Shown: one piece after another, positions 1 to 64,000 of the stretch
Layout: each line of letters begins with the position of its first letter
Position numbering within the stretch: position 1 is the stretch's first letter
Assembly: GCA_009837885.1 (NCBI GenBank)
Contig: VXSP01000011.1
Coordinates: 1-64,000 of the forward strand
Origin: Holophagales bacterium
GTDB taxonomy: Bacteria > Acidobacteriota > Thermoanaerobaculia > Multivoradales > Multivoraceae
Reading direction: 5' to 3'
Length of the DNA: 64,000 nucleotides
Notes under the pieces: model-generated
What the model was told of the DNA's origin: nothing
The model's database searches: none
Seen by the model: the letters and a program-made list of their open reading frames with translations, nothing else
Made by a program: the position numbers and the translations under genes

Positions 1-1
1 G

Positions 2-676
2 CCACCGCCAGGTGGTGGAGGAGGTGGACCGCCGCCACCGGTGCCGCCGGAGGCCGCCTTTACGGTGGACCCCGACTGTTCTGAAGATCCATGCCGCGTC
101 CGCACCGGTGAAGAACTCGTGTTCACCGACACGAGTTCCGGCACCGTCACCCGGCGTCTCTGGGAGTTCGGAGACGATCGACAATCAAGGCCAAGGACCG
201 CACGCCACTCCTGGTCCTCGCCCGGCTTCTACACCGTCACCCTGACCGTGACGGGCGCCGGCACCGAATCAAGAACGACCCGCGTCTTTCTGGTTCAGGC
301 AAGCGAACCGGCCGGCACCTGCGAGGCGAGCACCGAAACGCTATGCCTGCGCGATTCGCGTTTCACCATCACGGTCGACTGGTGGCGAGCCGACGGAACC
401 GGCGGCGCCGGTGGTGTCGTCCACGAAGGGACGAACGACTCGGGGCTGTTCCGGTTCTTCGAGGACGACAACTGGGAGGTTCTGATCAAGGTGCTCGACG
501 GCTGTCCGGCCAACGGCCACGTCTGGGTCTACGGCGCATCGTCGACGAACCTCGGATACAAGATCCAAGTGACGGACACGGTCTCCGACACGGTCCGGGA
601 GTACCGCAACGAGGCAGGAGTGGCAGCTACGGCGATCGCGGACGCGACGGCGTTCCCGGATGGCTGCGATCCCTGA
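2..676 (+). CDS. C-terminal part of a PKD-domain secreted protein (5' end outside window)
   Basis: The frame is open from the left edge, so the start is missing. It begins with a Pro/Gly linker (runs of P and G over about 17 residues), followed by a PKD domain with the typical WEFGDD motif and a PGFYTVTLTVT strand near its end. The last ~110 residues form a module with WEVLIKVLDGC, HVWVYGA and a YRNEAG tail. From memory, similar modules sit at the C-terminus of many extracellular proteins in Acidobacteriota-like genomes; I cannot name a family with certainty. PKD domains act in extracellular or surface proteins, usually as spacers or binding domains, so this is probably an exported multidomain protein. 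lpdA starts 6 nt after its stop, but a functional link is doubtful. Confidence 0.75.
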   Translation, partial: PPPGGGGGGPPPPVPPEAAFTVDPDCSEDPCRVRTGEELVFTDTSSGTVTRRLWEFGDDRQSRPRTARHSWSSPGFYTVTLTVTGAGTESRTTRVFLVQASEPAGTCEASTETLCLRDSRFTITVDWWRADGTGGAGGVVHEGTNDSGLFRFFEDDNWEVLIKVLDGCPANGHVWVYGASSTNLGYKIQVTDTVSDTVREYRNEAGVAATAIADATAFPDGCDP

Positions 677-682
677 CACCAA

Positions 683-2098
683 ATGACCGGGACTTCCTTC
701 GACCTCCTCGTCATCGGCGCCGGTCCCGGCGGCTACGTCGCCGCCATCCGGGCGGCGCAGCTCGGTCTCGGCACCGCGGTGGTCGACGAGCATCCGGCGG
801 CCGGCGGCGTCTGCCTGCGGGTGGGCTGCATCCCGAGCAAGGCGCTGCTCGAATCGAGCCAGCGCCTGGTCGCGGCCCGCAGCGAACTCGCGGCTCACGG
901 CGGTGTCGCCGGCGAGATCGGCCTCGACCTGGCGGCGATGATGAAACGCAAGGACCGGGTCGTGACGACCCTCACCCGCGGCGTCTCTTCGCTGCTCAAG
1001 AAGAACAGCATCCCCCACATCCAGGGCCGGGCCCGCCTCGGGGGAGTCGACGGCGAACTGCGCGAGATCGTCGTGACGGCCGGCGACGGTGAGCAGACGC
1101 TTCAGGCCCGCAACGTGATCGTCGCCACGGGTTCCCGGCCCGCCAGCCTGCCCGGCATCGAACTGGACGGCGACCGCATCGGCACCAGCACGGAAGCGCT
1201 GGCCTACGGCGAAGTGCCGGAGCGCCTGGTCGTGATCGGCGCCGGCTACATCGGGCTCGAACTGGGCGCGGTCTGGAATCGGTTGGGCTCCAAAGTCACG
1301 GTCCTCGAATACCTGGATCGCATCCTTCCCGGCGCCGACGCCGAGATCGCGACCGCCGCCGCGAAGATCTTCGCCCGCCAAGGCCTGGACATACGGCTCG
1401 GCTGCCGGGTTCTCGGTGCGGCGATCAAGGACGGCAAGAAAGCCGCCGGCTGCGTCGTCGAGGTCGAAGGCCAGGACCCGATCGAGTGCGACCGGGTTCT
1501 CGTCGCCGTCGGGCGAACGCCGATCAGCGACGGCCTGGGACTGGAAGAGGCGGGCGTCGCTGTGGACGAGCACGGCTTCATCCAGGTCGACGAGCGCTTC
1601 GCGACGTCCGCGCCCGGCGTCTTCGCCATCGGCGACGTGATCGGCGGGCCGCAACTCGCCCACAAGGCCGAAGAGGAAGGCATGGCCTGCGTCGACGGCA
1701 TCGCCGGCGGCTATGTCCACATCGACTACGACGCGATCCCCGGCATCGTCTACACCGAGCCCGAAGTAGCCTCCGTCGGCCGGACGGAAGAGCAACTGCG
1801 GGGAGCCGGCACCCCCTACCGGAAGGGCTCGTTTCCCTTCCGGGCAATCGGCCGCGCGCGCGCCACCGGCAGCCTCGAGGGGTTCGTCAAGATCCTTGCC
1901 CACGCCGAGACGGACGCGATCCTCGGCGTTCACATCCTGGGCAGCCACGCCGGCGACCTGATCGCCGAGGCGGTGGCGGCGATCAGTTTCGGCGCCTCGG
2001 CGGAGGACCTCTTCCGCACCAGTCACGCCCATCCGACCCTCGCCGAAGCGATCAAGGAAGCCGCGCTGGCCGTCCACGACCGAGCCATCCACATGTAG
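683..2098 (+). CDS. lpdA: Dihydrolipoyl dehydrogenase (E3)
   Basis: A 471-residue flavoprotein disulfide reductase, the usual family length. The FAD-binding GAGPGG motif is at residues 12-17 and the redox-active disulfide is C44/C49 in CLRVGC followed by IPSKALL. The NAD-binding VVIGAGYIGLELG is near residue 180, and the C-terminal catalytic H450-E455 pair (HPTLAE) marks the dimerisation domain. The enzyme reoxidises dihydrolipoamide of 2-oxoacid dehydrogenase complexes or the glycine cleavage system with NAD+. No E1 or E2 gene is adjacent, so it may serve several complexes from elsewhere. The ATG start agrees with the family N-terminus (FDLLVIGAG). The next gene begins 12 nt downstream. Confidence 0.95.
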   Translation: MTGTSFDLLVIGAGPGGYVAAIRAAQLGLGTAVVDEHPAAGGVCLRVGCIPSKALLESSQRLVAARSELAAHGGVAGEIGLDLAAMMKRKDRVVTTLTRGVSSLLKKNSIPHIQGRARLGGVDGELREIVVTAGDGEQTLQARNVIVATGSRPASLPGIELDGDRIGTSTEALAYGEVPERLVVIGAGYIGLELGAVWNRLGSKVTVLEYLDRILPGADAEIATAAAKIFARQGLDIRLGCRVLGAAIKDGKKAAGCVVEVEGQDPIECDRVLVAVGRTPISDGLGLEEAGVAVDEHGFIQVDERFATSAPGVFAIGDVIGGPQLAHKAEEEGMACVDGIAGGYVHIDYDAIPGIVYTEPEVASVGRTEEQLRGAGTPYRKGSFPFRAIGRARATGSLEGFVKILAHAETDAILGVHILGSHAGDLIAEAVAAISFGASAEDLFRTSHAHPTLAEAIKEAALAVHDRAIHM

Positions 2099-2110
2099 AC
2101 TCCAGCGACC

Positions 2111-4246
2111 ATGAAAAGCACTTGTACACCTCTCAGCCTGGCGCTGCCCGCCGCCGTCTTCCTCCTGATCGCTTGGCCGCTTGCCGCTCAGGAACCCGCC
2201 GAGTCCGCCGCCAAGGAAGACCAGGCCGGCGAAGAAGCCACCAGCGAAGAAGCCACCGGCGAAGAAGAGCAGCCCCCGATCCCGCCCGGCGCCGAGCTCA
2301 AGGTCTCCCCCGCCGAGCTGACCCTCGAGGTCGGCGACAAGGCGAACCTGACCGCCACTGTCGTCAGCGCGGACGGCGAGACGATCGAGGGAGTCGATGT
2401 CGTCTTCTTCTCCCGCAACCGCCGCCGACTGGGAGTCAACCCGGCGGGCGAGGTCGAAGCCCACGGCCCCGGCAACGTCACGGTCATCGCCCTCGTGCCG
2501 AAGGAGGCGGAAGACGAACCGCGGCGGGCGGAGGCCCTGTTACGGGTCGAGGTCGACGTCACGATCCCGAATCCCCCGGTCGAGAGCGTCGAGATCGTCG
2601 GGCTTCCCGGGGCCTTCTACAGCGGCACGCACCTGACGTTGCAGGCCCGCGTCGTGGACATCACGGATGTCGTGCGCGACAACGTCGATGTCGTCTACTC
2701 GAGTTCGAACACCGGCGTCGCGGCGCCGGACGGATTCGGAGGTCTGGACCTCGTGGCTCCCGGCACGGCGACCCTCACGGCGACCGCCGAAGACGCGACT
2801 TCCCAGGTCGACATTCGGGTCGCGCGGAACCCGACGCAGCGCATCGAGCTGACCGCCACCGCGGAGGAAGCGCGCACCGGCGACGTCGTCTGGTTCGAGG
2901 CCGTCGGCCGCGACGCCTCGGGCGACGAGGTCGAGGACCTGCCCATCCGCTTCCTGGCGGCCGGCCGGGCCGCGAACCGCATCCTGGCCCCCGGCGCCAC
3001 CGCCCAGATCGAACAGGACGGCGCCTTCGTCGCCGAGCGCTCGGGCATCTACACCGTTACCGCGCTGGCCGGCAGCCATTCCGACAGCGTGCCGGTGCGG
3101 GTGACGCCGCGGCGGGTGAACAAGGAGATCGAGTTCGTCGGCCAGGGCAAGGTCCACGACCGGCGCACTTCGGACCTCTGGGTCTGGGAGGGCACGGACG
3201 GCCGGGACTACGCGATCACCGGCACCTGGGGCGCCGAGGGTCACGCCTACATCTGGGACGTGACGAACCCGGAGAGCATCGTGCTCATCGACGCGGTGCG
3301 CGTGGACGCCCGAACGGTCAACGACGTCAAGGTCTCCGAAGACGGCCGGATCGCGGTGATCAGCCGCGAGGGCGCCTCCGACCGAAAGAACGGACTCGTC
3401 GTTCTCGACGTTTCCGAGCCGCAGGTCGGCGTGCGCATCCTGTCCCGGTTCGACGACCAGTTGCGCGGCGGGGTCCACAACGTGTTCATCCACGAAGAGC
3501 ATGTCTACGCCCTGTCGAACGGCCGCCGCTTCGACGTGATCAGCGTCGAGGATCCGACCCAGCCTCACCGCGTCGGCCGCTTCGAGCTCGACACGCCGGG
3601 ACACTCGATCCATGATGTCTGGATCGTTGACGGCGTCGCTTTCAGCTCCAACTGGGAGGACGGCGTCGTCGCGATCGACGTCGGCGGCGCCGGCATGGGA
3701 GGCGCGCCGAACAACCCGGTCAAGCTCGGCAGCTACGCCTACCCGAGCGGCTGGAACCACGCCGCCTACCCCTACCGCAGCGAGTCGACCGGCAAGTTCT
3801 ACGTCTTCGCCGGCGACGAGGCCTTCCCCTACGGCGAGCTGGGGCGGGACCCGAGGGCGGCGCCGCCACGGGCCGCCGGCTGGATCCACGTGATCTCCTG
3901 GGACGACTGGGAGAACCCCCGCGAGGTCGCCCGCTACCAGGTGCCCGAAGCCGGCACCCACAACCTCTGGATCGAAGACGACATCATGTACGTCGCCTAC
4001 TACAACGGCGGCCTTCGGGTCGTCGACGTCTCCGGCGACCTGCGCGGAGATCTCTACCGGCAGGGCCGCGAGATCGGCATGTTCCTGCCCTACGACAGCC
4101 AGGCGCTCGTGCCGAACTCTCCCTTCGTCTGGGGCCCGCAGCCGTACAAGGGCCACATCTTCTTCTCCGACTGGCACTCCGGATTGTGGGCGGTCAAGCT
4201 GAAGGACCCCGAAGACCCGAACCGGATCATTGGAGAACCGCATTAG
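2111..4246 (+). CDS. Secreted protein with Ig-like domains and LVIVD repeats
   Basis: 711 residues. A signal peptide (about residues 1-27, ending LAAQ) is followed by a Glu/Ala-rich linker made of repeated EEAT/EEE units. Bacterial Ig-like (Big-type) segments follow at roughly 60-330, for example ELTLEVGDKANLTATVV. The C-terminal half is a beta-propeller of LVIVD-type repeats: LVVLDVSEPQ, FDVISVEDPTQP, VVAIDVG and LRVVDVSGD. LVIVD proteins are exported or surface proteins of poorly known function, probably binding platforms. A second propeller protein follows directly, which suggests that both act outside the cytoplasm in the same process. No catalytic residues could be recognised. Confidence 0.8.
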   Translation: MKSTCTPLSLALPAAVFLLIAWPLAAQEPAESAAKEDQAGEEATSEEATGEEEQPPIPPGAELKVSPAELTLEVGDKANLTATVVSADGETIEGVDVVFFSRNRRRLGVNPAGEVEAHGPGNVTVIALVPKEAEDEPRRAEALLRVEVDVTIPNPPVESVEIVGLPGAFYSGTHLTLQARVVDITDVVRDNVDVVYSSSNTGVAAPDGFGGLDLVAPGTATLTATAEDATSQVDIRVARNPTQRIELTATAEEARTGDVVWFEAVGRDASGDEVEDLPIRFLAAGRAANRILAPGATAQIEQDGAFVAERSGIYTVTALAGSHSDSVPVRVTPRRVNKEIEFVGQGKVHDRRTSDLWVWEGTDGRDYAITGTWGAEGHAYIWDVTNPESIVLIDAVRVDARTVNDVKVSEDGRIAVISREGASDRKNGLVVLDVSEPQVGVRILSRFDDQLRGGVHNVFIHEEHVYALSNGRRFDVISVEDPTQPHRVGRFELDTPGHSIHDVWIVDGVAFSSNWEDGVVAIDVGGAGMGGAPNNPVKLGSYAYPSGWNHAAYPYRSESTGKFYVFAGDEAFPYGELGRDPRAAPPRAAGWIHVISWDDWENPREVARYQVPEAGTHNLWIEDDIMYVAYYNGGLRVVDVSGDLRGDLYRQGREIGMFLPYDSQALVPNSPFVWGPQPYKGHIFFSDWHSGLWAVKLKDPEDPNRIIGEPH

Positions 4247-4277
4247 GCCCCTGCTGGGGCATACCCGGAGGTCTGGG

Positions 4278-5441
4278 ATGCACAAGTCGACTTGCCGGCA
4301 GCCGTGGACGGCTGTGCCCTCAACGCTGCTTCTCGCCTTCGCGGTCTTGACGGGTTCCGCCCTCCACGCGGAGTCGGATCTCACGCCGCCGTCCCGGGAG
4401 TACTACGCCTACGTCTGCGCCGAGTCGGAGGACGAGGTGGCTCTCGTCCGCTTCGGACCCTCCGGGATCGAGGTGACGAAGACGATCACCGTCGGCAGCT
4501 TCCCGGCCGAAACGGAAGGTCCGCACGGCATCAACATCTCGCCGGGCGGCCGCTACTGGTACGTGTCGATCGCCCACGGCAACCCGTTCGGCTCGATCCA
4601 CAAGTACGAAACCGGGACCGACGAGTGGCTGGGCGACGTTCGGGTCGGCATGTTTCCCGCCACACTCGACGTGGCCGCCACCACCGGGCTGCTCTTCGTC
4701 GTCAACTCGGACTTCTACGGCGACCACGTACCGAGCACGATCTCCGTCGTCGAAACGTCAACGATGACCGAGATCGCTCAGTTCGAGAGCGGGACCATGC
4801 CGCACGGCGCCCGGTTCAGCCGGGACGGCCGGAAGCTCTACAGCGCGAACATGATGGACGACGAACTCGTCGAGATCGACGCGCTGCGCTTCGAGGTTGG
4901 CCGCCGCCTGAAGCTGGGCCGGACCGCGCACTCGGCGAGCGGGCACGCGGGACACGGCGATCACACGGGCGCTTCGGCAGGGCACGGCGCCCACGGCCAG
5001 CCGAGCGTCGAGCCGTCGTGGGTCACCCCGCCCACCACCGGCGGCCTCGTCTACATCACGGCCCTCTCGGGGAACGCGATCTACGAGGTCGACACGAGCG
5101 CCTGGAAGGTCTCCCGGCGACTGGAGACGCCCGCACCCGGGCCCTACAACGCCGCCGTGGCGCCCGACGAGCGGCTGCTGGTCGTCACGTACAAGAAGGG
5201 CGACTCGGTCGGCTTCTGGGACCTGGAAGAGGGCCGGGAAGTCGCCCGGGTGTCCACGACGCGTCGCATCCCTCATGGCGTCGCCATCACGTCGGACGGG
5301 CGCTTCAGCCTGGTCACCGTCGAGGGTGTCGGCGGCGAGCCGGGCGTCGTCGAGGTCTACGACAACGGCGCGTTCCGGCGCGTAGCCCAGATCGACATCG
5401 GCAAGCAGGCCGGGGGTATCGCGCTCTGGGAACCGAATTGA
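4278..5441 (+). CDS. Secreted YVTN-family beta-propeller protein with His-rich loop
   Basis: 387 residues from the ATG at 4278, chosen because it follows GGAGGT at 4267-4272 and gives a proper signal peptide (TLLLAFAVLTGSALHA). An earlier ATG at 4230 would overlap the previous gene and bury the signal. Repeats such as GINISPGGRYWYVS, GARFSRDGRKLYS and AAVAPDERLLVVTYK are YVTN/cytochrome-D1-like blades. A loop at nt 4926-4999 carries six His within 23 residues mixed with Gly, Ala and Asp, a likely metal-binding insertion. The protein probably works in the periplasm or outside the cell. It pairs with the LVIVD propeller upstream and is translationally coupled to the membrane protein downstream through a TTGA overlap. 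Confidence 0.78.
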   Translation: MHKSTCRQPWTAVPSTLLLAFAVLTGSALHAESDLTPPSREYYAYVCAESEDEVALVRFGPSGIEVTKTITVGSFPAETEGPHGINISPGGRYWYVSIAHGNPFGSIHKYETGTDEWLGDVRVGMFPATLDVAATTGLLFVVNSDFYGDHVPSTISVVETSTMTEIAQFESGTMPHGARFSRDGRKLYSANMMDDELVEIDALRFEVGRRLKLGRTAHSASGHAGHGDHTGASAGHGAHGQPSVEPSWVTPPTTGGLVYITALSGNAIYEVDTSAWKVSRRLETPAPGPYNAAVAPDERLLVVTYKKGDSVGFWDLEEGREVARVSTTRRIPHGVAITSDGRFSLVTVEGVGGEPGVVEVYDNGAFRRVAQIDIGKQAGGIALWEPN

Positions 5442-6928
5442 CACCGTCCGGCCCGGATCGGACGGCGACTTCGGAGGCAGACGCCGCCGAATTGCAAGGC
5501 CGGTTGCTGCGCGGTCTCGCCGCCACCGACCGCCGGCTACGCCTCCGGCGCGCGCTGAAGGCCCTCACCTGGTTCGGGCCCGCCGCCTGCCTGTGGCTGC
5601 TCGCCAGTTGGCTGCTGGCGTTGGGCGCGACGGGCGGGGGCGGCCTCGCCGCACTCTGGCCCTGTTGGGCCGGCGGCGCCGTCCTCCTGCTGCTCGCCCT
5701 GCGAGAGACGGCGGCACTGGGCCGCGACCTTCCCGCGGCCGCCCGCGCCGTCGACCGGACGGGCGACCTGCATGACGCGGTCGCCACCGCGCTGGAGATG
5801 CAGCGCCGGCTGGACGACTCGGGCGCCGACCGGCGGCGCGAGGGCGACGGCACAGTCTGGCCCCTGCCCTGGATCGCCCTGGTCCTCGAGCGCGCGGTAG
5901 CCGGACTCGAGCGAATCGGCCCCAAACAGACCGTGCCGCGGCTGGTTCCGCGAGGCACCCTGCCATCCGCCGGAGTCAGTCTGCTACTGCTGCTGCCGGT
6001 AGCGCTGCCCCGTTCCTTCGTCGGCGAAGCGCTGGCCGCGGCGATGAGCGGCGACGCGGCCGGCGACCTCCCGCCCGGTTTCGAAGCCGCCGCCCTGCTT
6101 GAAGACGATCCCAACCGGATACCCGGCATACCGGAACTCGACGTGAGACTCAGCGACCTGCCCTTGGTGACGCTGCGCGTCCGCGAACCCAACGCCGGAG
6201 ACGACTCCCGTAGCGGTGACTCGACAGACGCGGCCGAAGGCAGCCTCGGCGACGGGGCGGAGGCCGAAGCGCTCGACGCGACGGCGGAGGGCGGCGAAGC
6301 CGCGGCCAACGCTCTGACGGACGAGACGAACCCGGAAACGGGCGCCGACCTGATGCGTGAACTCGACAACCGCGAGGGAACCGGCGAGGAGGAAAAGGGG
6401 ACCGCGCCCGGCACGGAGGGCAGCGGCGAGGGGACGGAGCCCGGCGCCGAAGCCGGCGAAGGCGACGGTTCGGGCGGCCAGCCCGTCGAAGACGGCGAGG
6501 GTTCCGGCGACGAGAGCGGCACGGCGGCCGCGGTCAGCGACGAACCGGGCTCGAGCGACGGCGAAGCGGACGGCGCCGCGGCCGGAGTCGGCACCGGACC
6601 GCAGGAGGAGATGGTCGATCCCTTCGGCGACCTCCTCGTCCCCGCTCTCAGCCTGGAACAGGCCCTCGAAACCGCCCTGCTCGAATCGATCGAGGAAATC
6701 GAACGCCGCCCCCTGACCACGACCAGCGCCACCCAGTTCCGAGCCGCGGAAGTGGCCATGCGCGGGGTCGCGCCCGGCGTCGCCGCCGAAGCCGCGGCCT
6801 CGAACGGAGACTTGCCGGCCGCCCGCCACCCGATCGCCTGGCGCCACCGGGAATCCGTGCGCCGCTACCTGGAAGCGCTGGAGGCCGAAGCCGAGGAGGG
6901 CAGTGACGCCGAGGAGGATCGGGAGTGA
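5438..6928 (+). CDS. Membrane protein with acidic low-complexity region, head of the MoxR operon
   Basis: I choose the TTG at 5438, inside the TTGA that ends the previous gene, because the reading frame first looks like protein there. This gives 496 residues. N-terminal hydrophobic segments lie at about 45-63 and 69-88, with a third around 179-190. Residues ~225-400 are a Glu/Asp/Gly/Ser/Ala-rich stretch without predicted structure. A short ordered C-terminus follows (LEQALETALLESIEEIE). I do not recognise a named family. Placement directly before moxR, with a GTGA overlap, argues that it belongs to the MoxR/VWA machinery, perhaps as the membrane-anchored client or adaptor. The acidic tract could bind divalent cations, which VWA domains also need; this is speculative. 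Confidence 0.65.
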   Translation: MTPSGPDRTATSEADAAELQGRLLRGLAATDRRLRLRRALKALTWFGPAACLWLLASWLLALGATGGGGLAALWPCWAGGAVLLLLALRETAALGRDLPAAARAVDRTGDLHDAVATALEMQRRLDDSGADRRREGDGTVWPLPWIALVLERAVAGLERIGPKQTVPRLVPRGTLPSAGVSLLLLLPVALPRSFVGEALAAAMSGDAAGDLPPGFEAAALLEDDPNRIPGIPELDVRLSDLPLVTLRVREPNAGDDSRSGDSTDAAEGSLGDGAEAEALDATAEGGEAAANALTDETNPETGADLMRELDNREGTGEEEKGTAPGTEGSGEGTEPGAEAGEGDGSGGQPVEDGEGSGDESGTAAAVSDEPGSSDGEADGAAAGVGTGPQEEMVDPFGDLLVPALSLEQALETALLESIEEIERRPLTTTSATQFRAAEVAMRGVAPGVAAEAAASNGDLPAARHPIAWRHRESVRRYLEALEAEAEEGSDAEEDRE

Positions 6929-7938
6929 ACGACACCGCCCAGCCGCGGACCGCGGCCGATCTCGCGCTGCAACTGACTGAGTTCGCGGACCGTTGCAGCC
7001 AACTGCGCACCGAGATCGGCAAGGTCATCGTGGGCCAGGAGAAGGTCGTGGACGGCGTGATCATCGGCCTGCTGGCGGATGGTCATGTCCTGCTCGAAGG
7101 CATCCCCGGACTCGGCAAGACGCGTCTCGTTCGCACCCTGGCCCAGGCGCTGCACCTCAGGTTCAACCGGATCCAGTTCACGCCCGACCTGATGCCGGCG
7201 GACATCGTCGGCACCCACGTCCTCCGCGAAGACGAGACCGGAGGGCGCCGGCTCGTCTTCGAGCGCGGTCCGATCTTCGCGAACCTGCTGCTCGCCGATG
7301 AGATCAACCGCGCCACGCCGAAGACCCAGTCCGCACTGCTCGAGGCGATGCAGGAGACGACGGTCACGGTCGGCGGCGAGACGAGCCCCCTCGATCCGCC
7401 GTTCTTCGTGCTCGCCACGCAGAACCCCCTGGAGATGGAGGGCACCTATCCGCTGCCCGAAGCGCAGCTCGACCGCTTCCTGTTCAAACTGCGGATGATC
7501 TACCCGGCGACCGAGGAATTGCACACGATCCTCGACCGCACGACCTCCGGTCACGACCCTGAGGCCGATGCGCTCTGGACCGCCGAGCAGGTGGTCGCCA
7601 TGCGGCGCGCGGCCCGCCTGGCGCCGGTGGCGCGCCCGGTCCAGGACTACGCGATCCGGCTCGGGCTGGCGACCCGGCCGGAGGGGGAGCATCCCGCGGA
7701 GGCGGTGCGCCGCTACATCCGCATCGGCGCCAGCCCGCGCGGCATCCAGGCGATGGTGCTCGGCGCCAAAGTCCACGCGCTGATCCGGGGCCGGCCGAAC
7801 GTGTCCCGCGAGGACATCCGCGCCGTGGCGCTCCCCGCCCTGCGACACCGTGTCCTGTTGAACTTCGAGGGCGAAGCCGCGCGGGTCGACCTCGACGAGT
7901 TGCTCCAGGACCTGGTCGACAGCGTGCCCGAGGGCTGA
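6925..7938 (+). CDS. moxR: MoxR-family AAA+ ATPase
   Basis: 337 residues; GTG start in a GTGA overlap with the gene before, preceded by GAGGAGG. Walker A GIPGLGKT is at residues 59-66 and Walker B LLLADEINRA at about 121-130. The MoxR signature TQNPLEMEGTYPLPEAQLDR follows, with a lid domain to the end. MoxR ATPases act as chaperones that work with VWA-domain proteins to assemble or activate metal enzymes and envelope complexes. Here the ATPase is followed by a DUF58 protein, a BatA-like membrane protein and a large VWA protein, the classic order for this system. The cellular substrate cannot be read from the sequence. Confidence 0.93.
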   Translation: MNDTAQPRTAADLALQLTEFADRCSQLRTEIGKVIVGQEKVVDGVIIGLLADGHVLLEGIPGLGKTRLVRTLAQALHLRFNRIQFTPDLMPADIVGTHVLREDETGGRRLVFERGPIFANLLLADEINRATPKTQSALLEAMQETTVTVGGETSPLDPPFFVLATQNPLEMEGTYPLPEAQLDRFLFKLRMIYPATEELHTILDRTTSGHDPEADALWTAEQVVAMRRAARLAPVARPVQDYAIRLGLATRPEGEHPAEAVRRYIRIGASPRGIQAMVLGAKVHALIRGRPNVSREDIRAVALPALRHRVLLNFEGEAARVDLDELLQDLVDSVPEG

Positions 7939-7963
7939 GCGGGCGGGCTCCAAGCTCCGAGCC

Positions 7964-8869
7964 GTGGCCGACCACTCCGTCTTCACCTTCGAACCGGCCT
8001 TTCTCGCCCGGCTGGAGCGCCTGCGCCTGCTCACCCGGCGCGTGCCCGCCGGCGGCTTCAAGGGGGAGCACCGCGCCAGCCACCTCGGCTCCGGGCTCGA
8101 GTTCGCGGACTACCGCCCCTACGTCGAAGGCGACGACGTGCGCCACCTCGACTGGCGCGCATACCTGCGGTTTGACCGTCTGCTGCTCCGGATGTTCGAG
8201 GAGCACGGCGACCTCGCGGTCTACATCCTGCTGGACTGCAGCCACTCCATGGCGCCGACGCCCGGACCAGGCGGCCGCCGCAAGTTCGACGCGGCGCGCC
8301 GAATAGCGGCCGCCCTGACCTACATCGCGCTGGCCACCCTCGACCGGGTCACTCTGGCGCCGTACTCCGGCCACGTGCATCAGATCCTCGGCCCGCTCCA
8401 CGGCTCCCGCCAGGTCTGGCGCGCCCTCGACTACCTCGCCAATCTCGACACCGGCGGCGAGACCCACCTCGACCGGACCGTCCGGGAAGTGTTCGCCGCC
8501 CGCCGGCGCCGCGGCCTCGTCATCGTGATCTCGGACCTCCTCTCCGACACGACGGAGGGCGGCCTCGACCTCCTGCTGCCGCTCCGGCACGACGTGGCGG
8601 TCGTCCAGGTGACCGATCACCGCGATCTCGAGGCGCCGCTCGACCGCGACACGACCCTTGTGGACAGTGAGACGGGCGATTCACTCCGGATCCACGGCGC
8701 TCCCAACCTGCTCCACCGCCTGGAGCGAGAGGCGGAGGCCCACCGGGAGGAGATCCGCGCCCGCTGCACCGCCCGCGGCTGGTCCTTCATCCACGCCCCG
8801 GTCGAAGCGTCCTTCGAAGAACTGGCGCTCGGCGCCCTGCGCCGCGGTCTGCTCAGCCGGGGTCGATGA
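7964..8869 (+). CDS. DUF58-family VWA-like protein
   Basis: 301 residues from a GTG. The DUF58 core is clear: GSGLEFADYRPYVEGDDVR at ~42-60 followed by HLDWRAYLR. A MIDAS-like D91-C-S-H-S95 motif opens the VWA-type fold (VYILLDCSHSM), and a VIVISDLLSD strand lies further on. DUF58 proteins are regular partners of MoxR ATPases in aerotolerance-type (Bat) operons. The protein has no membrane segment and is probably cytosolic, linking the ATPase to the membrane VWA proteins encoded next. Its stop overlaps the next start (ATGATG at 8866). Confidence 0.9.
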   Translation: MADHSVFTFEPAFLARLERLRLLTRRVPAGGFKGEHRASHLGSGLEFADYRPYVEGDDVRHLDWRAYLRFDRLLLRMFEEHGDLAVYILLDCSHSMAPTPGPGGRRKFDAARRIAAALTYIALATLDRVTLAPYSGHVHQILGPLHGSRQVWRALDYLANLDTGGETHLDRTVREVFAARRRRGLVIVISDLLSDTTEGGLDLLLPLRHDVAVVQVTDHRDLEAPLDRDTTLVDSETGDSLRIHGAPNLLHRLEREAEAHREEIRARCTARGWSFIHAPVEASFEELALGALRRGLLSRGR

Positions 8870-10578
8870 TGCCCTTCTGGCTACCGCTCGGGATCACGGC
8901 CCTGCTGGTTCTGGCGATCTACCTCATCCGACCCACCGCGCAGGCGCTGCCGGTCGCCTCCACGGTGCTCTGGCGACGCCTGCTGGCGGCGCGCAAGCGG
9001 CGGCGCGACCGCCTGCGCTGGCTGCTCTCGCTGCTCCTGGCCACGACGGTCGCCGGTTTCCTGTCGGTCGGGGCAAGCCGGGCGCCCTGGCTGCAGCCCG
9101 GCGGCGGCGACCCGATCGCCCTGGCCTTCGACCCGTCGCCGACGATGCAGGCGGGCCTGCCGGATGGAGGCCCGAGCCGGATCGAACTGGCCGCCGCCGA
9201 GGCGCGCCGGATCGTCCTCGAAGCGGAAGCCGGCAGCCGTTTCACCGTGAATGCCGATCCGACGCCGCTGACCTCGACGGAGGTGCTGGCGGTCCTCTCC
9301 GACCCGCTGGAAGGGCTCTCGAACGCCCCCGACACGGAACCGGCGATTCCCACCGCCCGGCGGGTCCACGTGTTCACCGACGGAATCGGGCCGTACACGC
9401 CGATCGTCGACCCCGGTACGGAAACGCACACCGTGTCCGTCCTCGTCCCGGCCCGGAACGCCGGCATCGTCCGCTTCGCGACCCGGCCGCCGGCAACCCG
9501 CGTCGCGGGGCCGGAAGCTCTGCTCGAGATCCTGGCGACCGATCCGGCCGGCGGCACGGTACCGGTCGAGTTGACGGTCGCCGATTCGGAGACGATCCGC
9601 ATCCGCCGGCAACTCGAGCTCGAACCCGGCGACCGCTTCACCGCCCTGATCGACCTCGGCAGCTTCGCCCCGGGCCCCGTCACGGCGCGGATCGCAACGC
9701 CCGGGGACGTCTTGCCGCTCGACAACCGGGCCGGCCTGATCGACGCCGGCCGAGCCGGAACCGCATCGACCCGTCTTCCCGTCCGTCACGCCCGCAGCCG
9801 GACCGAGCCCAGGCGCGTCCTGGTTGTGGCCCGCAGCCCGGGCTCGTTCGCAGGCTCCGCCGCCGCGCTCGCTCTGGAGGCGGACGCCTCGGTCGACGTG
9901 GTAGGCGTCCGCGCGGCAACCGGCGCCGACGATCCCCCACCGGAGGAGCCGCCTCCCGCGGCGGACATCGCCACGTTCCACCGGACCGCGCCGGCGATCC
10001 CGCCGGGGATGCCCGCCCTGTACCTCGCCCCGCCGCAGGCGATCGCGGCCGGCGGCCTGTCAGCCGCCGCTGAAGCGCCCCTGTCACCACGCCGGATCGA
10101 CCGGACCGACGCCTCCCATCCTCTCCTGGCAGGCGTCTCCCTCCTCGACCTGCCGGTCGTCGTCGCCGCCCGCGAGCTGGATCCCCACTGCGCCGCCCTT
10201 GCTTCAGCAGGAGACCGTACAGCGATCGCTGTCTGCGGGCCGCCCCCCGGCAGCGGCCCCCGCTCCCTCACCGTCGCCTTCGACCTGGATCACTCTTCCC
10301 TGGCCCAGCGCCCCGACCTCGCCGCCCTGTTCCAGAACGCCGCAGCCTGGCTCACGGAAACCCCCGCCATCGCCGGCGATCTCCCCGCCGACACCGGCCT
10401 CCAGGACGAACGCGCGACCCTCATCAACGCCTCGACCCTCGAACCCGTCCCGACCAACCACCTCGCCAACCTCGACAGCCCCAACCGCCGCCCCTGGTCC
10501 TGGCGCACCCTCGCCCTCGCCGGCCTCCTGCTCGCCTCGTTCGAGGCCATCACCTTCTTCCGCGGCCTGACCCTGTGA
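8866..10578 (+). CDS. BatA-like membrane protein with N-terminal aerotolerance domain
   Basis: 570 residues. Two N-terminal membrane helices (about 5-22 and 50-67) flank a basic loop (LLAARKRRRDRLR), typical of the BatA N-terminal region. A VWA-like segment begins at IALAFDPSPTM; the MIDAS is imperfect (D-P-S-P-T). The remaining periplasmic part has beta-rich, Pro-rich sequence and the protein ends with a membrane helix near 547-565. In MoxR operons such proteins present a VWA-like domain to the periplasm. ATGA coupling to the DUF58 gene indicates co-translation. After its stop the operon spacing suddenly opens to 247 nt, where a palindromic element is found, before the next VWA gene. Confidence 0.8.
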   Translation: MMPFWLPLGITALLVLAIYLIRPTAQALPVASTVLWRRLLAARKRRRDRLRWLLSLLLATTVAGFLSVGASRAPWLQPGGGDPIALAFDPSPTMQAGLPDGGPSRIELAAAEARRIVLEAEAGSRFTVNADPTPLTSTEVLAVLSDPLEGLSNAPDTEPAIPTARRVHVFTDGIGPYTPIVDPGTETHTVSVLVPARNAGIVRFATRPPATRVAGPEALLEILATDPAGGTVPVELTVADSETIRIRRQLELEPGDRFTALIDLGSFAPGPVTARIATPGDVLPLDNRAGLIDAGRAGTASTRLPVRHARSRTEPRRVLVVARSPGSFAGSAAALALEADASVDVVGVRAATGADDPPPEEPPPAADIATFHRTAPAIPPGMPALYLAPPQAIAAGGLSAAAEAPLSPRRIDRTDASHPLLAGVSLLDLPVVVAARELDPHCAALASAGDRTAIAVCGPPPGSGPRSLTVAFDLDHSSLAQRPDLAALFQNAAAWLTETPAIAGDLPADTGLQDERATLINASTLEPVPTNHLANLDSPNRRPWSWRTLALAGLLLASFEAITFFRGLTL

Positions 10579-10636
10579 TCGAGCAACTCGCCTGTCCCAC
10601 ACGCCGGGGCCGCCCCGTCAACCCGACGCCGACCAG

Positions 10637-10811
10637 CCCGGCCGGGAGCGCCGGGAAGGGTTCCCAGGGGGTCGGAGGTAAGCGACTCCCCGCGCCCTTC
10701 CAGCAAACGACGCCAAAACGAAGCGCAGCCGACAACAGCGAGCCCAACCTCCCCCTCCTCTCCCTGAGGGCGAGCGTCCCCTGGGAACCCTTCCCCGCGC
10801 TCTCGGCCGGG
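10637..10811 (-). repeat. Palindromic dispersed element, copy A (inverted relative to copy B)
   Basis: Two 34-nt arms, 10637-10670 and 10778-10811, are inverted copies with 32 of 34 positions matching (one G-T wobble, one mismatch). They enclose a 107-nt core. The inner 18 nt of the left arm are GGGAAGGGTTCCCAGGGG. Read on the minus strand, the core aligns without gaps to copy B at 28372-28478, with about 68% identity by hand count and shared blocks GCTCGC, GTCGGCTGCG, GGCGTCG and GGGAGTC. The outer flank GGCGGGTA (10810-10817) is also shared as TACCCGCC in copy B. It fills most of the 247-nt gap between the batA-like and VWA genes. It could be a MITE-like element or a structured RNA. Confidence 0.8.
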
Positions 10812-10825
10812 CGGGTACCAGCACC

Positions 10826-13432
10826 ATGACGTTGCAGGAACCGCTCTGGCTGCTAGCCGCGCTGCCGGTCGCGGCGCTCCTGTGGTCCCAGCGCAGCGAC
10901 CGGCCGGACCGGCAGCGCCGGCGGCTGCTGTGGGTGCGCGGATCGTTGTTGATGGCCGTCGTGCTGGCTCTGGCGGAGCCGGTCGCGACCTGGCGTACGC
11001 GCGAACTCGACGTGGCCGTTCTGGTCGACGTCTCGGCCAGCATCGAGCCGGCCAGCCTGAACCGGGCCCTCGAGGCAATCGAGAGTGGTCTTGATCCCGA
11101 CGATCCCGTACGCCTGTTCGCGTACGCCGATCGGGCCGCCACCGTCGCCGATCCGGCGGACCTCAGGCGGCTCGAAGTGGCCGACTCCAGCACCGCCTCG
11201 GCCGGCGCCGCCGCCCTCGACCGCGGCAACACGCGGCCGGACGCTGCCCTCCGTCAGGCCGCCGCGACGCTGCGTCCCGATCGCGTGCGCCGCGTACTGC
11301 TCCTCTCTGACGGGCAAGGCCTCGCGGGCGCCGGCGCCCGGCTCGCGGCCGAGTACCCGGAACTCCGGGTCGACACCGCGGTTCTCGGCCGGACGGCGCC
11401 CCCCGTCTGGATCGAATCGGTCGAACTCGACGACAACGAACGGCCGCTGCGCGCCGGAGAGGCCCACGGCTGGGTGCTCCGTCTCGGCAGCCGTTCGTCG
11501 CTGCCCGAAGCTCCCCTGACCCTGCGCAGCAACGGTGCCGAGGAGCTGCGCAGCGTCGCGCTCTCGCCGGGCGTCACCACCGTCGAACTGGAGTGGACCT
11601 TCGACGAGCCCGGGATGCAGACCTTCGAGGCAGTCCTCGGAACGGGCGAAGGCGCCGCTGCCTCAGAGGGCGCGATGTGGCGAGGCAGCCTGCGGATCGT
11701 GCCTCCGCACCGCGTCCTGCTGCTCGCGCCCCAGAACCATTCGACCGACCTGCAGAGGCTGCTCCAGGCGCAGGGCCTGCGTGTGATCCGGTCCACCCCG
11801 AGCCGGGCCGCCCTGTCGCCTTCGTCGCTCAGAAGCTACGACGCGGTCTTGCTCAGCAACGTCGCCGCCGCCAGCCTCCCGGAACCGGCCCAGGAAGCCC
11901 TGGGCGAGTGGGTTTCGGACGAGGGCGGTGGACTCTTCTTCGTGGCCGGGGAGGAGACATTCGGCGAGGAGGGCTACCGGAACTCGCCTCTCGAGCGCGT
12001 TCTGCCGCTCGACTTCGAGATCGAGGAGGAGCGCAGCGAGGTGGCGCTGATGATCGCGCTCGACAAGTCGTACAGCATGAAGGGCCCGAAGATGGACCTG
12101 GCCAAGGAGGCGGCCAAGGCCGCGCTCGGCATGCTGAACGAGCAGCACCGCTTCGGCCTCGTCGCCTTCGACTGGCACACCCACGACATCGTCGGCCTGC
12201 AGTTCGTACGCGACCAGGAGCGACTGAACCAGAGAGTCGACCGCATCGAGGCCAGCGCCCAGACGAACTTCTACCCGGCTCTGGAGGCCTGCCTGGAGCA
12301 GCTTTCCGCGGTCGAGTCCGAGGTCAAGCACGTCATCCTGGTCTCCGACGGCCGGACCTATCCCGACGAGTACGAACAGCTCGTCCTGCGGATGAGGCAG
12401 GAGGAGATCACCGTCTCGACCGTCGCCATCGGCGTCGAGTCCGACCGGGAACTGCTCGCCGACATCGCCGACTGGGGCGACGGCAACGCCTACACGATCG
12501 AGGACGCGAGTTCCGTCCAGAGCATCCTGATCGACGAGACGATGAACCAGCTCCCCGACTCGGCCCGCGAAGAGACGATCCTGGTCGAACTGCGCGGCCA
12601 GTCGGACGCGCTGGCTGGAGTCGACGTCGCCAGCGCGCCGGAGCTCTATGGCCGGATCGCGGCAGTGGCCAAGGACAGCGCCGAGGTCATCCTCGCCGCT
12701 GGTGAGGCGGATCCGATCCTGGCCAGCCGCTACGTCGGCCTGGGCAAGACCTGGATGTTCACGTCCGACCTCGAACCGCGCTGGGCAAGCGACTGGCTGC
12801 GCTGGCCGGAGCTGGGCCGGCTCGTCGCCCAGGTGGTCCGCGACGCCGCCGACCGCCGCGCCGGCGCCGAGTGGGAGTTCGATCTCGACCGTCGCGACGG
12901 AGTGCTCGAAGCGGCACTCAGCGTGGTCGAAGAGGATGGCCGCTTCGGCAGCGACCTTTCACCCCGCCTGGTCGTCCTGCGTGGCGACCGCCGGATCGAG
13001 GCGCCGCTGCAACGCACCGGACCCGGCCTCTACCGCCTGGTGTCCGAAGAAGGCATGCTGCTCGCGCCCAGCCTCGAGCCCTACCGCGTGGAGGTCCACA
13101 CCGGCCCCGCCGGCGCCGCCGAGACGATCGGCCCGGGCCGCACGATCTTCTACCCCGCCCGCGACGAACTCCGCCCCGGCGCTCCCGACATCGCGGCGCT
13201 GGCCGCGCTCGCAGCGGAAACCTCCGGCCTCTTCCACGAAACGGTTGCGGGCGCCGTCGGCGCCATCACCGCCCCCAGCGCCGACACCGCCGTCCGCCGC
13301 TTCGACCTCTGGTCCGTCCTCCTGGTCGCCGCGACGCTCCTGTTCCTCGCCGAACTCCTGCTCCGTCGCCGGCGGCGGCACGGCGCGTCAACCGTGATTC
13401 CGGTCCCCGCCGAAACCCGCCCCGCCGCCTGA
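10826..13432 (+). CDS. Large membrane protein with two VWA domains and a glutamine amidotransferase-like domain
   Basis: 868 residues. Membrane helices lie at about 6-20 and 34-55, and one near the C-terminus (WSVLLVAATLLFLAELLL). A first VWA domain has an intact MIDAS (VLVDVSAS), and a second starts near residue 410 with MIALDKSYSMKG. Between them a class I glutaminase-like fold is suggested by AVLLSN, GGGLFFVAGEETFG and GYRNSPLERVLP at ~335-395, without an obvious catalytic Cys. This architecture is typical of the last VWA protein of MoxR/Bat operons. The C-terminal half looks like beta-sandwich domains facing the periplasm. Its last 45 nt overlap the convergent ROK kinase gene. Confidence 0.82.
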   Translation: MTLQEPLWLLAALPVAALLWSQRSDRPDRQRRRLLWVRGSLLMAVVLALAEPVATWRTRELDVAVLVDVSASIEPASLNRALEAIESGLDPDDPVRLFAYADRAATVADPADLRRLEVADSSTASAGAAALDRGNTRPDAALRQAAATLRPDRVRRVLLLSDGQGLAGAGARLAAEYPELRVDTAVLGRTAPPVWIESVELDDNERPLRAGEAHGWVLRLGSRSSLPEAPLTLRSNGAEELRSVALSPGVTTVELEWTFDEPGMQTFEAVLGTGEGAAASEGAMWRGSLRIVPPHRVLLLAPQNHSTDLQRLLQAQGLRVIRSTPSRAALSPSSLRSYDAVLLSNVAAASLPEPAQEALGEWVSDEGGGLFFVAGEETFGEEGYRNSPLERVLPLDFEIEEERSEVALMIALDKSYSMKGPKMDLAKEAAKAALGMLNEQHRFGLVAFDWHTHDIVGLQFVRDQERLNQRVDRIEASAQTNFYPALEACLEQLSAVESEVKHVILVSDGRTYPDEYEQLVLRMRQEEITVSTVAIGVESDRELLADIADWGDGNAYTIEDASSVQSILIDETMNQLPDSAREETILVELRGQSDALAGVDVASAPELYGRIAAVAKDSAEVILAAGEADPILASRYVGLGKTWMFTSDLEPRWASDWLRWPELGRLVAQVVRDAADRRAGAEWEFDLDRRDGVLEAALSVVEEDGRFGSDLSPRLVVLRGDRRIEAPLQRTGPGLYRLVSEEGMLLAPSLEPYRVEVHTGPAGAAETIGPGRTIFYPARDELRPGAPDIAALAALAAETSGLFHETVAGAVGAITAPSADTAVRRFDLWSVLLVAATLLFLAELLLRRRRRHGASTVIPVPAETRPAA

Positions 13433-14398
13433 AGCCGCCCACGCCAGCACGCCGGCCAGGCCGGCATCCGTGCCGAGAGCGGCCGGCTCGACGCGTACGC
13501 CGTCCGTCGGGAAGACGCGGACGCGTTCCGCGATCGTCTCTCTTATGCCGTCGAAGAGCAGGTCGCCGAGGCCGGCGACGCCGCCGCCGAGCACGATGAG
13601 CTCCGGATGCAGGGTGACGACGACGTTGGCGGCGGCGATACCGACGAGACCCGCGATCCGCTCCAGTTCCCGCGCCACCGACTCGTCACCGGCCCTCGCC
13701 GCCTCCCCCATCGTCTCCGGGTTGACCTTCTCGGTGTCTCCTCCGGCGATCTTCTGCAGGATGGGCGCCTGACCCGAGCGCAGGAGCCGCACGCCGGACG
13801 CCCCGATCGCCGGGCCACTCGCTACCGCCTCCAGGCAGCCCCGGTTGCCGCAGCCGCAGAGGGGACCGGTCGGATCGACGATCTGGTGACCGAGTTCGCC
13901 GGCTGAGCCGAGCGGTCCCAGGCGCAGTCTGCCCTCGACCACCACGCCGCCGCCGATCCCGGTGCCGAGCGCGAACAGCGCCATCGTCGACACTCCACGA
14001 CCGGCGCCGAAGAGGAACTCTCCCAGCGTCGCCGCGCGAACGTCGTTCAAGAGACGGACCGGCGTCTCCAGGCGCGCGCCGAGCAGGCGAGCAACCGGCA
14101 CATCGCGCCACTGGCCCGGCAGGTTGGGCAGGAACCGGGTGACGCCGGCCTCGAGATCGACCCATCCGGGACAACCGACGCCGACCGCGGCCGGGCGCCT
14201 GCCAACCTCCCGTTCCAGCTCAAGCAGGCCCTCGGCGATCCGGTCGAGCATCGGCTCCCATCCGTCGTAGCCGCCGCCTTCGAGGTTCCGGCGCGCGGCC
14301 AGGCGGAAGTTGCCGGCATCGACATCGACGAAGCCCAGCGCCAGTCCAATGTGGGAACCGCCAAGATCGACGGCGCCGTAGAGCTCCTCAGTCGTCAT
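13388..14398 (-). CDS. ROK-family sugar kinase (glucokinase-like)
   Basis: 336 residues from the ATG at 14398; a start eight codons earlier is possible but unlikely. ATP-binding DLGGSHIGLALG is at 11-22, the catalytic Asp is in LLND (D119), and the GTGIGGG loop is at ~145-151. ROK zinc residues are present: H171 (ELGHQ) and C181, C183 and C188 in CGCGNRGC. ROK kinases phosphorylate glucose or related hexoses such as ManNAc or fructose; the exact substrate is not resolved. No DNA-binding domain is present, so it is an enzyme and not a repressor. Its 3' end overlaps the convergent VWA gene by 45 nt, leaving no room for a terminator. Confidence 0.88.
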   Translation of the reverse strand: MTTEELYGAVDLGGSHIGLALGFVDVDAGNFRLAARRNLEGGGYDGWEPMLDRIAEGLLELEREVGRRPAAVGVGCPGWVDLEAGVTRFLPNLPGQWRDVPVARLLGARLETPVRLLNDVRAATLGEFLFGAGRGVSTMALFALGTGIGGGVVVEGRLRLGPLGSAGELGHQIVDPTGPLCGCGNRGCLEAVASGPAIGASGVRLLRSGQAPILQKIAGGDTEKVNPETMGEAARAGDESVARELERIAGLVGIAAANVVVTLHPELIVLGGGVAGLGDLLFDGIRETIAERVRVFPTDGVRVEPAALGTDAGLAGVLAWAASGGGAGFGGDRNHG

Positions 14399-14447
14399 GA
14401 TCCGACCGCGCCATTCTCCCAAAGAGCGACGGCGTCACAAGGAGAAA

Positions 14448-14475
14448 CGGCGCGCCCAAGGAAATGGACGCGCCG
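14448..14475 (-). terminator. Possible terminator hairpin after the cytochrome/copper protein gene
   Basis: A 7-bp GC stem (CGGCGCG at 14448-14454 with CGCGCCG at 14469-14475) with a 14-nt loop. On the minus strand it is followed by TTTCTCC. It lies just downstream of the copper protein gene and upstream of the ROK gene. The loop is long and the T-tract interrupted, so this is only a weak candidate. Confidence 0.3.
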
Positions 14476-14505
14476 CATGACCAAGCTCTTGCCGTGACGG
14501 AGCCG

Positions 14506-15837
14506 CTACTCGCCGCCGCCCCCGGCGGGCGCCGCGGTCGCCGCCGCTCCTTCCGCCTCGGTGACGAGGTCGCCGCCCCGATCCTCCGAGTAGTCGATGA
14601 AGCCGATCATCATCTCGTCGGTGGTCGGTCCGCCGAACCGGACGGCCCGGGTCGTGTCGAGCTCGAGCACCGTCTCCGCATTGCGTTCCTCGGTGTTCGT
14701 GTAGTGCATCAACACGTCAACGCGGGTGCCGGCCGGAACGTCCTTCGGCTTCTTGTAGATGTAGTTCGTCTGCCAGTTCCAGTCGTACTTCGGCACCTCG
14801 AGGAGAACCTCCTCGGTACCGTCCGGGTAGTACGCGGTGTACTTGGCGTACAGGCCGCGCAGGTGGGAATGCGGCAGATAACCGTAGATCGTGGTCGGGT
14901 ACTCGAAGACCTTCGACGCGCCTATGACCCACTTGTCGTGGCTCGGCGGAATCTCGAAATCGCTGTTGCCGATCCCTTCCCACTCCGCGGACCGGTCGAT
15001 CTTCGCGTCCCTGGGATGGAACTTGAAGGCCATCTGGGAACGGTCCCAGACGCCGGTGCCTTCGCCCGGCTCCTTGTTGTAGTGCATCGAGAAGTAGAGC
15101 TGCGTGCCCGGCACCAGCAGACGGCCGGCGCCCTCGGGCAGGTAGAACGGCTCGGTGCCCGGCGCGATGCCGCCGAGCAGGCCGGAGGCGCCCGGCGTCT
15201 CCGTCTCGGTCGCAACCCGCGAACCGACGATGTGGTGCACCACGTCGCTGCCGGGGCGGAACTCGATCGCCTGGATCCAGCGCGGCTCGGGCAGCATCTC
15301 CTCAGTGATCAGGACCGCCTTCAGGCTGATGTTCAGGTCCTTGACGTCATCGTCGACCCAGAACGGCTCGGCCAGATCGAGCACCAGGTCAGGCTCGCCG
15401 ATCAGCCAGCCGGTCGGCCACTCGAGCGGTTCCGGCGCGTTCGCCGGGTCGCCGCGGCGGGCGCCGGTCTTGGCCCAGCCGACGATCGTGTCGATCTCTG
15501 CCGTCGTCAGAATCCGTTCGTTCGTGAACTGACCGTGAGTCGCATCGGTCGCGAACCAGGGCGGCATCTCCTTCGCCTCGACCTGGCGCGCGATGCTGCG
15601 GGCCCAGGGGCGCGTCTCCTGGTAGGTAGTCAGGGCCATCGGCGCCTTCATGCCGCCGTAGGCAACGCCCTCGGGGCGGTGGCAGCCCTGGCAGGAGCGC
15701 TGCAGGATCGGCTCCACGTCCTCGTGGAACGTGATCGTGTCGGGGCTGTCGGGCTCGTTCGGGCCGGCGGCAAGAACCGGGGCCGCGACAACGAGAACCA
15801 TGACGGCAAGAGCGGCGAAGCGGGAACGGCGTGACAT
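14506..15837 (-). CDS. Secreted cytochrome c / copper type II monooxygenase-like protein
   Basis: 443 residues from the ATG at 15837, preceded by GGAGGAA on the minus strand; signal peptide ~1-24. One heme c site, CQGCH (C49, C52, H53), opens a cytochrome domain, with MPPWFAT as a possible axial Met region. The rest resembles ascorbate-dependent copper type II monooxygenases (PHM/DBH fold). It has an HH pair at H201-H202 (VVHHIVGS), H252 (MHYNKE), an H-x-H at 323-325 (LPHSHLRG) and a late MH pair (377-378), i.e. both copper sites look intact. Known family members hydroxylate C-H bonds using two uncoupled coppers and a one-electron donor; the fused heme could be that donor. The substrate is unknown. 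Confidence 0.75.
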   Translation of the reverse strand: MSRRSRFAALAVMVLVVAAPVLAAGPNEPDSPDTITFHEDVEPILQRSCQGCHRPEGVAYGGMKAPMALTTYQETRPWARSIARQVEAKEMPPWFATDATHGQFTNERILTTAEIDTIVGWAKTGARRGDPANAPEPLEWPTGWLIGEPDLVLDLAEPFWVDDDVKDLNISLKAVLITEEMLPEPRWIQAIEFRPGSDVVHHIVGSRVATETETPGASGLLGGIAPGTEPFYLPEGAGRLLVPGTQLYFSMHYNKEPGEGTGVWDRSQMAFKFHPRDAKIDRSAEWEGIGNSDFEIPPSHDKWVIGASKVFEYPTTIYGYLPHSHLRGLYAKYTAYYPDGTEEVLLEVPKYDWNWQTNYIYKKPKDVPAGTRVDVLMHYTNTEERNAETVLELDTTRAVRFGGPTTDEMMIGFIDYSEDRGGDLVTEAEGAAATAAPAGGGGE

Positions 15838-15900
15838 CACGGGCTTCCTCCCAGAGGGTCTGGTTGCGGTTGATCGGACCCTACCACACTGAGTGACGAC

Positions 15901-16179
15901 TCAGCTAATGCCCCCCGCCTCCGCCGGCGCCACGGTCTCGAGCCGGTCGACCGCGTGGACGGGGGCGGCGTCGCCCTTCATCAGGTGGGCGATCGCCCGC
16001 AGCACGAGCCGCTGGCGAGCCAGCGTCCGCTTGCCGCGGAAGGCCGCCGACTCGACTCGCAGGCTGAAGTGATTGCCCTCTCCCGTCACCTCGATGAGGG
16101 CGTCCGGCAGCGCCGCCGACACCGCTTCCCGGATCCGCGCCGCCGTCTCCTGCGGCGTCGGCTGGCCGGCGATCTCCAC
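15901..16179 (-). CDS. BolA/IbaG-family protein
   Basis: 92 residues from a GTG at 16179; the upstream part of this frame overlaps the glutaredoxin gene and is not BolA-like. The BolA core is present: IEVTGEGNHFSLRVES, AFRGKRTLARQRLVLRAI, and near the end LMKGDAAPVHAVDRLET, with the invariant His of the family (VHA). BolA proteins bind [2Fe-2S] clusters together with CGFS monothiol glutaredoxins, in iron regulation or Fe-S trafficking. A CGFS glutaredoxin is encoded immediately upstream (14 nt away), so a Grx-BolA complex is very likely. Confidence 0.88.
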   Translation of the reverse strand: MEIAGQPTPQETAARIREAVSAALPDALIEVTGEGNHFSLRVESAAFRGKRTLARQRLVLRAIAHLMKGDAAPVHAVDRLETVAPAEAGGIS

Positions 16180-16193
16180 TCCGCGCGTCGAGC

Positions 16194-16814
16194 TCAGCCG
16201 CCGGCGCGGGCGGCCGGGATGTCGACATCGAGGCGCTGGCCGTGTTCGGTGTCGACGACCGTGATCGAGGCGCCCCGCGCCCTCCCCGCGCTGTCCCGGT
16301 CGAGCAGGAAGGACAGGCCGCCGACCGGCACCCGAAGCTCGGTACCCACTGCCGGGCCGAAGCCGAGGAACGGCTGGAACTTCGCGTCGATGCCGAAATG
16401 GAGCTCCGCCCCCTGCTGCTGCTGGGCGTTTCGGAGGATCTGCTCCGCATCGGCGCTGATCGCGATCTCGACCTCGTCGGCGGACAACTCCACGCGTTCC
16501 ATGCCCAGGGCGTCGTGCAACTCGCCGTTGTCGTACATCTCCTTGACGATGTCGCAGCCGCCCATGAACTCGCCGCCGATGTAGAGCTGCGGGATCGTGG
16601 GCCAGTCCGAGAACTCCTTGACGCCCTCGCGCACCTCGCCGTCCGACAGGACGTCGAAGGTCTCGTACTCCGGCAGGACGCGGTTCAGCACCTGGACGAC
16701 CTGCGCCGAGAATCCGCACTGCGGGGCGGCCGGACTGCCCTTCATGAAGAGAACGGTCGGCGCCGAATCGACGATGCCCTGGATGCGGGACTCGAGTTCA
16801 GGCGTGAGCGACAT
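16194..16814 (-). CDS. CGFS monothiol glutaredoxin (Grx4 type) with C-terminal A-type-like domain
   Basis: 206 residues, about twice the length of a plain Grx4. Residues 1-~105 are a monothiol glutaredoxin: FMKGSP, the CGFS site with C33, WPTIPQLYIGGEF and GGCDIV. Residues ~110-206 (ELSADEVEIAISADAEQIL, GGLSFLLDRDSAGRARGAS, VVDTEHGQRLDVDIP) resemble the A-type Fe-S carrier (HesB/IscA) fold but contain no cysteine, so this part cannot hold a cluster in the usual way. CGFS glutaredoxins bridge a [2Fe-2S] cluster with glutathione and pass it on; BolA is the known partner and is encoded next. The extra domain may mediate docking. The A-type assignment is from sequence pattern only. Confidence 0.82.
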   Translation of the reverse strand: MSLTPELESRIQGIVDSAPTVLFMKGSPAAPQCGFSAQVVQVLNRVLPEYETFDVLSDGEVREGVKEFSDWPTIPQLYIGGEFMGGCDIVKEMYDNGELHDALGMERVELSADEVEIAISADAEQILRNAQQQQGAELHFGIDAKFQPFLGFGPAVGTELRVPVGGLSFLLDRDSAGRARGASITVVDTEHGQRLDVDIPAARAGG

Positions 16815-16924
16815 GGGGTCTTTCCTGGCCCTGCGGGCCGGTCGTGCTTGTTGCTACTCTACCGGGTTCATTGCCGACCCGCGACCGCAACGCGAGCAAC
16901 GACCGGTCAGGAGACTGCAACGGA

Positions 16925-19135
16925 ATGACGGACTCTGCGAGGGCCGCGGCCCGAAACCTCACCTCTCTTCCCGCCCTCGGCTTCCTGGCCGCCAGCCTGG
17001 TCGCGCTGCCGGCCGACGCCAACGAATGGACGTTCTGGAGGGGTCCCCACCAGAACGGCTACTCGCCCTCGACCGGCCTGATCGACACCTGGAGTCCGGA
17101 AGGCGAGAACCTGATCTGGCGACAGGACTTCATCGCCCGCTCGACCCCCGTCGTGATGGACGGCCGCGTGTATGTCAACGGCCGCGCCGGAACCGGTGTC
17201 GACCAGCAGGCGGTGGTAGCGGCTTTCGACGCCGAGACCGGCGAGCCGATCTGGGAAAACAGGTACAACCTCTACCTGACGACCGTGGCGATGAACCGGG
17301 TCGGCTGGGCCTCGCTGACCGGCGACCCGGAGACCGGCTACATCTACGCGCAACTCGTCAGCGGCCTCTTCCTCTGCCTCGACCGCGACGGCAACATCGT
17401 CTGGTCGCGCTCGCTGAAGGAGGAGCACGGCCGCTTCGAGGGCTACGGCGGCCGTACCGCCTCGGCGGTGATCGACGAGGACCAGGTCATCCTGAACATG
17501 ATCAACGGCAGTTGGGGAAACCAGGGGCCGCCGCGCCACCGCTACTACGCCTTCGACAAGCGCACCGGCGCCGTGCGCTGGATGTCGACGCCCGGCGGCA
17601 ACGTCTACGACCGGAACACGCAGTCGACTCCGGTGGTCGCGGTCATCGACGGCCAGCGGCTGCTGATCGGCGGCAACGCCGACGGCCACATCTACGCGCT
17701 GCAGGCCAGGACCGGCAGGAAGGTCTGGGGGTTCGAGCTGTCGAAGCGCGGCATCAACGTCTCGCCGGTGGTCGACGACGCGGGCCGGGTCTTCATCTCC
17801 CACAGCGAGGAGAACATCGACGAAGCCACGCTCGGCCGGGTGGTGGCGATCGACGGCACCGGCAGCGGCGACCTCACGGCCACCGGCGAACTGTGGCGCT
17901 GGAACCGGAAGAAGGCCGGCTTCCCTTCGCCGGCGCTTCACGACGGCCGGTTGTACGTCGTGAGCAACCAGGGCAATCTCGCGGCGGTCGATGCGGCCAC
18001 GGGCACGGTGCACTGGGAAGTGAGCATCGGTACGGTGGGCAAGGCGTCGCCCGTGTGGGCCGACGGCAAGCTCTACGTTCCGGAGACGAATGGCCACTTC
18101 GCCATCGTCAGACCCGGCGACGACAGCGCCGAGATCCTCGCCCGGCACGAGATCAGGATGCCCGACGACCGGCGCTACGCCGAGTTCTACGGGTCGGCGG
18201 CGATCGCCTACGGGCGAATCTACTTCACGACGGAAGAGGGCCTCTACTGCCTGGGCGACAGGGACGTGCCGTTCGAGGTGACGGCGTCGGCCGCGCCCGG
18301 CCTCGGTGACGAAGGCTCGGCGGAAGGTCCGCCCGCGACGCTGCTCGTCGTTCCGGCCGAAGTGACCGCGAAGCCCGGCGAAACCCACGAGTTCCAGGTC
18401 GAGGCCTTCGACGCCATGGGCCGCGCCCTCGGCCCGGTCGATGCCACCTGGTCGGTCAGAGGACTCGACACGGAGCCTGCGGGCTCGCGCCTCACGATCC
18501 CCGCCGATTCGGGCTTCGCCGCGGGTGCGCTGGTCGCAAAGAGCGGAGACCTCGAAGCCGAGGCGCGGATCCGGGTGTTTCCGCCGCTGCCGTGGAGCGA
18601 GGACTTCGCCGGCGGCAAGCGCGGTCTATGGATCGGCGGCGGCCGCTACGACATTGCCGAGGAAGACGGCGAGAGCATTCTGATCAAGCCGGTCGCGGAA
18701 CGGGGCCTGCTGCGTTCGCCGCTGCTGATCGGTCCGCCCAGCCTCGGCGACTACACGATCCAGGCCGATGTCCGTCTCTCGCAGAAAGGCCGCCGCAAGT
18801 CGGACGCGGGCCTGATCAACAGCGGCTACATCCTGGACCTGCTCGGCATTCACCAGCGCTTGCAGATCAGATCCTGGTCGGCGCAGCTTCGGGTCGAGAG
18901 CACGGCCGACTTCGAAGTCGAGATGGACCGCTGGTACACCATGAAGCTGCGCGTCGAGAGCGCCGGCGACACGGCGACGATCCGCGGCAAGGTCTGGCCG
19001 CGCGGCACGGACGAGCCCGCCGACTGGACGGTGACCGCGACTGACCCGCATCCCATCCACGGCGGCTCCCCCGGCCTGCTCGGCTATTCACCGTCGGTGG
19101 TCTCCTACGACAACGTACTGGTCACGACCAACTGA
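16925..19135 (+). CDS. Secreted PQQ-like beta-propeller protein with C-terminal jelly-roll region
   Basis: 736 residues from the ATG at 16925, preceded by AGGAGA; this start places a signal peptide (LPALGFLAASLVALPADA) correctly, while an upstream GTG-type frame does not. The region after the signal starts WTFWRGPHQNGYS, typical of outer PQQ-like propellers (WPQWRGP). Blades include VVAAFDAETGEPIWENRYN and AVDAATGTVHWEV. At ~475-560 there is an Ig-like segment (VVPAEVTAKPGETHEFQVEA), and the C-terminus looks like a concanavalin/LamG-type fold (PSLGDYTIQADVRLSQKGRR). Such proteins are usually non-enzymatic propellers despite the name. It opens a carbohydrate cluster and may bind or sense the glycan. 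Confidence 0.82.
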   Translation: MTDSARAAARNLTSLPALGFLAASLVALPADANEWTFWRGPHQNGYSPSTGLIDTWSPEGENLIWRQDFIARSTPVVMDGRVYVNGRAGTGVDQQAVVAAFDAETGEPIWENRYNLYLTTVAMNRVGWASLTGDPETGYIYAQLVSGLFLCLDRDGNIVWSRSLKEEHGRFEGYGGRTASAVIDEDQVILNMINGSWGNQGPPRHRYYAFDKRTGAVRWMSTPGGNVYDRNTQSTPVVAVIDGQRLLIGGNADGHIYALQARTGRKVWGFELSKRGINVSPVVDDAGRVFISHSEENIDEATLGRVVAIDGTGSGDLTATGELWRWNRKKAGFPSPALHDGRLYVVSNQGNLAAVDAATGTVHWEVSIGTVGKASPVWADGKLYVPETNGHFAIVRPGDDSAEILARHEIRMPDDRRYAEFYGSAAIAYGRIYFTTEEGLYCLGDRDVPFEVTASAAPGLGDEGSAEGPPATLLVVPAEVTAKPGETHEFQVEAFDAMGRALGPVDATWSVRGLDTEPAGSRLTIPADSGFAAGALVAKSGDLEAEARIRVFPPLPWSEDFAGGKRGLWIGGGRYDIAEEDGESILIKPVAERGLLRSPLLIGPPSLGDYTIQADVRLSQKGRRKSDAGLINSGYILDLLGIHQRLQIRSWSAQLRVESTADFEVEMDRWYTMKLRVESAGDTATIRGKVWPRGTDEPADWTVTATDPHPIHGGSPGLLGYSPSVVSYDNVLVTTN

Positions 19136-19162
19136 CCCAAAGCCCCGGGGCGGAGGAACGCG

Positions 19163-20320
19163 ATGGAACGGAGAATCCGCATGGGCATGGTCGGCGGCGG
19201 CCAGGGCGCCTTCATCGGCGCCGTCCACCGCATGGCGGCCGGGCTCGACGGCCTGATCGAGCTCGTCTGCGGCGCCTTCAGCTCGGATCCCGAGCGCTCC
19301 CGGGCCTCGGGCGCCGACCTGTTCCTGCCGCCGGAACGCTGCTACGGCACCTACCACGAGATGATGGAGCGTGAAGCAGCCCTCGACCCACGCCAGCGGA
19401 TGGACTTCGTCTCCATCGTCACGCCCAACCACATGCACTTCCCGGTGGCGAAAGCCGCGCTAGAGGCCGGCTTCCACGTGATGAGCGACAAGCCGATGAC
19501 GAAGTCGGCCGCCGAGGCCGAAGCGCTGGTCGAACTCGTCGAACGGACCGGCCTCACCTTCGGGCTGACTCACAACTACACCGGCTATCCGATGGTCAAG
19601 GAAGCCCGGCACCGTGTCCGCAGCGGCCAGCTCGGCAAAGTGCGGAAGATCGTGGTCGAGTATCCGCAGGGTTGGCTCGCCACCAAACTCGAGTCGGACG
19701 GCCAGAAGCAGGCGGACTGGCGCACGGACCCGGAGCGGGCCGGCATCAGTTGCTGCATCGGCGACATCGGCACCCATGCCGAGAACCTCGCCGAGGCGAT
19801 CACCGGGCTCCGCATCGACTCGCTGTGCGCGGACCTGACCACGTTCGTCGACGGCCGGCCGCTCGAGGACGACGGCAACATGCTGCTCCGCTTCGACAAC
19901 GGCGCCCGCGGCGTGCTCTACGCCTCCCAGATCTCGATCGACGAGGAGAACGCCCTGGCAATCCGGGTCTACGGCGAGTCAGGCGGCCTGGAGTGGCACC
20001 AGGAAGAGCCGAACACCCTGATCCTCAAGTGGCTCGACCGGCCGCGGGAGGTCCTGCGCACATCCAGCCAGGGGCTCTCCGACGACGCGGCGGCGCACAC
20101 GAGGCTGCCGGCCGGCCATCCCGAGGGCTTCCTCGAGGCCTTCGCCAACCTCTACCGGAACTTCGCGCGGACACTGGACTGCCGCCGTCGCGGGGTCGAG
20201 CCCGACGCCACGATGCTCGACTTCCCCACCGTGCACGACGGCCTGCGCGGAATGCAGTTCATCGAGACCGTCGTCGCCAGCAGCGAAAGCGAGCAGAAGT
20301 GGCTCAGCATGCCGGCCTGA
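19163..20320 (+). CDS. Gfo/Idh/MocA-family NAD(P)-dependent dehydrogenase
   Basis: 385 residues. The N-terminal Rossmann fold has [13 protein letters not shown] at 8-20. The typical EKP-type motif appears as SDKPMTKS, whose Lys is the usual catalytic residue. The middle part contains [12 protein letters not shown] and [11 protein letters not shown], whose His is probably active-site. This family oxidises or reduces sugars, inositols and amino-sugar derivatives at a ring carbon. Together with the TIM-barrel isomerase, XylA and XylB that follow on the same strand at 24-31 nt spacing, it likely feeds an unusual aldose or keto-sugar into the xylose route. Substrate unresolved. Confidence 0.88.
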
Positions 20321-20351
20321 CGCGGCAGTAACCCATACCAGGAGACGCACC

Positions 20352-21347
20352 GTGGCCCGACCCGTCACCCTCTTCACCGGCCAGTGGGCCGACCTGCCCG
20401 TCGCCGACCTCTGCCCCCTGACCCGGGACCTCGGCTACGACGGCGTGGAACTCGCCTGCTGGGGCGACCACGTGGAAGTCGACCGCTGCGATGGAGCCTA
20501 CGCGTCCTCCCGGCGGGAGTTGCTCGCCTCGAACGATCTCGAGCTCCACGCGATCAGCAACCACCTGGTCGGCCAGGCCGTCTGCGACCGCATCGACGCC
20601 CGGCACGAAGCGATCCTGCCGCCCCACGTCTGGGGCGACGGCGATCCGGAAGACGTGCGCAAGCGCGCCGCCGACGAGATGATCCGCACCGGGGAAGCCG
20701 CGAAGGCCCTGGGCCTCTCGGTCGTCAACGGCTTCACCGGCAGTCCGATCTGGCACCTGCTCTATTCCTTCCCGCCGGTCCCGCTGGCGATGATCGACGA
20801 CGGCTTCGCCGACTTCGCCGCACGCTGGACGCCGATCCTCGACGCCTACAGCGAACTCGGCGTCCGCTTCGGCCTCGAGGTCCACCCGACCGAGATCGCC
20901 TTCGACACGGTAAGCGCCGAGCGGGCGATCGAGGCGGTGGGAGGCCATCCGGCGTTCGGCTTCAACTACGACCCGAGCCATCTCGGCTACCAGGGCGTCG
21001 ACTACGTCGACTTCATCCGCCGTTTCAGCGACCGCATCTTCCACGTCCACATCAAGGACGCCTGGTGGTCCGACCAGCCGAAGCCGTGCGGCGTCTTCGG
21101 CGGCCACACGAACTTCGGCGACCACCGCCGGTTCTGGGACTTCCGCTCGCCCGGCCGCGGCTCCGTCGACTTCGAGGAGATCATCCGTGCGCTGAACGAC
21201 ATCGGCTACGACGGACCGCTCTCGGTCGAGTGGGAGGACTCCGGCATGGACCGGGAGCATGGCGCCGCCGAAGCGGCGGAGTTCGTCAGGGCGCTCGACT
21301 TCGCACCGTCCGCGATCGCCTTCGACGCCGCGTTCGAAGACAACTGA
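20352..21347 (+). CDS. Sugar phosphate isomerase/epimerase (xylose isomerase-like TIM barrel)
   Basis: 331 residues from a GTG. AP endonuclease-2-type TIM barrel: [14 protein letters not shown] near the N-terminus, [10 protein letters not shown] in the middle. Metal-binding Glu, His and Asp are likely in [27 protein letters not shown] and SVEWEDSGM, which match the IolE/IolI-like pattern. Such proteins catalyse epimerisation, isomerisation or dehydration of sugars or inositols and usually sit beside a Gfo/Idh/MocA dehydrogenase, as here. The pair probably converts a sugar that then enters via XylA/XylB. Confidence 0.86.
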
Positions 21348-21371
21348 CGAAACAGCCCAGCGAGCCCTGAG

Positions 21372-22715
21372 ATGACGCCTTTCTTCCCCGAAGTCACCAA
21401 GCCGATCCCCTTCCACGGGCCGGCCAGCCGGGAGCCATTGGCTTTCAAGTACTACGACCGCGACCGAAAGGTCGGCAACCGGACGATGGAGCGGCACCTG
21501 AAGTTCGCCGTCGCCTGCTGGCACACGTTCAAGGGCGGCGGCCAGGATCCCTTCGGACCGGATCCCGTGTACGACCGCCCCTGGAACCACGCCCCGACGG
21601 ACATCGAGGTCGCCGTCCGCACCCTGAACGCGGCCTTCGAGTTCTTCACGAAGCTCGGGGTGCGCTACTACTGCTTCCACGACCGGGACGTCGCTCCCGA
21701 AGGCCGAGCGATCGCGGAGAGCAACGAGTACCTCGAGGAGATCGTTCAGCTCGCCAGAATCCGGCAGCGCGAGACCGGCGTCAAGCTGCTCTGGGGCACC
21801 GCCAACCTGTTCTCGCACCCGCGCTACACGCACGGCGCGGCGACCAACCCCGACCCGCGCGTCTTCGCCCACGCCGCCGCCCAGGTGCGGCGGGCGATCG
21901 ACGCCACGATCGCACTCGGAGGCACCGGCTACGTGTTCTGGGGGGGCCGCGAGGGCTACACGTCCCTGATCAACACGGACATGCGCCGCGAGCGCGAGCA
22001 GATGGCGGCCTTCCTGCGACTCGCCGTCGACTACGCGCGCCGCCAGGGCTTCAAGGGCAAGTTCTTCCTCGAGCCCAAGGCAAAGGAGCCGTCGGTCCAC
22101 CAGTACGACTTCGACTGCGGCCACTGCCTGAACTTCCTGCGTGAGTTCGACCTGATGGACGACTTCCTGCTGAACGTCGAGGCGAACCATGCCACTCTGG
22201 CCACTCACTCGTTCGAGCACGAACTGGCGACGGCCGCGGGCGCCGGCATGCTCGGCAGCGTCGACATCAACCGCGGCCTCGAGGGCGTCGGTTGGGACAC
22301 GGACAACTTCGCGATGAGCCTGCGCGAGTGCGTCCTGGCGTTGCTCATCATCCGGGGCCAGGGTGGCCTGCGCTGGGGCGGCCTGAACTTCGACGCCAAG
22401 GTGCGGCGGGGCTCGTTCGACACGGTCGACCTGTTCTACGCCCACGTCGCCTCGATGGACGTCTTCGCCAAGGCGCTGCTGATCGTCGAGCGCATCCGGA
22501 AGGACGGCGTGCTCGGTCTCGCCGGCAAGCGGATCCGCCAGCGCTACGCCGGCTACCGCCGCGGCCTGGGACGCAAGGCGCTCGCTGGCGACACCACTCT
22601 CGAGGAGCTGGAACAGTGGGCCGGCAGCCTCGGCGAACCGCCGAAGACGAGCGGACGCCAGGAAGAACTCGAGAGCATCCTGAACGACTATCTCTACAGC
22701 ACCCGCATCGAGTGA
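21372..22715 (+). CDS. xylA: Xylose isomerase
   Basis: 447 residues, the size of long (group II) xylose isomerases. Catalytic H103 and D106 lie in CFHDRD. Metal ligands are in FFLEPKAKEPSVHQYDFD and NVEANHATLA, and substrate-binding FWGGREGY is near 197. The enzyme interconverts D-xylose and D-xylulose (also D-glucose and D-fructose) with Mg2+ or Mn2+. The stop codon overlaps the GTG start of the kinase gene (GTGA), so isomerase and kinase are translationally coupled. Confidence 0.95.
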   Translation: MTPFFPEVTKPIPFHGPASREPLAFKYYDRDRKVGNRTMERHLKFAVACWHTFKGGGQDPFGPDPVYDRPWNHAPTDIEVAVRTLNAAFEFFTKLGVRYYCFHDRDVAPEGRAIAESNEYLEEIVQLARIRQRETGVKLLWGTANLFSHPRYTHGAATNPDPRVFAHAAAQVRRAIDATIALGGTGYVFWGGREGYTSLINTDMRREREQMAAFLRLAVDYARRQGFKGKFFLEPKAKEPSVHQYDFDCGHCLNFLREFDLMDDFLLNVEANHATLATHSFEHELATAAGAGMLGSVDINRGLEGVGWDTDNFAMSLRECVLALLIIRGQGGLRWGGLNFDAKVRRGSFDTVDLFYAHVASMDVFAKALLIVERIRKDGVLGLAGKRIRQRYAGYRRGLGRKALAGDTTLEELEQWAGSLGEPPKTSGRQEELESILNDYLYSTRIE

Positions 22716-24280
22716 ACGGCGCCTTCTACCTTGGGATCGACGTCGGCACCCAGAGTCTGACCGCGATCCTGGTCGAAGCGCCGCCGGCGGAAGGCGAGCT
22801 GGAGAATCGTGCCAGCCGCATTGCCGCTCGGGTCAGTGTTCATTACGACACGGAACTTCCTCAGTATGGAACCGTCAACGGACAGCTTCCCAACGAGGAT
22901 CCGGCGCTAGGGCGAGTGCCGCCGTGCATGTGGCTCGAAGCCCTGGACCTGGCCTTCGAGAAACTCGGAACCGGAGCCTGCCGTCAGATCAGCGGCGTGT
23001 CGGTGTCGGGTCAGCAGCACGGTTCCGTCTACTTACGACCAGAGTCCGAGGCCGTACTTCAGTCCCTGACTCCGCAGCAGGGCCTTGCCGGGCAGATCGA
23101 ACCTCATCTCTCCCGGGCGGAAGCGCCGATCTGGACCGACTCCTCAACCACGCGGGAATGCGAGGAAATCCGGCGGGAGCTCCGTGGAGCAACCGCAACG
23201 GCCGAACTGACCGGGAGCGACACCTTCGAGCGGTTCACCGGCCCGCAGATCCGCCGATTCGCGCGGACCGAGCCCGAGGCGTGGGGTCGTACGGCCCATG
23301 TGTGTCTGGTCAGTTCCTTCGTCACGTCGGTCCTGGCCGGCCGGCTGGCGCCGATCGACCATGGCGACGGCTCCGGGATGAACCTGCTCGACATTCGCCG
23401 GCGGGAATGGTCGAGGGCCGCGATGGCGGCAACCGCCAAGGGGCTCGGCCGCAGACTGCCGCCGACCTGCGCGCCGTGGACCGTCGTCGGACCGGTCGCG
23501 CCCTACTTCGTGTCCAGGTACGGCCTGCCGGCCTCGGTACAGGTCGTCGCCGGTTCGGGCGACAACCCCTGCTCCCTGGTCGGAGTCGGCGTCCGGGAAC
23601 CGGGGGAGGCGGTCCTGAGTCTGGGCACGAGCGACACGTACTTCGGGCTCCTGAAGGAGGTCGCGGTCGACCCGGAGGCGAATGGACACGTGTTCGTCGC
23701 CCCGAGCGGTCACCCGATGAGCCTCATCTGCTTCCGCAACGGTTCGCTCGCGCGCGAGGCGGTGCGGGACCGGTACGAACTGGACTGGCCGGGCTTCGAC
23801 GCCGCCCTGCGGGCAACGCCGCCGGGCAACGACGGCATGATGATGCTGCCCTGGTTCGAACCCGAGATCGTGCCGCGCGTGGCGCGGCCCCGTGTCCACC
23901 GGCTGGGCGGGCTACGCGACGAGCCGGAGCAGGCCGCCGGGAACTGCCGGGCGGTGGTCGAAGGCCAGTTCCTGTCGATGCGGCTCAACTCCGCATGGAT
24001 GGCGACCCGGCCGAGAAGGCTCGTCGCCACCGGCGGCGGCGCGCAGAACCGCGAACTCCTGCAGATCGCCGCCGACGTGCTCGGCTGCCGTGTCGAGAGC
24101 CTCGAGGTATCGGACGGCGCCGCGCTCGGCGCCGCGCTACGCGCCACCGGGAAACGGCTGCCTCCCCTGCCGCCCGCCGGCGAACCCGGCCCTGCCGCCG
24201 AACCAAGGCCGGAAGCTACGGCGATCTATGACGCCATGCTGCCCCGGTATGCCGAGGCTCAACGCCGCGCCGCCGGCTGA
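22712..24280 (+). CDS. xylB: Xylulokinase (FGGY carbohydrate kinase)
   Basis: 522 residues from the GTG at 22712 in the GTGA overlap with xylA; the frame upstream of it is antiparallel noise. FGGY kinase signatures: GIDVGTQSLTAILVE at the N-terminus, VSGQQHGSVY, VVAGSGDNPCSLVG (catalytic Asp region), SLGTSDTYFGL, and the ATP-binding VATGGGAQNRELLQIAAD near the C-terminus. It phosphorylates D-xylulose to xylulose-5-phosphate for the pentose phosphate pathway; coupling to xylA makes this the best assignment within the family. It converges on the DUF3014 gene with only 5 nt between them. Confidence 0.92.
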   Translation: MNGAFYLGIDVGTQSLTAILVEAPPAEGELENRASRIAARVSVHYDTELPQYGTVNGQLPNEDPALGRVPPCMWLEALDLAFEKLGTGACRQISGVSVSGQQHGSVYLRPESEAVLQSLTPQQGLAGQIEPHLSRAEAPIWTDSSTTRECEEIRRELRGATATAELTGSDTFERFTGPQIRRFARTEPEAWGRTAHVCLVSSFVTSVLAGRLAPIDHGDGSGMNLLDIRRREWSRAAMAATAKGLGRRLPPTCAPWTVVGPVAPYFVSRYGLPASVQVVAGSGDNPCSLVGVGVREPGEAVLSLGTSDTYFGLLKEVAVDPEANGHVFVAPSGHPMSLICFRNGSLAREAVRDRYELDWPGFDAALRATPPGNDGMMMLPWFEPEIVPRVARPRVHRLGGLRDEPEQAAGNCRAVVEGQFLSMRLNSAWMATRPRRLVATGGGAQNRELLQIAADVLGCRVESLEVSDGAALGAALRATGKRLPPLPPAGEPGPAAEPRPEATAIYDAMLPRYAEAQRRAAG

Positions 24281-24285
24281 ACCGG

Positions 24286-25227
24286 CTACTCCAGCGCTCC
24301 GTACAGCTCCCTGAGCTTGGACCGCACCCGGTCGCCGTTCTCGGGGCCTAGCCGCAGGAGCAGCTTCTGGGCCGGGCTCAGGCTCTCGAGTGCCGGATCG
24401 ACGTACTCGAAGCTGATGACCCGCAGGCGGAGTTCGGGTGGAGACTCCGGCATCGGAGTCGAGAGGAGTTTCGTCACGGCGAGTTCAAGCGTGTCGCCGA
24501 ACTCCCCCGGATACCCGAGCTCGTCGTGGGCCCGCTCGAACAGCGGCTCGAGCTGCTCGTAGGCTCCGGCCGCGCCGGCGACGTCGACCGAATCGAACAC
24601 GTCCACCGCCAGGTCGTAGCGGCGGTAACTCGTCTCGGCCGGATAGAAGCGCTGTCCGCGCCGGACGACACTGAATCCGTCCTCGGGTTGCAGCGGCTCA
24701 AGCCCGTTCTGGGGCGGCTCGTCGTAGGCGACGGCGCCTACCGAGCGCACGAAGCCGATCGTCAGCTCCTCGGGAGCGAGCCAGGCGAGCCACTCCGCGT
24801 GCCGGGACAGGCCTGCGACGAGCTCCCGCACCAGAGAGTCGCTCCCGGCCAGGTCCGGTTCGGGCTCGGACGCCGGCGCAGCCGCTTCGGCGGCCTCGGA
24901 TTCCGCCTCCGGTTCGGGAGCCGCCTCGTCGACGACCGCGGTCGGGGCCTCCGCCGCGCCATCGCCGGCCGGGCCGGGCCCGCGGCTCGTGTACCACCAC
25001 CAGAGGACGACGGCCGCGCCGATCAGGATCAGGCCCGCGATGACGATGACCGTCAGCGTCCCGGAACGTTCCGCGGGCTCCTCGTCGGGAGGGACGCCCC
25101 CCTCCTGGTTCAGGTCCAGGGGCAGGTCGAAGCGCGGACCGCCCACGTCCGGCTCCCCTTCCCTCGGCTGCCTGTCCTCCGGCAAGGTCTCCTCAGGCGG
25201 TTCCCCACCCGTGGGCTTGTCGTCCAT
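24286..25227 (-). CDS. DUF3014 membrane-anchored protein
   Basis: 313 residues. A charged, Pro/Glu-rich N-terminus precedes one membrane helix at ~58-77 (VIVIAGLILIGAAVVLWWWY), then an Ala/Glu/Pro linker, then a soluble domain. The C-terminal half matches the DUF3014 pattern: YRRYDLAVDVFDSVD, LEPLFERAHDELGYPG, LLSTPMPESPPELRL and the ending SPAQKLLLRLGPENGDRV. The domain would face the periplasm. Function is unknown for this family. The nearest same-strand genes encode a CoxE/CoxD-type pair 75 nt upstream; a shared role is only a guess. Confidence 0.85.
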   Translation of the reverse strand: MDDKPTGGEPPEETLPEDRQPREGEPDVGGPRFDLPLDLNQEGGVPPDEEPAERSGTLTVIVIAGLILIGAAVVLWWWYTSRGPGPAGDGAAEAPTAVVDEAAPEPEAESEAAEAAAPASEPEPDLAGSDSLVRELVAGLSRHAEWLAWLAPEELTIGFVRSVGAVAYDEPPQNGLEPLQPEDGFSVVRRGQRFYPAETSYRRYDLAVDVFDSVDVAGAAGAYEQLEPLFERAHDELGYPGEFGDTLELAVTKLLSTPMPESPPELRLRVISFEYVDPALESLSPAQKLLLRLGPENGDRVRSKLRELYGALE

Positions 25228-25301
25228 TGGGACAGTGTAACCGCTCGGATCCGTCCGTCATTCCGGCATCGCCGCGCCGCGGCTGCCGGGCTCAGCGCGG
25301 A

Positions 25302-26495
25302 TCAGGCGGCGAGAGCGCGATTCGGCCGGATGCCCCGCAGCACGTCGATTCCCTCGGTCAGACCGTCGATGGTCAACTCGAACATCGGGAACACCTGCCG
25401 GATCAGGTGAATCGTCGGCGCGTTCCAGATGCGCCGCGGTTCCGGATTGAGCCAGATCGAGTTCGGACAGCGGTCGCGGAACTTGCGGAGCCAGTCGAGG
25501 CCGGTCACCTGGTTCGTGTGGTAGTAGTCGATCGCGCCGCCGGTATGGGTCAGCTCGTACGGGCTCATCCAGGCGTCCCCGACCAGGCACACGGACCAGG
25601 TGTGGTCCAGTCGCTTCAGGATCCGGGAGGTGGCCTCGCCCTTCCAGCGGCTGATGTCCGTGTACAGGTTCTCGTACACGCAGTTGTGGAAGAACTTGAA
25701 CTCGAACTTCTTGAAGTGGTTCGCCTTGTGCGCGGCGGAGAACAGCCGCTCGCACAGCAGGGTGTGCGGGTCCATCGAACCGCCGACGTCGATCAGCAGC
25801 AGCAGCTTGATCCGGTTGCGCTTCGGCGGCCGGAACACGAGGTCGATCTCGCCGGCGTTGCGGGCGCTGCTGTCGATCGTCTCGTCGATATCGAGTTCCT
25901 CGGGCCCCTCGTCCTTGTCCAGCTTGCGCAGCCGGCGCAGCGCCAGCCCGATCTGCCGGGTGTCCAGGATGCGGTCCGAGCGCAGGTTGCGGAAGCGGCG
26001 GTCGGTCGCCACCTGCACGGCCGAACGGCCGCCGCCCGAGCCACCGATCCGAACCCCCGTCGGATGCTCGCCGCCGTGGCCGAAGGGCGACATGCCACCC
26101 GTCCCGATCCAGCGGTTGCCGCCGTCGTGGCGCTCCTTCTGCTCCTCGAGCAGTTCCTTGAAGCGCTCGCGGAGTTCGTCCAGGTCCAGCGCCTCGAGCT
26201 TCGCACGCTCCTCGTCGGTCAGTTCGCGCGGCAGTTCCGGCTTGGACAGCCACTCCAGCAGTTCATCGCTGATGTCGAAGTGGTTCTCGACGCCCATGAA
26301 GAACGAAGCGAAGGCCCGATCGTAGTTGTCGAAGTCGGCCTCCCGCTTGACCATCAGACAACGGGCCAGGTTGTAGAAGACGTGCAGATCGGCCCGGCTA
26401 TAGCCGATCGCCAGCGCCCTCATCAGCGACAGCCACTCCGTGATCGTCACCTTCAGGCCGTAGCCCCTCAGGTGGTAGAAGAAGTCGACGAACAT
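25302..26495 (-). CDS. CoxE-like VWA-domain protein
   Basis: 397 residues. The N-terminal helical region (FFYHLRGYGLKVTITEWLSL) and a later VWA-type domain with LLLIDVGGSMDPH (the CoxE form of MIDAS) mark the CoxE family. A Gly-rich central segment (GNRWIGTGGMSPFGHGGEHP) is also usual in it. CoxE proteins partner with a MoxR-type ATPase (CoxD); in carbon monoxide dehydrogenase clusters they help to insert the metal centre. Here no CODH genes are seen, so the client is unknown. The ATPase is encoded just upstream (8 nt gap) on the same strand. Confidence 0.87.
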   Translation of the reverse strand: MFVDFFYHLRGYGLKVTITEWLSLMRALAIGYSRADLHVFYNLARCLMVKREADFDNYDRAFASFFMGVENHFDISDELLEWLSKPELPRELTDEERAKLEALDLDELRERFKELLEEQKERHDGGNRWIGTGGMSPFGHGGEHPTGVRIGGSGGGRSAVQVATDRRFRNLRSDRILDTRQIGLALRRLRKLDKDEGPEELDIDETIDSSARNAGEIDLVFRPPKRNRIKLLLLIDVGGSMDPHTLLCERLFSAAHKANHFKKFEFKFFHNCVYENLYTDISRWKGEATSRILKRLDHTWSVCLVGDAWMSPYELTHTGGAIDYYHTNQVTGLDWLRKFRDRCPNSIWLNPEPRRIWNAPTIHLIRQVFPMFELTIDGLTEGIDVLRGIRPNRALAA

Positions 26496-26503
26496 CGCTG
26501 GGG

Positions 26504-27334
<831 letters not shown>

Positions 27335-27418
27335 GCTGCCCTCTATCCTCCGGCGTGGCCGGCGTTATCCAGCTTCAATGCAAGGCACAGTTCGCGATAG
27401 CGGGGCGCAGTGTAACAG

Positions 27419-27432
27419 ACCGACCGGTCGGT
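27419..27432. promoter_or_regulatory. 14-bp perfect palindrome, TetR-operator-like
   Basis: ACCGACCGGTCGGT is a perfect inverted repeat in the 206-nt divergent region between the CoxD-like ATPase gene (minus) and the sirtuin gene (plus). The shape resembles operators of TetR-family repressors. No TetR gene is nearby, so the assignment is by pattern only. The rest of this intergenic region holds only the short leader frame described separately. Confidence 0.4.
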
Positions 27433-27484
27433 AGAGACCTGCCCGTAGACTGGCTGAGTCGGCCCAAGAACTCGGAGAACACGA

Positions 27485-27544
27485 ATGAGTCAAGCACAGG
27501 ATCTCGAACGCATGATCTACGAAGCGAGGCGCAAAACGCCATGA
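27485..27544 (+). CDS. 19-codon leader reading frame duplicating the sirtuin N-terminus
   Basis: ATG at 27485, preceded by GGAGAA at a good spacing; it encodes MSQAQDLERMIYEARRKTP and stops at 27544 with TGA overlapping the sirtuin ATG (ATGA). The peptide matches the first residues of the sirtuin (MNQLQDLQQMLKEASR) at about half of positions, and the DNA is alike too. The two copies are 56 nt apart, so they are in different frames. It may be a relic of a tandem duplication and may couple translation to the sirtuin gene. No evidence shows that the peptide itself has a role. Confidence 0.45.
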   Translation: MSQAQDLERMIYEARRKTP

Positions 27545-28317
27545 ACCAGCTACAGGACCTCCAACAAATGCTCAAGGAAGCGTCCCGGATCGTCGCCTTC
27601 ACGGGCGCGGGAATCAGCACCGAATCCGGCATCCCCGACTTCCGGAGCCCGGGGGGAATCTGGACGAAGTACCGGCCGATCGACTTCAGCGAGTTCATGG
27701 CCTCGGAAGAGGCGCGGCGGGAGTCCTGGCGGCGCAAGATCGGCAGCGAGCGCACGATCGGCCAGGCGAAGCCCAACCGCGGCCACCTGGCTCTGGCCGA
27801 GCTCCGGCGCCTGGGGAAGCTCCTCGCCGTGATCACGCAGAACGTGGACGGCCTGCACCAGGAGTCGGGCATTCCTGACGACGACGTGATCGAGCTTCAC
27901 GGCAACGCGACCTACGCCGCGTGTCTCGAGTGCCGGCAGCGCTACGAGCTGGAGCCCATCGTCGCCGCCTTCAAGGCGCGGGAGGAACTGCCCGTCTGCA
28001 AGCGGCAGAACCTGGCCGGCGACGCCTGCGGCGGCATCATCAAGACGGCGACCATCTCCTTCGGTCAGGCAATGCCCGAAGAGGCGATGCGGCGCGCCCA
28101 CCAGGCGACCCTGGCCGCCGACCTCTTCCTCGCCATCGGCAGCTCGCTCGTCGTCTATCCGGCGGCCGGCTTCCCCGCCCTGGCGAAGCAGGCCGGCGCC
28201 AGGCTCGTCATCCTGAACCGCGAAGCCACCGACCTCGACGGCATTGCCGACCTCGTCCTCCACGCCGAGATCGGCCCGACGCTCGGCGCCGTCACCGGCG
28301 TCACGGTGCCTAGCTAG
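27541..28317 (+). CDS. cobB: NAD-dependent protein deacylase (sirtuin)
   Basis: 258 residues. The NAD site is clear: FTGAGISTESGIPDFRSPGG at 20-39, then TQNVDGLHQESG and the catalytic His in IELHGN. A zinc ribbon starts with CLEC; the second Cys pair is unusually spaced (PVCKRQNLAGDACGG, nine residues between Cys). Sirtuins remove acetyl or other acyl groups from lysines using NAD+, linking metabolism and protein activity. The ATG at 27541 is used because it overlaps the stop of a short leader frame. Downstream lies palindromic element B, then hsp20. Confidence 0.92.
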   Translation: MNQLQDLQQMLKEASRIVAFTGAGISTESGIPDFRSPGGIWTKYRPIDFSEFMASEEARRESWRRKIGSERTIGQAKPNRGHLALAELRRLGKLLAVITQNVDGLHQESGIPDDDVIELHGNATYAACLECRQRYELEPIVAAFKAREELPVCKRQNLAGDACGGIIKTATISFGQAMPEEAMRRAHQATLAADLFLAIGSSLVVYPAAGFPALAKQAGARLVILNREATDLDGIADLVLHAEIGPTLGAVTGVTVPS

Positions 28318-28338
28318 GCGGCGTCTGGGCGGATACCC

Positions 28339-28511
28339 GCCGGCGCGGGTCCGGGGAGAGGCTCCCAGGGGATGCTCGCACTCACTTGGTGAAAGGGACT
28401 GGAGTGCTCGCTTCGGTCGGCTGCGTTTCGCATGGGCGTCGGTTTCGGGCACGGTGTCGGGAGTCACTTGCCTCCAGCCCCCTGGGAGCCTCTCCCCGGA
28501 CCCGCGCCGGC
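28339..28511 (+). repeat. Palindromic dispersed element, copy B
   Basis: A perfect 33-nt inverted repeat (28339-28371 and 28479-28511) encloses a 107-nt core. The inner 18 nt of the left arm are GGGAGAGGCTCCCAGGGG. Against copy A this arm differs at three places, and at each the right arm carries the complementary change. Core blocks GCTCGC, CTCGCT, GTCGGCTGCG, GGCGTCG and GGGAGTC are shared with copy A. It lies between the sirtuin stop and the hsp20 promoter, in a 381-nt intergenic region. No convincing reading frame is shared by the two copies. Confidence 0.82.
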
Positions 28512-28591
28512 TGGACGTTGCTGGACGCCGGCTGCTGGCTCGTTCATCGAGATCCGAACTTGACACGGACTCGAATCTTATATGGTATTCA

Positions 28592-28628
28592 TCAAGTACT
28601 TGACATCTGCCTCTGATGTACTCATAAT
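28592..28628 (+). promoter_or_regulatory. Sigma-70-type promoter with overlapping palindrome, upstream of hsp20
   Basis: TTGACA (28600-28605), a 17-bp spacer, then CATAAT (28623-28628) is a near-consensus housekeeping promoter in unusually AT-rich DNA. A perfect 12-bp palindrome TCAAGTACTTGA (28592-28603) overlaps the -35 box, a position suited to a repressor. ACTTGACA also occurs 41 bp earlier (28558-28565). Transcripts would start near 28636, giving a leader of about 63 nt with a GTCGGC/GCCGAC hairpin (28637-28662) before the AAGGAGGA ribosome site. Confidence 0.6.
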
Positions 28629-28698
28629 CCTGAGTCGTCGGCAGCGAGAACCGAACGCCGACACCGAATCGAACGATCAACCAAGGAGGACACTCACG

Positions 28699-29166
28699 AT
28701 GACCCGTAGCCTGATTCGACACACTCCGTTTCACCGTCCCCTGATCGGAGCCTTCGAGCCGCTCTTCGGCAAGGCGATGCTCGACGACTTCTTCTCGCCC
28801 GTCCTGAGCCGCGTGGCCGGACACGACGGTGGCGAGGCTGCCGCCATGACCTGGTGGCCCGCCGCGGACCTCACGCAGACCGACGAGGCCTACACCCTCG
28901 CCGTCGATCTGCCCGGTCTGACGAAGGCCGACATCGACCTCACGATCGAGGACCACACCCTCACGCTGTCGGGCGAACGCCAGGCCAGCCACGAGGGTGC
29001 GACCGCCGACCGGGTCGAGCGCGTCTACGGTCGCTTCGCGCGGCGCTTCAACCTGCCGAACGACGTCGACGTCTCGGCGGTGAGCGCCGAGTTCGAGAAC
29101 GGGGTGCTGAACATCACCATCCCCAAGGCCGAGGAAGCCAAGGCGAGGAAGATCGACATCGCCTGA
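28699..29166 (+). CDS. Small heat-shock protein (Hsp20/alpha-crystallin family)
   Basis: 155 residues from the ATG at 28699, placed 8 nt after AAGGAGGA. The alpha-crystallin domain covers about 53-145 (ADLTQTDEAYTLAVDLPGL, DHTLTLSGER, YGRFARRFNLPNDVD, AEFENGVLNITIPKAE). The conserved A-x-x-x-n-GVL element is present, and the C-terminus KARKIDIA carries an I-x-I-like tail. Small heat-shock proteins bind unfolding proteins without ATP and form oligomers in the cytosol. Expression from its own strong promoter and closure by a good terminator suggest a monocistronic, separately regulated stress gene. Confidence 0.93.
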   Translation: MTRSLIRHTPFHRPLIGAFEPLFGKAMLDDFFSPVLSRVAGHDGGEAAAMTWWPAADLTQTDEAYTLAVDLPGLTKADIDLTIEDHTLTLSGERQASHEGATADRVERVYGRFARRFNLPNDVDVSAVSAEFENGVLNITIPKAEEAKARKIDIA

Positions 29167-29193
29167 GCCGGTCTCCCGGACGGACGACCCTCG

Positions 29194-29219
29194 AGGGCCC
29201 TGCTTCGGCAGGGCCCTTT
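29194..29219 (+). terminator. Rho-independent terminator after hsp20
   Basis: GGGCCCTGC (29195-29203), loop TTCG, GCAGGGCCC (29208-29216) make a perfect 9-bp stem; an A-T pair extends it. It is followed by TTTC. The UUCG tetraloop and position 28 nt after the hsp20 stop make it convincing. Confidence 0.85.
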
Positions 29220-29290
29220 CTCGTTGACTGCGGTGCTACAATCGCCGTCCGGCGAACGCCGACGCCGCCGCGCCCCGAAGCCGCGGCCCT

Positions 29291-29312
29291 TCTCCTCCTC
29301 CTCCTCCTCACC
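29291..29312 (+). promoter_or_regulatory. Pyrimidine leader in place of a ribosome binding site, before the S1-domain gene
   Basis: TCTCCTCCTCCTCC continues as CTCC units up to ACC just before the ATG at 29313. There is no purine-rich Shine-Dalgarno sequence; instead the run resembles the 16S rRNA anti-Shine-Dalgarno (CCTCC). S1 proteins bind pyrimidine-rich RNA, and E. coli rpsA also lacks a strong Shine-Dalgarno and is autoregulated. A similar autoregulation here is inference. Confidence 0.45.
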
Positions 29313-30812
29313 ATGACTGAGACGAACGATCAAGCGCTCGCTCAGGAGGCCACGGAGAGCAACGCGCCAGCCGAGCAGGAGCTCGCGCCGACGCCGGAGC
29401 CGGCACCTGCCGACGAGACCGGGACGATCGAGGTCGAAGCGGCGTCTGCGAACGAAGCTTCGGATGACTCCGCGCCTGAAGAGGAACAGACCGAGCCCAA
29501 GTCCGAAGTCGCTGCCGCGGCCGGAACGGAGGAGGAGCCGGCCGCCGAGGCTGTGCAGCCCACGGTGGACGAGGCTCCGCGCGAAGCTGAGGCCGACAGT
29601 GAAGCGGACGCTCCTGAAGTGGAGGAAGAGCAAGGCGTAGCCGAGCCTCCGCTGGCCCCATCGGCTATCCCCTTCGCGGCCGCGCTCGAGGCGAAGAACC
29701 CCGTCGAGGGCAAGGTCATCGGCTGGAACAAGGGCGGCTTTCACATCGCCTGCGACGGCGTCACGACGTTCTGTCCGCGATCGCTCATGGAGCTGGGGAA
29801 CCGGCCCAAGCCTCCCTCACACTACGTCAACAACACGTACGCGTTCCACGTTCTCGAGATCAAGGAAGCTGGACGACGGATCGTGCTTACCCGGAGGCCG
29901 GCGATCCGAAGCGAGCGCCGGCAAGCGCTGGACGAGATCCGCGCCAGGCAGGAGTCCCGGGAACCGGTGACCGGCAAGGTGACGTCGGTCACCGAGTTCG
30001 GCGCCTTCGTCGATCTGGGCGGCGGTCTCGGCGGCCTGGTCCACCGCACCCAGATATCCCGTACACGAAACGGCGAACCCGCCGACCTCGTCAAGGTGGG
30101 CCAGCGGGTCGAAGCCCTGGTCACGAAGGTCGAAACGAAGAACGGCAAGCGCAGCGCGCGCATCTCGCTGTCGATGAAGGCTCTCGAGGCGGATCCGTGG
30201 AAGGAGACGGCGAAGGGCTTCAGCGCAGGCGACCAGTTCAAGGGCAAGGTGGTCCGCCACTGCGAGTTCGGCTTCTTCGTCGAACTGGCGCCCGGCCTCG
30301 ACGGGCTGGTCCACACGTCCCAGCTCCCCATCGGCAAGTCGATGAGCCATCCCGCGTTCGCCGCCGGCGAGGAAATCGAAGGCTGGATCGTCGAAGTCGC
30401 GCCGAAGCGCCGCCGGATCGCTCTCTCGCTGCGCGAAGTGCCGGCAAGCGACCCCTGGAAGGACCTGGGCAAGCAATACGTCGAGGGCGCCGAGGTCGAA
30501 GGCAAGGTCGAGCAGGTGTCGCGTTTCGGCATCTTCGTCGAACTCGAGCCCGGGCTTACCGGCCTCCTGCCGATGTCCGCGGTGAAGCTCCCCGAAGGGG
30601 GTCTTGCGCGCCGCACCTACCCTCCCGGCCGGGAGATCAAGGTCGTGATCGAGAGCATCGACCGCAAGCGGCGGCGTCTGGGACTGGCGCCTCCGGGATC
30701 GCAGCTCGTCGGCACCAAGACGGACTACAAGAAGTACCGCCAGCGCCAGAAAGACTCGAGCGGCCTGAACGTGATGGCCGCCGCCTTCGCCAAACTCCAG
30801 CAGCCCAAGTAG
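29313..30812 (+). CDS. S1 RNA-binding domain protein (ribosomal protein S1-like)
   Basis: 499 residues from the ATG at 29313. An Ala/Glu/Pro-rich, acidic, disordered N-terminus (~125 residues) is followed by four S1 OB-folds starting near 130 (VEGKVIGWNKGGF, weakest), 218 (VTGKVTSVTEFGAFVDL), 308 (FKGKVVRHCEFGFFVEL) and 395 (VEGKVEQVSRFGIFVEL). The end is basic (DYKKYRQRQK). S1 domains bind single-stranded RNA; this could be a ribosomal S1 homologue or an S1-type translation factor. The long acidic head is unlike E. coli S1. A DUF1820 gene follows after 3 nt. No Shine-Dalgarno is visible; see the pyrimidine leader. Confidence 0.85.
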   Translation: MTETNDQALAQEATESNAPAEQELAPTPEPAPADETGTIEVEAASANEASDDSAPEEEQTEPKSEVAAAAGTEEEPAAEAVQPTVDEAPREAEADSEADAPEVEEEQGVAEPPLAPSAIPFAAALEAKNPVEGKVIGWNKGGFHIACDGVTTFCPRSLMELGNRPKPPSHYVNNTYAFHVLEIKEAGRRIVLTRRPAIRSERRQALDEIRARQESREPVTGKVTSVTEFGAFVDLGGGLGGLVHRTQISRTRNGEPADLVKVGQRVEALVTKVETKNGKRSARISLSMKALEADPWKETAKGFSAGDQFKGKVVRHCEFGFFVELAPGLDGLVHTSQLPIGKSMSHPAFAAGEEIEGWIVEVAPKRRRIALSLREVPASDPWKDLGKQYVEGAEVEGKVEQVSRFGIFVELEPGLTGLLPMSAVKLPEGGLARRTYPPGREIKVVIESIDRKRRRLGLAPPGSQLVGTKTDYKKYRQRQKDSSGLNVMAAAFAKLQQPK

Positions 30813-30815
30813 CCC

Positions 30816-31157
30816 GTGTCCGACGACCTGATCTACCGGGTGACCTTCCTGAGTCAGGGCGAGATCTACGAGGTCTACGCCCGCTCGGTCTCCCAGGGCG
30901 GCCTGCTCGGCTTCGTCGAGATCGGCGAACTCGTGTTCGGGGAGAGGACCCAGGTCGTCGTCGACCCGTCGGAAGAACGACTGCAGCGAGAGTTCAAGGG
31001 TGTGCGCCGCACCTACCTGCCCATGCACTCGGTCCTGCGCATCGACCAGGTCACGAAACAGGGCACGGCCCGAATACGGGATCTGGAACGCCCGGAGAGC
31101 CGGAAGGTGACGCCGTTCCCGATGCCGATCTACACGCCCGGTGGAGAAACCAAATGA
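30816..31157 (+). CDS. DUF1820-family protein
   Basis: 113 residues from a GTG only 3 nt after the S1 gene stop. The whole length matches the DUF1820 pattern: YRVTFLSQGEIYEVYARSV, GFVEIGELVFGE, VVVDPSEERLQREFKGV and PMHSVLRIDQVTKQGTARI. Function unknown; the fold is compact and probably cytosolic. The stop overlaps the ATG of the OmpH/Skp gene (ATGA), so S1, DUF1820 and OmpH/Skp are made from one message. DUF1820 is better known from Gammaproteobacteria; its presence here is of phylogenetic note. Confidence 0.88.
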   Translation: MSDDLIYRVTFLSQGEIYEVYARSVSQGGLLGFVEIGELVFGERTQVVVDPSEERLQREFKGVRRTYLPMHSVLRIDQVTKQGTARIRDLERPESRKVTPFPMPIYTPGGETK

Positions 31158-31696
31158 ACAGTCGCCGCCTCGTCCTCTGTTTGCTTGCCGCCCTGTTGGT
31201 AGCCCTGGCCTCGCCGGCGCTCTACGCCCAGGAGGCAACTCGTGTCGCCTCGATCAACGTCGAACTGGTCGTTGCCGAAGCTCGTGAGGGGAAGGAACTC
31301 GCGGCGTTCCTCCAACAGATCGAGACGGAAACCCGGACCGCCCTGGAAGCAAACGCGGGCCGGGTCGAAGCGCTGCGCCAGAGCGCCGTCGGCCAGGGGC
31401 CGGACGAGCTGCGGAGCATCCAGCACCAGATCGAGGACCTGCAACGCGAATCCCAACGTCTCGCCAACGACGTCGAGCGCCGCGCGGCGAAGCGACAGGA
31501 AGAAACGCTGCAGCAGATCAACGAGCGCCTCCGTCCGATCGTCCAGCAGTTGATCGACGAGAACGGGTACGACCTGATCCTGAACGCCAGCATCGGCGGC
31601 GTGCTCCACGCCAGCGCCCGCGTCGACCTGACGCAACGGGTCATCAGCATGCTCCAGGCGCAGGAGCAGCAGGAAGAAGCCGGCCAGGAAGGGTAG
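31154..31696 (+). CDS. OmpH/Skp-family periplasmic chaperone
   Basis: 180 residues. Signal peptide ~1-23 (LVLCLLAALLVALASPALYA-Q) followed by ATRVASINVELVV, which is the Skp/OmpH start. A long coiled-coil hairpin follows (QRESQRLANDVERRAAKRQEETLQQI) and the C-terminal strand VRLT-like ARVDLTQRVI. Skp-like proteins hold outer-membrane proteins in the periplasm before BAM insertion. The ATG overlaps the DUF1820 stop. A short 20-nt gap separates it from the convergent amidohydrolase gene. Confidence 0.85.
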   Translation: MNSRRLVLCLLAALLVALASPALYAQEATRVASINVELVVAEAREGKELAAFLQQIETETRTALEANAGRVEALRQSAVGQGPDELRSIQHQIEDLQRESQRLANDVERRAAKRQEETLQQINERLRPIVQQLIDENGYDLILNASIGGVLHASARVDLTQRVISMLQAQEQQEEAGQEG

Positions 31697-31716
31697 GGCC
31701 CGGCCGCGCGTCGCGG

Positions 31717-33018
31717 CTACGGGGGCGCCGGACGACCGCGGTACAGCTCGTACGACCGGCTGTGCCGGTTCGCGAGGTCGACGTCGCGGCCGCGGACGAT
31801 CACGTGGCGGACTCCGGTCCGCACCTCCAGCGGATCGCCGTCGGTGACGATCAGGTTCGCCCACTTGCCCGCGTCGATCGAGCCCAGGCGGTCGTCCAGG
31901 CCGAGAATCTCCGCCGCGCCGAGCGTCAGGGCGCGCAAGGCGGCCTCCGGCGCCAGCCCGAAGGCGACCGCGGTCGCTGCTTCGTACGGAAGGACCCGGG
32001 CGCTCGATGCGTCGAAGGTGCCGAACGCGATCGGGACGCCGGCGCGATGGAGCTCGCCCGGCGCGGAGAAGGGTCCGTCGTACGGGTCGTCCTCCTCGAC
32101 CGGCAGCGCCTGCACCGAGTTCAGGATGACCGGCACCTTCTTCTCGGCGAGCAGGTCCGCCTCCTTCGCCGCGTCGCGTCCCGAGGCCACGACCAGCCGC
32201 AGACCGTGTTCTTCAGCGAACGCCACGGCGTCACGAATGGCCCGGGCCCGATCGGCGACGACGAGGAGCGGCAGTTCGCCACGCGCGACCGTTGCCACGG
32301 CCTCGAGGGCGTGATCCTGCTCCACGGCCACAGCGGAACCGGCGTTCGAGCGGGCGTGGTCGTACTGGCGCGCCGCCTCGATCCAGTCGCCGATCTCGCC
32401 TACCGTCCGGTCGTAGTCCCGCTTCGCCTCGGAGAACTTCTTCTCCCGGACGCTGAAGGTCGAGAAGTCGAATTCCCGGGTCGCGAGGCTCGGCCATTCG
32501 AGCACGACGCCGACGCTCTTCTCGACCTCCATCTCCTCCACCGTCCAACCGTCGAGGAGGATCACCGACGCCTGGCCGGCCCAGGGTCCGCCGCTGGGCG
32601 CCGCCAACGCGTGCGTGATGCCGGTCTCCCTGGTCACCGGAATGATCTCGGTCGCGGGATGAACCCCCTCGACCGCCAGCAGGTGCGGCGTGTCGCCCAG
32701 CTCCGCCTGGTCCAGCGTCGCCGGAACCGAGTCGATCTCGACCAGCCCGAGAACGGTCCAGGCATTGAACAGCCCGGGATAGACGTGCAGGCCGCGGGCG
32801 TCGATCACTTCGACGCCCCGCGGCGCGGCGACATCCGGACCGGCCGCCTCGATCACGCCGTCCCGCACGACGACCGTGCCGGTGTAGGAAGGGCCCGAAA
32901 CGGGGTGCACCGTGCCACCCTCGATCGCCAGCGTCTGGGCGGCCGCCGGCGCGGCCGGGACGGCCAGGGCCAAAGCCAGCGTCCAGGCCGCCGCGATCCC
33001 GCCGCGCACGCCGGTCAT
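31717..33018 (-). CDS. Secreted amidohydrolase-fold protein lacking the first metal motif
   Basis: 433 residues with a signal peptide ending PAAAQ. The amidohydrolase (imidazolonepropionase-like) composite fold is visible: GGTVHPVSGPSYTGTVVVRDG, then VIDARGLHVYPGLFNAWT, where an active enzyme would have D-x-H-x-H. The C-terminal DRLGSIDAGKWANLIVTDGDPL is the standard ending of the family. The lost His pair means that a normal binuclear site is missing. It is coupled by ATGA to the larger amidohydrolase gene, so the two may form a heteromer. It may be a pseudo-enzyme subunit; exact role unknown. Confidence 0.8.
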   Translation of the reverse strand: MTGVRGGIAAAWTLALALAVPAAPAAAQTLAIEGGTVHPVSGPSYTGTVVVRDGVIEAAGPDVAAPRGVEVIDARGLHVYPGLFNAWTVLGLVEIDSVPATLDQAELGDTPHLLAVEGVHPATEIIPVTRETGITHALAAPSGGPWAGQASVILLDGWTVEEMEVEKSVGVVLEWPSLATREFDFSTFSVREKKFSEAKRDYDRTVGEIGDWIEAARQYDHARSNAGSAVAVEQDHALEAVATVARGELPLLVVADRARAIRDAVAFAEEHGLRLVVASGRDAAKEADLLAEKKVPVILNSVQALPVEEDDPYDGPFSAPGELHRAGVPIAFGTFDASSARVLPYEAATAVAFGLAPEAALRALTLGAAEILGLDDRLGSIDAGKWANLIVTDGDPLEVRTGVRHVIVRGRDVDLANRHSRSYELYRGRPAPP

Positions 33019-35879
33019 GGCTCCTCTCCGCCGTCCTCGTCCGCGGGCTCGGTCAACGACTGCTCCAGCGCGGCCAACTGCTCCCGCCGGAGCCGGTCCA
33101 GCTCGCGATCGAAGTAGACCTTGCCGTCCACGAGAGTGGTCTGCACGACGGCGTAGGAACTCAGCGGATGCCGGTCGTAGATCACGAGATCGGCGTCCTT
33201 GCCCACCTCGATCGAACCTATGCGGTCCTCGATGCCGAACTGGCGGGCGGGGTTGATCGTGACCAGGGCCAGCGCCGCGTCGTCGGAGAGGCCGCCCCAC
33301 TTGACCGCCTTGGCCGCCTCGTGGTTCAGGTGGCGCATCTCCTCCGCGTCGTCCGAGTTGACCGAGACCAGGACGCCGCGATCCGCCATCAGGGCCGCGT
33401 TGTGGGGGATCGCCTCGTAGGCCTCGACCTTGTAGGCCCACCAGTCGGAGAAGGTGGAAGCGCCGGCGCCGTGGGCCGCGATCTCGTCCGCCACCCGATA
33501 GCCCTCCAGCACGTGCTGCAGCGTCGCGATCCGGAATCCGAGCTCCTCCGCGAGCCGCAGCAACTGGAGGATCTCGTCGGCACGGTAGCTGTGGGCGTGG
33601 ACCAGGCGCTCACCCGCCAGGATCTCGACCAGCGCCTCGTGCTGCAGGTCACGCGCGGGCGGCCGGCTGCGTTCGCCGGCGGCTTCCGCCGCGCGATGGC
33701 GCGCCCAGGCGTCCCGGTACTCGGCCGCCTCCGTGAACGCCTCCCGGATGACGTCGAGAACGCCCATCCGCGTCGCCGGGTAGCGGCGCGGCCCCGGGCC
33801 GAAGGATCGTGACCGCTTCGGGTTCTCGCCGAGCGCGAACTTGATGCCCGGCGGCGCGCCATCGAAACGCAGGCCGTCCGCGTCCTGGCCCCAGCGGAGC
33901 TTCAGCACCTGGTTCTGGCCGCCGATCGGATTCGCGCTGCCGTGAAGTATGTTGACCGTCGTGACGCCGCCGGCGAGCGCCCGGTAGATCGCGACGTCGG
34001 TCGGATCGACCACGTCTTCGATCCGCGCCATCGCGGTCACCGCCAGGCTACCCTCGTTGACGCCCCCCGCGGTCGAGATGTGCGAGTGGGCGTCGAAGAT
34101 GCCCGGCATCAGGTAGCGTCCCCGGGCGTCGATCACGTGCGCGCCACGGGGCGGCCTGACGCCGCTGGCGACCCTGGCGATCCGGCCATCCCGAACGACC
34201 ACCGTGCCGTTCTCGATCGTCTCGCCCGCCATCGTCAGGATGGTGGCGCCCGTGATCGCCAGCACGTCGTCCTCGCGGTAGGGACCGGTCATCGGCACCG
34301 GCGCGTCGCCAGCGAGTTCGGCGTACCTCTCCGCCACGTCGGCCAACCGCATCGGCTCGGGCGCTTCGCTCGACCCGCCGCGTGGACCACCCGGACCGCG
34401 AGGACCGCCTCCGCGCCGTCGCGGTTCCTCCGGTTCCTCGGCCTCCTCGGCCGCTTCCGCCCCGGATGTGCTTTCCGCGGCGGTCTCTTCACTCCCGCCG
34501 TCGTCCCCTTGGTCCTCGGCGTCCTGACCGTCCGATACGGCGTACCGGACGCCGTCGATGAACACCGCCTCGATCCGTGCCGACTCCTGCCACGGGTAGC
34601 CGTCGGCCAGCACGAGGTCCGCCGCCATTCCCGCGGCTACCGTGCCGACCCGGTCGTCCAGCCCGTGGATCGCCGCCGCGTCCCGAGTGAGCGCCCGAAG
34701 CGCCCGCGCGGGTTCGAGGCCGCCCTCGATCGCCCGGCGCACGCCGGCGAGGAAGTCGTCCGGGCCGTTCCCGCCGCCGGAACTGAGTGCGAACTGCACG
34801 CCGGCCTCGGCCAGTTCGACCGGCGTCGTCGGCGCCAGGCGCTCGTGCAGGATCTCGCGGAGCGGCCGGTCCGCGTCCGGATCCCGGTCACGCTCCGGCA
34901 GCGGCTCCGGCCAGTCGAGGTCGACCAGCACCGCCACGCCGGCATCCGCGAGTTCGGCGGCCAGCCGGTAGGCCTCCTGGCCGCCGTACACCGCAAAGTC
35001 GAGATCGAGTTCCTCGCCGAGCCGAAGCGCCCGGTTGATCTCCACCGCGCTCGATCCCGGCAGGAGGATCCGTTCCTCCCCCGAGGCGACGGCCGCCAGG
35101 GGCGCCAGGGTTCGATCGAAGTCCGGCCGCCGCCAGCCGGAGGGATCGGCCTCGTAGGCGGCGGTCGCGGCGGCGTAGTGAGCGGCGTCCAGGAGCAGTT
35201 GCCGGAAGTAGGCGACCCTGCCCATCAGAGCGCCGGGATAGGAGCCGAAGCCGCCGCCACTGCTCAGCGAAGCCACCTGGGCCAGTTCGGGGGCGATCAC
35301 CTGGTGTTCCGGATCGCGACCGGGAACGCCCAGCCGAACCAGCGACAGCCGGCCCGGGAACAGCCCGTCGCCCGGCTTTGCCGCGATCGAGGTGACACCG
35401 GCCTTGCGCCAGGCCTCGACCGCATCCGCGTCCAGCGTCAGGTCGTCAGCCGCCCGCTTCCAGGGGGTCGTGAGCGGCCGATCCTCAGGACCGCGAGGCA
35501 GCGCCCGGTCCGTGTCCGGACGGCGCCGCTGTCCGCCGGGCGCCGGTGCGCCCCCTCCCGGACCGCCTGGAGGCCGCCGGGGCTGCGGCAAACTTCCCAT
35601 CGCGTCGATCAACCCTGGAAAGACCGTGAGTCCCTCGCCGTCGATGACCCACGCGTGAGCCGGGATCGCCGCGTCCTCGGCGACCGCCGTGATCGTCCCG
35701 TTCTCGATGACGACGGTCGCCCGCTCCAGCACCGTGCCGTCGCCGACCTCGACCCGCACGCCCTCGATCGCGTAGAACGGCGGTGGCTCCGGTGGTGGGC
35801 CGGCGATGAGCGGCACGGTGACGAACAACGCTACGCCTGCCAAGCGAAGCGCCCGTCCGGTAGTGGCGATCACCTCCAT
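33015..35879 (-). CDS. Secreted double amidohydrolase (two fused modules)
   Basis: 954 residues: signal peptide ~1-26, then two amidohydrolase modules. The first (~40-450) has VFPGLIDAMGSL where the D-x-H-x-H motif should be, so it lacks metal His. The second (~530-940) is complete: PGIFDAHSHIS near 597, VHAHSYRADEILQ, TLQHVLEGYRV and VSVNSDDAEEM, with DRIGSIEVGKDADLVIYD at the end. A Pro/Gly-rich stretch (RRPPGGPGG) and an acidic EEAEEPEEP linker lie inside. Such exported proteins may hydrolyse peptides or cyclic amides. Only one of the three modules in this pair of genes seems catalytic. Confidence 0.82.
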   Translation of the reverse strand: MEVIATTGRALRLAGVALFVTVPLIAGPPPEPPPFYAIEGVRVEVGDGTVLERATVVIENGTITAVAEDAAIPAHAWVIDGEGLTVFPGLIDAMGSLPQPRRPPGGPGGGAPAPGGQRRRPDTDRALPRGPEDRPLTTPWKRAADDLTLDADAVEAWRKAGVTSIAAKPGDGLFPGRLSLVRLGVPGRDPEHQVIAPELAQVASLSSGGGFGSYPGALMGRVAYFRQLLLDAAHYAAATAAYEADPSGWRRPDFDRTLAPLAAVASGEERILLPGSSAVEINRALRLGEELDLDFAVYGGQEAYRLAAELADAGVAVLVDLDWPEPLPERDRDPDADRPLREILHERLAPTTPVELAEAGVQFALSSGGGNGPDDFLAGVRRAIEGGLEPARALRALTRDAAAIHGLDDRVGTVAAGMAADLVLADGYPWQESARIEAVFIDGVRYAVSDGQDAEDQGDDGGSEETAAESTSGAEAAEEAEEPEEPRRRGGGPRGPGGPRGGSSEAPEPMRLADVAERYAELAGDAPVPMTGPYREDDVLAITGATILTMAGETIENGTVVVRDGRIARVASGVRPPRGAHVIDARGRYLMPGIFDAHSHISTAGGVNEGSLAVTAMARIEDVVDPTDVAIYRALAGGVTTVNILHGSANPIGGQNQVLKLRWGQDADGLRFDGAPPGIKFALGENPKRSRSFGPGPRRYPATRMGVLDVIREAFTEAAEYRDAWARHRAAEAAGERSRPPARDLQHEALVEILAGERLVHAHSYRADEILQLLRLAEELGFRIATLQHVLEGYRVADEIAAHGAGASTFSDWWAYKVEAYEAIPHNAALMADRGVLVSVNSDDAEEMRHLNHEAAKAVKWGGLSDDAALALVTINPARQFGIEDRIGSIEVGKDADLVIYDRHPLSSYAVVQTTLVDGKVYFDRELDRLRREQLAALEQSLTEPADEDGGEEP

Positions 35880-35963
35880 CGTGAATCGCGGCAGCCTACC
35901 AGCCTGCGAACCCGGTCATCCGTATGGCCGGAAGCCGTCAGACTGAGCCGGGGCCCGCTCGCC

Positions 35964-36632
35964 CTATGGGTCCGGCAAGCCGTTGCGCGGACACCAGTCG
36001 GCCAGGGTGCAGTTCGCGCAGTCGGGCCGCCGCGCGACGCAGACACGACGGCCATGCCAGATGATCGCGTGGCCCATGAAGATCCACTTGTCCTGCGGCA
36101 GCCGGTTCATCAGGTCCCGCTCGATCTTGACCGCGTCCTTCTCGGGGCTGATGCCCAGGCGGCGGGCCAGGCGGCCGATGTGGGTATCGACGACCACGCC
36201 GACCGGCTTCCTGAACCAGGTGCCGAGCACCACGTTCGCCGTCTTCCGCGCCACGCCGGGCAGCGTGATCAGATCCTCCATCGTGTCCGGTACCTCGCCG
36301 CCGAACTCGTCCACGATCTTGCGCGCGGCGCCGAGAACGCTCTTCGTCTTGTTGCGGAAGAACCCGGTGCTCCGGATCTCCTGTTCGAAGGTGGCCACGT
36401 CCGCGTTCGCGAAGTCCTCGGCGGTCCGGTAGCGCTCGAACAGCGTCTCCGACACGAGGTTGACCCTCACATCGGTCGACTGGGCCGAGAGGATTGTCGC
36501 GATGAGGAGCTGCAGCGCGTTCTCGTGCCGGAGTTCGCAGTCCGCGTCCGGGTACAAGCGTTCCAGCTCCGCGAGCACTTCCTGGAGCGCCGACTCGGTG
36601 ATCGGCTCGAACGGACCTTCCGCCTTGGCCAT
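35964..36632 (-). CDS. nth: Endonuclease III (DNA glycosylase/AP lyase)
   Basis: 222 residues, normal size. Helix-hairpin-helix LPGVARKTANVVL with the catalytic Lys in RKTA, the catalytic Asp in VDTHIGRLARRLG, and the [4Fe-4S] ligands C198, C205, C208, C214 (spacing 6-2-5) are all present. It excises oxidised pyrimidines and cuts the abasic site in base excision repair. Its ATG follows the stop of the M20 hydrolase gene directly (TAGATG), so both are probably on one transcript despite unrelated roles. Confidence 0.95.
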   Translation of the reverse strand: MAKAEGPFEPITESALQEVLAELERLYPDADCELRHENALQLLIATILSAQSTDVRVNLVSETLFERYRTAEDFANADVATFEQEIRSTGFFRNKTKSVLGAARKIVDEFGGEVPDTMEDLITLPGVARKTANVVLGTWFRKPVGVVVDTHIGRLARRLGISPEKDAVKIERDLMNRLPQDKWIFMGHAIIWHGRRVCVARRPDCANCTLADWCPRNGLPDP

Positions 36633-37967
36633 CTAGGGCCGCAGCAGGTCGAGGACCGCCAGGGTCATCGCCTCGACCCCGGCGCGGATCGACGGCTCCG
36701 GCTCGATGCGGAAGAAGGGCGAGTGGTGTCCCGGCACCGGCGGTCCGCCGGCCTCCTCCGCTTCCAGGTCCGCAGGGTCCGTGCCGCCGACGTTGAAGTA
36801 GGTGCCGGGCACCTTGTGCTCGGTGCGGACGAAGTAGGCGAAGTCCTCGGCGCCCATGCCCGAGGGAGGCGCGCTGTAGAACACGTCATCGCCCATGCCG
36901 GCGGCGATCGCGGCCCGCACCCGGACCGCGAGTTCCGGGTCGTTCATGGTGACCGGCGTCGATTCCTTCGTGCGCACCACCTTCGGCAGCAGCGAGGCCG
37001 GAAGTCCGGCCGCCCTGCCGACACCCTCCGCGATCCTCTCGATCGCCGACAGCAACTGCTCCCGCGTCTCCTCGTTGTTCGCCCGCACCGTGAGCTGCAG
37101 TTCCACCCGGTCCGGGATCACGTTGTGCTTGAAGCCGCCGTGGATCGCGCCGACCGTCACGACACCTGGGTCGAGCGGGTTGAGTTCGCGGCTGACGATG
37201 CCCTGGAGCGCGACGACGAGCTGCGCCGCGATGTAGATCGGGTCCTTGCCCCGGTGCGGCGACGCCCCGTGCGCGCCGACTCCGAACACCGTGATGTCGA
37301 CGCTGTCCGAGGACGACGCGAGCAGACCCGGCGGCACCTCGATCTTCCCCGCCGGCCTGCCCGCCGAGACGTGGAGCGCCAGCGCGTAGTCCGGCACGCC
37401 GAAGCGCTCGTACAGGCCGTCCTCGAGCATCTCGCGGGCGCCCATGATCCGCTCTTCCGCCGGCTGGCCGACGAACATGACCGTGCCCGACCACCGGTCG
37501 CGCATCGCGGCGAGCCGCCTCGCCACGCCGACCATCGTCGTGATGTGCATGTCGTGTCCGCAGGCGTGCATGACCGGGACCTCTTCGCCGGAGAGGTCGA
37601 CCTGGGTCACGGTAGAGGCGTAGGGCAGCTCGGACTTCTCCGCCACCGGCAAGCCGTCCATGTCGGCCCGCACGAGGACCAGCGGACCGTCGCCGTTCCT
37701 CATCATGCCGACGATGCCGGTGCGGCCGATGCCTTCCGTCACCTCGACGCCGGACTTGCGGAGTTCGTCGGCGAGGCGGGCGGCCGTCTCGTGCTCCAGG
37801 AAGGAGAGCTCGGGGTTGCGGTGGAAGTGCTCGAAGAGCGACTTCAGCTCGGCCTGGTAGTCCTCCGCGATCGCGTCGGAGAGGCTCTGGGCGGAACCCG
37901 TCTCCGGTCCCGCGAGGAGCGCCGGCAACAGAAGCGCAGCGGCGAGCGCGAAGCGGTTGGCGCGCAC
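36633..37967 (-). CDS. Exported M20-family amidohydrolase/peptidase
   Basis: 444 residues from the GTG at 37967, 2 nt after the stop of the TlpA-like gene; it yields a signal peptide (FALAAALLLPALLAG). M20 signatures are complete: RADMDGLPVAEKSELPYAS, MHACGHDMHITTM (metal His and Asp), FVGQPAEERIMGA (Glu), AHGASPHRGKDP in the dimerisation domain, and PVPGHHSPFF near the end. Members cleave N-acyl amino acids, hippurate or dipeptides. An exported form suggests work on peptides or acylated amino acids outside the cytoplasm. The exact substrate is not readable. Confidence 0.9.
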   Translation of the reverse strand: MRANRFALAAALLLPALLAGPETGSAQSLSDAIAEDYQAELKSLFEHFHRNPELSFLEHETAARLADELRKSGVEVTEGIGRTGIVGMMRNGDGPLVLVRADMDGLPVAEKSELPYASTVTQVDLSGEEVPVMHACGHDMHITTMVGVARRLAAMRDRWSGTVMFVGQPAEERIMGAREMLEDGLYERFGVPDYALALHVSAGRPAGKIEVPPGLLASSSDSVDITVFGVGAHGASPHRGKDPIYIAAQLVVALQGIVSRELNPLDPGVVTVGAIHGGFKHNVIPDRVELQLTVRANNEETREQLLSAIERIAEGVGRAAGLPASLLPKVVRTKESTPVTMNDPELAVRVRAAIAAGMGDDVFYSAPPSGMGAEDFAYFVRTEHKVPGTYFNVGGTDPADLEAEEAGGPPVPGHHSPFFRIEPEPSIRAGVEAMTLAVLDLLRP

Positions 37968-37969
37968 CG

Positions 37970-39166
37970 CTAGCCCACCGTCTCTTCGATCAGGGCCAGG
38001 AAGTCGTCGGGCAGGCCGCTCGTCCTGGCCAGGATCCGGCCCTGTTCGTCGAGGAGGATGTAGGTGGGAAAGCCGCTGACGTCGAGGACCTTCGTCAACT
38101 CGCTCGTCATGCCGACATGCCAGTTCACCCACGGCATCGGTTCCTTCTCCATGAACTCGACCGCCGTCTCCAGCTCCGCGTCGACGCTGACGGCCAGCAG
38201 CACGAAGCGGTCCGCGGGGAGTTCCTCGACCAGTCTGCGCAACTCGGGCAACGCCGCGATGCATGGCTTGCACCAGGTTGCCCAGAAGTCGAGGAGCACG
38301 ACCCGGCCCCTGTAGTCCGACAGCGCCTCCTCGACGCCGTCCATGCGGCTGCCGTTCAGATCAGGCACGACACTTCCAACCGTGGCGTGCCGGATGCTGC
38401 GGATCAGGTCGGTCTCGGCATCCGCGAAGGTCCCGGCGCCCATTCTCATCCCGAACAGGAGCGCCTCGTCCTCGACGCCCGCGCTCAGTCCTTCCGCAGC
38501 GTCGAGAGCGGCCTCCTTTCTGGCCGAACGCTCCTCCTCGGACAGCGCTTCCGCGTTGACGGCCGCCATCCTTCCCAGAGTCAGGAAGTAGCGACCCGCC
38601 GCGCGCAACACCGGATCCTCGGCCTCGCTCGCCAGCTCCTCGAAGAACCTGTCCGTCGCGGGCCGGGCGGATTCGCCGTCGTCGCGGAAGCGTCGGAGCA
38701 TGTTCATCCGGGCAAGCGTCATCCCCCACGCCCCGAAGTCCGGGGCGTACTCGAGAAGAGCCTTCGCTCCGCGGTAGGCGTACTCATCGCCCTTCCTCGT
38801 CATGGCGGCCTGATTCGTCAGAAACTGCGCCGCGTCGACCGACCGCTCGTGCGCGCCGCCCTCTTCGAGAATCGCAATCGCCGCCGCGGCGGCACGTTCA
38901 ACGTCGGGTGGCCCGGGAGCCTCCCCGCCCTCTGAACTCTCGGAGTCGTTCTCCGAACCCGGACTGCTCGGACGACTCCGCATCCACTCACCTTGACGGT
39001 TGATGTAGTCCGTCACGACTTCCCAGTCGGGACCGACTTCAGCGACGAGCGCGGCGAACTCCTCGTTCGCGCTGGGGACCTCCTCGCCAGCCGCGCCTCC
39101 GCAGGCTGCCGCCAGCAGCAGGAGCACCACTACGAGTGCGATGAGTGTGCGATCGGACGTGTTCAT
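37970..39166 (-). CDS. Lipoprotein with C-terminal TlpA-like thioredoxin domain
   Basis: 398 residues. A lipobox (LLAAAC, C22) marks a lipoprotein. Residues ~35-260 are helical and Ala/Glu-rich without a family that I recognise. The C-terminal ~135 residues are a TlpA/ResA-type thioredoxin with VVLLDFWATWCKPCIAALPEL (WCKPC near residue 295) and a cis-Pro in SGFPTYILLD. Such proteins reduce or exchange disulfides in the periplasm, for example in cytochrome c maturation. It is the first gene of a minus-strand run with the M20 hydrolase and nth. Confidence 0.87.
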   Translation of the reverse strand: MNTSDRTLIALVVVLLLLAAACGGAAGEEVPSANEEFAALVAEVGPDWEVVTDYINRQGEWMRSRPSSPGSENDSESSEGGEAPGPPDVERAAAAAIAILEEGGAHERSVDAAQFLTNQAAMTRKGDEYAYRGAKALLEYAPDFGAWGMTLARMNMLRRFRDDGESARPATDRFFEELASEAEDPVLRAAGRYFLTLGRMAAVNAEALSEEERSARKEAALDAAEGLSAGVEDEALLFGMRMGAGTFADAETDLIRSIRHATVGSVVPDLNGSRMDGVEEALSDYRGRVVLLDFWATWCKPCIAALPELRRLVEELPADRFVLLAVSVDAELETAVEFMEKEPMPWVNWHVGMTSELTKVLDVSGFPTYILLDEQGRILARTSGLPDDFLALIEETVG

Positions 39167-39317
39167 CGAACAGGACCTCCCAGGGAACAGGTTCGTCGGT
39201 GAGGTCCCATCCTAGTGGCCAGACGGCGCCACTCCGCCGAACTCCGGTGCACCCATCCGAGATCTGCGCTGTTTCTCCGTCTAAGTCAGTAGCGGGACTG
39301 ACAGAAAGGAGACCATA

Positions 39318-39599
39318 TTGCTACAAGACGCTACAATTGCTACGATCCCTCCCGTGCCCAAGATCACCCAGAGGCAGCTACGCAACGACTCCGCGAAGGT
39401 GCTCCGCGCCGTTCAGGAGGGCCAATCCATGACCATTACGCGAAACGGGACTCCGGTAGCCGAACTGCGGCCGCTGGCCGCTCGGCGATTCGTGTCCCGC
39501 GTCGTTCTCGAGGAAGCCGCGAAGACCGCTCCCCGGATCGATGCGCGCCGCTTCCGGAACGACGTCGACGCGATCGTCGATCCCCGGGTCCATGAGTAG
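39318..39599 (+). CDS. Phd/YefM-family antitoxin
   Basis: 93 residues from a TTG at 39318, supported by AAAGGAG 6 nt before. A GTG at 39354 would start closer to the typical family N-terminus (PKITQRQLRNDS) and give 81 residues; I could not decide fully between them. The DNA-binding/antitoxin core is TQRQLRNDSAKVLRAVQEG followed by ITRNGTPVAELRPL; the C-terminal tail would wrap the toxin. Phd/YefM antitoxins neutralise a toxin and repress their own promoter. The PIN-domain gene 26 nt downstream is the expected partner. Confidence 0.85.
   Translation: MLQDATIATIPPVPKITQRQLRNDSAKVLRAVQEGQSMTITRNGTPVAELRPLAARRFVSRVVLEEAAKTAPRIDARRFRNDVDAIVDPRVHE
39320..39343 (+). promoter_or_regulatory. Three GCTAC repeats at the antitoxin start
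   Basis: GCTAC recurs at 39320, 39330 and 39339, a 9-10 bp spacing close to one helical turn, with CAA or GA following. It lies within the first codons if the TTG start is real, or just upstream of the GTG start. Such iterons would suit self-repression by the antitoxin. The repeat is short and may be chance. Confidence 0.3.
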
Positions 39600-39625
39600 G
39601 GAAGCGCGGAGCGGAACCACCCGAC

Positions 39626-40096
39626 ATGAGCTCTGCCGTACAGCCTCTTCACGCACCGGCGCCTGAAGCCGGATTCCAGGCCAGCCAGGCACTCACCGGC
39701 GACAGCCACGGCCTGCTGGATACGTCCGTCATCGTCGACTACGACCTGATCGACCCTTCGAAACTTCCGGATCTCTCCGCCGTTTCGGCCCTCACGATCG
39801 CCGAACTCACGGTCGGACCTCTGGCAGCCGGTCAGGATGCCGAGGAACGAGCCCGCCGGCAGGACCGCCTGCAGTGGGCCGCCACCACCTGGGACCCCCT
39901 GCCATTCAACAATGCGGCGGCGCGCGCCTACGGCCGCATCTACTCCGCGCTCGTGGTCCGGGGTCCCGTCGGCCGCCGGCGCCTCGCCGACCTGCTGGTC
40001 GCCGCCGTCGCGCTGGCCAACGACCTGCCCCTCTACACCAGAAACGCCGCCGACCTGCGTGGCCTCGAGGAGTTGCTCGCCATCCGATCCATGTAG
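39626..40096 (+). CDS. PIN-domain ribonuclease toxin (VapC type)
   Basis: 156 residues. The PIN acidic residues are present: GLLDTSVIVDYD (first Asp), LTIAELTVG (Glu) and the later RRLADLLVAAVALANDLPLYTRN (Asp). VapC toxins cut tRNA or rRNA and are blocked by their antitoxin; the Phd/YefM-type gene upstream fits. About 28 residues precede the PIN start (usually the protein begins near GLLDTS), an unusual extension, but no better start codon is seen in frame. The gene ends 13 nt from the convergent pdxA. Confidence 0.85.
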   Translation: MSSAVQPLHAPAPEAGFQASQALTGDSHGLLDTSVIVDYDLIDPSKLPDLSAVSALTIAELTVGPLAAGQDAEERARRQDRLQWAATTWDPLPFNNAAARAYGRIYSALVVRGPVGRRRLADLLVAAVALANDLPLYTRNAADLRGLEELLAIRSM

Positions 40097-40109
40097 CGCC
40101 TCCGGCGCC

Positions 40110-41093
40110 CTAGTCGACGCGCCCCGCCAGCTTCCACGCGTAGTCGAGGGCGTGGCCCAGCGAGTCGGTGAACGCCTTGCCCTGCCACGCGATGTCGAAG
40201 GCCGTGCCGTGGTCCACCGACGTGCGGATGATCGGCAGGCCGATCGTCACGTTGACGCCCCGCTCGAAACCGTAGAGCTTCATCGGCGCATGACCCTGGT
40301 CGTGGTACATGCAGACGACGGCGTCGTACCGGTCGAGATGGATCGCCTGGCGGAAGACCGTGTCCGTGGGATGCGGACCGGACACGTCGAGCCCGTCCGC
40401 CGCAGCCCGTTCGATCGTCGGCCGGATGATCTCCTCGTCCTCGGTACCGAACAGGCCGTGCTCCCCGGCATGCGGGTTCAGCCCGCAGACGGCGATCCGC
40501 GGCCGCTCGATGAACCGCGACAGGGCCCCGTGGGTCAGATCGATCACCTTGCGGATCCGCACTGGTTCCACCCGCTCGATCGCCTCGCGCAGGCTGACAT
40601 GGGCGCTGACGTGAGTCACCGCCAGTTCCGGCACCGTCAACATCATCGCAAAGTCGCGGATGCCGCACAGCCCCGCAATGAACTCGGTATGCCCCTGGAA
40701 GTCCGGCCGCGACATCCTCGTCGCCTCCTTGTTCATCGGCAGCGTGACGACCCCGGCCACCTTGCCCGCCAACGCGTCACGCGTAGCGCAGTCGACATAC
40801 GCCAAAGCCGCCGCGCCCGCCTTTCGACTCAGGACGCCCGGGGTCACTTCTTCCACAGTCAATAGCCGTAGATCACGGACATTCAGCACTCCTTCGACCG
40901 TCTCGCCTGCCCGATCGATGGAGTGAATCGACACCCCCAGTTCCAGCACGTCGGCCGCGCGCATCAACACCGACGTGTCGCCATACACCACGGCCTCGTT
41001 GCCCAGCAGCCCCTCCGCAAACCGGCGCACCGCGATCTCCGGACCAACACCCGAAGCATCCCCCATCGTCACCGCCATCGGCCGCCCTGCCAT
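40110..41093 (-). CDS. pdxA: 4-hydroxythreonine-4-phosphate dehydrogenase (PdxA family)
   Basis: 327 residues. Typical PdxA sequence: AVTMGDASGVGPEI at the start, TLPMNKEA, FQGHTEF with the metal/substrate His, AVCGLNPHAGEHG, YHDQGHAPMK and a late RTSVDHGTAFDIA. It oxidises 4-phosphohydroxy-L-threonine in vitamin B6 (PLP) synthesis. The close PdxA2 (erythronate/threonate 4-phosphate) enzymes share these motifs; without pathway neighbours I cannot exclude that role. Toxin-antitoxin genes flank it on both sides. Confidence 0.9.
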   Translation of the reverse strand: MAGRPMAVTMGDASGVGPEIAVRRFAEGLLGNEAVVYGDTSVLMRAADVLELGVSIHSIDRAGETVEGVLNVRDLRLLTVEEVTPGVLSRKAGAAALAYVDCATRDALAGKVAGVVTLPMNKEATRMSRPDFQGHTEFIAGLCGIRDFAMMLTVPELAVTHVSAHVSLREAIERVEPVRIRKVIDLTHGALSRFIERPRIAVCGLNPHAGEHGLFGTEDEEIIRPTIERAAADGLDVSGPHPTDTVFRQAIHLDRYDAVVCMYHDQGHAPMKLYGFERGVNVTIGLPIIRTSVDHGTAFDIAWQGKAFTDSLGHALDYAWKLAGRVD

Positions 41094-41193
41094 ACGGGGA
41101 ATCTACTCTGCCCCCCAGGCAACGACCGCCAGCCAGGGCCAGTCGTGTAGCAACCGGAGGAAGCTACCGGGACGGCACACAGCACAGTGGCCT

Positions 41194-41215
41194 AACTTGC
41201 CAGACTTGATAAGTT
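41194..41215 (+). promoter_or_regulatory. Possible AbiEi operator/promoter
   Basis: AACTT (41194-41198) and AAGTT (41211-41215) form a short inverted repeat just before the antitoxin ATG (41222). ACTTG is repeated inside, and TTGATAAG could be a -10 region. No Shine-Dalgarno is seen, so the message may be nearly leaderless. AbiEi antitoxins repress their own promoters through inverted repeats. Weak, pattern-only evidence. Confidence 0.25.
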
Positions 41216-41221
41216 CCTTCC

Positions 41222-41857
41222 ATGAGATTCGAGGATCTCGTGGCCGCGGTCGCCGACGAGCCCGTCTTCGAGACCGGCCTGCTGCTCGCCGGACCGCGCG
41301 ACGCCGGTAACGTCAGGCGGCAACTGTCGCGCTGGGTCCGCGGCGGCAGAGTCCAGCAGATGCGGCGCGGCCTGTATGCGCTGGCGCCGCCCTGGCAGCG
41401 CCGCGTCCCGCATCCGTTCCTGCTCGCCAACCGTCTGGCGCCGGGTTCCTACGTCAGCGGCCCGGCGGCGCTGGCCTTCGCGCATGCCATCCCCGAGTAC
41501 GCGCCGGAAGTCACGAGCGTGACACCCGGACGGCCGCACATCCGGCGGCTCCCTTCGGGCCGCTTCTCCTTCCGCCACCTCAAGGCGGACCGGTTCTTCG
41601 GCTACAGGCTGCTCGACCTGGGCGGCGATCAACGCGCGTTCGTGGCGACCCCGGAGAAGGCCCTGCTCGACTCCGTCTACCTGCAACCCGGCGGCGACGA
41701 CAGGGAGTTCCTGCGGGAACTCCGACTTGACTTCGGCGCCCTCGATCTGAACGCCCTCGATCGGGCGGCGGCGCGATTCGGCGCGCCGAAAACGACTCGA
41801 GCCGCCGGCCGCATCAGCGAGCTCGCCGCCGAGGCGCCCGGGTACGACCCGCTGTGA
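41222..41857 (+). CDS. AbiEi-like antitoxin/regulator (type IV toxin-antitoxin)
   Basis: 211 residues. The N-terminal winged-helix region (NVRRQLSRWVRGGRVQQMRR then GLYALAPP) and following FLLANRLAPGSYVSGPAALAFAHAI, with ATPEKALLDSVYL in the second half, match the AbiEi family. AbiEi represses its operon and protects against the AbiEii nucleotidyltransferase without direct binding. The stop codon overlaps the GTG start of the AbiEii-like gene (GTGA), so the pair is co-translated. These modules serve in phage abortive infection or in plasmid and island maintenance. Confidence 0.86.
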   Translation: MRFEDLVAAVADEPVFETGLLLAGPRDAGNVRRQLSRWVRGGRVQQMRRGLYALAPPWQRRVPHPFLLANRLAPGSYVSGPAALAFAHAIPEYAPEVTSVTPGRPHIRRLPSGRFSFRHLKADRFFGYRLLDLGGDQRAFVATPEKALLDSVYLQPGGDDREFLRELRLDFGALDLNALDRAAARFGAPKTTRAAGRISELAAEAPGYDPL

Positions 41858-42672
41858 AGGACCACCTCGAGGCGCTGATCCAAGGGCACGATCCGTTGCG
41901 GGCCCGCAACGTGGTTAGGGAGTACCTCCAGGCCCGCGTCCTCCTGGCGATGCAGAGCGCCGGCGCCATGACCGCTCTGGCGTTTCAGGGCGGGACCTGC
42001 CTGCGGTTCCTCCATTCGCTTCCCCGCTACTCCGAGGACCTCGACTTCGCGCTGGAAGGCAACCGTGAGGCCTACGACCTGCCGAAGTACCTGAAAGCCG
42101 TCCGCGCCGACCTCGGCGCCGAGAACTACCGCGTGGAGTTGAGGGTCCGCGAACACCGCGCCGTGCATGGAGCGATGGCGCGCTTTCCCGGCCTGCTCCA
42201 CGATCTGGGCCTCTCCCCCCACCGCTCCGAAGCGCTGGCCATCAGGATCGAGGTCGACACGAAACCCCCGCACGGAGCGGCCTGCGAGATCAGCCTGGTG
42301 CGGCGGCACGTGACGCTCAGACTCTTCCATCACGACCGTGCTTCCTTGCTGGCAGGGAAGCTCCATGCCGTTCTCCAGCGCGGCTACGCGAAGGGCCGGG
42401 ACCTGTACGACCTGATCTGGTACCTGAGCGATCCGGACTGGCCCGCACCCAACCTCTCACTGCTCAACGCGGCACTGCACCAGACCGGCTGGACGGGAGA
42501 CGAGCTGACGGCCCGTTCGTGGACCGGGCCGGTCGTGGAACGCCTGAAGGCACTGGACTGGGAGCGGGCGCTTGCGGACGTGCGTCCGTTCCTGGAAGAG
42601 CAGGACGACATCGACGCGACCACTCGCGAGAACGCGCTCCGCCTCCTTGCCAGGTCCGGCTCGACCGGGTAG
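41854..42672 (+). CDS. AbiEii-like nucleotidyltransferase toxin
   Basis: 272 residues from a GTG overlapping the AbiEi stop. Nucleotidyltransferase motif: FQGGTCLRFLH followed by YSEDLDFALEG (the G-G-T plus D-x-D pattern). A later KLHAVLQRGYAKGRDLYDLIWYL supplies the family's K and D residues. AbiEii/MenT-like toxins transfer nucleotides, for MenT to tRNA, and stop growth. A helical C-terminus ends in TTRENALRLLARSGS. Co-translation with the AbiEi-like protein makes the assignment strong. Confidence 0.87.
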   Translation: MKDHLEALIQGHDPLRARNVVREYLQARVLLAMQSAGAMTALAFQGGTCLRFLHSLPRYSEDLDFALEGNREAYDLPKYLKAVRADLGAENYRVELRVREHRAVHGAMARFPGLLHDLGLSPHRSEALAIRIEVDTKPPHGAACEISLVRRHVTLRLFHHDRASLLAGKLHAVLQRGYAKGRDLYDLIWYLSDPDWPAPNLSLLNAALHQTGWTGDELTARSWTGPVVERLKALDWERALADVRPFLEEQDDIDATTRENALRLLARSGSTG

Positions 42673-42853
42673 CGGTCCTCTTGAACGGGGCCTGCGCCGG
42701 ACTCCCAACGCCGCACGATACGGGCAGGCGGTCGCCATGGCCGCTGCAGGAGCGGCGAACCGATCACTCCAAACCGGGAGCTCCGGAGAGCACCTTCGCC
42801 AGTGCCAGCCACCGAACCTGTGCGGAATGACGAGCAGCGATAGGGTCCGCCAA

Positions 42854-45800
42854 ATGCGCAACCGTCTGCTTCTCGCGACTGCTGGCCTGGCTCTGAGCAT
42901 CACCGCAACCACGTCGCCCGCAGCCGCCCAGTCCGAGGCGACGACGGGCATCATCCGCGGCACGGTCCGCGGGCCCGACGGCGCCACTGTCGGCGGCGCC
43001 CATGTGCTGATCCAGCACGCCGAAACGGGCTTTACAACCTCCGTCCAGACGACAGCCGCGGGCACCTTCGCCCGCACACTGCTGCCACTCGGGTCGTACG
43101 AGCTCCTTGTGACCAGGGACGACGAAGGACTGATGGAACGACTCGCCGGGCTGACGCTACGAGTCGGCGAGAGCCTGAACCTCGACATCGCGCTCAAGGA
43201 GGTCGTCGCCGAGGAGATCACGGTGTCGACGGACGCCTACTGGACGTCCGCGACCGAGGACGTCACGACCTCGCAGCGGCTCGCCGACGAGGTGATCGAG
43301 GGGCTGCCCACCAATGGCCGGAACTTCTTCGACCTGACCCTGCTGACCCCGGGGGCCTCGCTCTCCCAGGGGCCGGACGGCGACGAACTGAACATAAGCG
43401 GCCAGCGCGGCATCTTCAACAACTTCATCGTCGACGGCGCCGACTTCAACAACTCGTTCTTCGGCGAGCAGCGCGGCGGGCAGCGTCCGGCCTTCACCTT
43501 CAACCAGGACGCGATCCAGGAGATGGTGGTCATCAACCAGGGCGCGACGGCCGAGTTTGGCCGGTCGGCCGGCGGCTTCGTCAACGTGATCACCAAATCC
43601 GGCACAAACGAACTCGAAGGCACGATGCACAGCTTCCGGCAATGGGACGGGATCTCGTCCGAGCACCCTTCCGGCGAGGCGGCGAAGCCGGAGTTCGAGC
43701 GCCTGCAGTACGGCTTCACGCTCGGCGGGCCGGTCAAACGGGACCGCGTGTTCTTCTTCGGCGCGTACGACGAGCAGGACGCCGCGGAGACCAAGCAGCT
43801 CGTCCGCGGCGTCGCCGGTCCCGCCAACCTGGCGCGGCTCGATCGCTTCCTGCAGAACCGCTGGCCCGGCCTGTTCGACGACGAGTTCGGGCCCATCGAG
43901 CGCAGCGACGACAACCGGGCCCTTATCGCCAAGCTGGACTTCAACCTGAGCGAAAGCCACCAGGCGTCGGTCAAGTACAACTACACGTGGTCGGAACAGG
44001 AGAACGGCACGTTCGACGTCGACTCCTGGGGCCTGTCCGCGAACGGCATCGAGCAGAACTACTCGCACGCCGTCAACCTCAGCCTGCGCTCTCTCCTCAG
44101 CAACCGGACGTCGAACGAGTTCCGCGTGCAATGGGCCCGCGAGCACCGGCCGCGGCGCTACGGCGGACCGCTGCAGCCCGGAATCGAGCCGCCGCCCCAG
44201 CCGCCCTACCAGGTGCTCGGCGGCAGGCCCTTCCCCGACATCGCCATGGACTTCGCCGATGGCTTCCGCATCGGTCTGCCCTTCTTCCTGCCGATCGGCG
44301 CCGACGCGGCTGACGACCGCAAGCAACTCGTCGACAACGTCTCGACGCTGCTCGGCGATCACCTGGTCAAGGCGGGGATCGAGGCGAACCGGACGGGAAT
44401 CGCCCAGCAGTTCCTGGGCTTCGGCAACAGTCGCTACATCTTCGACTCGGTCGACGGCTTCATCAACTTCGTGGAACAGGGCAACCGCTACGTGACCTGC
44501 TCCGACGGCACGAGCAGCGCCGCCGGCACCTGCCCGGCGGGGGCCGAGATCACGGGACCCGTGCTGCTCTACCTGCAGGCCGCAACCGTTCCCGGTATTC
44601 CGCCGGAAGACCTGGGCAAGCAGGCCTTCGACGTCGACGAGGTCGCCCTGTTCCTCCAGGACACCTGGCAGGCCAGCGAACGGGTTGTCCTGAACCTCGG
44701 CCTGCGCTGGGAGGGAACCTGGAATCCGGACCCGCTGATCGTTCCGCGGGACACATACTTCGCGCCCTACCTGGACGATCCGCGGTTCCCGTCGGACGGC
44801 ACGATCCCCGACGATCTCGACAACTTCCAGCCCCGCCTCGGCCTGGTGTGGGACGCCTCGGCCGACGGCTCCAACGTGTTGCGGCTGAACGCAGGCTCCT
44901 ACGTCTCCCGCATCCCGAGCCTGGTCCTGGCTGGTCCGCGCACGACGAACGGCGCCTTCCAGCAGGTCCTGTTCAGGAGCAGCGCCGCCTCGCCCGCGCT
45001 TGGTCCCGTGCCGCCGATCGACGAGCAGATCGACGGCTCGGACACGGTTCCCTTCCTGCCCGACATCACCGTCGTCGACCGGGATCTCGAGCTGCCCGAA
45101 ACCTGGTCCTTCGGCGCCGGCTACGAGCGCCGCCTGGGCCGGGGCCTCACCGCCGAACTCTCCTACCAGCACGCGCGGACCGACGAGCTGTTCCGCTTCG
45201 TCGACCGGAACCACCCTGCCTTCGGATCGCCGTTCGGCATCGGCACCCATCCCGGCGGCGGCGGCATCAACGCGCTGAACAACACGGAGAGCTCGGCGCG
45301 CTCCCGCTACCACGGCCTGACCGCCACCCTGCGAGGCCGGGACGCCTTCGACGGTCTGCTCACGTTCGAGATGAACTACACCTTCAGCCGGGACCGCTCG
45401 GACGACGACAACGAGCGCGATCCGTTCACCTTCCGGTACGCCGACCCCGCGAACCTGGGGCCCGAGTACGGCTGGTCCGACCGCGACCGCCGGCACCAGG
45501 TCGCTGGCTACCTGCTCTTCGCCCTGCCCCGCGAGGTCCAGTTCAGCAACGTGTTCCGGTATCTGTCCGCATCACCCGTCTCCGAGTCCTGCGCCAGCCC
45601 TGGCCAGAGAGCCGCCCAGCCGTCCGACCGCGTCTGCGCCGACGGCCGCATCCTCCAGCGGAACACGCTTCGCCGCGACAACGAGTTCCTGACCTGGGAC
45701 ATTCGCCTGTCCAAACCGTTCACCCTCGGCCGCGGCGTCACCCTGGAACCGGTCTTCGAGATCTTCAACGTGACGAACGCCGACAACCGCCTCGACGCTT

Positions 45801-45895
45801 CCCAGGGCTCCCTCCTCTTCAACTTCGACGGCACGATCCGCAGCGGCCTGGGCGACAGCCGTCGCGGCCAGATCGGCCTCCATCTCCACTTCTAG
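42854..45895 (+). CDS. TonB-dependent receptor, carboxypeptidase-regulatory/OAR-like
   Basis: 1013 residues from the ATG at 42854; an ATG nine codons earlier (42827) is also possible. Signal peptide ending PAAAQS. Residues ~30-110 are a carboxypeptidase-regulatory-like domain (GTVRGPDGATVGGAHVLIQ). A plug domain follows with GLPTNGRNFFDLTLLTPG and VVINQGATAEFGRSAGGF, then the long outer-membrane barrel (for instance FRIQW-type strands, LNLGLRWEGTW) ending in an aromatic residue (HLHF). OAR-like receptors import large substrates, likely glycans or peptides, and are expanded in Acidobacteriota. The 181 nt upstream hold no recognisable gene or riboswitch. Confidence 0.9.
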   Translation: MRNRLLLATAGLALSITATTSPAAAQSEATTGIIRGTVRGPDGATVGGAHVLIQHAETGFTTSVQTTAAGTFARTLLPLGSYELLVTRDDEGLMERLAGLTLRVGESLNLDIALKEVVAEEITVSTDAYWTSATEDVTTSQRLADEVIEGLPTNGRNFFDLTLLTPGASLSQGPDGDELNISGQRGIFNNFIVDGADFNNSFFGEQRGGQRPAFTFNQDAIQEMVVINQGATAEFGRSAGGFVNVITKSGTNELEGTMHSFRQWDGISSEHPSGEAAKPEFERLQYGFTLGGPVKRDRVFFFGAYDEQDAAETKQLVRGVAGPANLARLDRFLQNRWPGLFDDEFGPIERSDDNRALIAKLDFNLSESHQASVKYNYTWSEQENGTFDVDSWGLSANGIEQNYSHAVNLSLRSLLSNRTSNEFRVQWAREHRPRRYGGPLQPGIEPPPQPPYQVLGGRPFPDIAMDFADGFRIGLPFFLPIGADAADDRKQLVDNVSTLLGDHLVKAGIEANRTGIAQQFLGFGNSRYIFDSVDGFINFVEQGNRYVTCSDGTSSAAGTCPAGAEITGPVLLYLQAATVPGIPPEDLGKQAFDVDEVALFLQDTWQASERVVLNLGLRWEGTWNPDPLIVPRDTYFAPYLDDPRFPSDGTIPDDLDNFQPRLGLVWDASADGSNVLRLNAGSYVSRIPSLVLAGPRTTNGAFQQVLFRSSAASPALGPVPPIDEQIDGSDTVPFLPDITVVDRDLELPETWSFGAGYERRLGRGLTAELSYQHARTDELFRFVDRNHPAFGSPFGIGTHPGGGGINALNNTESSARSRYHGLTATLRGRDAFDGLLTFEMNYTFSRDRSDDDNERDPFTFRYADPANLGPEYGWSDRDRRHQVAGYLLFALPREVQFSNVFRYLSASPVSESCASPGQRAAQPSDRVCADGRILQRNTLRRDNEFLTWDIRLSKPFTLGRGVTLEPVFEIFNVTNADNRLDASQGSLLFNFDGTIRSGLGDSRRGQIGLHLHF

Positions 45896-45995
45896 GCCTG
45901 CGGTCTCTTGGGAGGCACCCGCCGGGGCCGGCCGTCCGACGACGTCCAGCCTGTTCGGCAGATATGCACCGACGGTCGCCCCACCAGCCGGCCGC

Positions 45996-47174
45996 CTACG
46001 CGCCGAGGATCCGCAGCTCTCTCGGTGACGACGTCAGCAACTCGCAGCCCTCGGCGGTGACGCGGACGTTGTCCTCGATCCGCACCCCACCCCAGCCTTC
46101 CAGGTAGAGGCCCGGTTCGATCGTGAACACCGCCCCCTCCTCGACAACGTCGGTGTTGCCCGCCATCACGGACGGCGGCTCGTGGATCTCGAGGCCCAGG
46201 CCGTGCCCGGTGCGATGGGTCATGAACTCCTTGAAGCGCGCGGCCCGCAGGTTCGCCTGGCAGTTCTTGTGGACGTAGTCGTAGGTGACGCCGGGGCGTG
46301 ACGCCGCCACTCCGCGGATGTTCGCCTGCAGCACCGCCTCGTACACCTCCCGCATGCGGTCCGTCGGCGAGCCGCTGACCACGAACGTGCGGGTGATGTC
46401 GCAGTGGTACCCGTCGAAGGACGTCCCGAAGTCGATCAACAGGAGCTCGCCCTCCTCCATCTTCCGCTCGTCGGGCACTCCATGTGGCAGCGCGCTCTTT
46501 GGGCCGCTCAGGACGATCGGGCCGAAGGAGATGCCGCCTCCGCCACGGCGCAGCAGCTCACTCGAGAGCTTGGCCGCGATCTCGCGCTCGGTGCGTCCCG
46601 GCTTGACGTCCCGCAGCGTGAACTCGAGCGCCGCCTCGGCGATCTTCGACGCCTGCTGGATGGCTTTCGCCTCCTCGTCGCTCTTCCTGAGTCGCAGTTC
46701 GCTCACGATCGACTCGGCGCTTTCGAGCTTCGCCTTCGGCAGCTCGCGGGAAAGGTGCTGGACCTCCATGTAGCGCAAGCTAAGGGGTTCGACCGCCACC
46801 CGCGACGCCTTCCCGAGATCCTTGAAGGCCGCGGCCGCGGCCTTCTCCGGACCGTCCGCGTCGTCCCAGAGATGCACCGACTCGACCGCCGGCGCGGCGC
46901 CGCGGAAGTTCGCCTCCTCCAGTGCGGGCACGATGGCCACCGGGTCGTCGGCGGTCGGCACGACGAGCAGGAAGAGCCGCTCGTGCCCCTCGAAATGGTG
47001 GCCCAGGAGCCATCTCAACGTAGCTCCCGGCGTCACCACCACGGCGTCGGCGCCGGCCGAAGCCGCGGCCTGCCGCAACTGCTCGAGACGCACGGCATCG
47101 CGGCTCAAGTGCCTCGCCGCGCCGGCGTCCTCGGCACCTTCCGTCAGACCTTCTTCCACCGTGTCGTCGCTCAT
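45996..47174 (-). CDS. Xaa-Pro aminopeptidase-like M24 peptidase
   Basis: 392 residues from the ATG at 47174. The N-terminal creatinase-like domain precedes an M24 catalytic domain with all metal ligands: IDFGTSFDGYHCDITRTF (two Asp), HRTGHGLGLEIHE (His), FTIEPGLYLEG (Glu) and VRIEDNVRVT (Glu). M24 peptidases remove an N-terminal residue before Pro (PepP/PepQ type) with two metal ions. No signal peptide, so it is cytosolic and probably finishes peptide degradation. It is divergent from the acyl-CoA dehydrogenase genes and convergent with the TonB receptor gene. Confidence 0.88.
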   Translation of the reverse strand: MSDDTVEEGLTEGAEDAGAARHLSRDAVRLEQLRQAAASAGADAVVVTPGATLRWLLGHHFEGHERLFLLVVPTADDPVAIVPALEEANFRGAAPAVESVHLWDDADGPEKAAAAAFKDLGKASRVAVEPLSLRYMEVQHLSRELPKAKLESAESIVSELRLRKSDEEAKAIQQASKIAEAALEFTLRDVKPGRTEREIAAKLSSELLRRGGGGISFGPIVLSGPKSALPHGVPDERKMEEGELLLIDFGTSFDGYHCDITRTFVVSGSPTDRMREVYEAVLQANIRGVAASRPGVTYDYVHKNCQANLRAARFKEFMTHRTGHGLGLEIHEPPSVMAGNTDVVEEGAVFTIEPGLYLEGWGGVRIEDNVRVTAEGCELLTSSPRELRILGA

Positions 47175-47259
47175 GCCGCCCGAGCTTACTCCGAATGCGC
47201 CGGGACGTCGGCGAAGCCCTTCAAGCAACGGTGCCGGGCGCGATACAGTCCCGCCCATC

Positions 47260-48453
47260 ATGGATACGTCGATCGGTTCCGAGTACAACGAACTCCGCGC
47301 GGAGATCCGCTCGTTCTTCACCGCCAACCAGGATGCCGCGGTGCCGGCGGGACCCGGCTTCGGCGGCGAGGCCTCCGAGGTCCGCCGACGGACGGTCGAG
47401 TGGCAGAAACGGCTGGTCGACGCCGGTTTCGCCGCCCGCACCATCCCCACACGGTACGGCGGCGCCGGTCACGATCCCGATCCGCTCGCCAGACTGGTCA
47501 TCGAGGAGGAGTTTTCCGAAGCCGGCATCTCCCTCGGGATGGAGAACCAGGGCATCAGCATGTTCGTGCCCACCCTCCTCCACTACGGCACCGAGGACCA
47601 GAAGCAGGAGCTGATCCGGCCCACCATTCGCGGCGAGATGATCTGGTGCCAGGGGTACAGCGAGCCGGGCTCAGGCTCGGATCTCGCGTCGCTGCGCACC
47701 GCCGCCCGCCTCGACGGCGACGAGTACGTGATCAACGGCCAGAAGATCTGGACCAGCGGCGCCCGCGAGGCGGAAATGATGTTCGCTCTGGTGCGCACCG
47801 AAGCCGAAGCAGGCAAGCACGCGGGCATCAGCTACATCGTGCTCTCGATGGACACCCCGGGGATCGAGATCCGGCCGCTGATGACGATGACCGGCGACGC
47901 CTCGTTCAACGAGGTGTTCTTCACCGACGTGCGGGTGCCGGCCACGAACGTCGTCGGCCGGCCCGGCCAGGGTTGGGAGGTCGGCACCTACACTCTCCGC
48001 TACGAGCGAAACATGCTCGGGCGCTCCAATGCGACCGAGAGCTACATGGCCGGCTGCGTCGACATCCTGCGCGAGACCGGTCTGATCGACTCGCCCGTTT
48101 ACCGTGACCGCCTGCTGAAGCTCGAAGGCAGGGTGCAGGCGATGAAGTACCACCAGTTGCGCCTGCTGACCGACATGCTGAAGAAGCGTGACTCGGGCGC
48201 CGGCGGTCTGATCGTCAAGCTGAACAACTGCCAGTTGAACTACGACGTCTGCGCCCTGGCCATCGACGCGATGGCCGAGCGCGGCGTGCTGAAGCGCGGC
48301 TCGAAGCACGTCCGCGACTACGGCAACTGGCAGCGCAACTACATGTACGCCCTCGGTCTGATCATCGGCGGCGGCACCGCCCAGATCCAGAAGAACATCA
48401 TCGGCGAGCGGGGCCTCGGTCTGCCGCGGGAGCCGAAGCCGGCCGCGGCCTGA
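47260..48453 (+). CDS. Acyl-CoA dehydrogenase, larger subunit of a pair
   Basis: 397 residues from the ATG at 47260. FAD/substrate motifs YSEPGSGSDLASLRT, INGQKIWTSGAREA and the middle beta domain are intact; the C-terminal region has LRYERNMLGRSN and a helical bundle. The usual R-x-Q-F motif of the last domain is absent here and appears in the next gene. This complementarity is known for heteromeric acyl-CoA dehydrogenases such as the FadE26-FadE27 and FadE28-FadE29 pairs of steroid side-chain breakdown. It oxidises an acyl-CoA to the 2-enoyl-CoA. Confidence 0.88.
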   Translation: MDTSIGSEYNELRAEIRSFFTANQDAAVPAGPGFGGEASEVRRRTVEWQKRLVDAGFAARTIPTRYGGAGHDPDPLARLVIEEEFSEAGISLGMENQGISMFVPTLLHYGTEDQKQELIRPTIRGEMIWCQGYSEPGSGSDLASLRTAARLDGDEYVINGQKIWTSGAREAEMMFALVRTEAEAGKHAGISYIVLSMDTPGIEIRPLMTMTGDASFNEVFFTDVRVPATNVVGRPGQGWEVGTYTLRYERNMLGRSNATESYMAGCVDILRETGLIDSPVYRDRLLKLEGRVQAMKYHQLRLLTDMLKKRDSGAGGLIVKLNNCQLNYDVCALAIDAMAERGVLKRGSKHVRDYGNWQRNYMYALGLIIGGGTAQIQKNIIGERGLGLPREPKPAAA

Positions 48454-48481
48454 CGGCCGGGGCCACAGGGAGTCCTCGAAC

Positions 48482-49534
48482 ATGGACTTTGGACTGACGC
48501 AGCCGCAGGAGCTGCTCCGAGACTCGATCGCCCGCTTTCTGGCCCAGGACGTGGGTATCGAGCGCGTCCGCGGCGTGATGGACTCGGAATCCGGCCGCGA
48601 CGAAGCGATCCACGGCCAACTCGGCGACCAGGGGATCACGGGCCTGCTGATCGACATGGACCTGGGCGGTTCGGAGCTCGGGATGCAGGAGGCGGCGATC
48701 GCCGCCCAGGAGATCGGTCGCGCCGCGGCGCCGGTGAACTTCCATTCGTCCTACGTGCTCGCACCGCTGCTGATTGCCGGCGCCGAGGGCGACGAACGCC
48801 GGAACGACCTGCTCGAGGGAATCGCCGAAGGGAGGACCCTGGTCACGCCGGTTCTCGACGCGCCGATCGAGAACGGCCGGGTCGACGGTTCCGTGCTCTA
48901 CCTTCCCGACGCCACCTGGGCGGACGCCTTCCTGCTCGAAGACGGGGGCAGGCTGCATCTGCTCGACGCGACCACGCCGGGCATCGAAGTCGAGCCCCTC
49001 CAGACCGTCGACGACACCCGCCGGGTCGCCGAAGTCACCTTCTCCGGCGTCGACCTGGGAGCGGCCGAGAGTCTCGGCGGCAACGCCGACAGCACGCGGC
49101 GAGCCGTCTACGCGGCCCAGATCGCCCTCGCCGCCGACGCGCTCGGCGCCGCCCAGAAGGGGCTGCACATCGCGGTCGAGTACGCCAGGGAGCGCAAGCA
49201 GTTCGACCGCGTCATCGGCTCCTTCCAGGCCGTCAAGCACATCTGCGCCGAGGTCCTCGCCGAGGTCGAGCCTGTCCAGTCCCAGCTCTGGCACACCGCC
49301 GACGTCTGGGACGAGGGATCGGACGAGATCGACCACCTCGCCCCCCTGCTCAAGGCCCACGCCACCGACGTCGCCAGCCACGCCGTCACGATGACCACCC
49401 AGGTCTTCGGCGGCATGGGCTTCACCCACGAGTGCGACATGCACATCTTCTACAAGCGGGCCGGCTTCGACCGGCAGATGCTGGGGAATCCGACGGCGCT
49501 GCGGGAAGAGGCGGCTGCCGTGATGTACGGCTGA
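48482..49534 (+). CDS. Acyl-CoA dehydrogenase, smaller subunit of a pair
   Basis: 350 residues. Short N-terminal helical domain (MDFGLTQPQELLRDSIARFL). The central beta domain lacks the E-P-x-x-G-S-D and W-I-T motifs of a complete enzyme. The C-terminal FAD contact ARERKQFDRVIGSFQAVKH is present, as is VTMTTQVFGGMGFTHECDMH. The protein therefore probably completes the active site of the larger subunit encoded 28 nt upstream. Heteromer formation is inferred from the pattern; substrate is unknown, with branched or cyclic acyl-CoA possible. Confidence 0.86.
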   Translation: MDFGLTQPQELLRDSIARFLAQDVGIERVRGVMDSESGRDEAIHGQLGDQGITGLLIDMDLGGSELGMQEAAIAAQEIGRAAAPVNFHSSYVLAPLLIAGAEGDERRNDLLEGIAEGRTLVTPVLDAPIENGRVDGSVLYLPDATWADAFLLEDGGRLHLLDATTPGIEVEPLQTVDDTRRVAEVTFSGVDLGAAESLGGNADSTRRAVYAAQIALAADALGAAQKGLHIAVEYARERKQFDRVIGSFQAVKHICAEVLAEVEPVQSQLWHTADVWDEGSDEIDHLAPLLKAHATDVASHAVTMTTQVFGGMGFTHECDMHIFYKRAGFDRQMLGNPTALREEAAAVMYG

Positions 49535-49545
49535 GCCGGGCGCCC

Positions 49546-50376
49546 TCAGTCCGCGGCGCCGAACAGCCGCACCATGCTCACCGTCACACCGACCCCTTCC
49601 GCCGCCACCGTCGACGGCACGGTGACCCGGACGTCCGGAAAGTCCGCGACCCAGGACTCGTCGCCCCACCGGCTGTAGGTCGCCTCGAAGCGCAACGCGA
49701 TGCTGCGGGCGTACTCGCCGCTGCCGAACCGCTTCTCCAGACCGACGCCCCAGGTGGTGGCGACCGCATCCACGTCGCGGCCGTCGGCCCCGGAGACGAA
49801 CTCGGAGGCTGAACACGGCTCGGCGTTCAGGCACCCTTCGAAGGTCGTGCTGAAGCGCGACTTGAAGAGGCGAACGCCGCCGAGCAGGTAGAGGCTCATG
49901 TCCCGGGACTGGAGCGATTCCGGCAGGAAGCCAAGCCGCAGGGTCAGGCCATAGCTGCGCTTCTTGTCGAGGGACCACGCATCCGGCCAGCTCTCGCCCA
50001 GTTGCTTGCGGTCGGGCGACGTGCCCACGCCGGCGAGCCGGCCGTCCGGCTCGCCGCTGTGGAACATGACGTCGAATTCCGTACTGAGGTACGCGTCGCC
50101 GTCGCCGGGGGCCGTGCGGTAGCCGACGACGAAGCCGGCCGCGATATCGACCGTGTCAGCGGAGTCCTGGTCGTGGAAGACCATGCCGCGGCGCGGCTCG
50201 GGCACGAGGGTGTCCGGATCCGTGTTGTCGACGCTCTTCGAGAAGGTGGCGTCGAACTGCTCGACCGAGGCGGTGTAGCCGGCGTAGAAGCCGCGTTCCT
50301 GGGCGGGAGACGCCCCGGCCAGGATCAGCAGCGACGCGGCGCCGAGGCCCGCGGCCCTGAGCTTGCTCAACTTCAT
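49546..50376 (-). CDS. Outer-membrane beta-barrel protein
   Basis: 276 residues. Signal peptide ~1-25 (LGAASLLILAGASPAQ). Alternating hydrophobic strands suggest a small beta-barrel: GFYAGYTASVEQFD, IAAGFVVGYRT, YLSTEFDVMF, YGLTLRLGFLP, MSLYLLGGVRLF, ALRFEATYSRW and the final VGVTVSMVRLF. Two Cys in FEGCLNAEPCSAS may form a disulfide. No named family is recognised. It is 10 nt downstream of the serine hydrolase gene. Confidence 0.65.
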   Translation of the reverse strand: MKLSKLRAAGLGAASLLILAGASPAQERGFYAGYTASVEQFDATFSKSVDNTDPDTLVPEPRRGMVFHDQDSADTVDIAAGFVVGYRTAPGDGDAYLSTEFDVMFHSGEPDGRLAGVGTSPDRKQLGESWPDAWSLDKKRSYGLTLRLGFLPESLQSRDMSLYLLGGVRLFKSRFSTTFEGCLNAEPCSASEFVSGADGRDVDAVATTWGVGLEKRFGSGEYARSIALRFEATYSRWGDESWVADFPDVRVTVPSTVAAEGVGVTVSMVRLFGAAD

Positions 50377-50386
50377 CTCCTCGCGC

Positions 50387-51733
50387 CTAGTCCACGATCG
50401 CCTGGTAGGTCAGCACTTCCATCGTCGGACGCAGCGGATAGGTGCCGGTAGGCAGCAACTGGGTCAGCACCATGGCGACGAGCTCCTCCTCGGGATCCAC
50501 GAGAAAGTCGGTCGAGGCGGCGCCGCCCCAGCCGTAGGTGCCGGGTGAGGCCGGCAGACCGGTGAGCCCGGTGTCGGTGATCGAGTAGCCGCCCAGGCCG
50601 TAGCCCATGCCCTCGCTCATCCCCATGTCGAGGTTGAGGCTCGACATGGGCGACGGCCCGTAGGCCGAGCCGAGGTGGTTGTCCATCATCAGGGCCACGG
50701 TCTGCGTCCCGAGGATCCGCGCGCCGTCGAGTTCGCCGCCGTTCGCCAGCATCTGGGCGAAGCGCAGGTAGTCGCCGGCCGTGGCGACCAGGCCGGAGCC
50801 GCCCATCTCGACCTTGGGGGCCCTGCGGTAGGCGCTGGTCTCGGGATCGTCGAAGACGGCGATGCCACCCTCCGGCGTCGGCGCGTAGTTCACGGCGAGG
50901 CGGTCGAGCTTCTCGTCCGGAACGTGGAAGTCCGTGTCGACCATGCCCAGCGGGTCGAAGATGCGCTCCTTCAGGAAGTCCCGGAAGCTCTGCCCTGAGA
51001 CGACCTCGACCACGCGGCCCGCGACTTCGAGACCGACGCTGTAGTTCCAGGCGGTGCCGGGATGAACCAGCAGCGGCTGCTTCGCCAGGTCCCGGACGTA
51101 GTGGGCGAGGTCGTCGTGGGGAACGGCGTCCGCCGAGCCCTCGAGTCCCGCCGCCGCGTAGCTGGCGGCGACCGGACTGGGGATGAACGTGTAGGTCAGC
51201 CCGGAGGTGTGGGTCATCAGGTCGCGAATGACGATCGGCCGCCGCGGCGGTTCCGTCTCCATGTCGTCGCCGTCGCCGGAGACGTAGACCTGCGTGTCGG
51301 CGAACTCGGGAAGGACCTGGGCCAGCGGCGTCGACAGCAGGAAGTGGCCCTCCTCCCAGAGGATCATCAGCGCCGCCGAGGCGATCGGCTTGGTCATCGA
51401 GTACATGCGGAAGATCGTGTCCTCGGTCATCGGCTCGCCGGCTTCGACGTCCTGGTGGCCGCTGGCTTCGACGTGAACGACCTGGCCGCCGCGGCTGACA
51501 ACGGTGACGACGCCGGACAGCTTGCCGTCCAAAACAAAGCTCTCGAACGCCGGTCGGATGCGGTCGAGCCGTTCGCTCGACATGCCGGCGGCTTCGGGCG
51601 CGACGCGCGGAAGGCCGGCGAAGGTCTCGCCGGCGCCGGCCGCGCCGCCCGATTCCTGGGGCGCACACGCGGCGAGCAGGCCGACGGCGAGTATGGAGGC
51701 GAGAGCGATGGTGAAGACCGGTCGTTGGTGCAT
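50387..51733 (-). CDS. Beta-lactamase-fold serine hydrolase lipoprotein
   Basis: 448 residues. A lipobox (LLAAC, C23) marks a lipoprotein. The class C/esterase serine hydrolase core is present: S112-M-T-K115 (SMTKPIAS), the Y-x-N/S-type WNYSVG, MTHTSGLTY, and GWGGAASTDF near the KTG-like position. Such proteins act as esterases, D-amino peptidases or carboxypeptidases in the envelope, more rarely as true beta-lactamases. It stands next to secreted sialidase-like and PQQ proteins on the same strand, so it may belong to an envelope or extracellular scavenging set. Confidence 0.9.
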   Translation of the reverse strand: MHQRPVFTIALASILAVGLLAACAPQESGGAAGAGETFAGLPRVAPEAAGMSSERLDRIRPAFESFVLDGKLSGVVTVVSRGGQVVHVEASGHQDVEAGEPMTEDTIFRMYSMTKPIASAALMILWEEGHFLLSTPLAQVLPEFADTQVYVSGDGDDMETEPPRRPIVIRDLMTHTSGLTYTFIPSPVAASYAAAGLEGSADAVPHDDLAHYVRDLAKQPLLVHPGTAWNYSVGLEVAGRVVEVVSGQSFRDFLKERIFDPLGMVDTDFHVPDEKLDRLAVNYAPTPEGGIAVFDDPETSAYRRAPKVEMGGSGLVATAGDYLRFAQMLANGGELDGARILGTQTVALMMDNHLGSAYGPSPMSSLNLDMGMSEGMGYGLGGYSITDTGLTGLPASPGTYGWGGAASTDFLVDPEEELVAMVLTQLLPTGTYPLRPTMEVLTYQAIVD

Positions 51734-51747
51734 GTCGGGTTCCTCTC

Positions 51748-53046
51748 TCAGTCGTCGCCGAGCAGCCAGGCCTCATCGAAGCTCACGTGCTTGATGCTCT
51801 TGCCCTGGCCGCCGTCGTCGAGCGCGCCGGCGACGTGGTAGCTGTAGGTCACGTGGATGCGGCCGTCCCGGGTCTGGATGACGGACGGGTAGTGGTAGCG
51901 GCCGACGTCCTTCTCCTCCCGTTCGATGTAGCGCCGCCGCCTGAAGGTTCTGCCCTCGTCCTCGGAGACGGAGACGGCGAGCCGGTAGCGGCCGTCCGGG
52001 ATGTCGTTGTGGACGACGATCCAGCGGCCGCTCGCGAGCCTCAGGACCTCGAGCCCGGCGCCGGTCTCGACCAGATCGGGATGGTCGCGAGCGATCGTCC
52101 AGGTGGCGCCCAGATCCCGCGACTCGGCGACATGAGCCCGCTTCGGCGGCGGGCCGTTGTCGCGCATGAAGGCGACCAGCGTGCCGTCGTCGCGCAGGGC
52201 GAACGTGGGCTGGATGCTGCCGCCGCCGATGATCGGCTCGCTCATCGTCCAGGTGTGGCCGCCGTCGTCGCTGTACGTCGCGGAGGCAAAGCTGAAGCCG
52301 TCCGAGTAGAGCCCGAGAAGCAGCCTCTGTCCACCCTCGGGCAGGGGCAGTACGACCGGATGGGCACGGGTGAACCAGCCGATGCGGCGGGTCAGCTTGT
52401 CGGCCGCCTGCTCCAGGTTGCGCGCCGCCCACTGCCGGGACGACTCGGGCGCGGCGGGATCCGTGGCGCCTGTGAAGCCGAGGCTCCGGAAGTACTCGTC
52501 CGTCCGCTCCGCCACCAGGTCGTGGAAGCCTTCGCCGGGCTTCATGTGGAGCACGTCCTGCCACTGCCACACCGGCGGACCCGGTCCGTCGAAGTCGGTC
52601 GAGACCTTGACCTTCATCAGGGCGCTCTCCCAGAGATTCGCCTGGATCGTGGGCCAGAACAGCCACAGACGGTGGCCGCCCGCGCTCACCGGCTCGAGCA
52701 GCAGGGTGCAGTTCGTGTCGGGAAAGCCCGGCGTGTCCGCGAGTAGGAAGGGCGCGCTCCACGCCTCCGCGCCGGCCCGCAGCCGGGCGCCCAGGATCCG
52801 CACGTCGTCCGCCCTCCGCTCGCCCGAACCGTGGAACCAGGCCACGAGCAGGTCGCCGTTCGGGAGTTCGACGACGGAGGAGCCGTGGTTGTGCCAGTGC
52901 TCGAGCGGGAAGATGAGTTCGCCCGACGGGCCCTGGCCGGCGGCCGGCAGCGCGGCCACAAGTAGCAGGGCAACCGCAAGGACGGCGGCACGCCCGATCG
53001 AGGCGAGGGGGCCACGTTCCCTGAAGTTCGTTGTCACTTCCGGCAC
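51748..53046 (-). CDS. Secreted sialidase-like (BNR repeat) protein
   Basis: 432 residues from a GTG at 53046. Signal peptide ~10-36 (AVLAVALLLVAALPAAG). Asp-boxes S-x-D-x-G-x-T-W/F occur three times: SDDGGHTW, SRDLGATW and SEDEGRTF, typical of six-bladed sialidase propellers. An NHGSSVVELPNGDLLVAWF segment holds the usual first-blade features. Many relatives are rhamnosidase- or sialidase-type glycosidases or only binding proteins; catalytic Tyr/Glu/Arg could not be assigned safely. Likely acts on glycans outside the cytoplasm. Confidence 0.82.
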   Translation of the reverse strand: MPEVTTNFRERGPLASIGRAAVLAVALLLVAALPAAGQGPSGELIFPLEHWHNHGSSVVELPNGDLLVAWFHGSGERRADDVRILGARLRAGAEAWSAPFLLADTPGFPDTNCTLLLEPVSAGGHRLWLFWPTIQANLWESALMKVKVSTDFDGPGPPVWQWQDVLHMKPGEGFHDLVAERTDEYFRSLGFTGATDPAAPESSRQWAARNLEQAADKLTRRIGWFTRAHPVVLPLPEGGQRLLLGLYSDGFSFASATYSDDGGHTWTMSEPIIGGGSIQPTFALRDDGTLVAFMRDNGPPPKRAHVAESRDLGATWTIARDHPDLVETGAGLEVLRLASGRWIVVHNDIPDGRYRLAVSVSEDEGRTFRRRRYIEREEKDVGRYHYPSVIQTRDGRIHVTYSYHVAGALDDGGQGKSIKHVSFDEAWLLGDD

Positions 53047-53055
53047 CCGTGCCCG

Positions 53056-54402
53056 CTACTCCGCCGCCAGGGACACGCGAATGATCTCCTCGTCGTTGCG
53101 GGCAACGATGTGGCGGTTGGCATAGGCCGGATGTGACCAGTTGACCATCGCCTCCCCGAATCGCTGTGGGCCGAAGCCGGCGTTGGCCGTCGGCTTCAAT
53201 AGCTTTGCGCGGTCTACTTCCTCGTAGCCGTCCCTAGTGAAGCGAGCGATGATCAGGAAGCCCTCGTCGTTGTTCACGAACCAGCGGTCACCGTGCTTCA
53301 CCATGAAGGCGGCGCCCCACCGGCCCTGGCGCGTCATCTTGTCGGTGACCCACAGCCTGGCGCCGTCGGCGGCGTTGAGGCCCCGCAACTCGCCGTAGCT
53401 GCAGACACCGTAGATCGTGTCGCCCTCGAAGATCGGCGTCGTGATCAGCGAGTGCAGGCCCTCCGTTCGGTCCGGCAGTTCGCTCCGGCCCTGGCCGCGC
53501 CAGATCTCGCGCACCGCGGGCTTCTCCTCGTCGAACTCCAGCATCAGGGAACCGCGGTAGAACTGGGTGAGGAGCATCCGGTCGCCATGGACCACCGGAG
53601 TCGCCACGGTGAGCGACGACGCGCCCTCCCAGGGCACCGTCCAGTACACCTCGCCGGTCCGGGGATTGAGCGAGTTGACCCCCTGCGGCTCCCAGATGAT
53701 GAGCTGCTCGACGCCGCCGCGCTCGACGAGGAGCGGCTGACCGTAACCCGGCTCCCAGTTCGACGAGAGCGCGCGCCACACCTCCTCGCCGGTGTGCTTG
53801 TCGAAGGCCATCACCTTGCCGTCCGGTTCGGCGCCGACCACGGCGATCAGCAGGTCGCCATGGACGAGCGGCGCGCTGGAGAAGCCCCAGATCGCGACGC
53901 TGGCGTCGCCCTCCTCCTGCGCGTCGTAGGACCAGATCACGTCACCGGTGGCGACGTCGAAGGCCAGGACGTGGCCGACCGCGCCGGCCACGTACACACG
54001 GTCGCCGTCGACCGTCGGCGTGGCCCGCGGGCCGATCGCGTAGCTCGCCTGAAGCGGCGCGTAGCCGACCTCCCACTCGTGAGTCCAGAGGACTTCACCC
54101 GTTTCCTCGCTCAGCGCGAGGGCGCGTTCGAAGCCTTCCTTGATCCGGGAGCCCTCCTTGGGCCGCCAGTCGGTAATGAAGACCCGGCCATCCGCAACCG
54201 AGGGCCCGGAGTAGCCGCCGTTGATCGGCGTACGCCAGACGACCTCGAGGCCGTCCTCCGGGAACTGCTCGAGGATGCCGTCCTCGCGCCACTCGCCGGA
54301 GCGGTCGGGCCCTCGCCATTGCGGCCAGTCGTCGGCCACCGCCGGCACGGTCAACGTCAACCCCAGCACGATGCCGAGGGTGCGAATCGCTAGGGCTTGC
54401 AC
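53056..54402 (-). CDS. Secreted PQQ-like beta-propeller protein
   Basis: 448 residues from a GTG at 54402, preceded by AGGAGGAGA on the minus strand. Signal peptide ~1-23 (LGLTLTVPAVA), then WPQWRGPDRSGEW, the characteristic start of this propeller family. Blades include ALALSEETGEVLWTHEW, VLAFDVATGDVIWSYD and VMAFDKHTGEEVWRAL. It resembles the PQQ protein at 16.9 kb but lacks its extra C-terminal domains. Probably an exported binding or structural propeller and not a true dehydrogenase. Confidence 0.85.
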   Translation of the reverse strand: MQALAIRTLGIVLGLTLTVPAVADDWPQWRGPDRSGEWREDGILEQFPEDGLEVVWRTPINGGYSGPSVADGRVFITDWRPKEGSRIKEGFERALALSEETGEVLWTHEWEVGYAPLQASYAIGPRATPTVDGDRVYVAGAVGHVLAFDVATGDVIWSYDAQEEGDASVAIWGFSSAPLVHGDLLIAVVGAEPDGKVMAFDKHTGEEVWRALSSNWEPGYGQPLLVERGGVEQLIIWEPQGVNSLNPRTGEVYWTVPWEGASSLTVATPVVHGDRMLLTQFYRGSLMLEFDEEKPAVREIWRGQGRSELPDRTEGLHSLITTPIFEGDTIYGVCSYGELRGLNAADGARLWVTDKMTRQGRWGAAFMVKHGDRWFVNNDEGFLIIARFTRDGYEEVDRAKLLKPTANAGFGPQRFGEAMVNWSHPAYANRHIVARNDEEIIRVSLAAE

Positions 54403-54475
54403 GGAAGGGATCTCCTCCTGGTCCAGAATGAAGGGGCAACGGTAGCAGCAGCTGAAGCCAGGGCCGCCTCCGCAC

Positions 54476-54512
54476 GAAAGAAAGCCGGCCGCGCAGGGAT
54501 GCGCGGCCGGCT
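54476..54512 (-). terminator. Rho-independent terminator after glnA
   Basis: On the minus strand AGCCGGCCGCGC pairs perfectly with GCGCGGCCGGCT (12 bp, 6-nt loop) and is followed by TTTCTTTC. It begins 27 nt after the glnA stop. A smaller CCGAAG/CTTCGG hairpin lies between (54520-54535). Confidence 0.88.
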
Positions 54513-54538
54513 AGCGGAACCGAAGTCTGCTTCGGGAT

Positions 54539-55960
54539 CTAGATGTCGTAGTACAGCGCGAACTCGTGCGGGTGCGGCCTCAGCGCCACCTCCTGGCACT
54601 CGCTCTCACGCTTGTACGCGATGTGGTTCTCGATCACGTCCTCGTCGAAGACGCCGCCCGCGGTCAGGAACTCGTGGTCCTCCTCGAGGGCGTCGAGCGC
54701 CTCCTCCAGGGTCGCCGGCGTGGTCGGAACACCCTGGCTCTCCTCCGGCGACAGATCGTAGATGTCGACGTCGAGCGAGCTGCCCGGGTCGATCTCGTTC
54801 TGAATGCCGTCGATCGCGGCCATCAACAGCGCCGCGAAGGCGAGATAGGGGTTGCAGCTCGGGTCGGGGCAACGGAACTCGACCCGCTTCGCCTTCGGCG
54901 ACGGCGAGTACATCGGGATCCGCACCGCCGCGCTCCGGTTGCGCTGCGAGTAGACCAGGTTCACCGGCGCCTCGAAGCCCGGCACCAGCCGCTTGTAGCT
55001 GTTCGTCGTCGGGTTCGTGAAGGCGAGCAGCGCCGGCGCGTGCTTCAGCAGGCCGCCGATGGCATGCATCGCCATGTCCGAGAGGCCGGCGTAGCCGTCG
55101 CCCGCGAACAGGGGCACTCCGTCCTTCCAGAGCGAGAGGTGGGTGTGCATGCCGCTGCCGTTGTCCTCGAACAGGGGCTTCGGCATGAAGGTGACGGTCT
55201 TGCCGTGCCGGGCGGCGGTGTTCTTGATGATGTACTTGTAGAGCATCATCGCGTCCGCCATCTCGACGAGCGGCGCGAACCGCAGGTCGATCTCAGCCTG
55301 ACCGCCGGTGCCGACTTCGTGGTGCTGGCACTCGGGATTCAGACCGAGATCCTCCATGATCAGGATCATCTCGCTCCGCATGTCCTGGTGCTTGTCGGTC
55401 GGCGGCACCGGGAAGTAGCCCTCCTTGTACCGCGGCTTGTAGCCGAGGTTCGGACCTTCGTCGGCGCCGCTGTTCCAGCGGCCCTCGATGGAGTCGACTT
55501 CGTAGAAGCCGAAGTTCGGACCGCCGTCGAAGCGCACGTCGTCGAAGATGAAGAACTCGGCCTCCGGACCGAAGTAGGCGGTGTCTGCCAGGCCGGTCGA
55601 CTGAACGTAGGCCTCGGCCGCCCGGGCGACGCCGCGCGGGTCGCGGCCGTAGCTCTCCCGCGTGATCGGATCGACGATGTTGCAGGTCATGACGAGCGTC
55701 TTGTGCTCGAAATAGGGGTCGATGAAGGCGGTGTCCGCGTCGGGGACGACCAGCATGTCCGACTCGTTGATCACCTGCCAGCCGCGGATGCTCGAACCGT
55801 CGAACCCGAGCCCGTCCTCGAAGGTGTCCTCGTCGACCTCGCGCGCCGGCACCGAGAAGTGCTGCCACAAGCCGGGAAAGTCGGTGAACCGGAAATCAAC
55901 GATCTGGATCCCCTCATCGCGGATCCGATCGAGAATCGACTTGGGGCTTGCTCCTGACAT
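54539..55960 (-). CDS. glnA: Glutamine synthetase, type I
   Basis: 473 residues from the ATG at 55960, preceded by AAGGAG; an upstream frame extension has no support. GSI motifs: [61 protein letters not shown] and [13 protein letters not shown]. The Tyr in [10 protein letters not shown] matches the adenylylation site of enterobacterial-type GSI, so control by adenylyltransferase is possible. It makes glutamine from glutamate, ammonia and ATP. It appears monocistronic: a 308-nt non-coding region lies upstream and a strong terminator follows. Confidence 0.96.
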
Positions 55961-56268
55961 GAAGTTCTCCTTTGCTGTTCCTGGCCGCGGACCGAGCCGC
56001 GCCAAATCTGTTGTGGCCGGAACACCGCCCGACCGCACGCACCAACACGAATCGTCAAGGCCGCGTGTCTATCAGCGCGGCCATGAACTAGGCAAGCCAC
56101 GGGCCGGACGCTGCGGTGTTTTCGCTAGCAACCTCCATGCCCAACCAGCGTTCCGGGCCAGAACGACCGTCCACGCTACGAACGAACCTCCCCATTGGCC
56201 CGCTCCGACCCCACCGAGGCGACAACTCTGTCGGCCCCAGACCCCCGAGTACCACGATTCTGTAGCGC
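55961..56268 (-). promoter_or_regulatory. 308-nt region upstream of glnA, with a weak sigma-54-like site
   Basis: No convincing reading frame is seen. On the minus strand CGGCCC-N5-TTGCC (56091-56106) keeps the GG and GC of a -24/-12 sigma-54 promoter with the right spacing but departs from consensus elsewhere. It lies ~130 nt before glnA. In GC-rich DNA such a match may be chance. The ribosome site AAGGAG (55967-55972) serves glnA. Confidence 0.3.
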
Positions 56269-57594
56269 CTAGCCGCTCTCCAGGCGGCTCAGAACCTCCG
56301 CGTCCTCGCGCCATCCGGGCTCTGTCCGCACCCGCAGCTCCAGGTAGACCCGCCGCTCCAGAAACTCCTCCAGATCCCGCCGCGCCGCCGTGCCGATCTC
56401 CTTGATCCGCTGCCCCGCCCGACCGACCACGATCCCCTTGTGGCTCTCCCGGTCGACCAGGATGTGCGCCAGCAGGTCCGTCCGCTCCTCGCCGTCCTCC
56501 CAAAGCTCGATGACGACCGCGGTGGTGAACGGCAGCTCGTCACGGGTCTGCTCAAGGACCTTCTCGCGAATCAGCTCCGCGACCAGAAAGCGCTCGTTAT
56601 GCACGGTCAGGAGGTCCGGGTCGTGCCGCGGCTCCCCGGCCGGCAGGTGCCGCCACAGGAGCTCGAGCACTTCGTCCACGCCGTCGCCGGTGAGCGCCGA
56701 AACCGGCACGATCTCCTCGAACACGCCGCGTTCGGCGTACCGTTCGATCTCGGGCAGGAGCCTGGGCTTGGCGACCAGGTCGATCTTGTTCAGCAGGCAG
56801 AGCATCGGCCTGCCGCGCTCCGCCGCCGCGGCGGCGACGAGGTCGAGAGCGTAGGCGTCGCCGCGCCCGAACGGGGTCGCCGCGTCCCGGAGCAGACAGA
56901 CCACGTCAGCCTCCCTGAGCGCCGCCGCAGCGGCGTGAACCATGCGCCGGTTCAGGCGGTGCAGCGGCCGGTGCAGACCAGGCGTGTCGTGGAAGACCAT
57001 CTGGCCGCGCTCCGTGCTCAGGATGCCGATCAGTCGATGGCGGGTGGTCTGCGGCTTGTCCGAGACGATCGCCAGCTTCTCCCCCAGCATGCGGTTCATC
57101 AGCGTTGACTTGCCGGCGTTGGGCCGGCCCACCAGCGCTACCGTGCCGGCCCTCCTGGACCCCTGATCCCCGGACGGGCCCAGGAGGCGAGCCCGCAGCC
57201 GGGTTTCCAGAGCCTCCATCTCACCGCTGTCCGTCTCGTGGTCATGGCCGAGACAGTGCAGGATGCCGTGCAGGGCCAGCACCTTGAGTTCCCGTTCGAG
57301 GTGCGCATCGCCACGGGCGGCGGCCGTGCCGACCGAGATGACGATGTCGCCCAGGTGCCGGCCCTCCGGTGTCTCCTCGCCCGGGAAGGACAGCACGTCC
57401 GTCGCCGAGTCGATCTGCCGATAGCTGCGGTTCAGTTCGCGTATCTCAGCGTCGTCGACCAGGCGCAGGGTAAGCGTCGCCGGCGCCGGCGCCAGTTCGG
57501 CAACCACCTCGGCCGCCACCGCGCGAAGCCCCGTGAGACACGCGCTGCACCGGGCCTCCACTCCGGCAGCGACCTGCAGGTCGATGGTTGCCAC
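56269..57594 (-). CDS. YbeY-Era fusion: rRNA maturation endonuclease plus ribosome-assembly GTPase
   Basis: 441 residues in one frame from a GTG at 57594. Residues 1-~138 are YbeY with the zinc His triad H109, H113, H119 (HGILHCLGHDH) and the TDVLSFPGEE strand. A short linker (GPSGDQGSRRAG) leads to Era: G1 GRPNAGKST (156-164), QTTRHRLIGI (G2 region), FHDTPGLH (G3), NKID (G4) and SALTG (G5). The C-terminal KH domain has VVGRAGQRIKEIG. YbeY acts in 16S rRNA 3'-end processing and Era binds the same rRNA end, so the fusion puts two partners on one chain. The genes are usually neighbours but separate. Confidence 0.93.
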   Translation of the reverse strand: MATIDLQVAAGVEARCSACLTGLRAVAAEVVAELAPAPATLTLRLVDDAEIRELNRSYRQIDSATDVLSFPGEETPEGRHLGDIVISVGTAAARGDAHLERELKVLALHGILHCLGHDHETDSGEMEALETRLRARLLGPSGDQGSRRAGTVALVGRPNAGKSTLMNRMLGEKLAIVSDKPQTTRHRLIGILSTERGQMVFHDTPGLHRPLHRLNRRMVHAAAAALREADVVCLLRDAATPFGRGDAYALDLVAAAAAERGRPMLCLLNKIDLVAKPRLLPEIERYAERGVFEEIVPVSALTGDGVDEVLELLWRHLPAGEPRHDPDLLTVHNERFLVAELIREKVLEQTRDELPFTTAVVIELWEDGEERTDLLAHILVDRESHKGIVVGRAGQRIKEIGTAARRDLEEFLERRVYLELRVRTEPGWREDAEVLSRLESG

Positions 57595-57602
57595 GGCCCT
57601 GG

Positions 57603-60020
57603 TCAGTCGGTGACCGGCCCGCTGCCGGCGCCGCCGGGCAGGACCCGCAACGACCCGCGACCGCCACGCCCGAACTCGAAACCCGGGTAGTCCACCCGAT
57701 GATGATGCACCGTTCTCAGGACGTTCTGCAGGGTGTAGCGCATCCGCCGCAGATCGGCCAGCGTCAGATCCGTCTGGCTGAACTGATCGTCCTCGAGGAT
57801 GTCGCTCAGCAGGCGTTCGACCAGCGCCCGGATCGATTCCTCGGAGAAGTCCCCCAGGGTACGACTCGCGGCCTCGACGGTGTCGGCGACCATCAGCGCG
57901 GCAAAGGTCTTGCTCTGGGGCATCGGGCCCGGATAGCGGTACTGGCGTTCGTTGACCTCGTCGCCCGGTTCCGCCTGTTCCTTCGCCTTGGCCAGGAAGT
58001 AGTTCAGCCTGCGCGTGCCGTGGTGCTGCTCGATCGCGTCGACGATCGGCTGCGGCAGCCGGTTCTCGCGCGCCAGCCGGACTCCTTCCTTCACATGATC
58101 GATGATGATCAGGGAGGACATCGAGGGGGAGAGGCTGTCGTGCGGGTTGTCGCCCTCCCGTTGATTCTCGACGAAGTACTGCGGCCGCAGCACCTTGCCG
58201 ATGTCGTGGTAGAGGCCGCCGACATAGGCGAGGGTCGGATTCCCGCCCACCGCCTCACAGCAGGCCTTCGCCAGGTGCGCGACCATCAGGGAATGCTGGA
58301 ACGTCCCCGGCGCCTCGAAGGCCAGGCGTTGCAGCAACGGCAGGTTCGTGTCCGAGAGCTCCAGCAGCTTGATGTCGGTGGTCCTGAACAGCACCGCCTC
58401 GAACACCGGAACGGCGAAGCTGACCGCCGCCGCCACCGTCAGCCCCCCCAGGAACCCGCAGAGCACCTCGAACCCCCAGACGGCCACCGTCGAGCCATCC
58501 CCCAGCAGCGTCAGCATCGTCACCGAGGCGACGTTGACGAGTCCGACCAGCAGGCCGGCTCTCGTCACTGCGGACCGCCGCTTCAACTGATCGAGCGCGA
58601 ACACCGCGGCGAGGCTGCCGGTCAGACAGTAGAGCATCGTGCCGCCCGCCAGTCCGAGCTCCGCGTTCGCCGCCTCGACCCAGCCCAGCCGGCCGACCAG
58701 GACTGAAAAGACGACGCCGGCAAGCAGGCCGGCGCCGCGACCGTAGAGCACCGACACGAGCAGCGCCACCGCCGCGAGGGGAATCGCGAACACATAGCTC
58801 CGCGCCGAACTCAGCGCCTCGATCGGGAACGAGGCGGCGAGCGCATCGGCGACCAGGAATCCGACGCGCGTAGCCGCGAGTCCCAGAATGAGAATCAGGA
58901 CGACGCTGCCAAAGTCGCGGCCTTCGACCGCGACCAGGCGCTTGCGCCGGAACGCGACCCACAGGAACGCCACGACGAGGCCGAGCACCAGAGCCGACGC
59001 CAGCGGCGAGCGAAGGAGGATCAGACTGCTTTCGCTGCCCGTCATCTCCCGCAGCAGCCGCATCGCCTCCTGGTCGACCTTGTCGCCCTGCCGAACGATG
59101 ACCTGACCTGCCTGAATCTGGTTGAACACCGGCCCGACGTCCTCCGCGGCGGCGTCCCGCCGCTCCTGCGTCTCGTTCAGGTTCAGGTAGACGTTGGGCG
59201 CCAGGTTGACCATCAGGAAGTCGACGACCGTTTCCCGCTCGGCCCGCGACCACCCCGCCCAGCGGCCGACCTCGGCCTCCAGGTAGGCCTCCACCTCGAT
59301 CGGATAGCCGCGATAGCCGAAGAGGTCGAACTCGACCGACTCCTCGCCGGTCTGCATGTTGTGCAGCGTGACGCCCTCCAGACGATTCTGGAGCAGGGTC
59401 TCCTTGTTCTCCACGATCCCGGCCCGGAGCAGCAGCCCCACGAGGCGGGTCAGGCGTTCCTCCAGCTCCGCGCCGCCGTCCTCGCCGCCTACGCGGTCCG
59501 CCAGCAGGTCCGCGTGACGTTCATCGACCCGCAGGCCGCTGCCGACCCTCAGCCGTCGCAGCCGTTCGTCGGCCACCTCCTCCTCGGGCAGGAGCTCCGC
59601 CACCTCGTCGAAGCCCCGCTCGATCTCGAACAGATTCGCGATTCGCGCCTCGACTTCGTCGGCCTGAACGGCGTCGAAGTCGTAGAGCGGCCGGACGTCG
59701 GCGCGGGCCCGCTCCTTCAGCTCCTCCGAGGTCTCCTCGTCGGGAAGCAGCACATCCCGGGTCGCGCGGTAGTCGCGGGTCGCGATATCCCCTTCCGCCA
59801 GATCGGGTCCGAAGAAGACCCCCGGCGGCGCCATGATCCAGACGCCGGCCAGGACCATGACCACGACCCAGACGATGTCGCGCTCCAGCGCGTAGTGCCA
59901 CAGGCCGGCGACGGTCACCCGGTCGCCGTGGCGCCGGTACATGCTGCGGCGCAGCCGCTTGCGCGCCTCCCGCCTGCGGTCCGGCCGGCGGCGCTTCGGC
60001 GCCTTGACCGCCGCGGTCAC
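57603..60020 (-). CDS. PgpH-type 7TM HD-domain phosphodiesterase
   Basis: 805 residues. A basic N-terminus, a membrane helix (VVVMVLAGVWIMAPPG), a large extracytoplasmic 7TMR-HDED domain (DIATRDYRATRDVLLP onwards), about seven membrane helices in the middle, then a cytosolic HD domain. HD motifs are HSLMVAHLAKAC and YVGGLYHDIGK, plus DHVKEGVRLA. PgpH in Listeria breaks down c-di-AMP, so this is the likely activity. Placement between phoH and ybeY-era is the conserved arrangement. Its start overlaps phoH (ATGA). Confidence 0.9.
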   Translation of the reverse strand: MTAAVKAPKRRRPDRRREARKRLRRSMYRRHGDRVTVAGLWHYALERDIVWVVVMVLAGVWIMAPPGVFFGPDLAEGDIATRDYRATRDVLLPDEETSEELKERARADVRPLYDFDAVQADEVEARIANLFEIERGFDEVAELLPEEEVADERLRRLRVGSGLRVDERHADLLADRVGGEDGGAELEERLTRLVGLLLRAGIVENKETLLQNRLEGVTLHNMQTGEESVEFDLFGYRGYPIEVEAYLEAEVGRWAGWSRAERETVVDFLMVNLAPNVYLNLNETQERRDAAAEDVGPVFNQIQAGQVIVRQGDKVDQEAMRLLREMTGSESSLILLRSPLASALVLGLVVAFLWVAFRRKRLVAVEGRDFGSVVLILILGLAATRVGFLVADALAASFPIEALSSARSYVFAIPLAAVALLVSVLYGRGAGLLAGVVFSVLVGRLGWVEAANAELGLAGGTMLYCLTGSLAAVFALDQLKRRSAVTRAGLLVGLVNVASVTMLTLLGDGSTVAVWGFEVLCGFLGGLTVAAAVSFAVPVFEAVLFRTTDIKLLELSDTNLPLLQRLAFEAPGTFQHSLMVAHLAKACCEAVGGNPTLAYVGGLYHDIGKVLRPQYFVENQREGDNPHDSLSPSMSSLIIIDHVKEGVRLARENRLPQPIVDAIEQHHGTRRLNYFLAKAKEQAEPGDEVNERQYRYPGPMPQSKTFAALMVADTVEAASRTLGDFSEESIRALVERLLSDILEDDQFSQTDLTLADLRRMRYTLQNVLRTVHHHRVDYPGFEFGRGGRGSLRVLPGGAGSGPVTD

Positions 60021-61039
60021 CGGCTGCCCCTCTCCGGGGATCCAGCCTCCCCGGCGCGCGTACCGTGACGGGCCTCCCAGCGGTCGTACGCGCCGACGAT
60101 CCGCTGTACGAGCTCGTGCCGGACGACGTCGGACTGCCCGAAACGCACGAACGCGATGCCATCTTCGCCCCGGAGCACCTGGAGCGCGTGCTTGAGACCG
60201 GACTGCTGTCCCGGCGGAAGGTCGATCTGGGTGATGTCGCCGTTGACCACGGCCTTCGAGTTGAAGCCGATGCGGGTCAGGAACATCTTCATCTGCTCCG
60301 GCGTCGTGTTCTGCGCCTCGTCGAGGATGATGAAGCTGTCGTTGAGCGAGCGACCGCGCATGAAGGCGAGGGGCGCCACCTCGATCACCTCCCGCTCCAG
60401 CATCCGGGACACCTTGTCGAAGCCGATGATGTCGAACAGGGCATCGTAGAGCGGGCGCAGGTAGGGGTTCACCTTCTCCGCGAGGTCGCCGGGCAGGAAG
60501 CCGAGCTTCTCGCCGGCCTCGACCGCGGGCCTCGCCAGCACGATGCGCCGCACCTTCTGCTCCTTCAGCGCCGATGCCGCGACCGCCACCGCCAGGTAGG
60601 TCTTTCCGGTGCCGGCCGGCCCCGTCGAAACGACCAGTTCGTGGTCCAGCATAGCGCGCAGGTAGCGCTTCTGGTTCAGGCTGCGCGGAGCGACGAGGCG
60701 CCGCGAAGCCTGAATCAGGGCGCCCGTCCGGAAGAAGTCGACCAGGGAAGTCGCCGGCTCTTCGGCCACCACCCGGAGAGCCGTGGCCAGATCGTCGGAG
60801 CGGAGACGCCGGCCCGTCGCCGCCAGGGCGCCCAGATCGGTCAGCAGCCGCTCGGCCGCACCGACCGCCGACGCCGCGCCCTTGATCTGCACGGCGGAAC
60901 CGCGCACGCCGAGCGTGACCTCGAGGGCCTTCTCCACGCGGCGCAGGTTCTCGTCGTGGGCGCCGCAGATGGCCTGCACCGATTCCTCGGGCAGTGTCAC
61001 CTGCGCCCTGGCCTGCGCTGCCGGCTCAGCTGTAGTCAA
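60017..61039 (-). CDS. PhoH-like ATPase
   Basis: 340 residues if the TTG at 61039 is used, which overlaps the 3-hydroxyacyl-CoA dehydrogenase gene by 14 nt. A GTG at 61000 would give 327 residues and is equally credible. An N-terminal KH-like region precedes the helicase-like ATPase: Walker A STGPAGTGKTYLAV, ILARPAVEAGEKLGFLPG, and Walker B FIILDEAQNTTPEQMKMFL with the GDITQIDLP motif. PhoH proteins are linked to RNA metabolism, and the phoH-pgpH-ybeY-era order supports an rRNA-processing role. Confidence 0.92.
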   Translation of the reverse strand: MTTAEPAAQARAQVTLPEESVQAICGAHDENLRRVEKALEVTLGVRGSAVQIKGAASAVGAAERLLTDLGALAATGRRLRSDDLATALRVVAEEPATSLVDFFRTGALIQASRRLVAPRSLNQKRYLRAMLDHELVVSTGPAGTGKTYLAVAVAASALKEQKVRRIVLARPAVEAGEKLGFLPGDLAEKVNPYLRPLYDALFDIIGFDKVSRMLEREVIEVAPLAFMRGRSLNDSFIILDEAQNTTPEQMKMFLTRIGFNSKAVVNGDITQIDLPPGQQSGLKHALQVLRGEDGIAFVRFGQSDVVRHELVQRIVGAYDRWEARHGTRAGEAGSPERGSR

Positions 61040-61877
61040 AGAAGCCCTTGCCCGTCTTGCGCCCCAGATGCCCCGCCTGGACGAGTTGCTTCAGCAACGT
61101 CGGCGGTGCGAAGCGCGTCTCCCGGTACTCGTCGAACATGATGTTGGCGACGGAGTACATCGTGTCCAGCCCGATGAAGTCGCTCAGCGTGAACGGCCCC
61201 ATCGGGTAGCCGCAGCCGAGCTTCATAGCGGTATCGATGTCCTCCATGCTGCCGACGCCGTTCTCATACGCCCGGACGGCATCGAGCAGATACGGGATCA
61301 GCAACCGGTTGACGATGAACCCGGAGTTGTCGCCGCAGGCCACCGGCGTCTTGCCGACCCGCTCGGCGAGGCGCCAGCAGGCATCGTAGGCCTCGTCCGC
61401 GGTCATCAGGGTCCGCACCACCTCGACCAGCCGCATCGCCGGCACCGGATTGAAGAAGTGGAGACCGACGAACCGGTCAGGCCGCGCCGTCGACGCGGCG
61501 AGCTGCGTCAGGGTCAACGAGGACGTGTTGCTGGTGAAGATGCATGCGTCGCCGACGATGCCGTCCAGCGCGACGAACAGCTCGCGCTTCGTTTCCAGGT
61601 CCTCGACGATCGCCTCGACCACGAGGTCGGAGCCGGCGAGATCGGACAGTTCGACTGTGCCGGTCAGGTTCGCCAGAGCCCGGTCATGCTCCTCGACATC
61701 GATGCGCTTCCGCTCGAGGCTCTTGGCCAGAGACGCACGCACCGCGCCGAGCCCCTTGTCGAGCACGTCCTGGTTGATCTCGCGCACCGTGACCGCGATA
61801 CCGGCCCGTGCGCAGATCTCCGCGATGCCGCGACCCATCAGACCGCAGCCGACCAGCCCTACGCGTTCCACTTCCAT
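61026..61877 (-). CDS. 3-hydroxybutyryl-CoA dehydrogenase
   Basis: 283 residues from the ATG at 61877, preceded by AAGGAAGTAACG. NAD-binding GLVGCGLMGRGIAEICARAG, then the catalytic region FTSNTSSLTLT and GLHFFNPVPAMRLVEVV (His), with the C-terminal helical part GPFTLSDFIGLDTMYS and GRKTGKGFFDY. It oxidises (S)-3-hydroxyacyl-CoA in fatty-acid breakdown or butyrate metabolism; FadB-like hydratase domains are absent. It overlaps the start of phoH. Confidence 0.94.
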   Translation of the reverse strand: MEVERVGLVGCGLMGRGIAEICARAGIAVTVREINQDVLDKGLGAVRASLAKSLERKRIDVEEHDRALANLTGTVELSDLAGSDLVVEAIVEDLETKRELFVALDGIVGDACIFTSNTSSLTLTQLAASTARPDRFVGLHFFNPVPAMRLVEVVRTLMTADEAYDACWRLAERVGKTPVACGDNSGFIVNRLLIPYLLDAVRAYENGVGSMEDIDTAMKLGCGYPMGPFTLSDFIGLDTMYSVANIMFDEYRETRFAPPTLLKQLVQAGHLGRKTGKGFFDYS

Positions 61878-61935
61878 CGTTACTTCCTTCTCCTTCGTCC
61901 TGATTGGCGGTGCCTCAGCGGACAGAGGCGGCACC

Positions 61936-62364
61936 CTAACAGTTGATCTCGACCTCCCGTTCTTCCGGCGAGGCGCCAACTCGCAGCCGCACTTCGATCG
62001 CGGACGGCAGTCGCGGCAGCCGGTCCGCCCACTCCACGACCTTGACCCCGTCCCCGGCCAGGAACTCATCGACGCCGATCGCCTCCACCTCCTCCGGCTC
62101 CAGGCGGTAGAGGTCGACGTGTACGAGGCGCACCGGTCCCCGGTCGGACCCCGGGGCCCGGTCGTACTCGTGAATCAGGGTGAACGTCGGCGACTGGACC
62201 AGAGCCGGGTCCAGGCCGAGGCCCTCGGCGATGCCCTGCGTCAGCACGGTCTTTCCTGAGCCGAGGTCGCCGAACAGGAGCGCCGTCCCGTCCGGCCGGA
62301 GCCGCGCCGCCAGTTGAAGACCGAGTTCCCGCGTCTCTTCCGCGCTGGTCGTGCGAACGATCAT
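61936..62364 (-). CDS. tsaE: tRNA threonylcarbamoyladenosine biosynthesis ATPase
   Basis: 142 residues, the usual size. Walker A LLFGDLGSGKTVLTQGIA, the family's SPTFTLIHEY, and VHVDLYRLEPEEVEAIG and VVEWADRL motifs. TsaE works with TsaB/TsaD to add the t6A modification at A37 of ANN-decoding tRNAs. It sits next to nnrD, a common neighbour pairing. No signal or membrane segments. Confidence 0.95.
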   Translation of the reverse strand: MIVRTTSAEETRELGLQLAARLRPDGTALLFGDLGSGKTVLTQGIAEGLGLDPALVQSPTFTLIHEYDRAPGSDRGPVRLVHVDLYRLEPEEVEAIGVDEFLAGDGVKVVEWADRLPRLPSAIEVRLRVGASPEEREVEINC

Positions 62365-62419
62365 GGCTCGAGTAACCGAAACGCGGCTCGAACGATGGCG
62401 TCCTGCCTCGGGTAGCGAA

Positions 62420-63967
62420 TCATTCCTCGAGTGACTGGAACGCGGCTCCCAGTTCGTCCACCAGGTCGCAGGCGGCCATCGAGATCTCTCCCCAGCGCTC
62501 CGCGGCCAGATCGCCGGACAGCCCGTGAACGTAGACGCCCAGCCGGGCAGCGGCGGGCGGGTCGAGTCCCTGGGCCAGGAGCGCCGCGATCAGACCTGTC
62601 AGCACGTCGCCGCTGCCGCCCGACGCCATGCCCGGATTCCCCGTCGGGTTGACCCAGGTGCCCAGCGCCGGGTCCGAGACCAGAGTCTGGCGGCCCTTCA
62701 GTACGACGACCGCTCCGCTCTCGCGGGCGGCCTGCCGCGCGTGCTCCCAGCGGCTCTCGACAACCGCCGGGGCGGACACGCCGAGTAGCCGGGCGAGTTC
62801 TCCCGGATGAGGCGTAATCACCAGGTCCGAGTCGCGGGCGAGAAGGGCCTTCGCATCGCCGGCGAAGGCGGAGATGCCGTCCGCGTCGAGCACGATCGGC
62901 GCCGCGCTCCGGGCGACGACCTGTCGCGCCAGGACTCGGGCATCGTCCGAGAGCCCCAGGCCCGGACCGAGAGCCAGCGCACCGCGCGCAGCACGCTCGA
63001 CGATCGTCTGCAGAAGGGGTTCGACGGCGTCACGCGACCATCCCTTCCCCAGTCTGGGCAGTCCCAGGGTCATCGACTCGATCGAACCGGCGTCGACCAC
63101 CTGAACGAGATGTTCGGGCACGGCCGCCGTCACCAGGCCGGCACCGCCCCTGACCGCCGCGCGCGCGGCCAGCACCACGGCGCCGCTATAGCCGGTCGAT
63201 CCGCCGGCGACGACGACGTGGCCGAAGGTCCCCTTGTGAGCGTCGCGTTGCCGGGTCCGCAGGCAACCGACGAGGTCCTCCCGCCGCGACTGGTAGAGGG
63301 CGTCCGGCCCCGGCGGCGGTTCGGGCAACGGCACGCCGAGGTCGCCGATCCACAGCCGCCCGCCGGCGTCGGCGGCCGGCGCCAGCACGTTCGCGACCTT
63401 GGGGAAACCCAACGCCACGGTCAGATCGGCCGCCACATGCGGACCCGGGGGCATCGCCGCCGACGCGTCGACGCCAGTCGGCACGTCGACCGAGACGAGC
63501 GGCACGTCGCCGCGGCGCCTTCCAAGCCAGTCGACCCAGTTCGCCACCCGTCCCTCGACGGGTCGGTTCAGGCCCGTGCCGAGCAGGGCGTCGACCCAGA
63601 CATCGTAGTCCTCGTTCACTTCGTCGTCCGCGGCCGGCTCCGGCACCGACCGGGGCGAGAGCCCGAGCTGTTCGCACGACACGAACTGCCTGGTCGCGTC
63701 GGCGCTCAGCCGGTCGACCGGACCGGCGACGAAAGCGGTCGCCTCGTAGCCGCGAGTCGCGAGATCGCGGAGCAACGCGAGACCGTCGCCGCCGTTGTTG
63801 CCCCGGCCGCAGGCGATGGCGATCCGGCGGGCGCCCGGATAGCACTCGACGATCGCATCCGCGGTCGCGCGAGCGGCGTTCTCCATCAGGACGATCGCCG
63901 GCACGCTGAGGCTCTCGATCGCCTCGGCCTCGACCGCGCGCATTTCCCCGGACGTGACGACCCTCAC
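62420..63967 (-). CDS. nnrD: Bifunctional NAD(P)H-hydrate epimerase / ADP-dependent dehydratase
   Basis: 515 residues from a GTG at 63967. The N-terminal epimerase domain has MENAARATADAI, CGRGNNGGDGLAL and the SVDVPTGVDAS motif; the C-terminal dehydratase domain (~235-515) has GHVVVAGGSTGYSGAVVLA, ALGPGLG, TPHPGELARLLG and NPGMASGGSGDVLTG. It repairs hydrated NAD(P)H: epimerase interconverts R and S forms and dehydratase uses ADP to restore the cofactor. Fused two-domain forms are common in bacteria. The window ends 33 nt upstream, without another recognisable gene. Confidence 0.95.
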   Translation of the reverse strand: MRVVTSGEMRAVEAEAIESLSVPAIVLMENAARATADAIVECYPGARRIAIACGRGNNGGDGLALLRDLATRGYEATAFVAGPVDRLSADATRQFVSCEQLGLSPRSVPEPAADDEVNEDYDVWVDALLGTGLNRPVEGRVANWVDWLGRRRGDVPLVSVDVPTGVDASAAMPPGPHVAADLTVALGFPKVANVLAPAADAGGRLWIGDLGVPLPEPPPGPDALYQSRREDLVGCLRTRQRDAHKGTFGHVVVAGGSTGYSGAVVLAARAAVRGGAGLVTAAVPEHLVQVVDAGSIESMTLGLPRLGKGWSRDAVEPLLQTIVERAARGALALGPGLGLSDDARVLARQVVARSAAPIVLDADGISAFAGDAKALLARDSDLVITPHPGELARLLGVSAPAVVESRWEHARQAARESGAVVVLKGRQTLVSDPALGTWVNPTGNPGMASGGSGDVLTGLIAALLAQGLDPPAAARLGVYVHGLSGDLAAERWGEISMAACDLVDELGAAFQSLEE

Positions 63968-64000
63968 AGGAGGACCTCGGCGGTGCGTGGACAGAGCGAA

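Follow-up and report, generated by a model that had tools for sequence, protein, structure and literature searches.

The REP and REPIN sequences of the GTAG and CGTC families are, in the part of their description that was available (PMC3733652), dispersed extragenic palindromes of 20–40 bp which occur near the 3' ends of genes. The ERIC/IRU, RU-2 and Correia elements and other MITE-like repeats are characterised, in a source likewise available in part, as small, non-coding, mobile intergenic palindromes that can fold as RNA (PMC2229807). Template switching is described to homogenise the arms of inverted repeats and to invert their spacers (PMC8604942, available portion), and paired changes in the inverted repeats of yeast genes and RNA genes have been tied to this process (PMC8604942; PMC8794818; both in part).

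The window, that is the whole stretch of 64,000 nt from the Acidobacteriota contig VXSP01000011.1 that was analysed, contains a run of genes interrupted by an intergenic palindrome, designated copy A (Table 1; gene positions are from a codon-score script rather than annotation). The original prediction of a tight run from 4278 to 10578 was borne out: neighbouring genes overlap at 5438/5441, 6925/6928 and 8866/8869 and are separated once, by 25 nt. Also borne out was its statement that the 247-nt gap that follows is mostly palindrome, the arms spanning 10632–10816 and leaving 53 nt of the gap to their left and 9 nt to their right. The label "batA-like" for the gene at 8866–10578 was without support, as this gene had no Pfam match at 0.001. 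For the last gene of the operon (10826–13432), Pfam gave a VWA match at 408–567, a GATase1-like stretch at 597–670 and two stretches of VWA_2.

Table 1. Positions of the operon genes and of the palindromic copies in the window
Feature	Position	Strand	Remarks
First gene of the tight run	4278..5441	+	Start at 4278 (ATG) is one of three candidates
Second gene of the run	5438..6928	+	Candidate TTG start overlaps the stop ending at 5441
MoxR-type AAA ATPase gene	6925..7938	+	Pfam; start overlaps the stop ending at 6928
DUF58 protein gene	7964..8869	+	Pfam; 25 nt after 7938
Operon gene 5' of the element	8866..10578	+	Start overlaps the stop ending at 8869; no Pfam match
Intergenic gap with copy A	10579..10825	.	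247 nt between 10578 and 10826
Copy A, match to family model R1	10620..10826	-	157.5 bits, model 1–207
Left arm of copy A	10632..10670	.	39 nt, 92% complementary to the right arm
Core of copy A	10671..10777	-	Family central motif at 10722–10743, minus strand, 2 mismatches
Right arm of copy A	10778..10816	.	39 nt, stops 9 nt short of the last gene's ATG
Last operon gene, VWA and GATase1-like regions	10826..13432	+	Pfam
Copy B	28325..28527	+	Canonical orientation; arms 28336–28371 and 28479–28514

Among inverted pairs in the window with arms of at least 22 nt and a spacing of at most 300 nt, copy A is the longest of five and is followed by copy B (28336–28514), which lies 7 nt past the stop codon of a Sir2-family gene. 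The arms of copy A are 107 nt apart, and with its canonical strand on the minus strand it is reversed relative to the operon. The stretch 10620–10825 was predicted to fold with a minimum free energy of −117.4 kcal/mol on the plus strand (z −7.3) and −134.5 kcal/mol on the minus strand (z −5.6), with 0 of 200 shuffles as good in either case.

Compared with the REP and REPIN palindromes as described in the available text (PMC3733652), the element shares dispersal and a position near gene 3' ends, but is much longer, at about 190 nt with arms of 39 nt. From ERIC/IRU, RU-2 and Correia, going by the portion of their description at hand (PMC2229807), it is set apart by arms which vary greatly between copies and match within them, and by having been seen in one Acidobacteriota genus. 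It resembles the template-switching inverted repeats, as far as the accessible accounts go, in arm homogenisation, paired changes and spacer inversion, here seen as a pattern only; those repeats were reported in yeast genes and RNA genes, whereas the present case is a dispersed bacterial family with many copies in 21 genomes (PMC8604942; PMC8794818).

Extent and placement of the repeat family

When the gap was used as query against its own genome, 27 rows were returned: one was the query itself, two were its arms on the opposite strand, and the remaining 24 lay at other places. A family model, R1, built from a 26-copy alignment which included copy B, gave at least 45 sense matches in the examined stretches of this genome, 4 of the 45 being partial and three being cut by contig ends so that they could be pieces of shared copies. 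A pattern for the central motif was found at 43 places in the genome, with none for the reversed control. The element is about 185–190 nt long, non-coding, palindromic and dispersed. A protein-coding insert of the kind of the Rickettsia elements was considered and rejected: the element is partly open in one frame, but gaps of one and two bases interrupt the alignment of its copies.

At E ≤ 1e-6 the element was detected in all 21 genomes of the genus and in none of 126 sampled genomes from the rest of the class. At E ≤ 1e-3, weak matches were found in three of 39 genomes outside the genus and in none of the three from the other genera of the family. Copy numbers per genome in the relatives are lower bounds, and the model matched few copies in G016 (at least 7) and G019 (at least 9), so it may overlook the variant of these two genomes. 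The close relatives are Acidobacteriota MAGs named Holophagales, Thermoanaerobaculia, Vicinamibacteraceae, 'Ca. Multivorans thiocomprendens' or plain Acidobacteria, and are presumably of sponge origin. Rfam gave no match at gathering scores for the whole window, and a permissive search with copy A and six loci returned weak matches below the cut-offs only, the best of which (E 0.004) lies outside the element. No description of this palindromic repeat family was found in the open-licence literature. Copy A belongs to a new repeat family of a known kind whose arm evolution is unusual.

Of the 42 copies in this genome whose 5'-side gene was scored, 35 lie in the canonical orientation past the stop codon of that gene; for 32 of the 35 the model start is at −9 to +70 nt. 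The 3'-side gene shows no preference (21 versus 22). The same placement was found in the other genomes for 66 of 78 scored copies, 65 of the 66 within the same interval (from a set of 83 copies, some of them orthologs of one another). Copy A, inside the operon, is a reversed exception, and site E is another. Pfam was run on 20 of the 33 upstream genes and matched 18, among them EF-G, RecR, RelA/SpoT-type, MoaA-type and Sir2 genes.

Two facing copies 0.5–1.1 kb apart were seen at six loci. Five of these, in five genomes (L111, L112, L113, L115 and L116), hold the same gene, TPR-like by eye, between the copies. A transposase carried between the paired copies was looked for among the ORFs of all six by eye and none was seen.

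Evolution of the stem and core

The arms of a copy match each other far better than they match those of other copies, at 95.5% with their own partner (67 equal-length copies) versus 64.6% between copies (572 equal-length pairs). Much of the arm sequence is not conserved, with the exception of the outer ends ACCCGCC and GGCTGG. Arm lengths also agree, being equal in 67 of the 83 copies with a landmark (58 of 141 copies, without one, were left out), against a mean of 20.5 and a maximum of 37 in 5000 shuffles. At site D, read by eye, the lengths of the G-run and C-run are 4/4 in G001, G017 and G018, 5/5 in G004 and G014, and 6/6 in G003; in G011 the run lengths agree and one base does not.

The 1600 stem pairs of 42 disjoint ortholog pairs with a core difference of at most 15% held 26 complementary double changes, eleven of them of the transversion type, versus 3.3 expected if the two sides were independent. 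Some copies treated as orthologs may have been inserted independently at one site, in which case the number of double changes would be too high. The same ortholog pairs had five non-complementary double changes and 83 single changes (13 G-U, 27 A-C, 40 other and 3 from mismatch to mismatch). Over all within-group pairs, where the counts are not independent, 343 complementary and 52 other double changes were found versus 54 expected.

A change of another kind was seen by eye at site C (L169, outside the set of 42 pairs), where the core of G005 lies in the opposite orientation to those of G006 and G008, with the same arms on either side. This is one case, and a crude end test found no other core inversion in 136 other copies, many of which are without clear ends.

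The changes in arms and core fit template switching of the DNA better than they fit selection on RNA alone, without proving it. Against template switching stands the excess of single changes over complementary double ones (83 versus 26), and selection could yield double changes too if it acted on a structure irrespective of its strand. One competing explanation is a functional RNA structure at the 3' end, protecting the upstream message or limiting read-through, with RNA selection keeping the stem paired. Such a role, judged possible but on the unlikely side, would explain the fixed orientation past stop codons and agrees with the strong covariation of the stem, in which 121 cells changed on both sides compared with a shuffled mean of 38. 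The canonical strand is also the one with the lower predicted energy for 128 of 136 copies, by a mean of 11 kcal/mol with composition uncontrolled, a difference compatible with an RNA role. Where the majority of a core pair is Watson-Crick, G-U cells outnumber A-C cells, at 228 versus 118 on the canonical strand and 76 versus 62 on the reverse; however, the structure behind these counts was predicted with G-U pairs permitted, and by itself the core folds about as well on the reverse strand (−44.5) as on the canonical one (−46.3). In the arms the relation is the opposite, with 34 G-U versus 87 A-C mismatches on the canonical strand (135 distinct copies out of 136, those shorter than about 190 nt left out). 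Equal arm lengths and transversion-type double changes are moreover hard to reach stepwise under RNA selection, and copies are absent from many orthologous sites. No T-tract (6 T in 8 near the 3' end of the stem) was found in 140 family copies, which makes a standard intrinsic terminator unlikely. An effect of the element on mRNA stability is possible.

Mobility, turnover and the operon junction

The size of the element, its inverted arms and its intergenic spread recall a classical MITE or a REP-type element moved by a transposase in trans, as does its presence and absence at orthologous sites, and REPs likewise lie near gene 3' ends according to the available text (PMC3733652). Such an origin is conceivable though not favoured. 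The Y1 (RAYT) family, which was the transposase family searched, had no match in this genome (G000, 97.6% complete), with the control positive in five of 14 genomes. The arms vary among copies, the consensus ends are without GTAG, and the CGTC seen past the consensus 3' stem is missing from some copies. No clear target-site duplication was seen at the sites read by eye, where the flanks changed with the insertion. With no clear duplication and no transposase found, mobility rests on presence and absence. The attC sites of integrons are also sequence-variable, folded and placed after genes in a fixed orientation, in an array. The copies described here share variability, folding, placement past genes and fixed orientation, but are scattered, with no array. 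A search for the integron integrase gave four matches, none over the cut-off; since all 14 controls stayed below it as well, the cut-off lacked a positive control.

Sites designated B to E were compared across the genus. Site B, in 21 genomes, has a model match in G000 only and a remnant in G011, and site C has one past the gene in 8 of 20 readable genomes (G017 was unreadable, and an R1 match elsewhere in locus L176 of G004 was not counted), with remnants seen by eye in G007, G010, G011 and G013. Site D was covered in 20 of 21 genomes and site E in 17, nine of the latter being filled, five empty and three carrying a different palindromic insert. This different insert, in G015, G010 and G001 (L302, L303 and L306), is larger and ends in TCTCTGGGTGCGCGGACC and its complement. 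In two distant species of the genus, G011 and G020 (L146 and L156), the gene at site B is followed by a short palindrome with GGGAACCGAT at its centre, and at site C of G020 (L185) the element itself holds a further palindromic insert. G000 and G015 (L271 and L272) share 661 nt of coding sequence ahead of site D at 99.8% identity despite the last operon genes of these genomes belonging to different clades, which points to recent exchange between species.

The junction occupied by copy A is a TGATG stop/start overlap in 13 of the 21 genomes of the genus, carries a full element in seven (G000, G001, G017, G009, G013, G016 and G019) and a remnant in one (G020). All full copies share one orientation and end about 9–15 nt ahead of the start codon. 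The suggestion that an element had been inserted into a once tight operon, for which a comparison of this junction in close relatives had been proposed, is supported by the element-free tight junctions. In three outgroup genera of the family, where the upstream gene was unrecognised by similarity, a candidate start of the last gene likewise overlaps the preceding stop or follows it 6 nt later. The protein starts with MTLQEP here and, across the filled genomes, with MTLQEP, MTFQEP, MTLLEP or MNLLEP, versus starts of the MPIALQEP type in empty ones. In G009 (L052) the right arm is apparently tandem-duplicated before this start codon.

The filled state requires at least three changes on the tree of the last gene, on which the filled G000 clusters with the empty G006, which implies more than one gain, loss or exchange of the filled state. 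For the gene trees of sites B and C the minimum is 4 and 5 changes. Purifying selection acts on the last gene in lineages with the element and in those without it; dN/dS is 0.13 to 0.36 in four pairs with both members filled or remnant-bearing.

A regulatory element of the operon, setting the amount of the last protein, had also been proposed. The seven junction copies with their single orientation and their position just ahead of the start codon speak for this, as does the loss of the TGATG coupling; it is nonetheless improbable, since 13 of the 21 genomes are without the element, no internal stop interrupts the last gene (or its available part) in any of the 21, and the same element follows unrelated genes (EF-G, RecR, RelA-type, Sir2). 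An effect of the element on the expression of the last gene is plausible, given the lost coupling and a stem which ends 9 nt before the new ATG. That the gap is ancestral and the overlap arose by deletion in most species is very unlikely: in its favour, 5 of the 7 genomes in the divergent clade are filled, but empty alleles of both clades have TGATG in common, with ATGCCGATC in 12 of 13 (all but G007), and the candidate starts are tight in the outgroups.

Proposed origin of copy A

Copy A is best explained, with a probability of roughly two in three, as an insertion of a genus-specific palindromic repeat whose arms are kept matched by template switching and whose core is sometimes flipped. Under this explanation, switching within the hairpin during replication would copy one arm from the other so that the arms stay matched, and would now and then flip the core too, while deletions would truncate or remove copies. 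Filled alleles could move between species via homologous recombination of the flanking DNA, and it is chiefly at the 3' ends of genes that new insertions would be tolerated. Translational coupling of the last operon gene would have been broken by the insertion, with a new start codon then being used.

A more speculative extension, held to be doubtful, is that of an enzyme-free selfish palindrome in which the hairpin is copied, with switching renewing the arms, flipping the core and perhaps seeding copies, and with recombination accounting for exchange between species. If true, this would be a selfish palindrome family of lasting shape and changing sequence.

The origin of paired changes in stems is an old question, and it can be followed here in one hairpin with many copies, in 21 genomes, with both filled and empty sites. 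The paired length changes and the inverted core allow template switching to be weighed against RNA selection in this family. It should also be taken as a caution that covariation alone, strong as it is here, need not imply a functional RNA.
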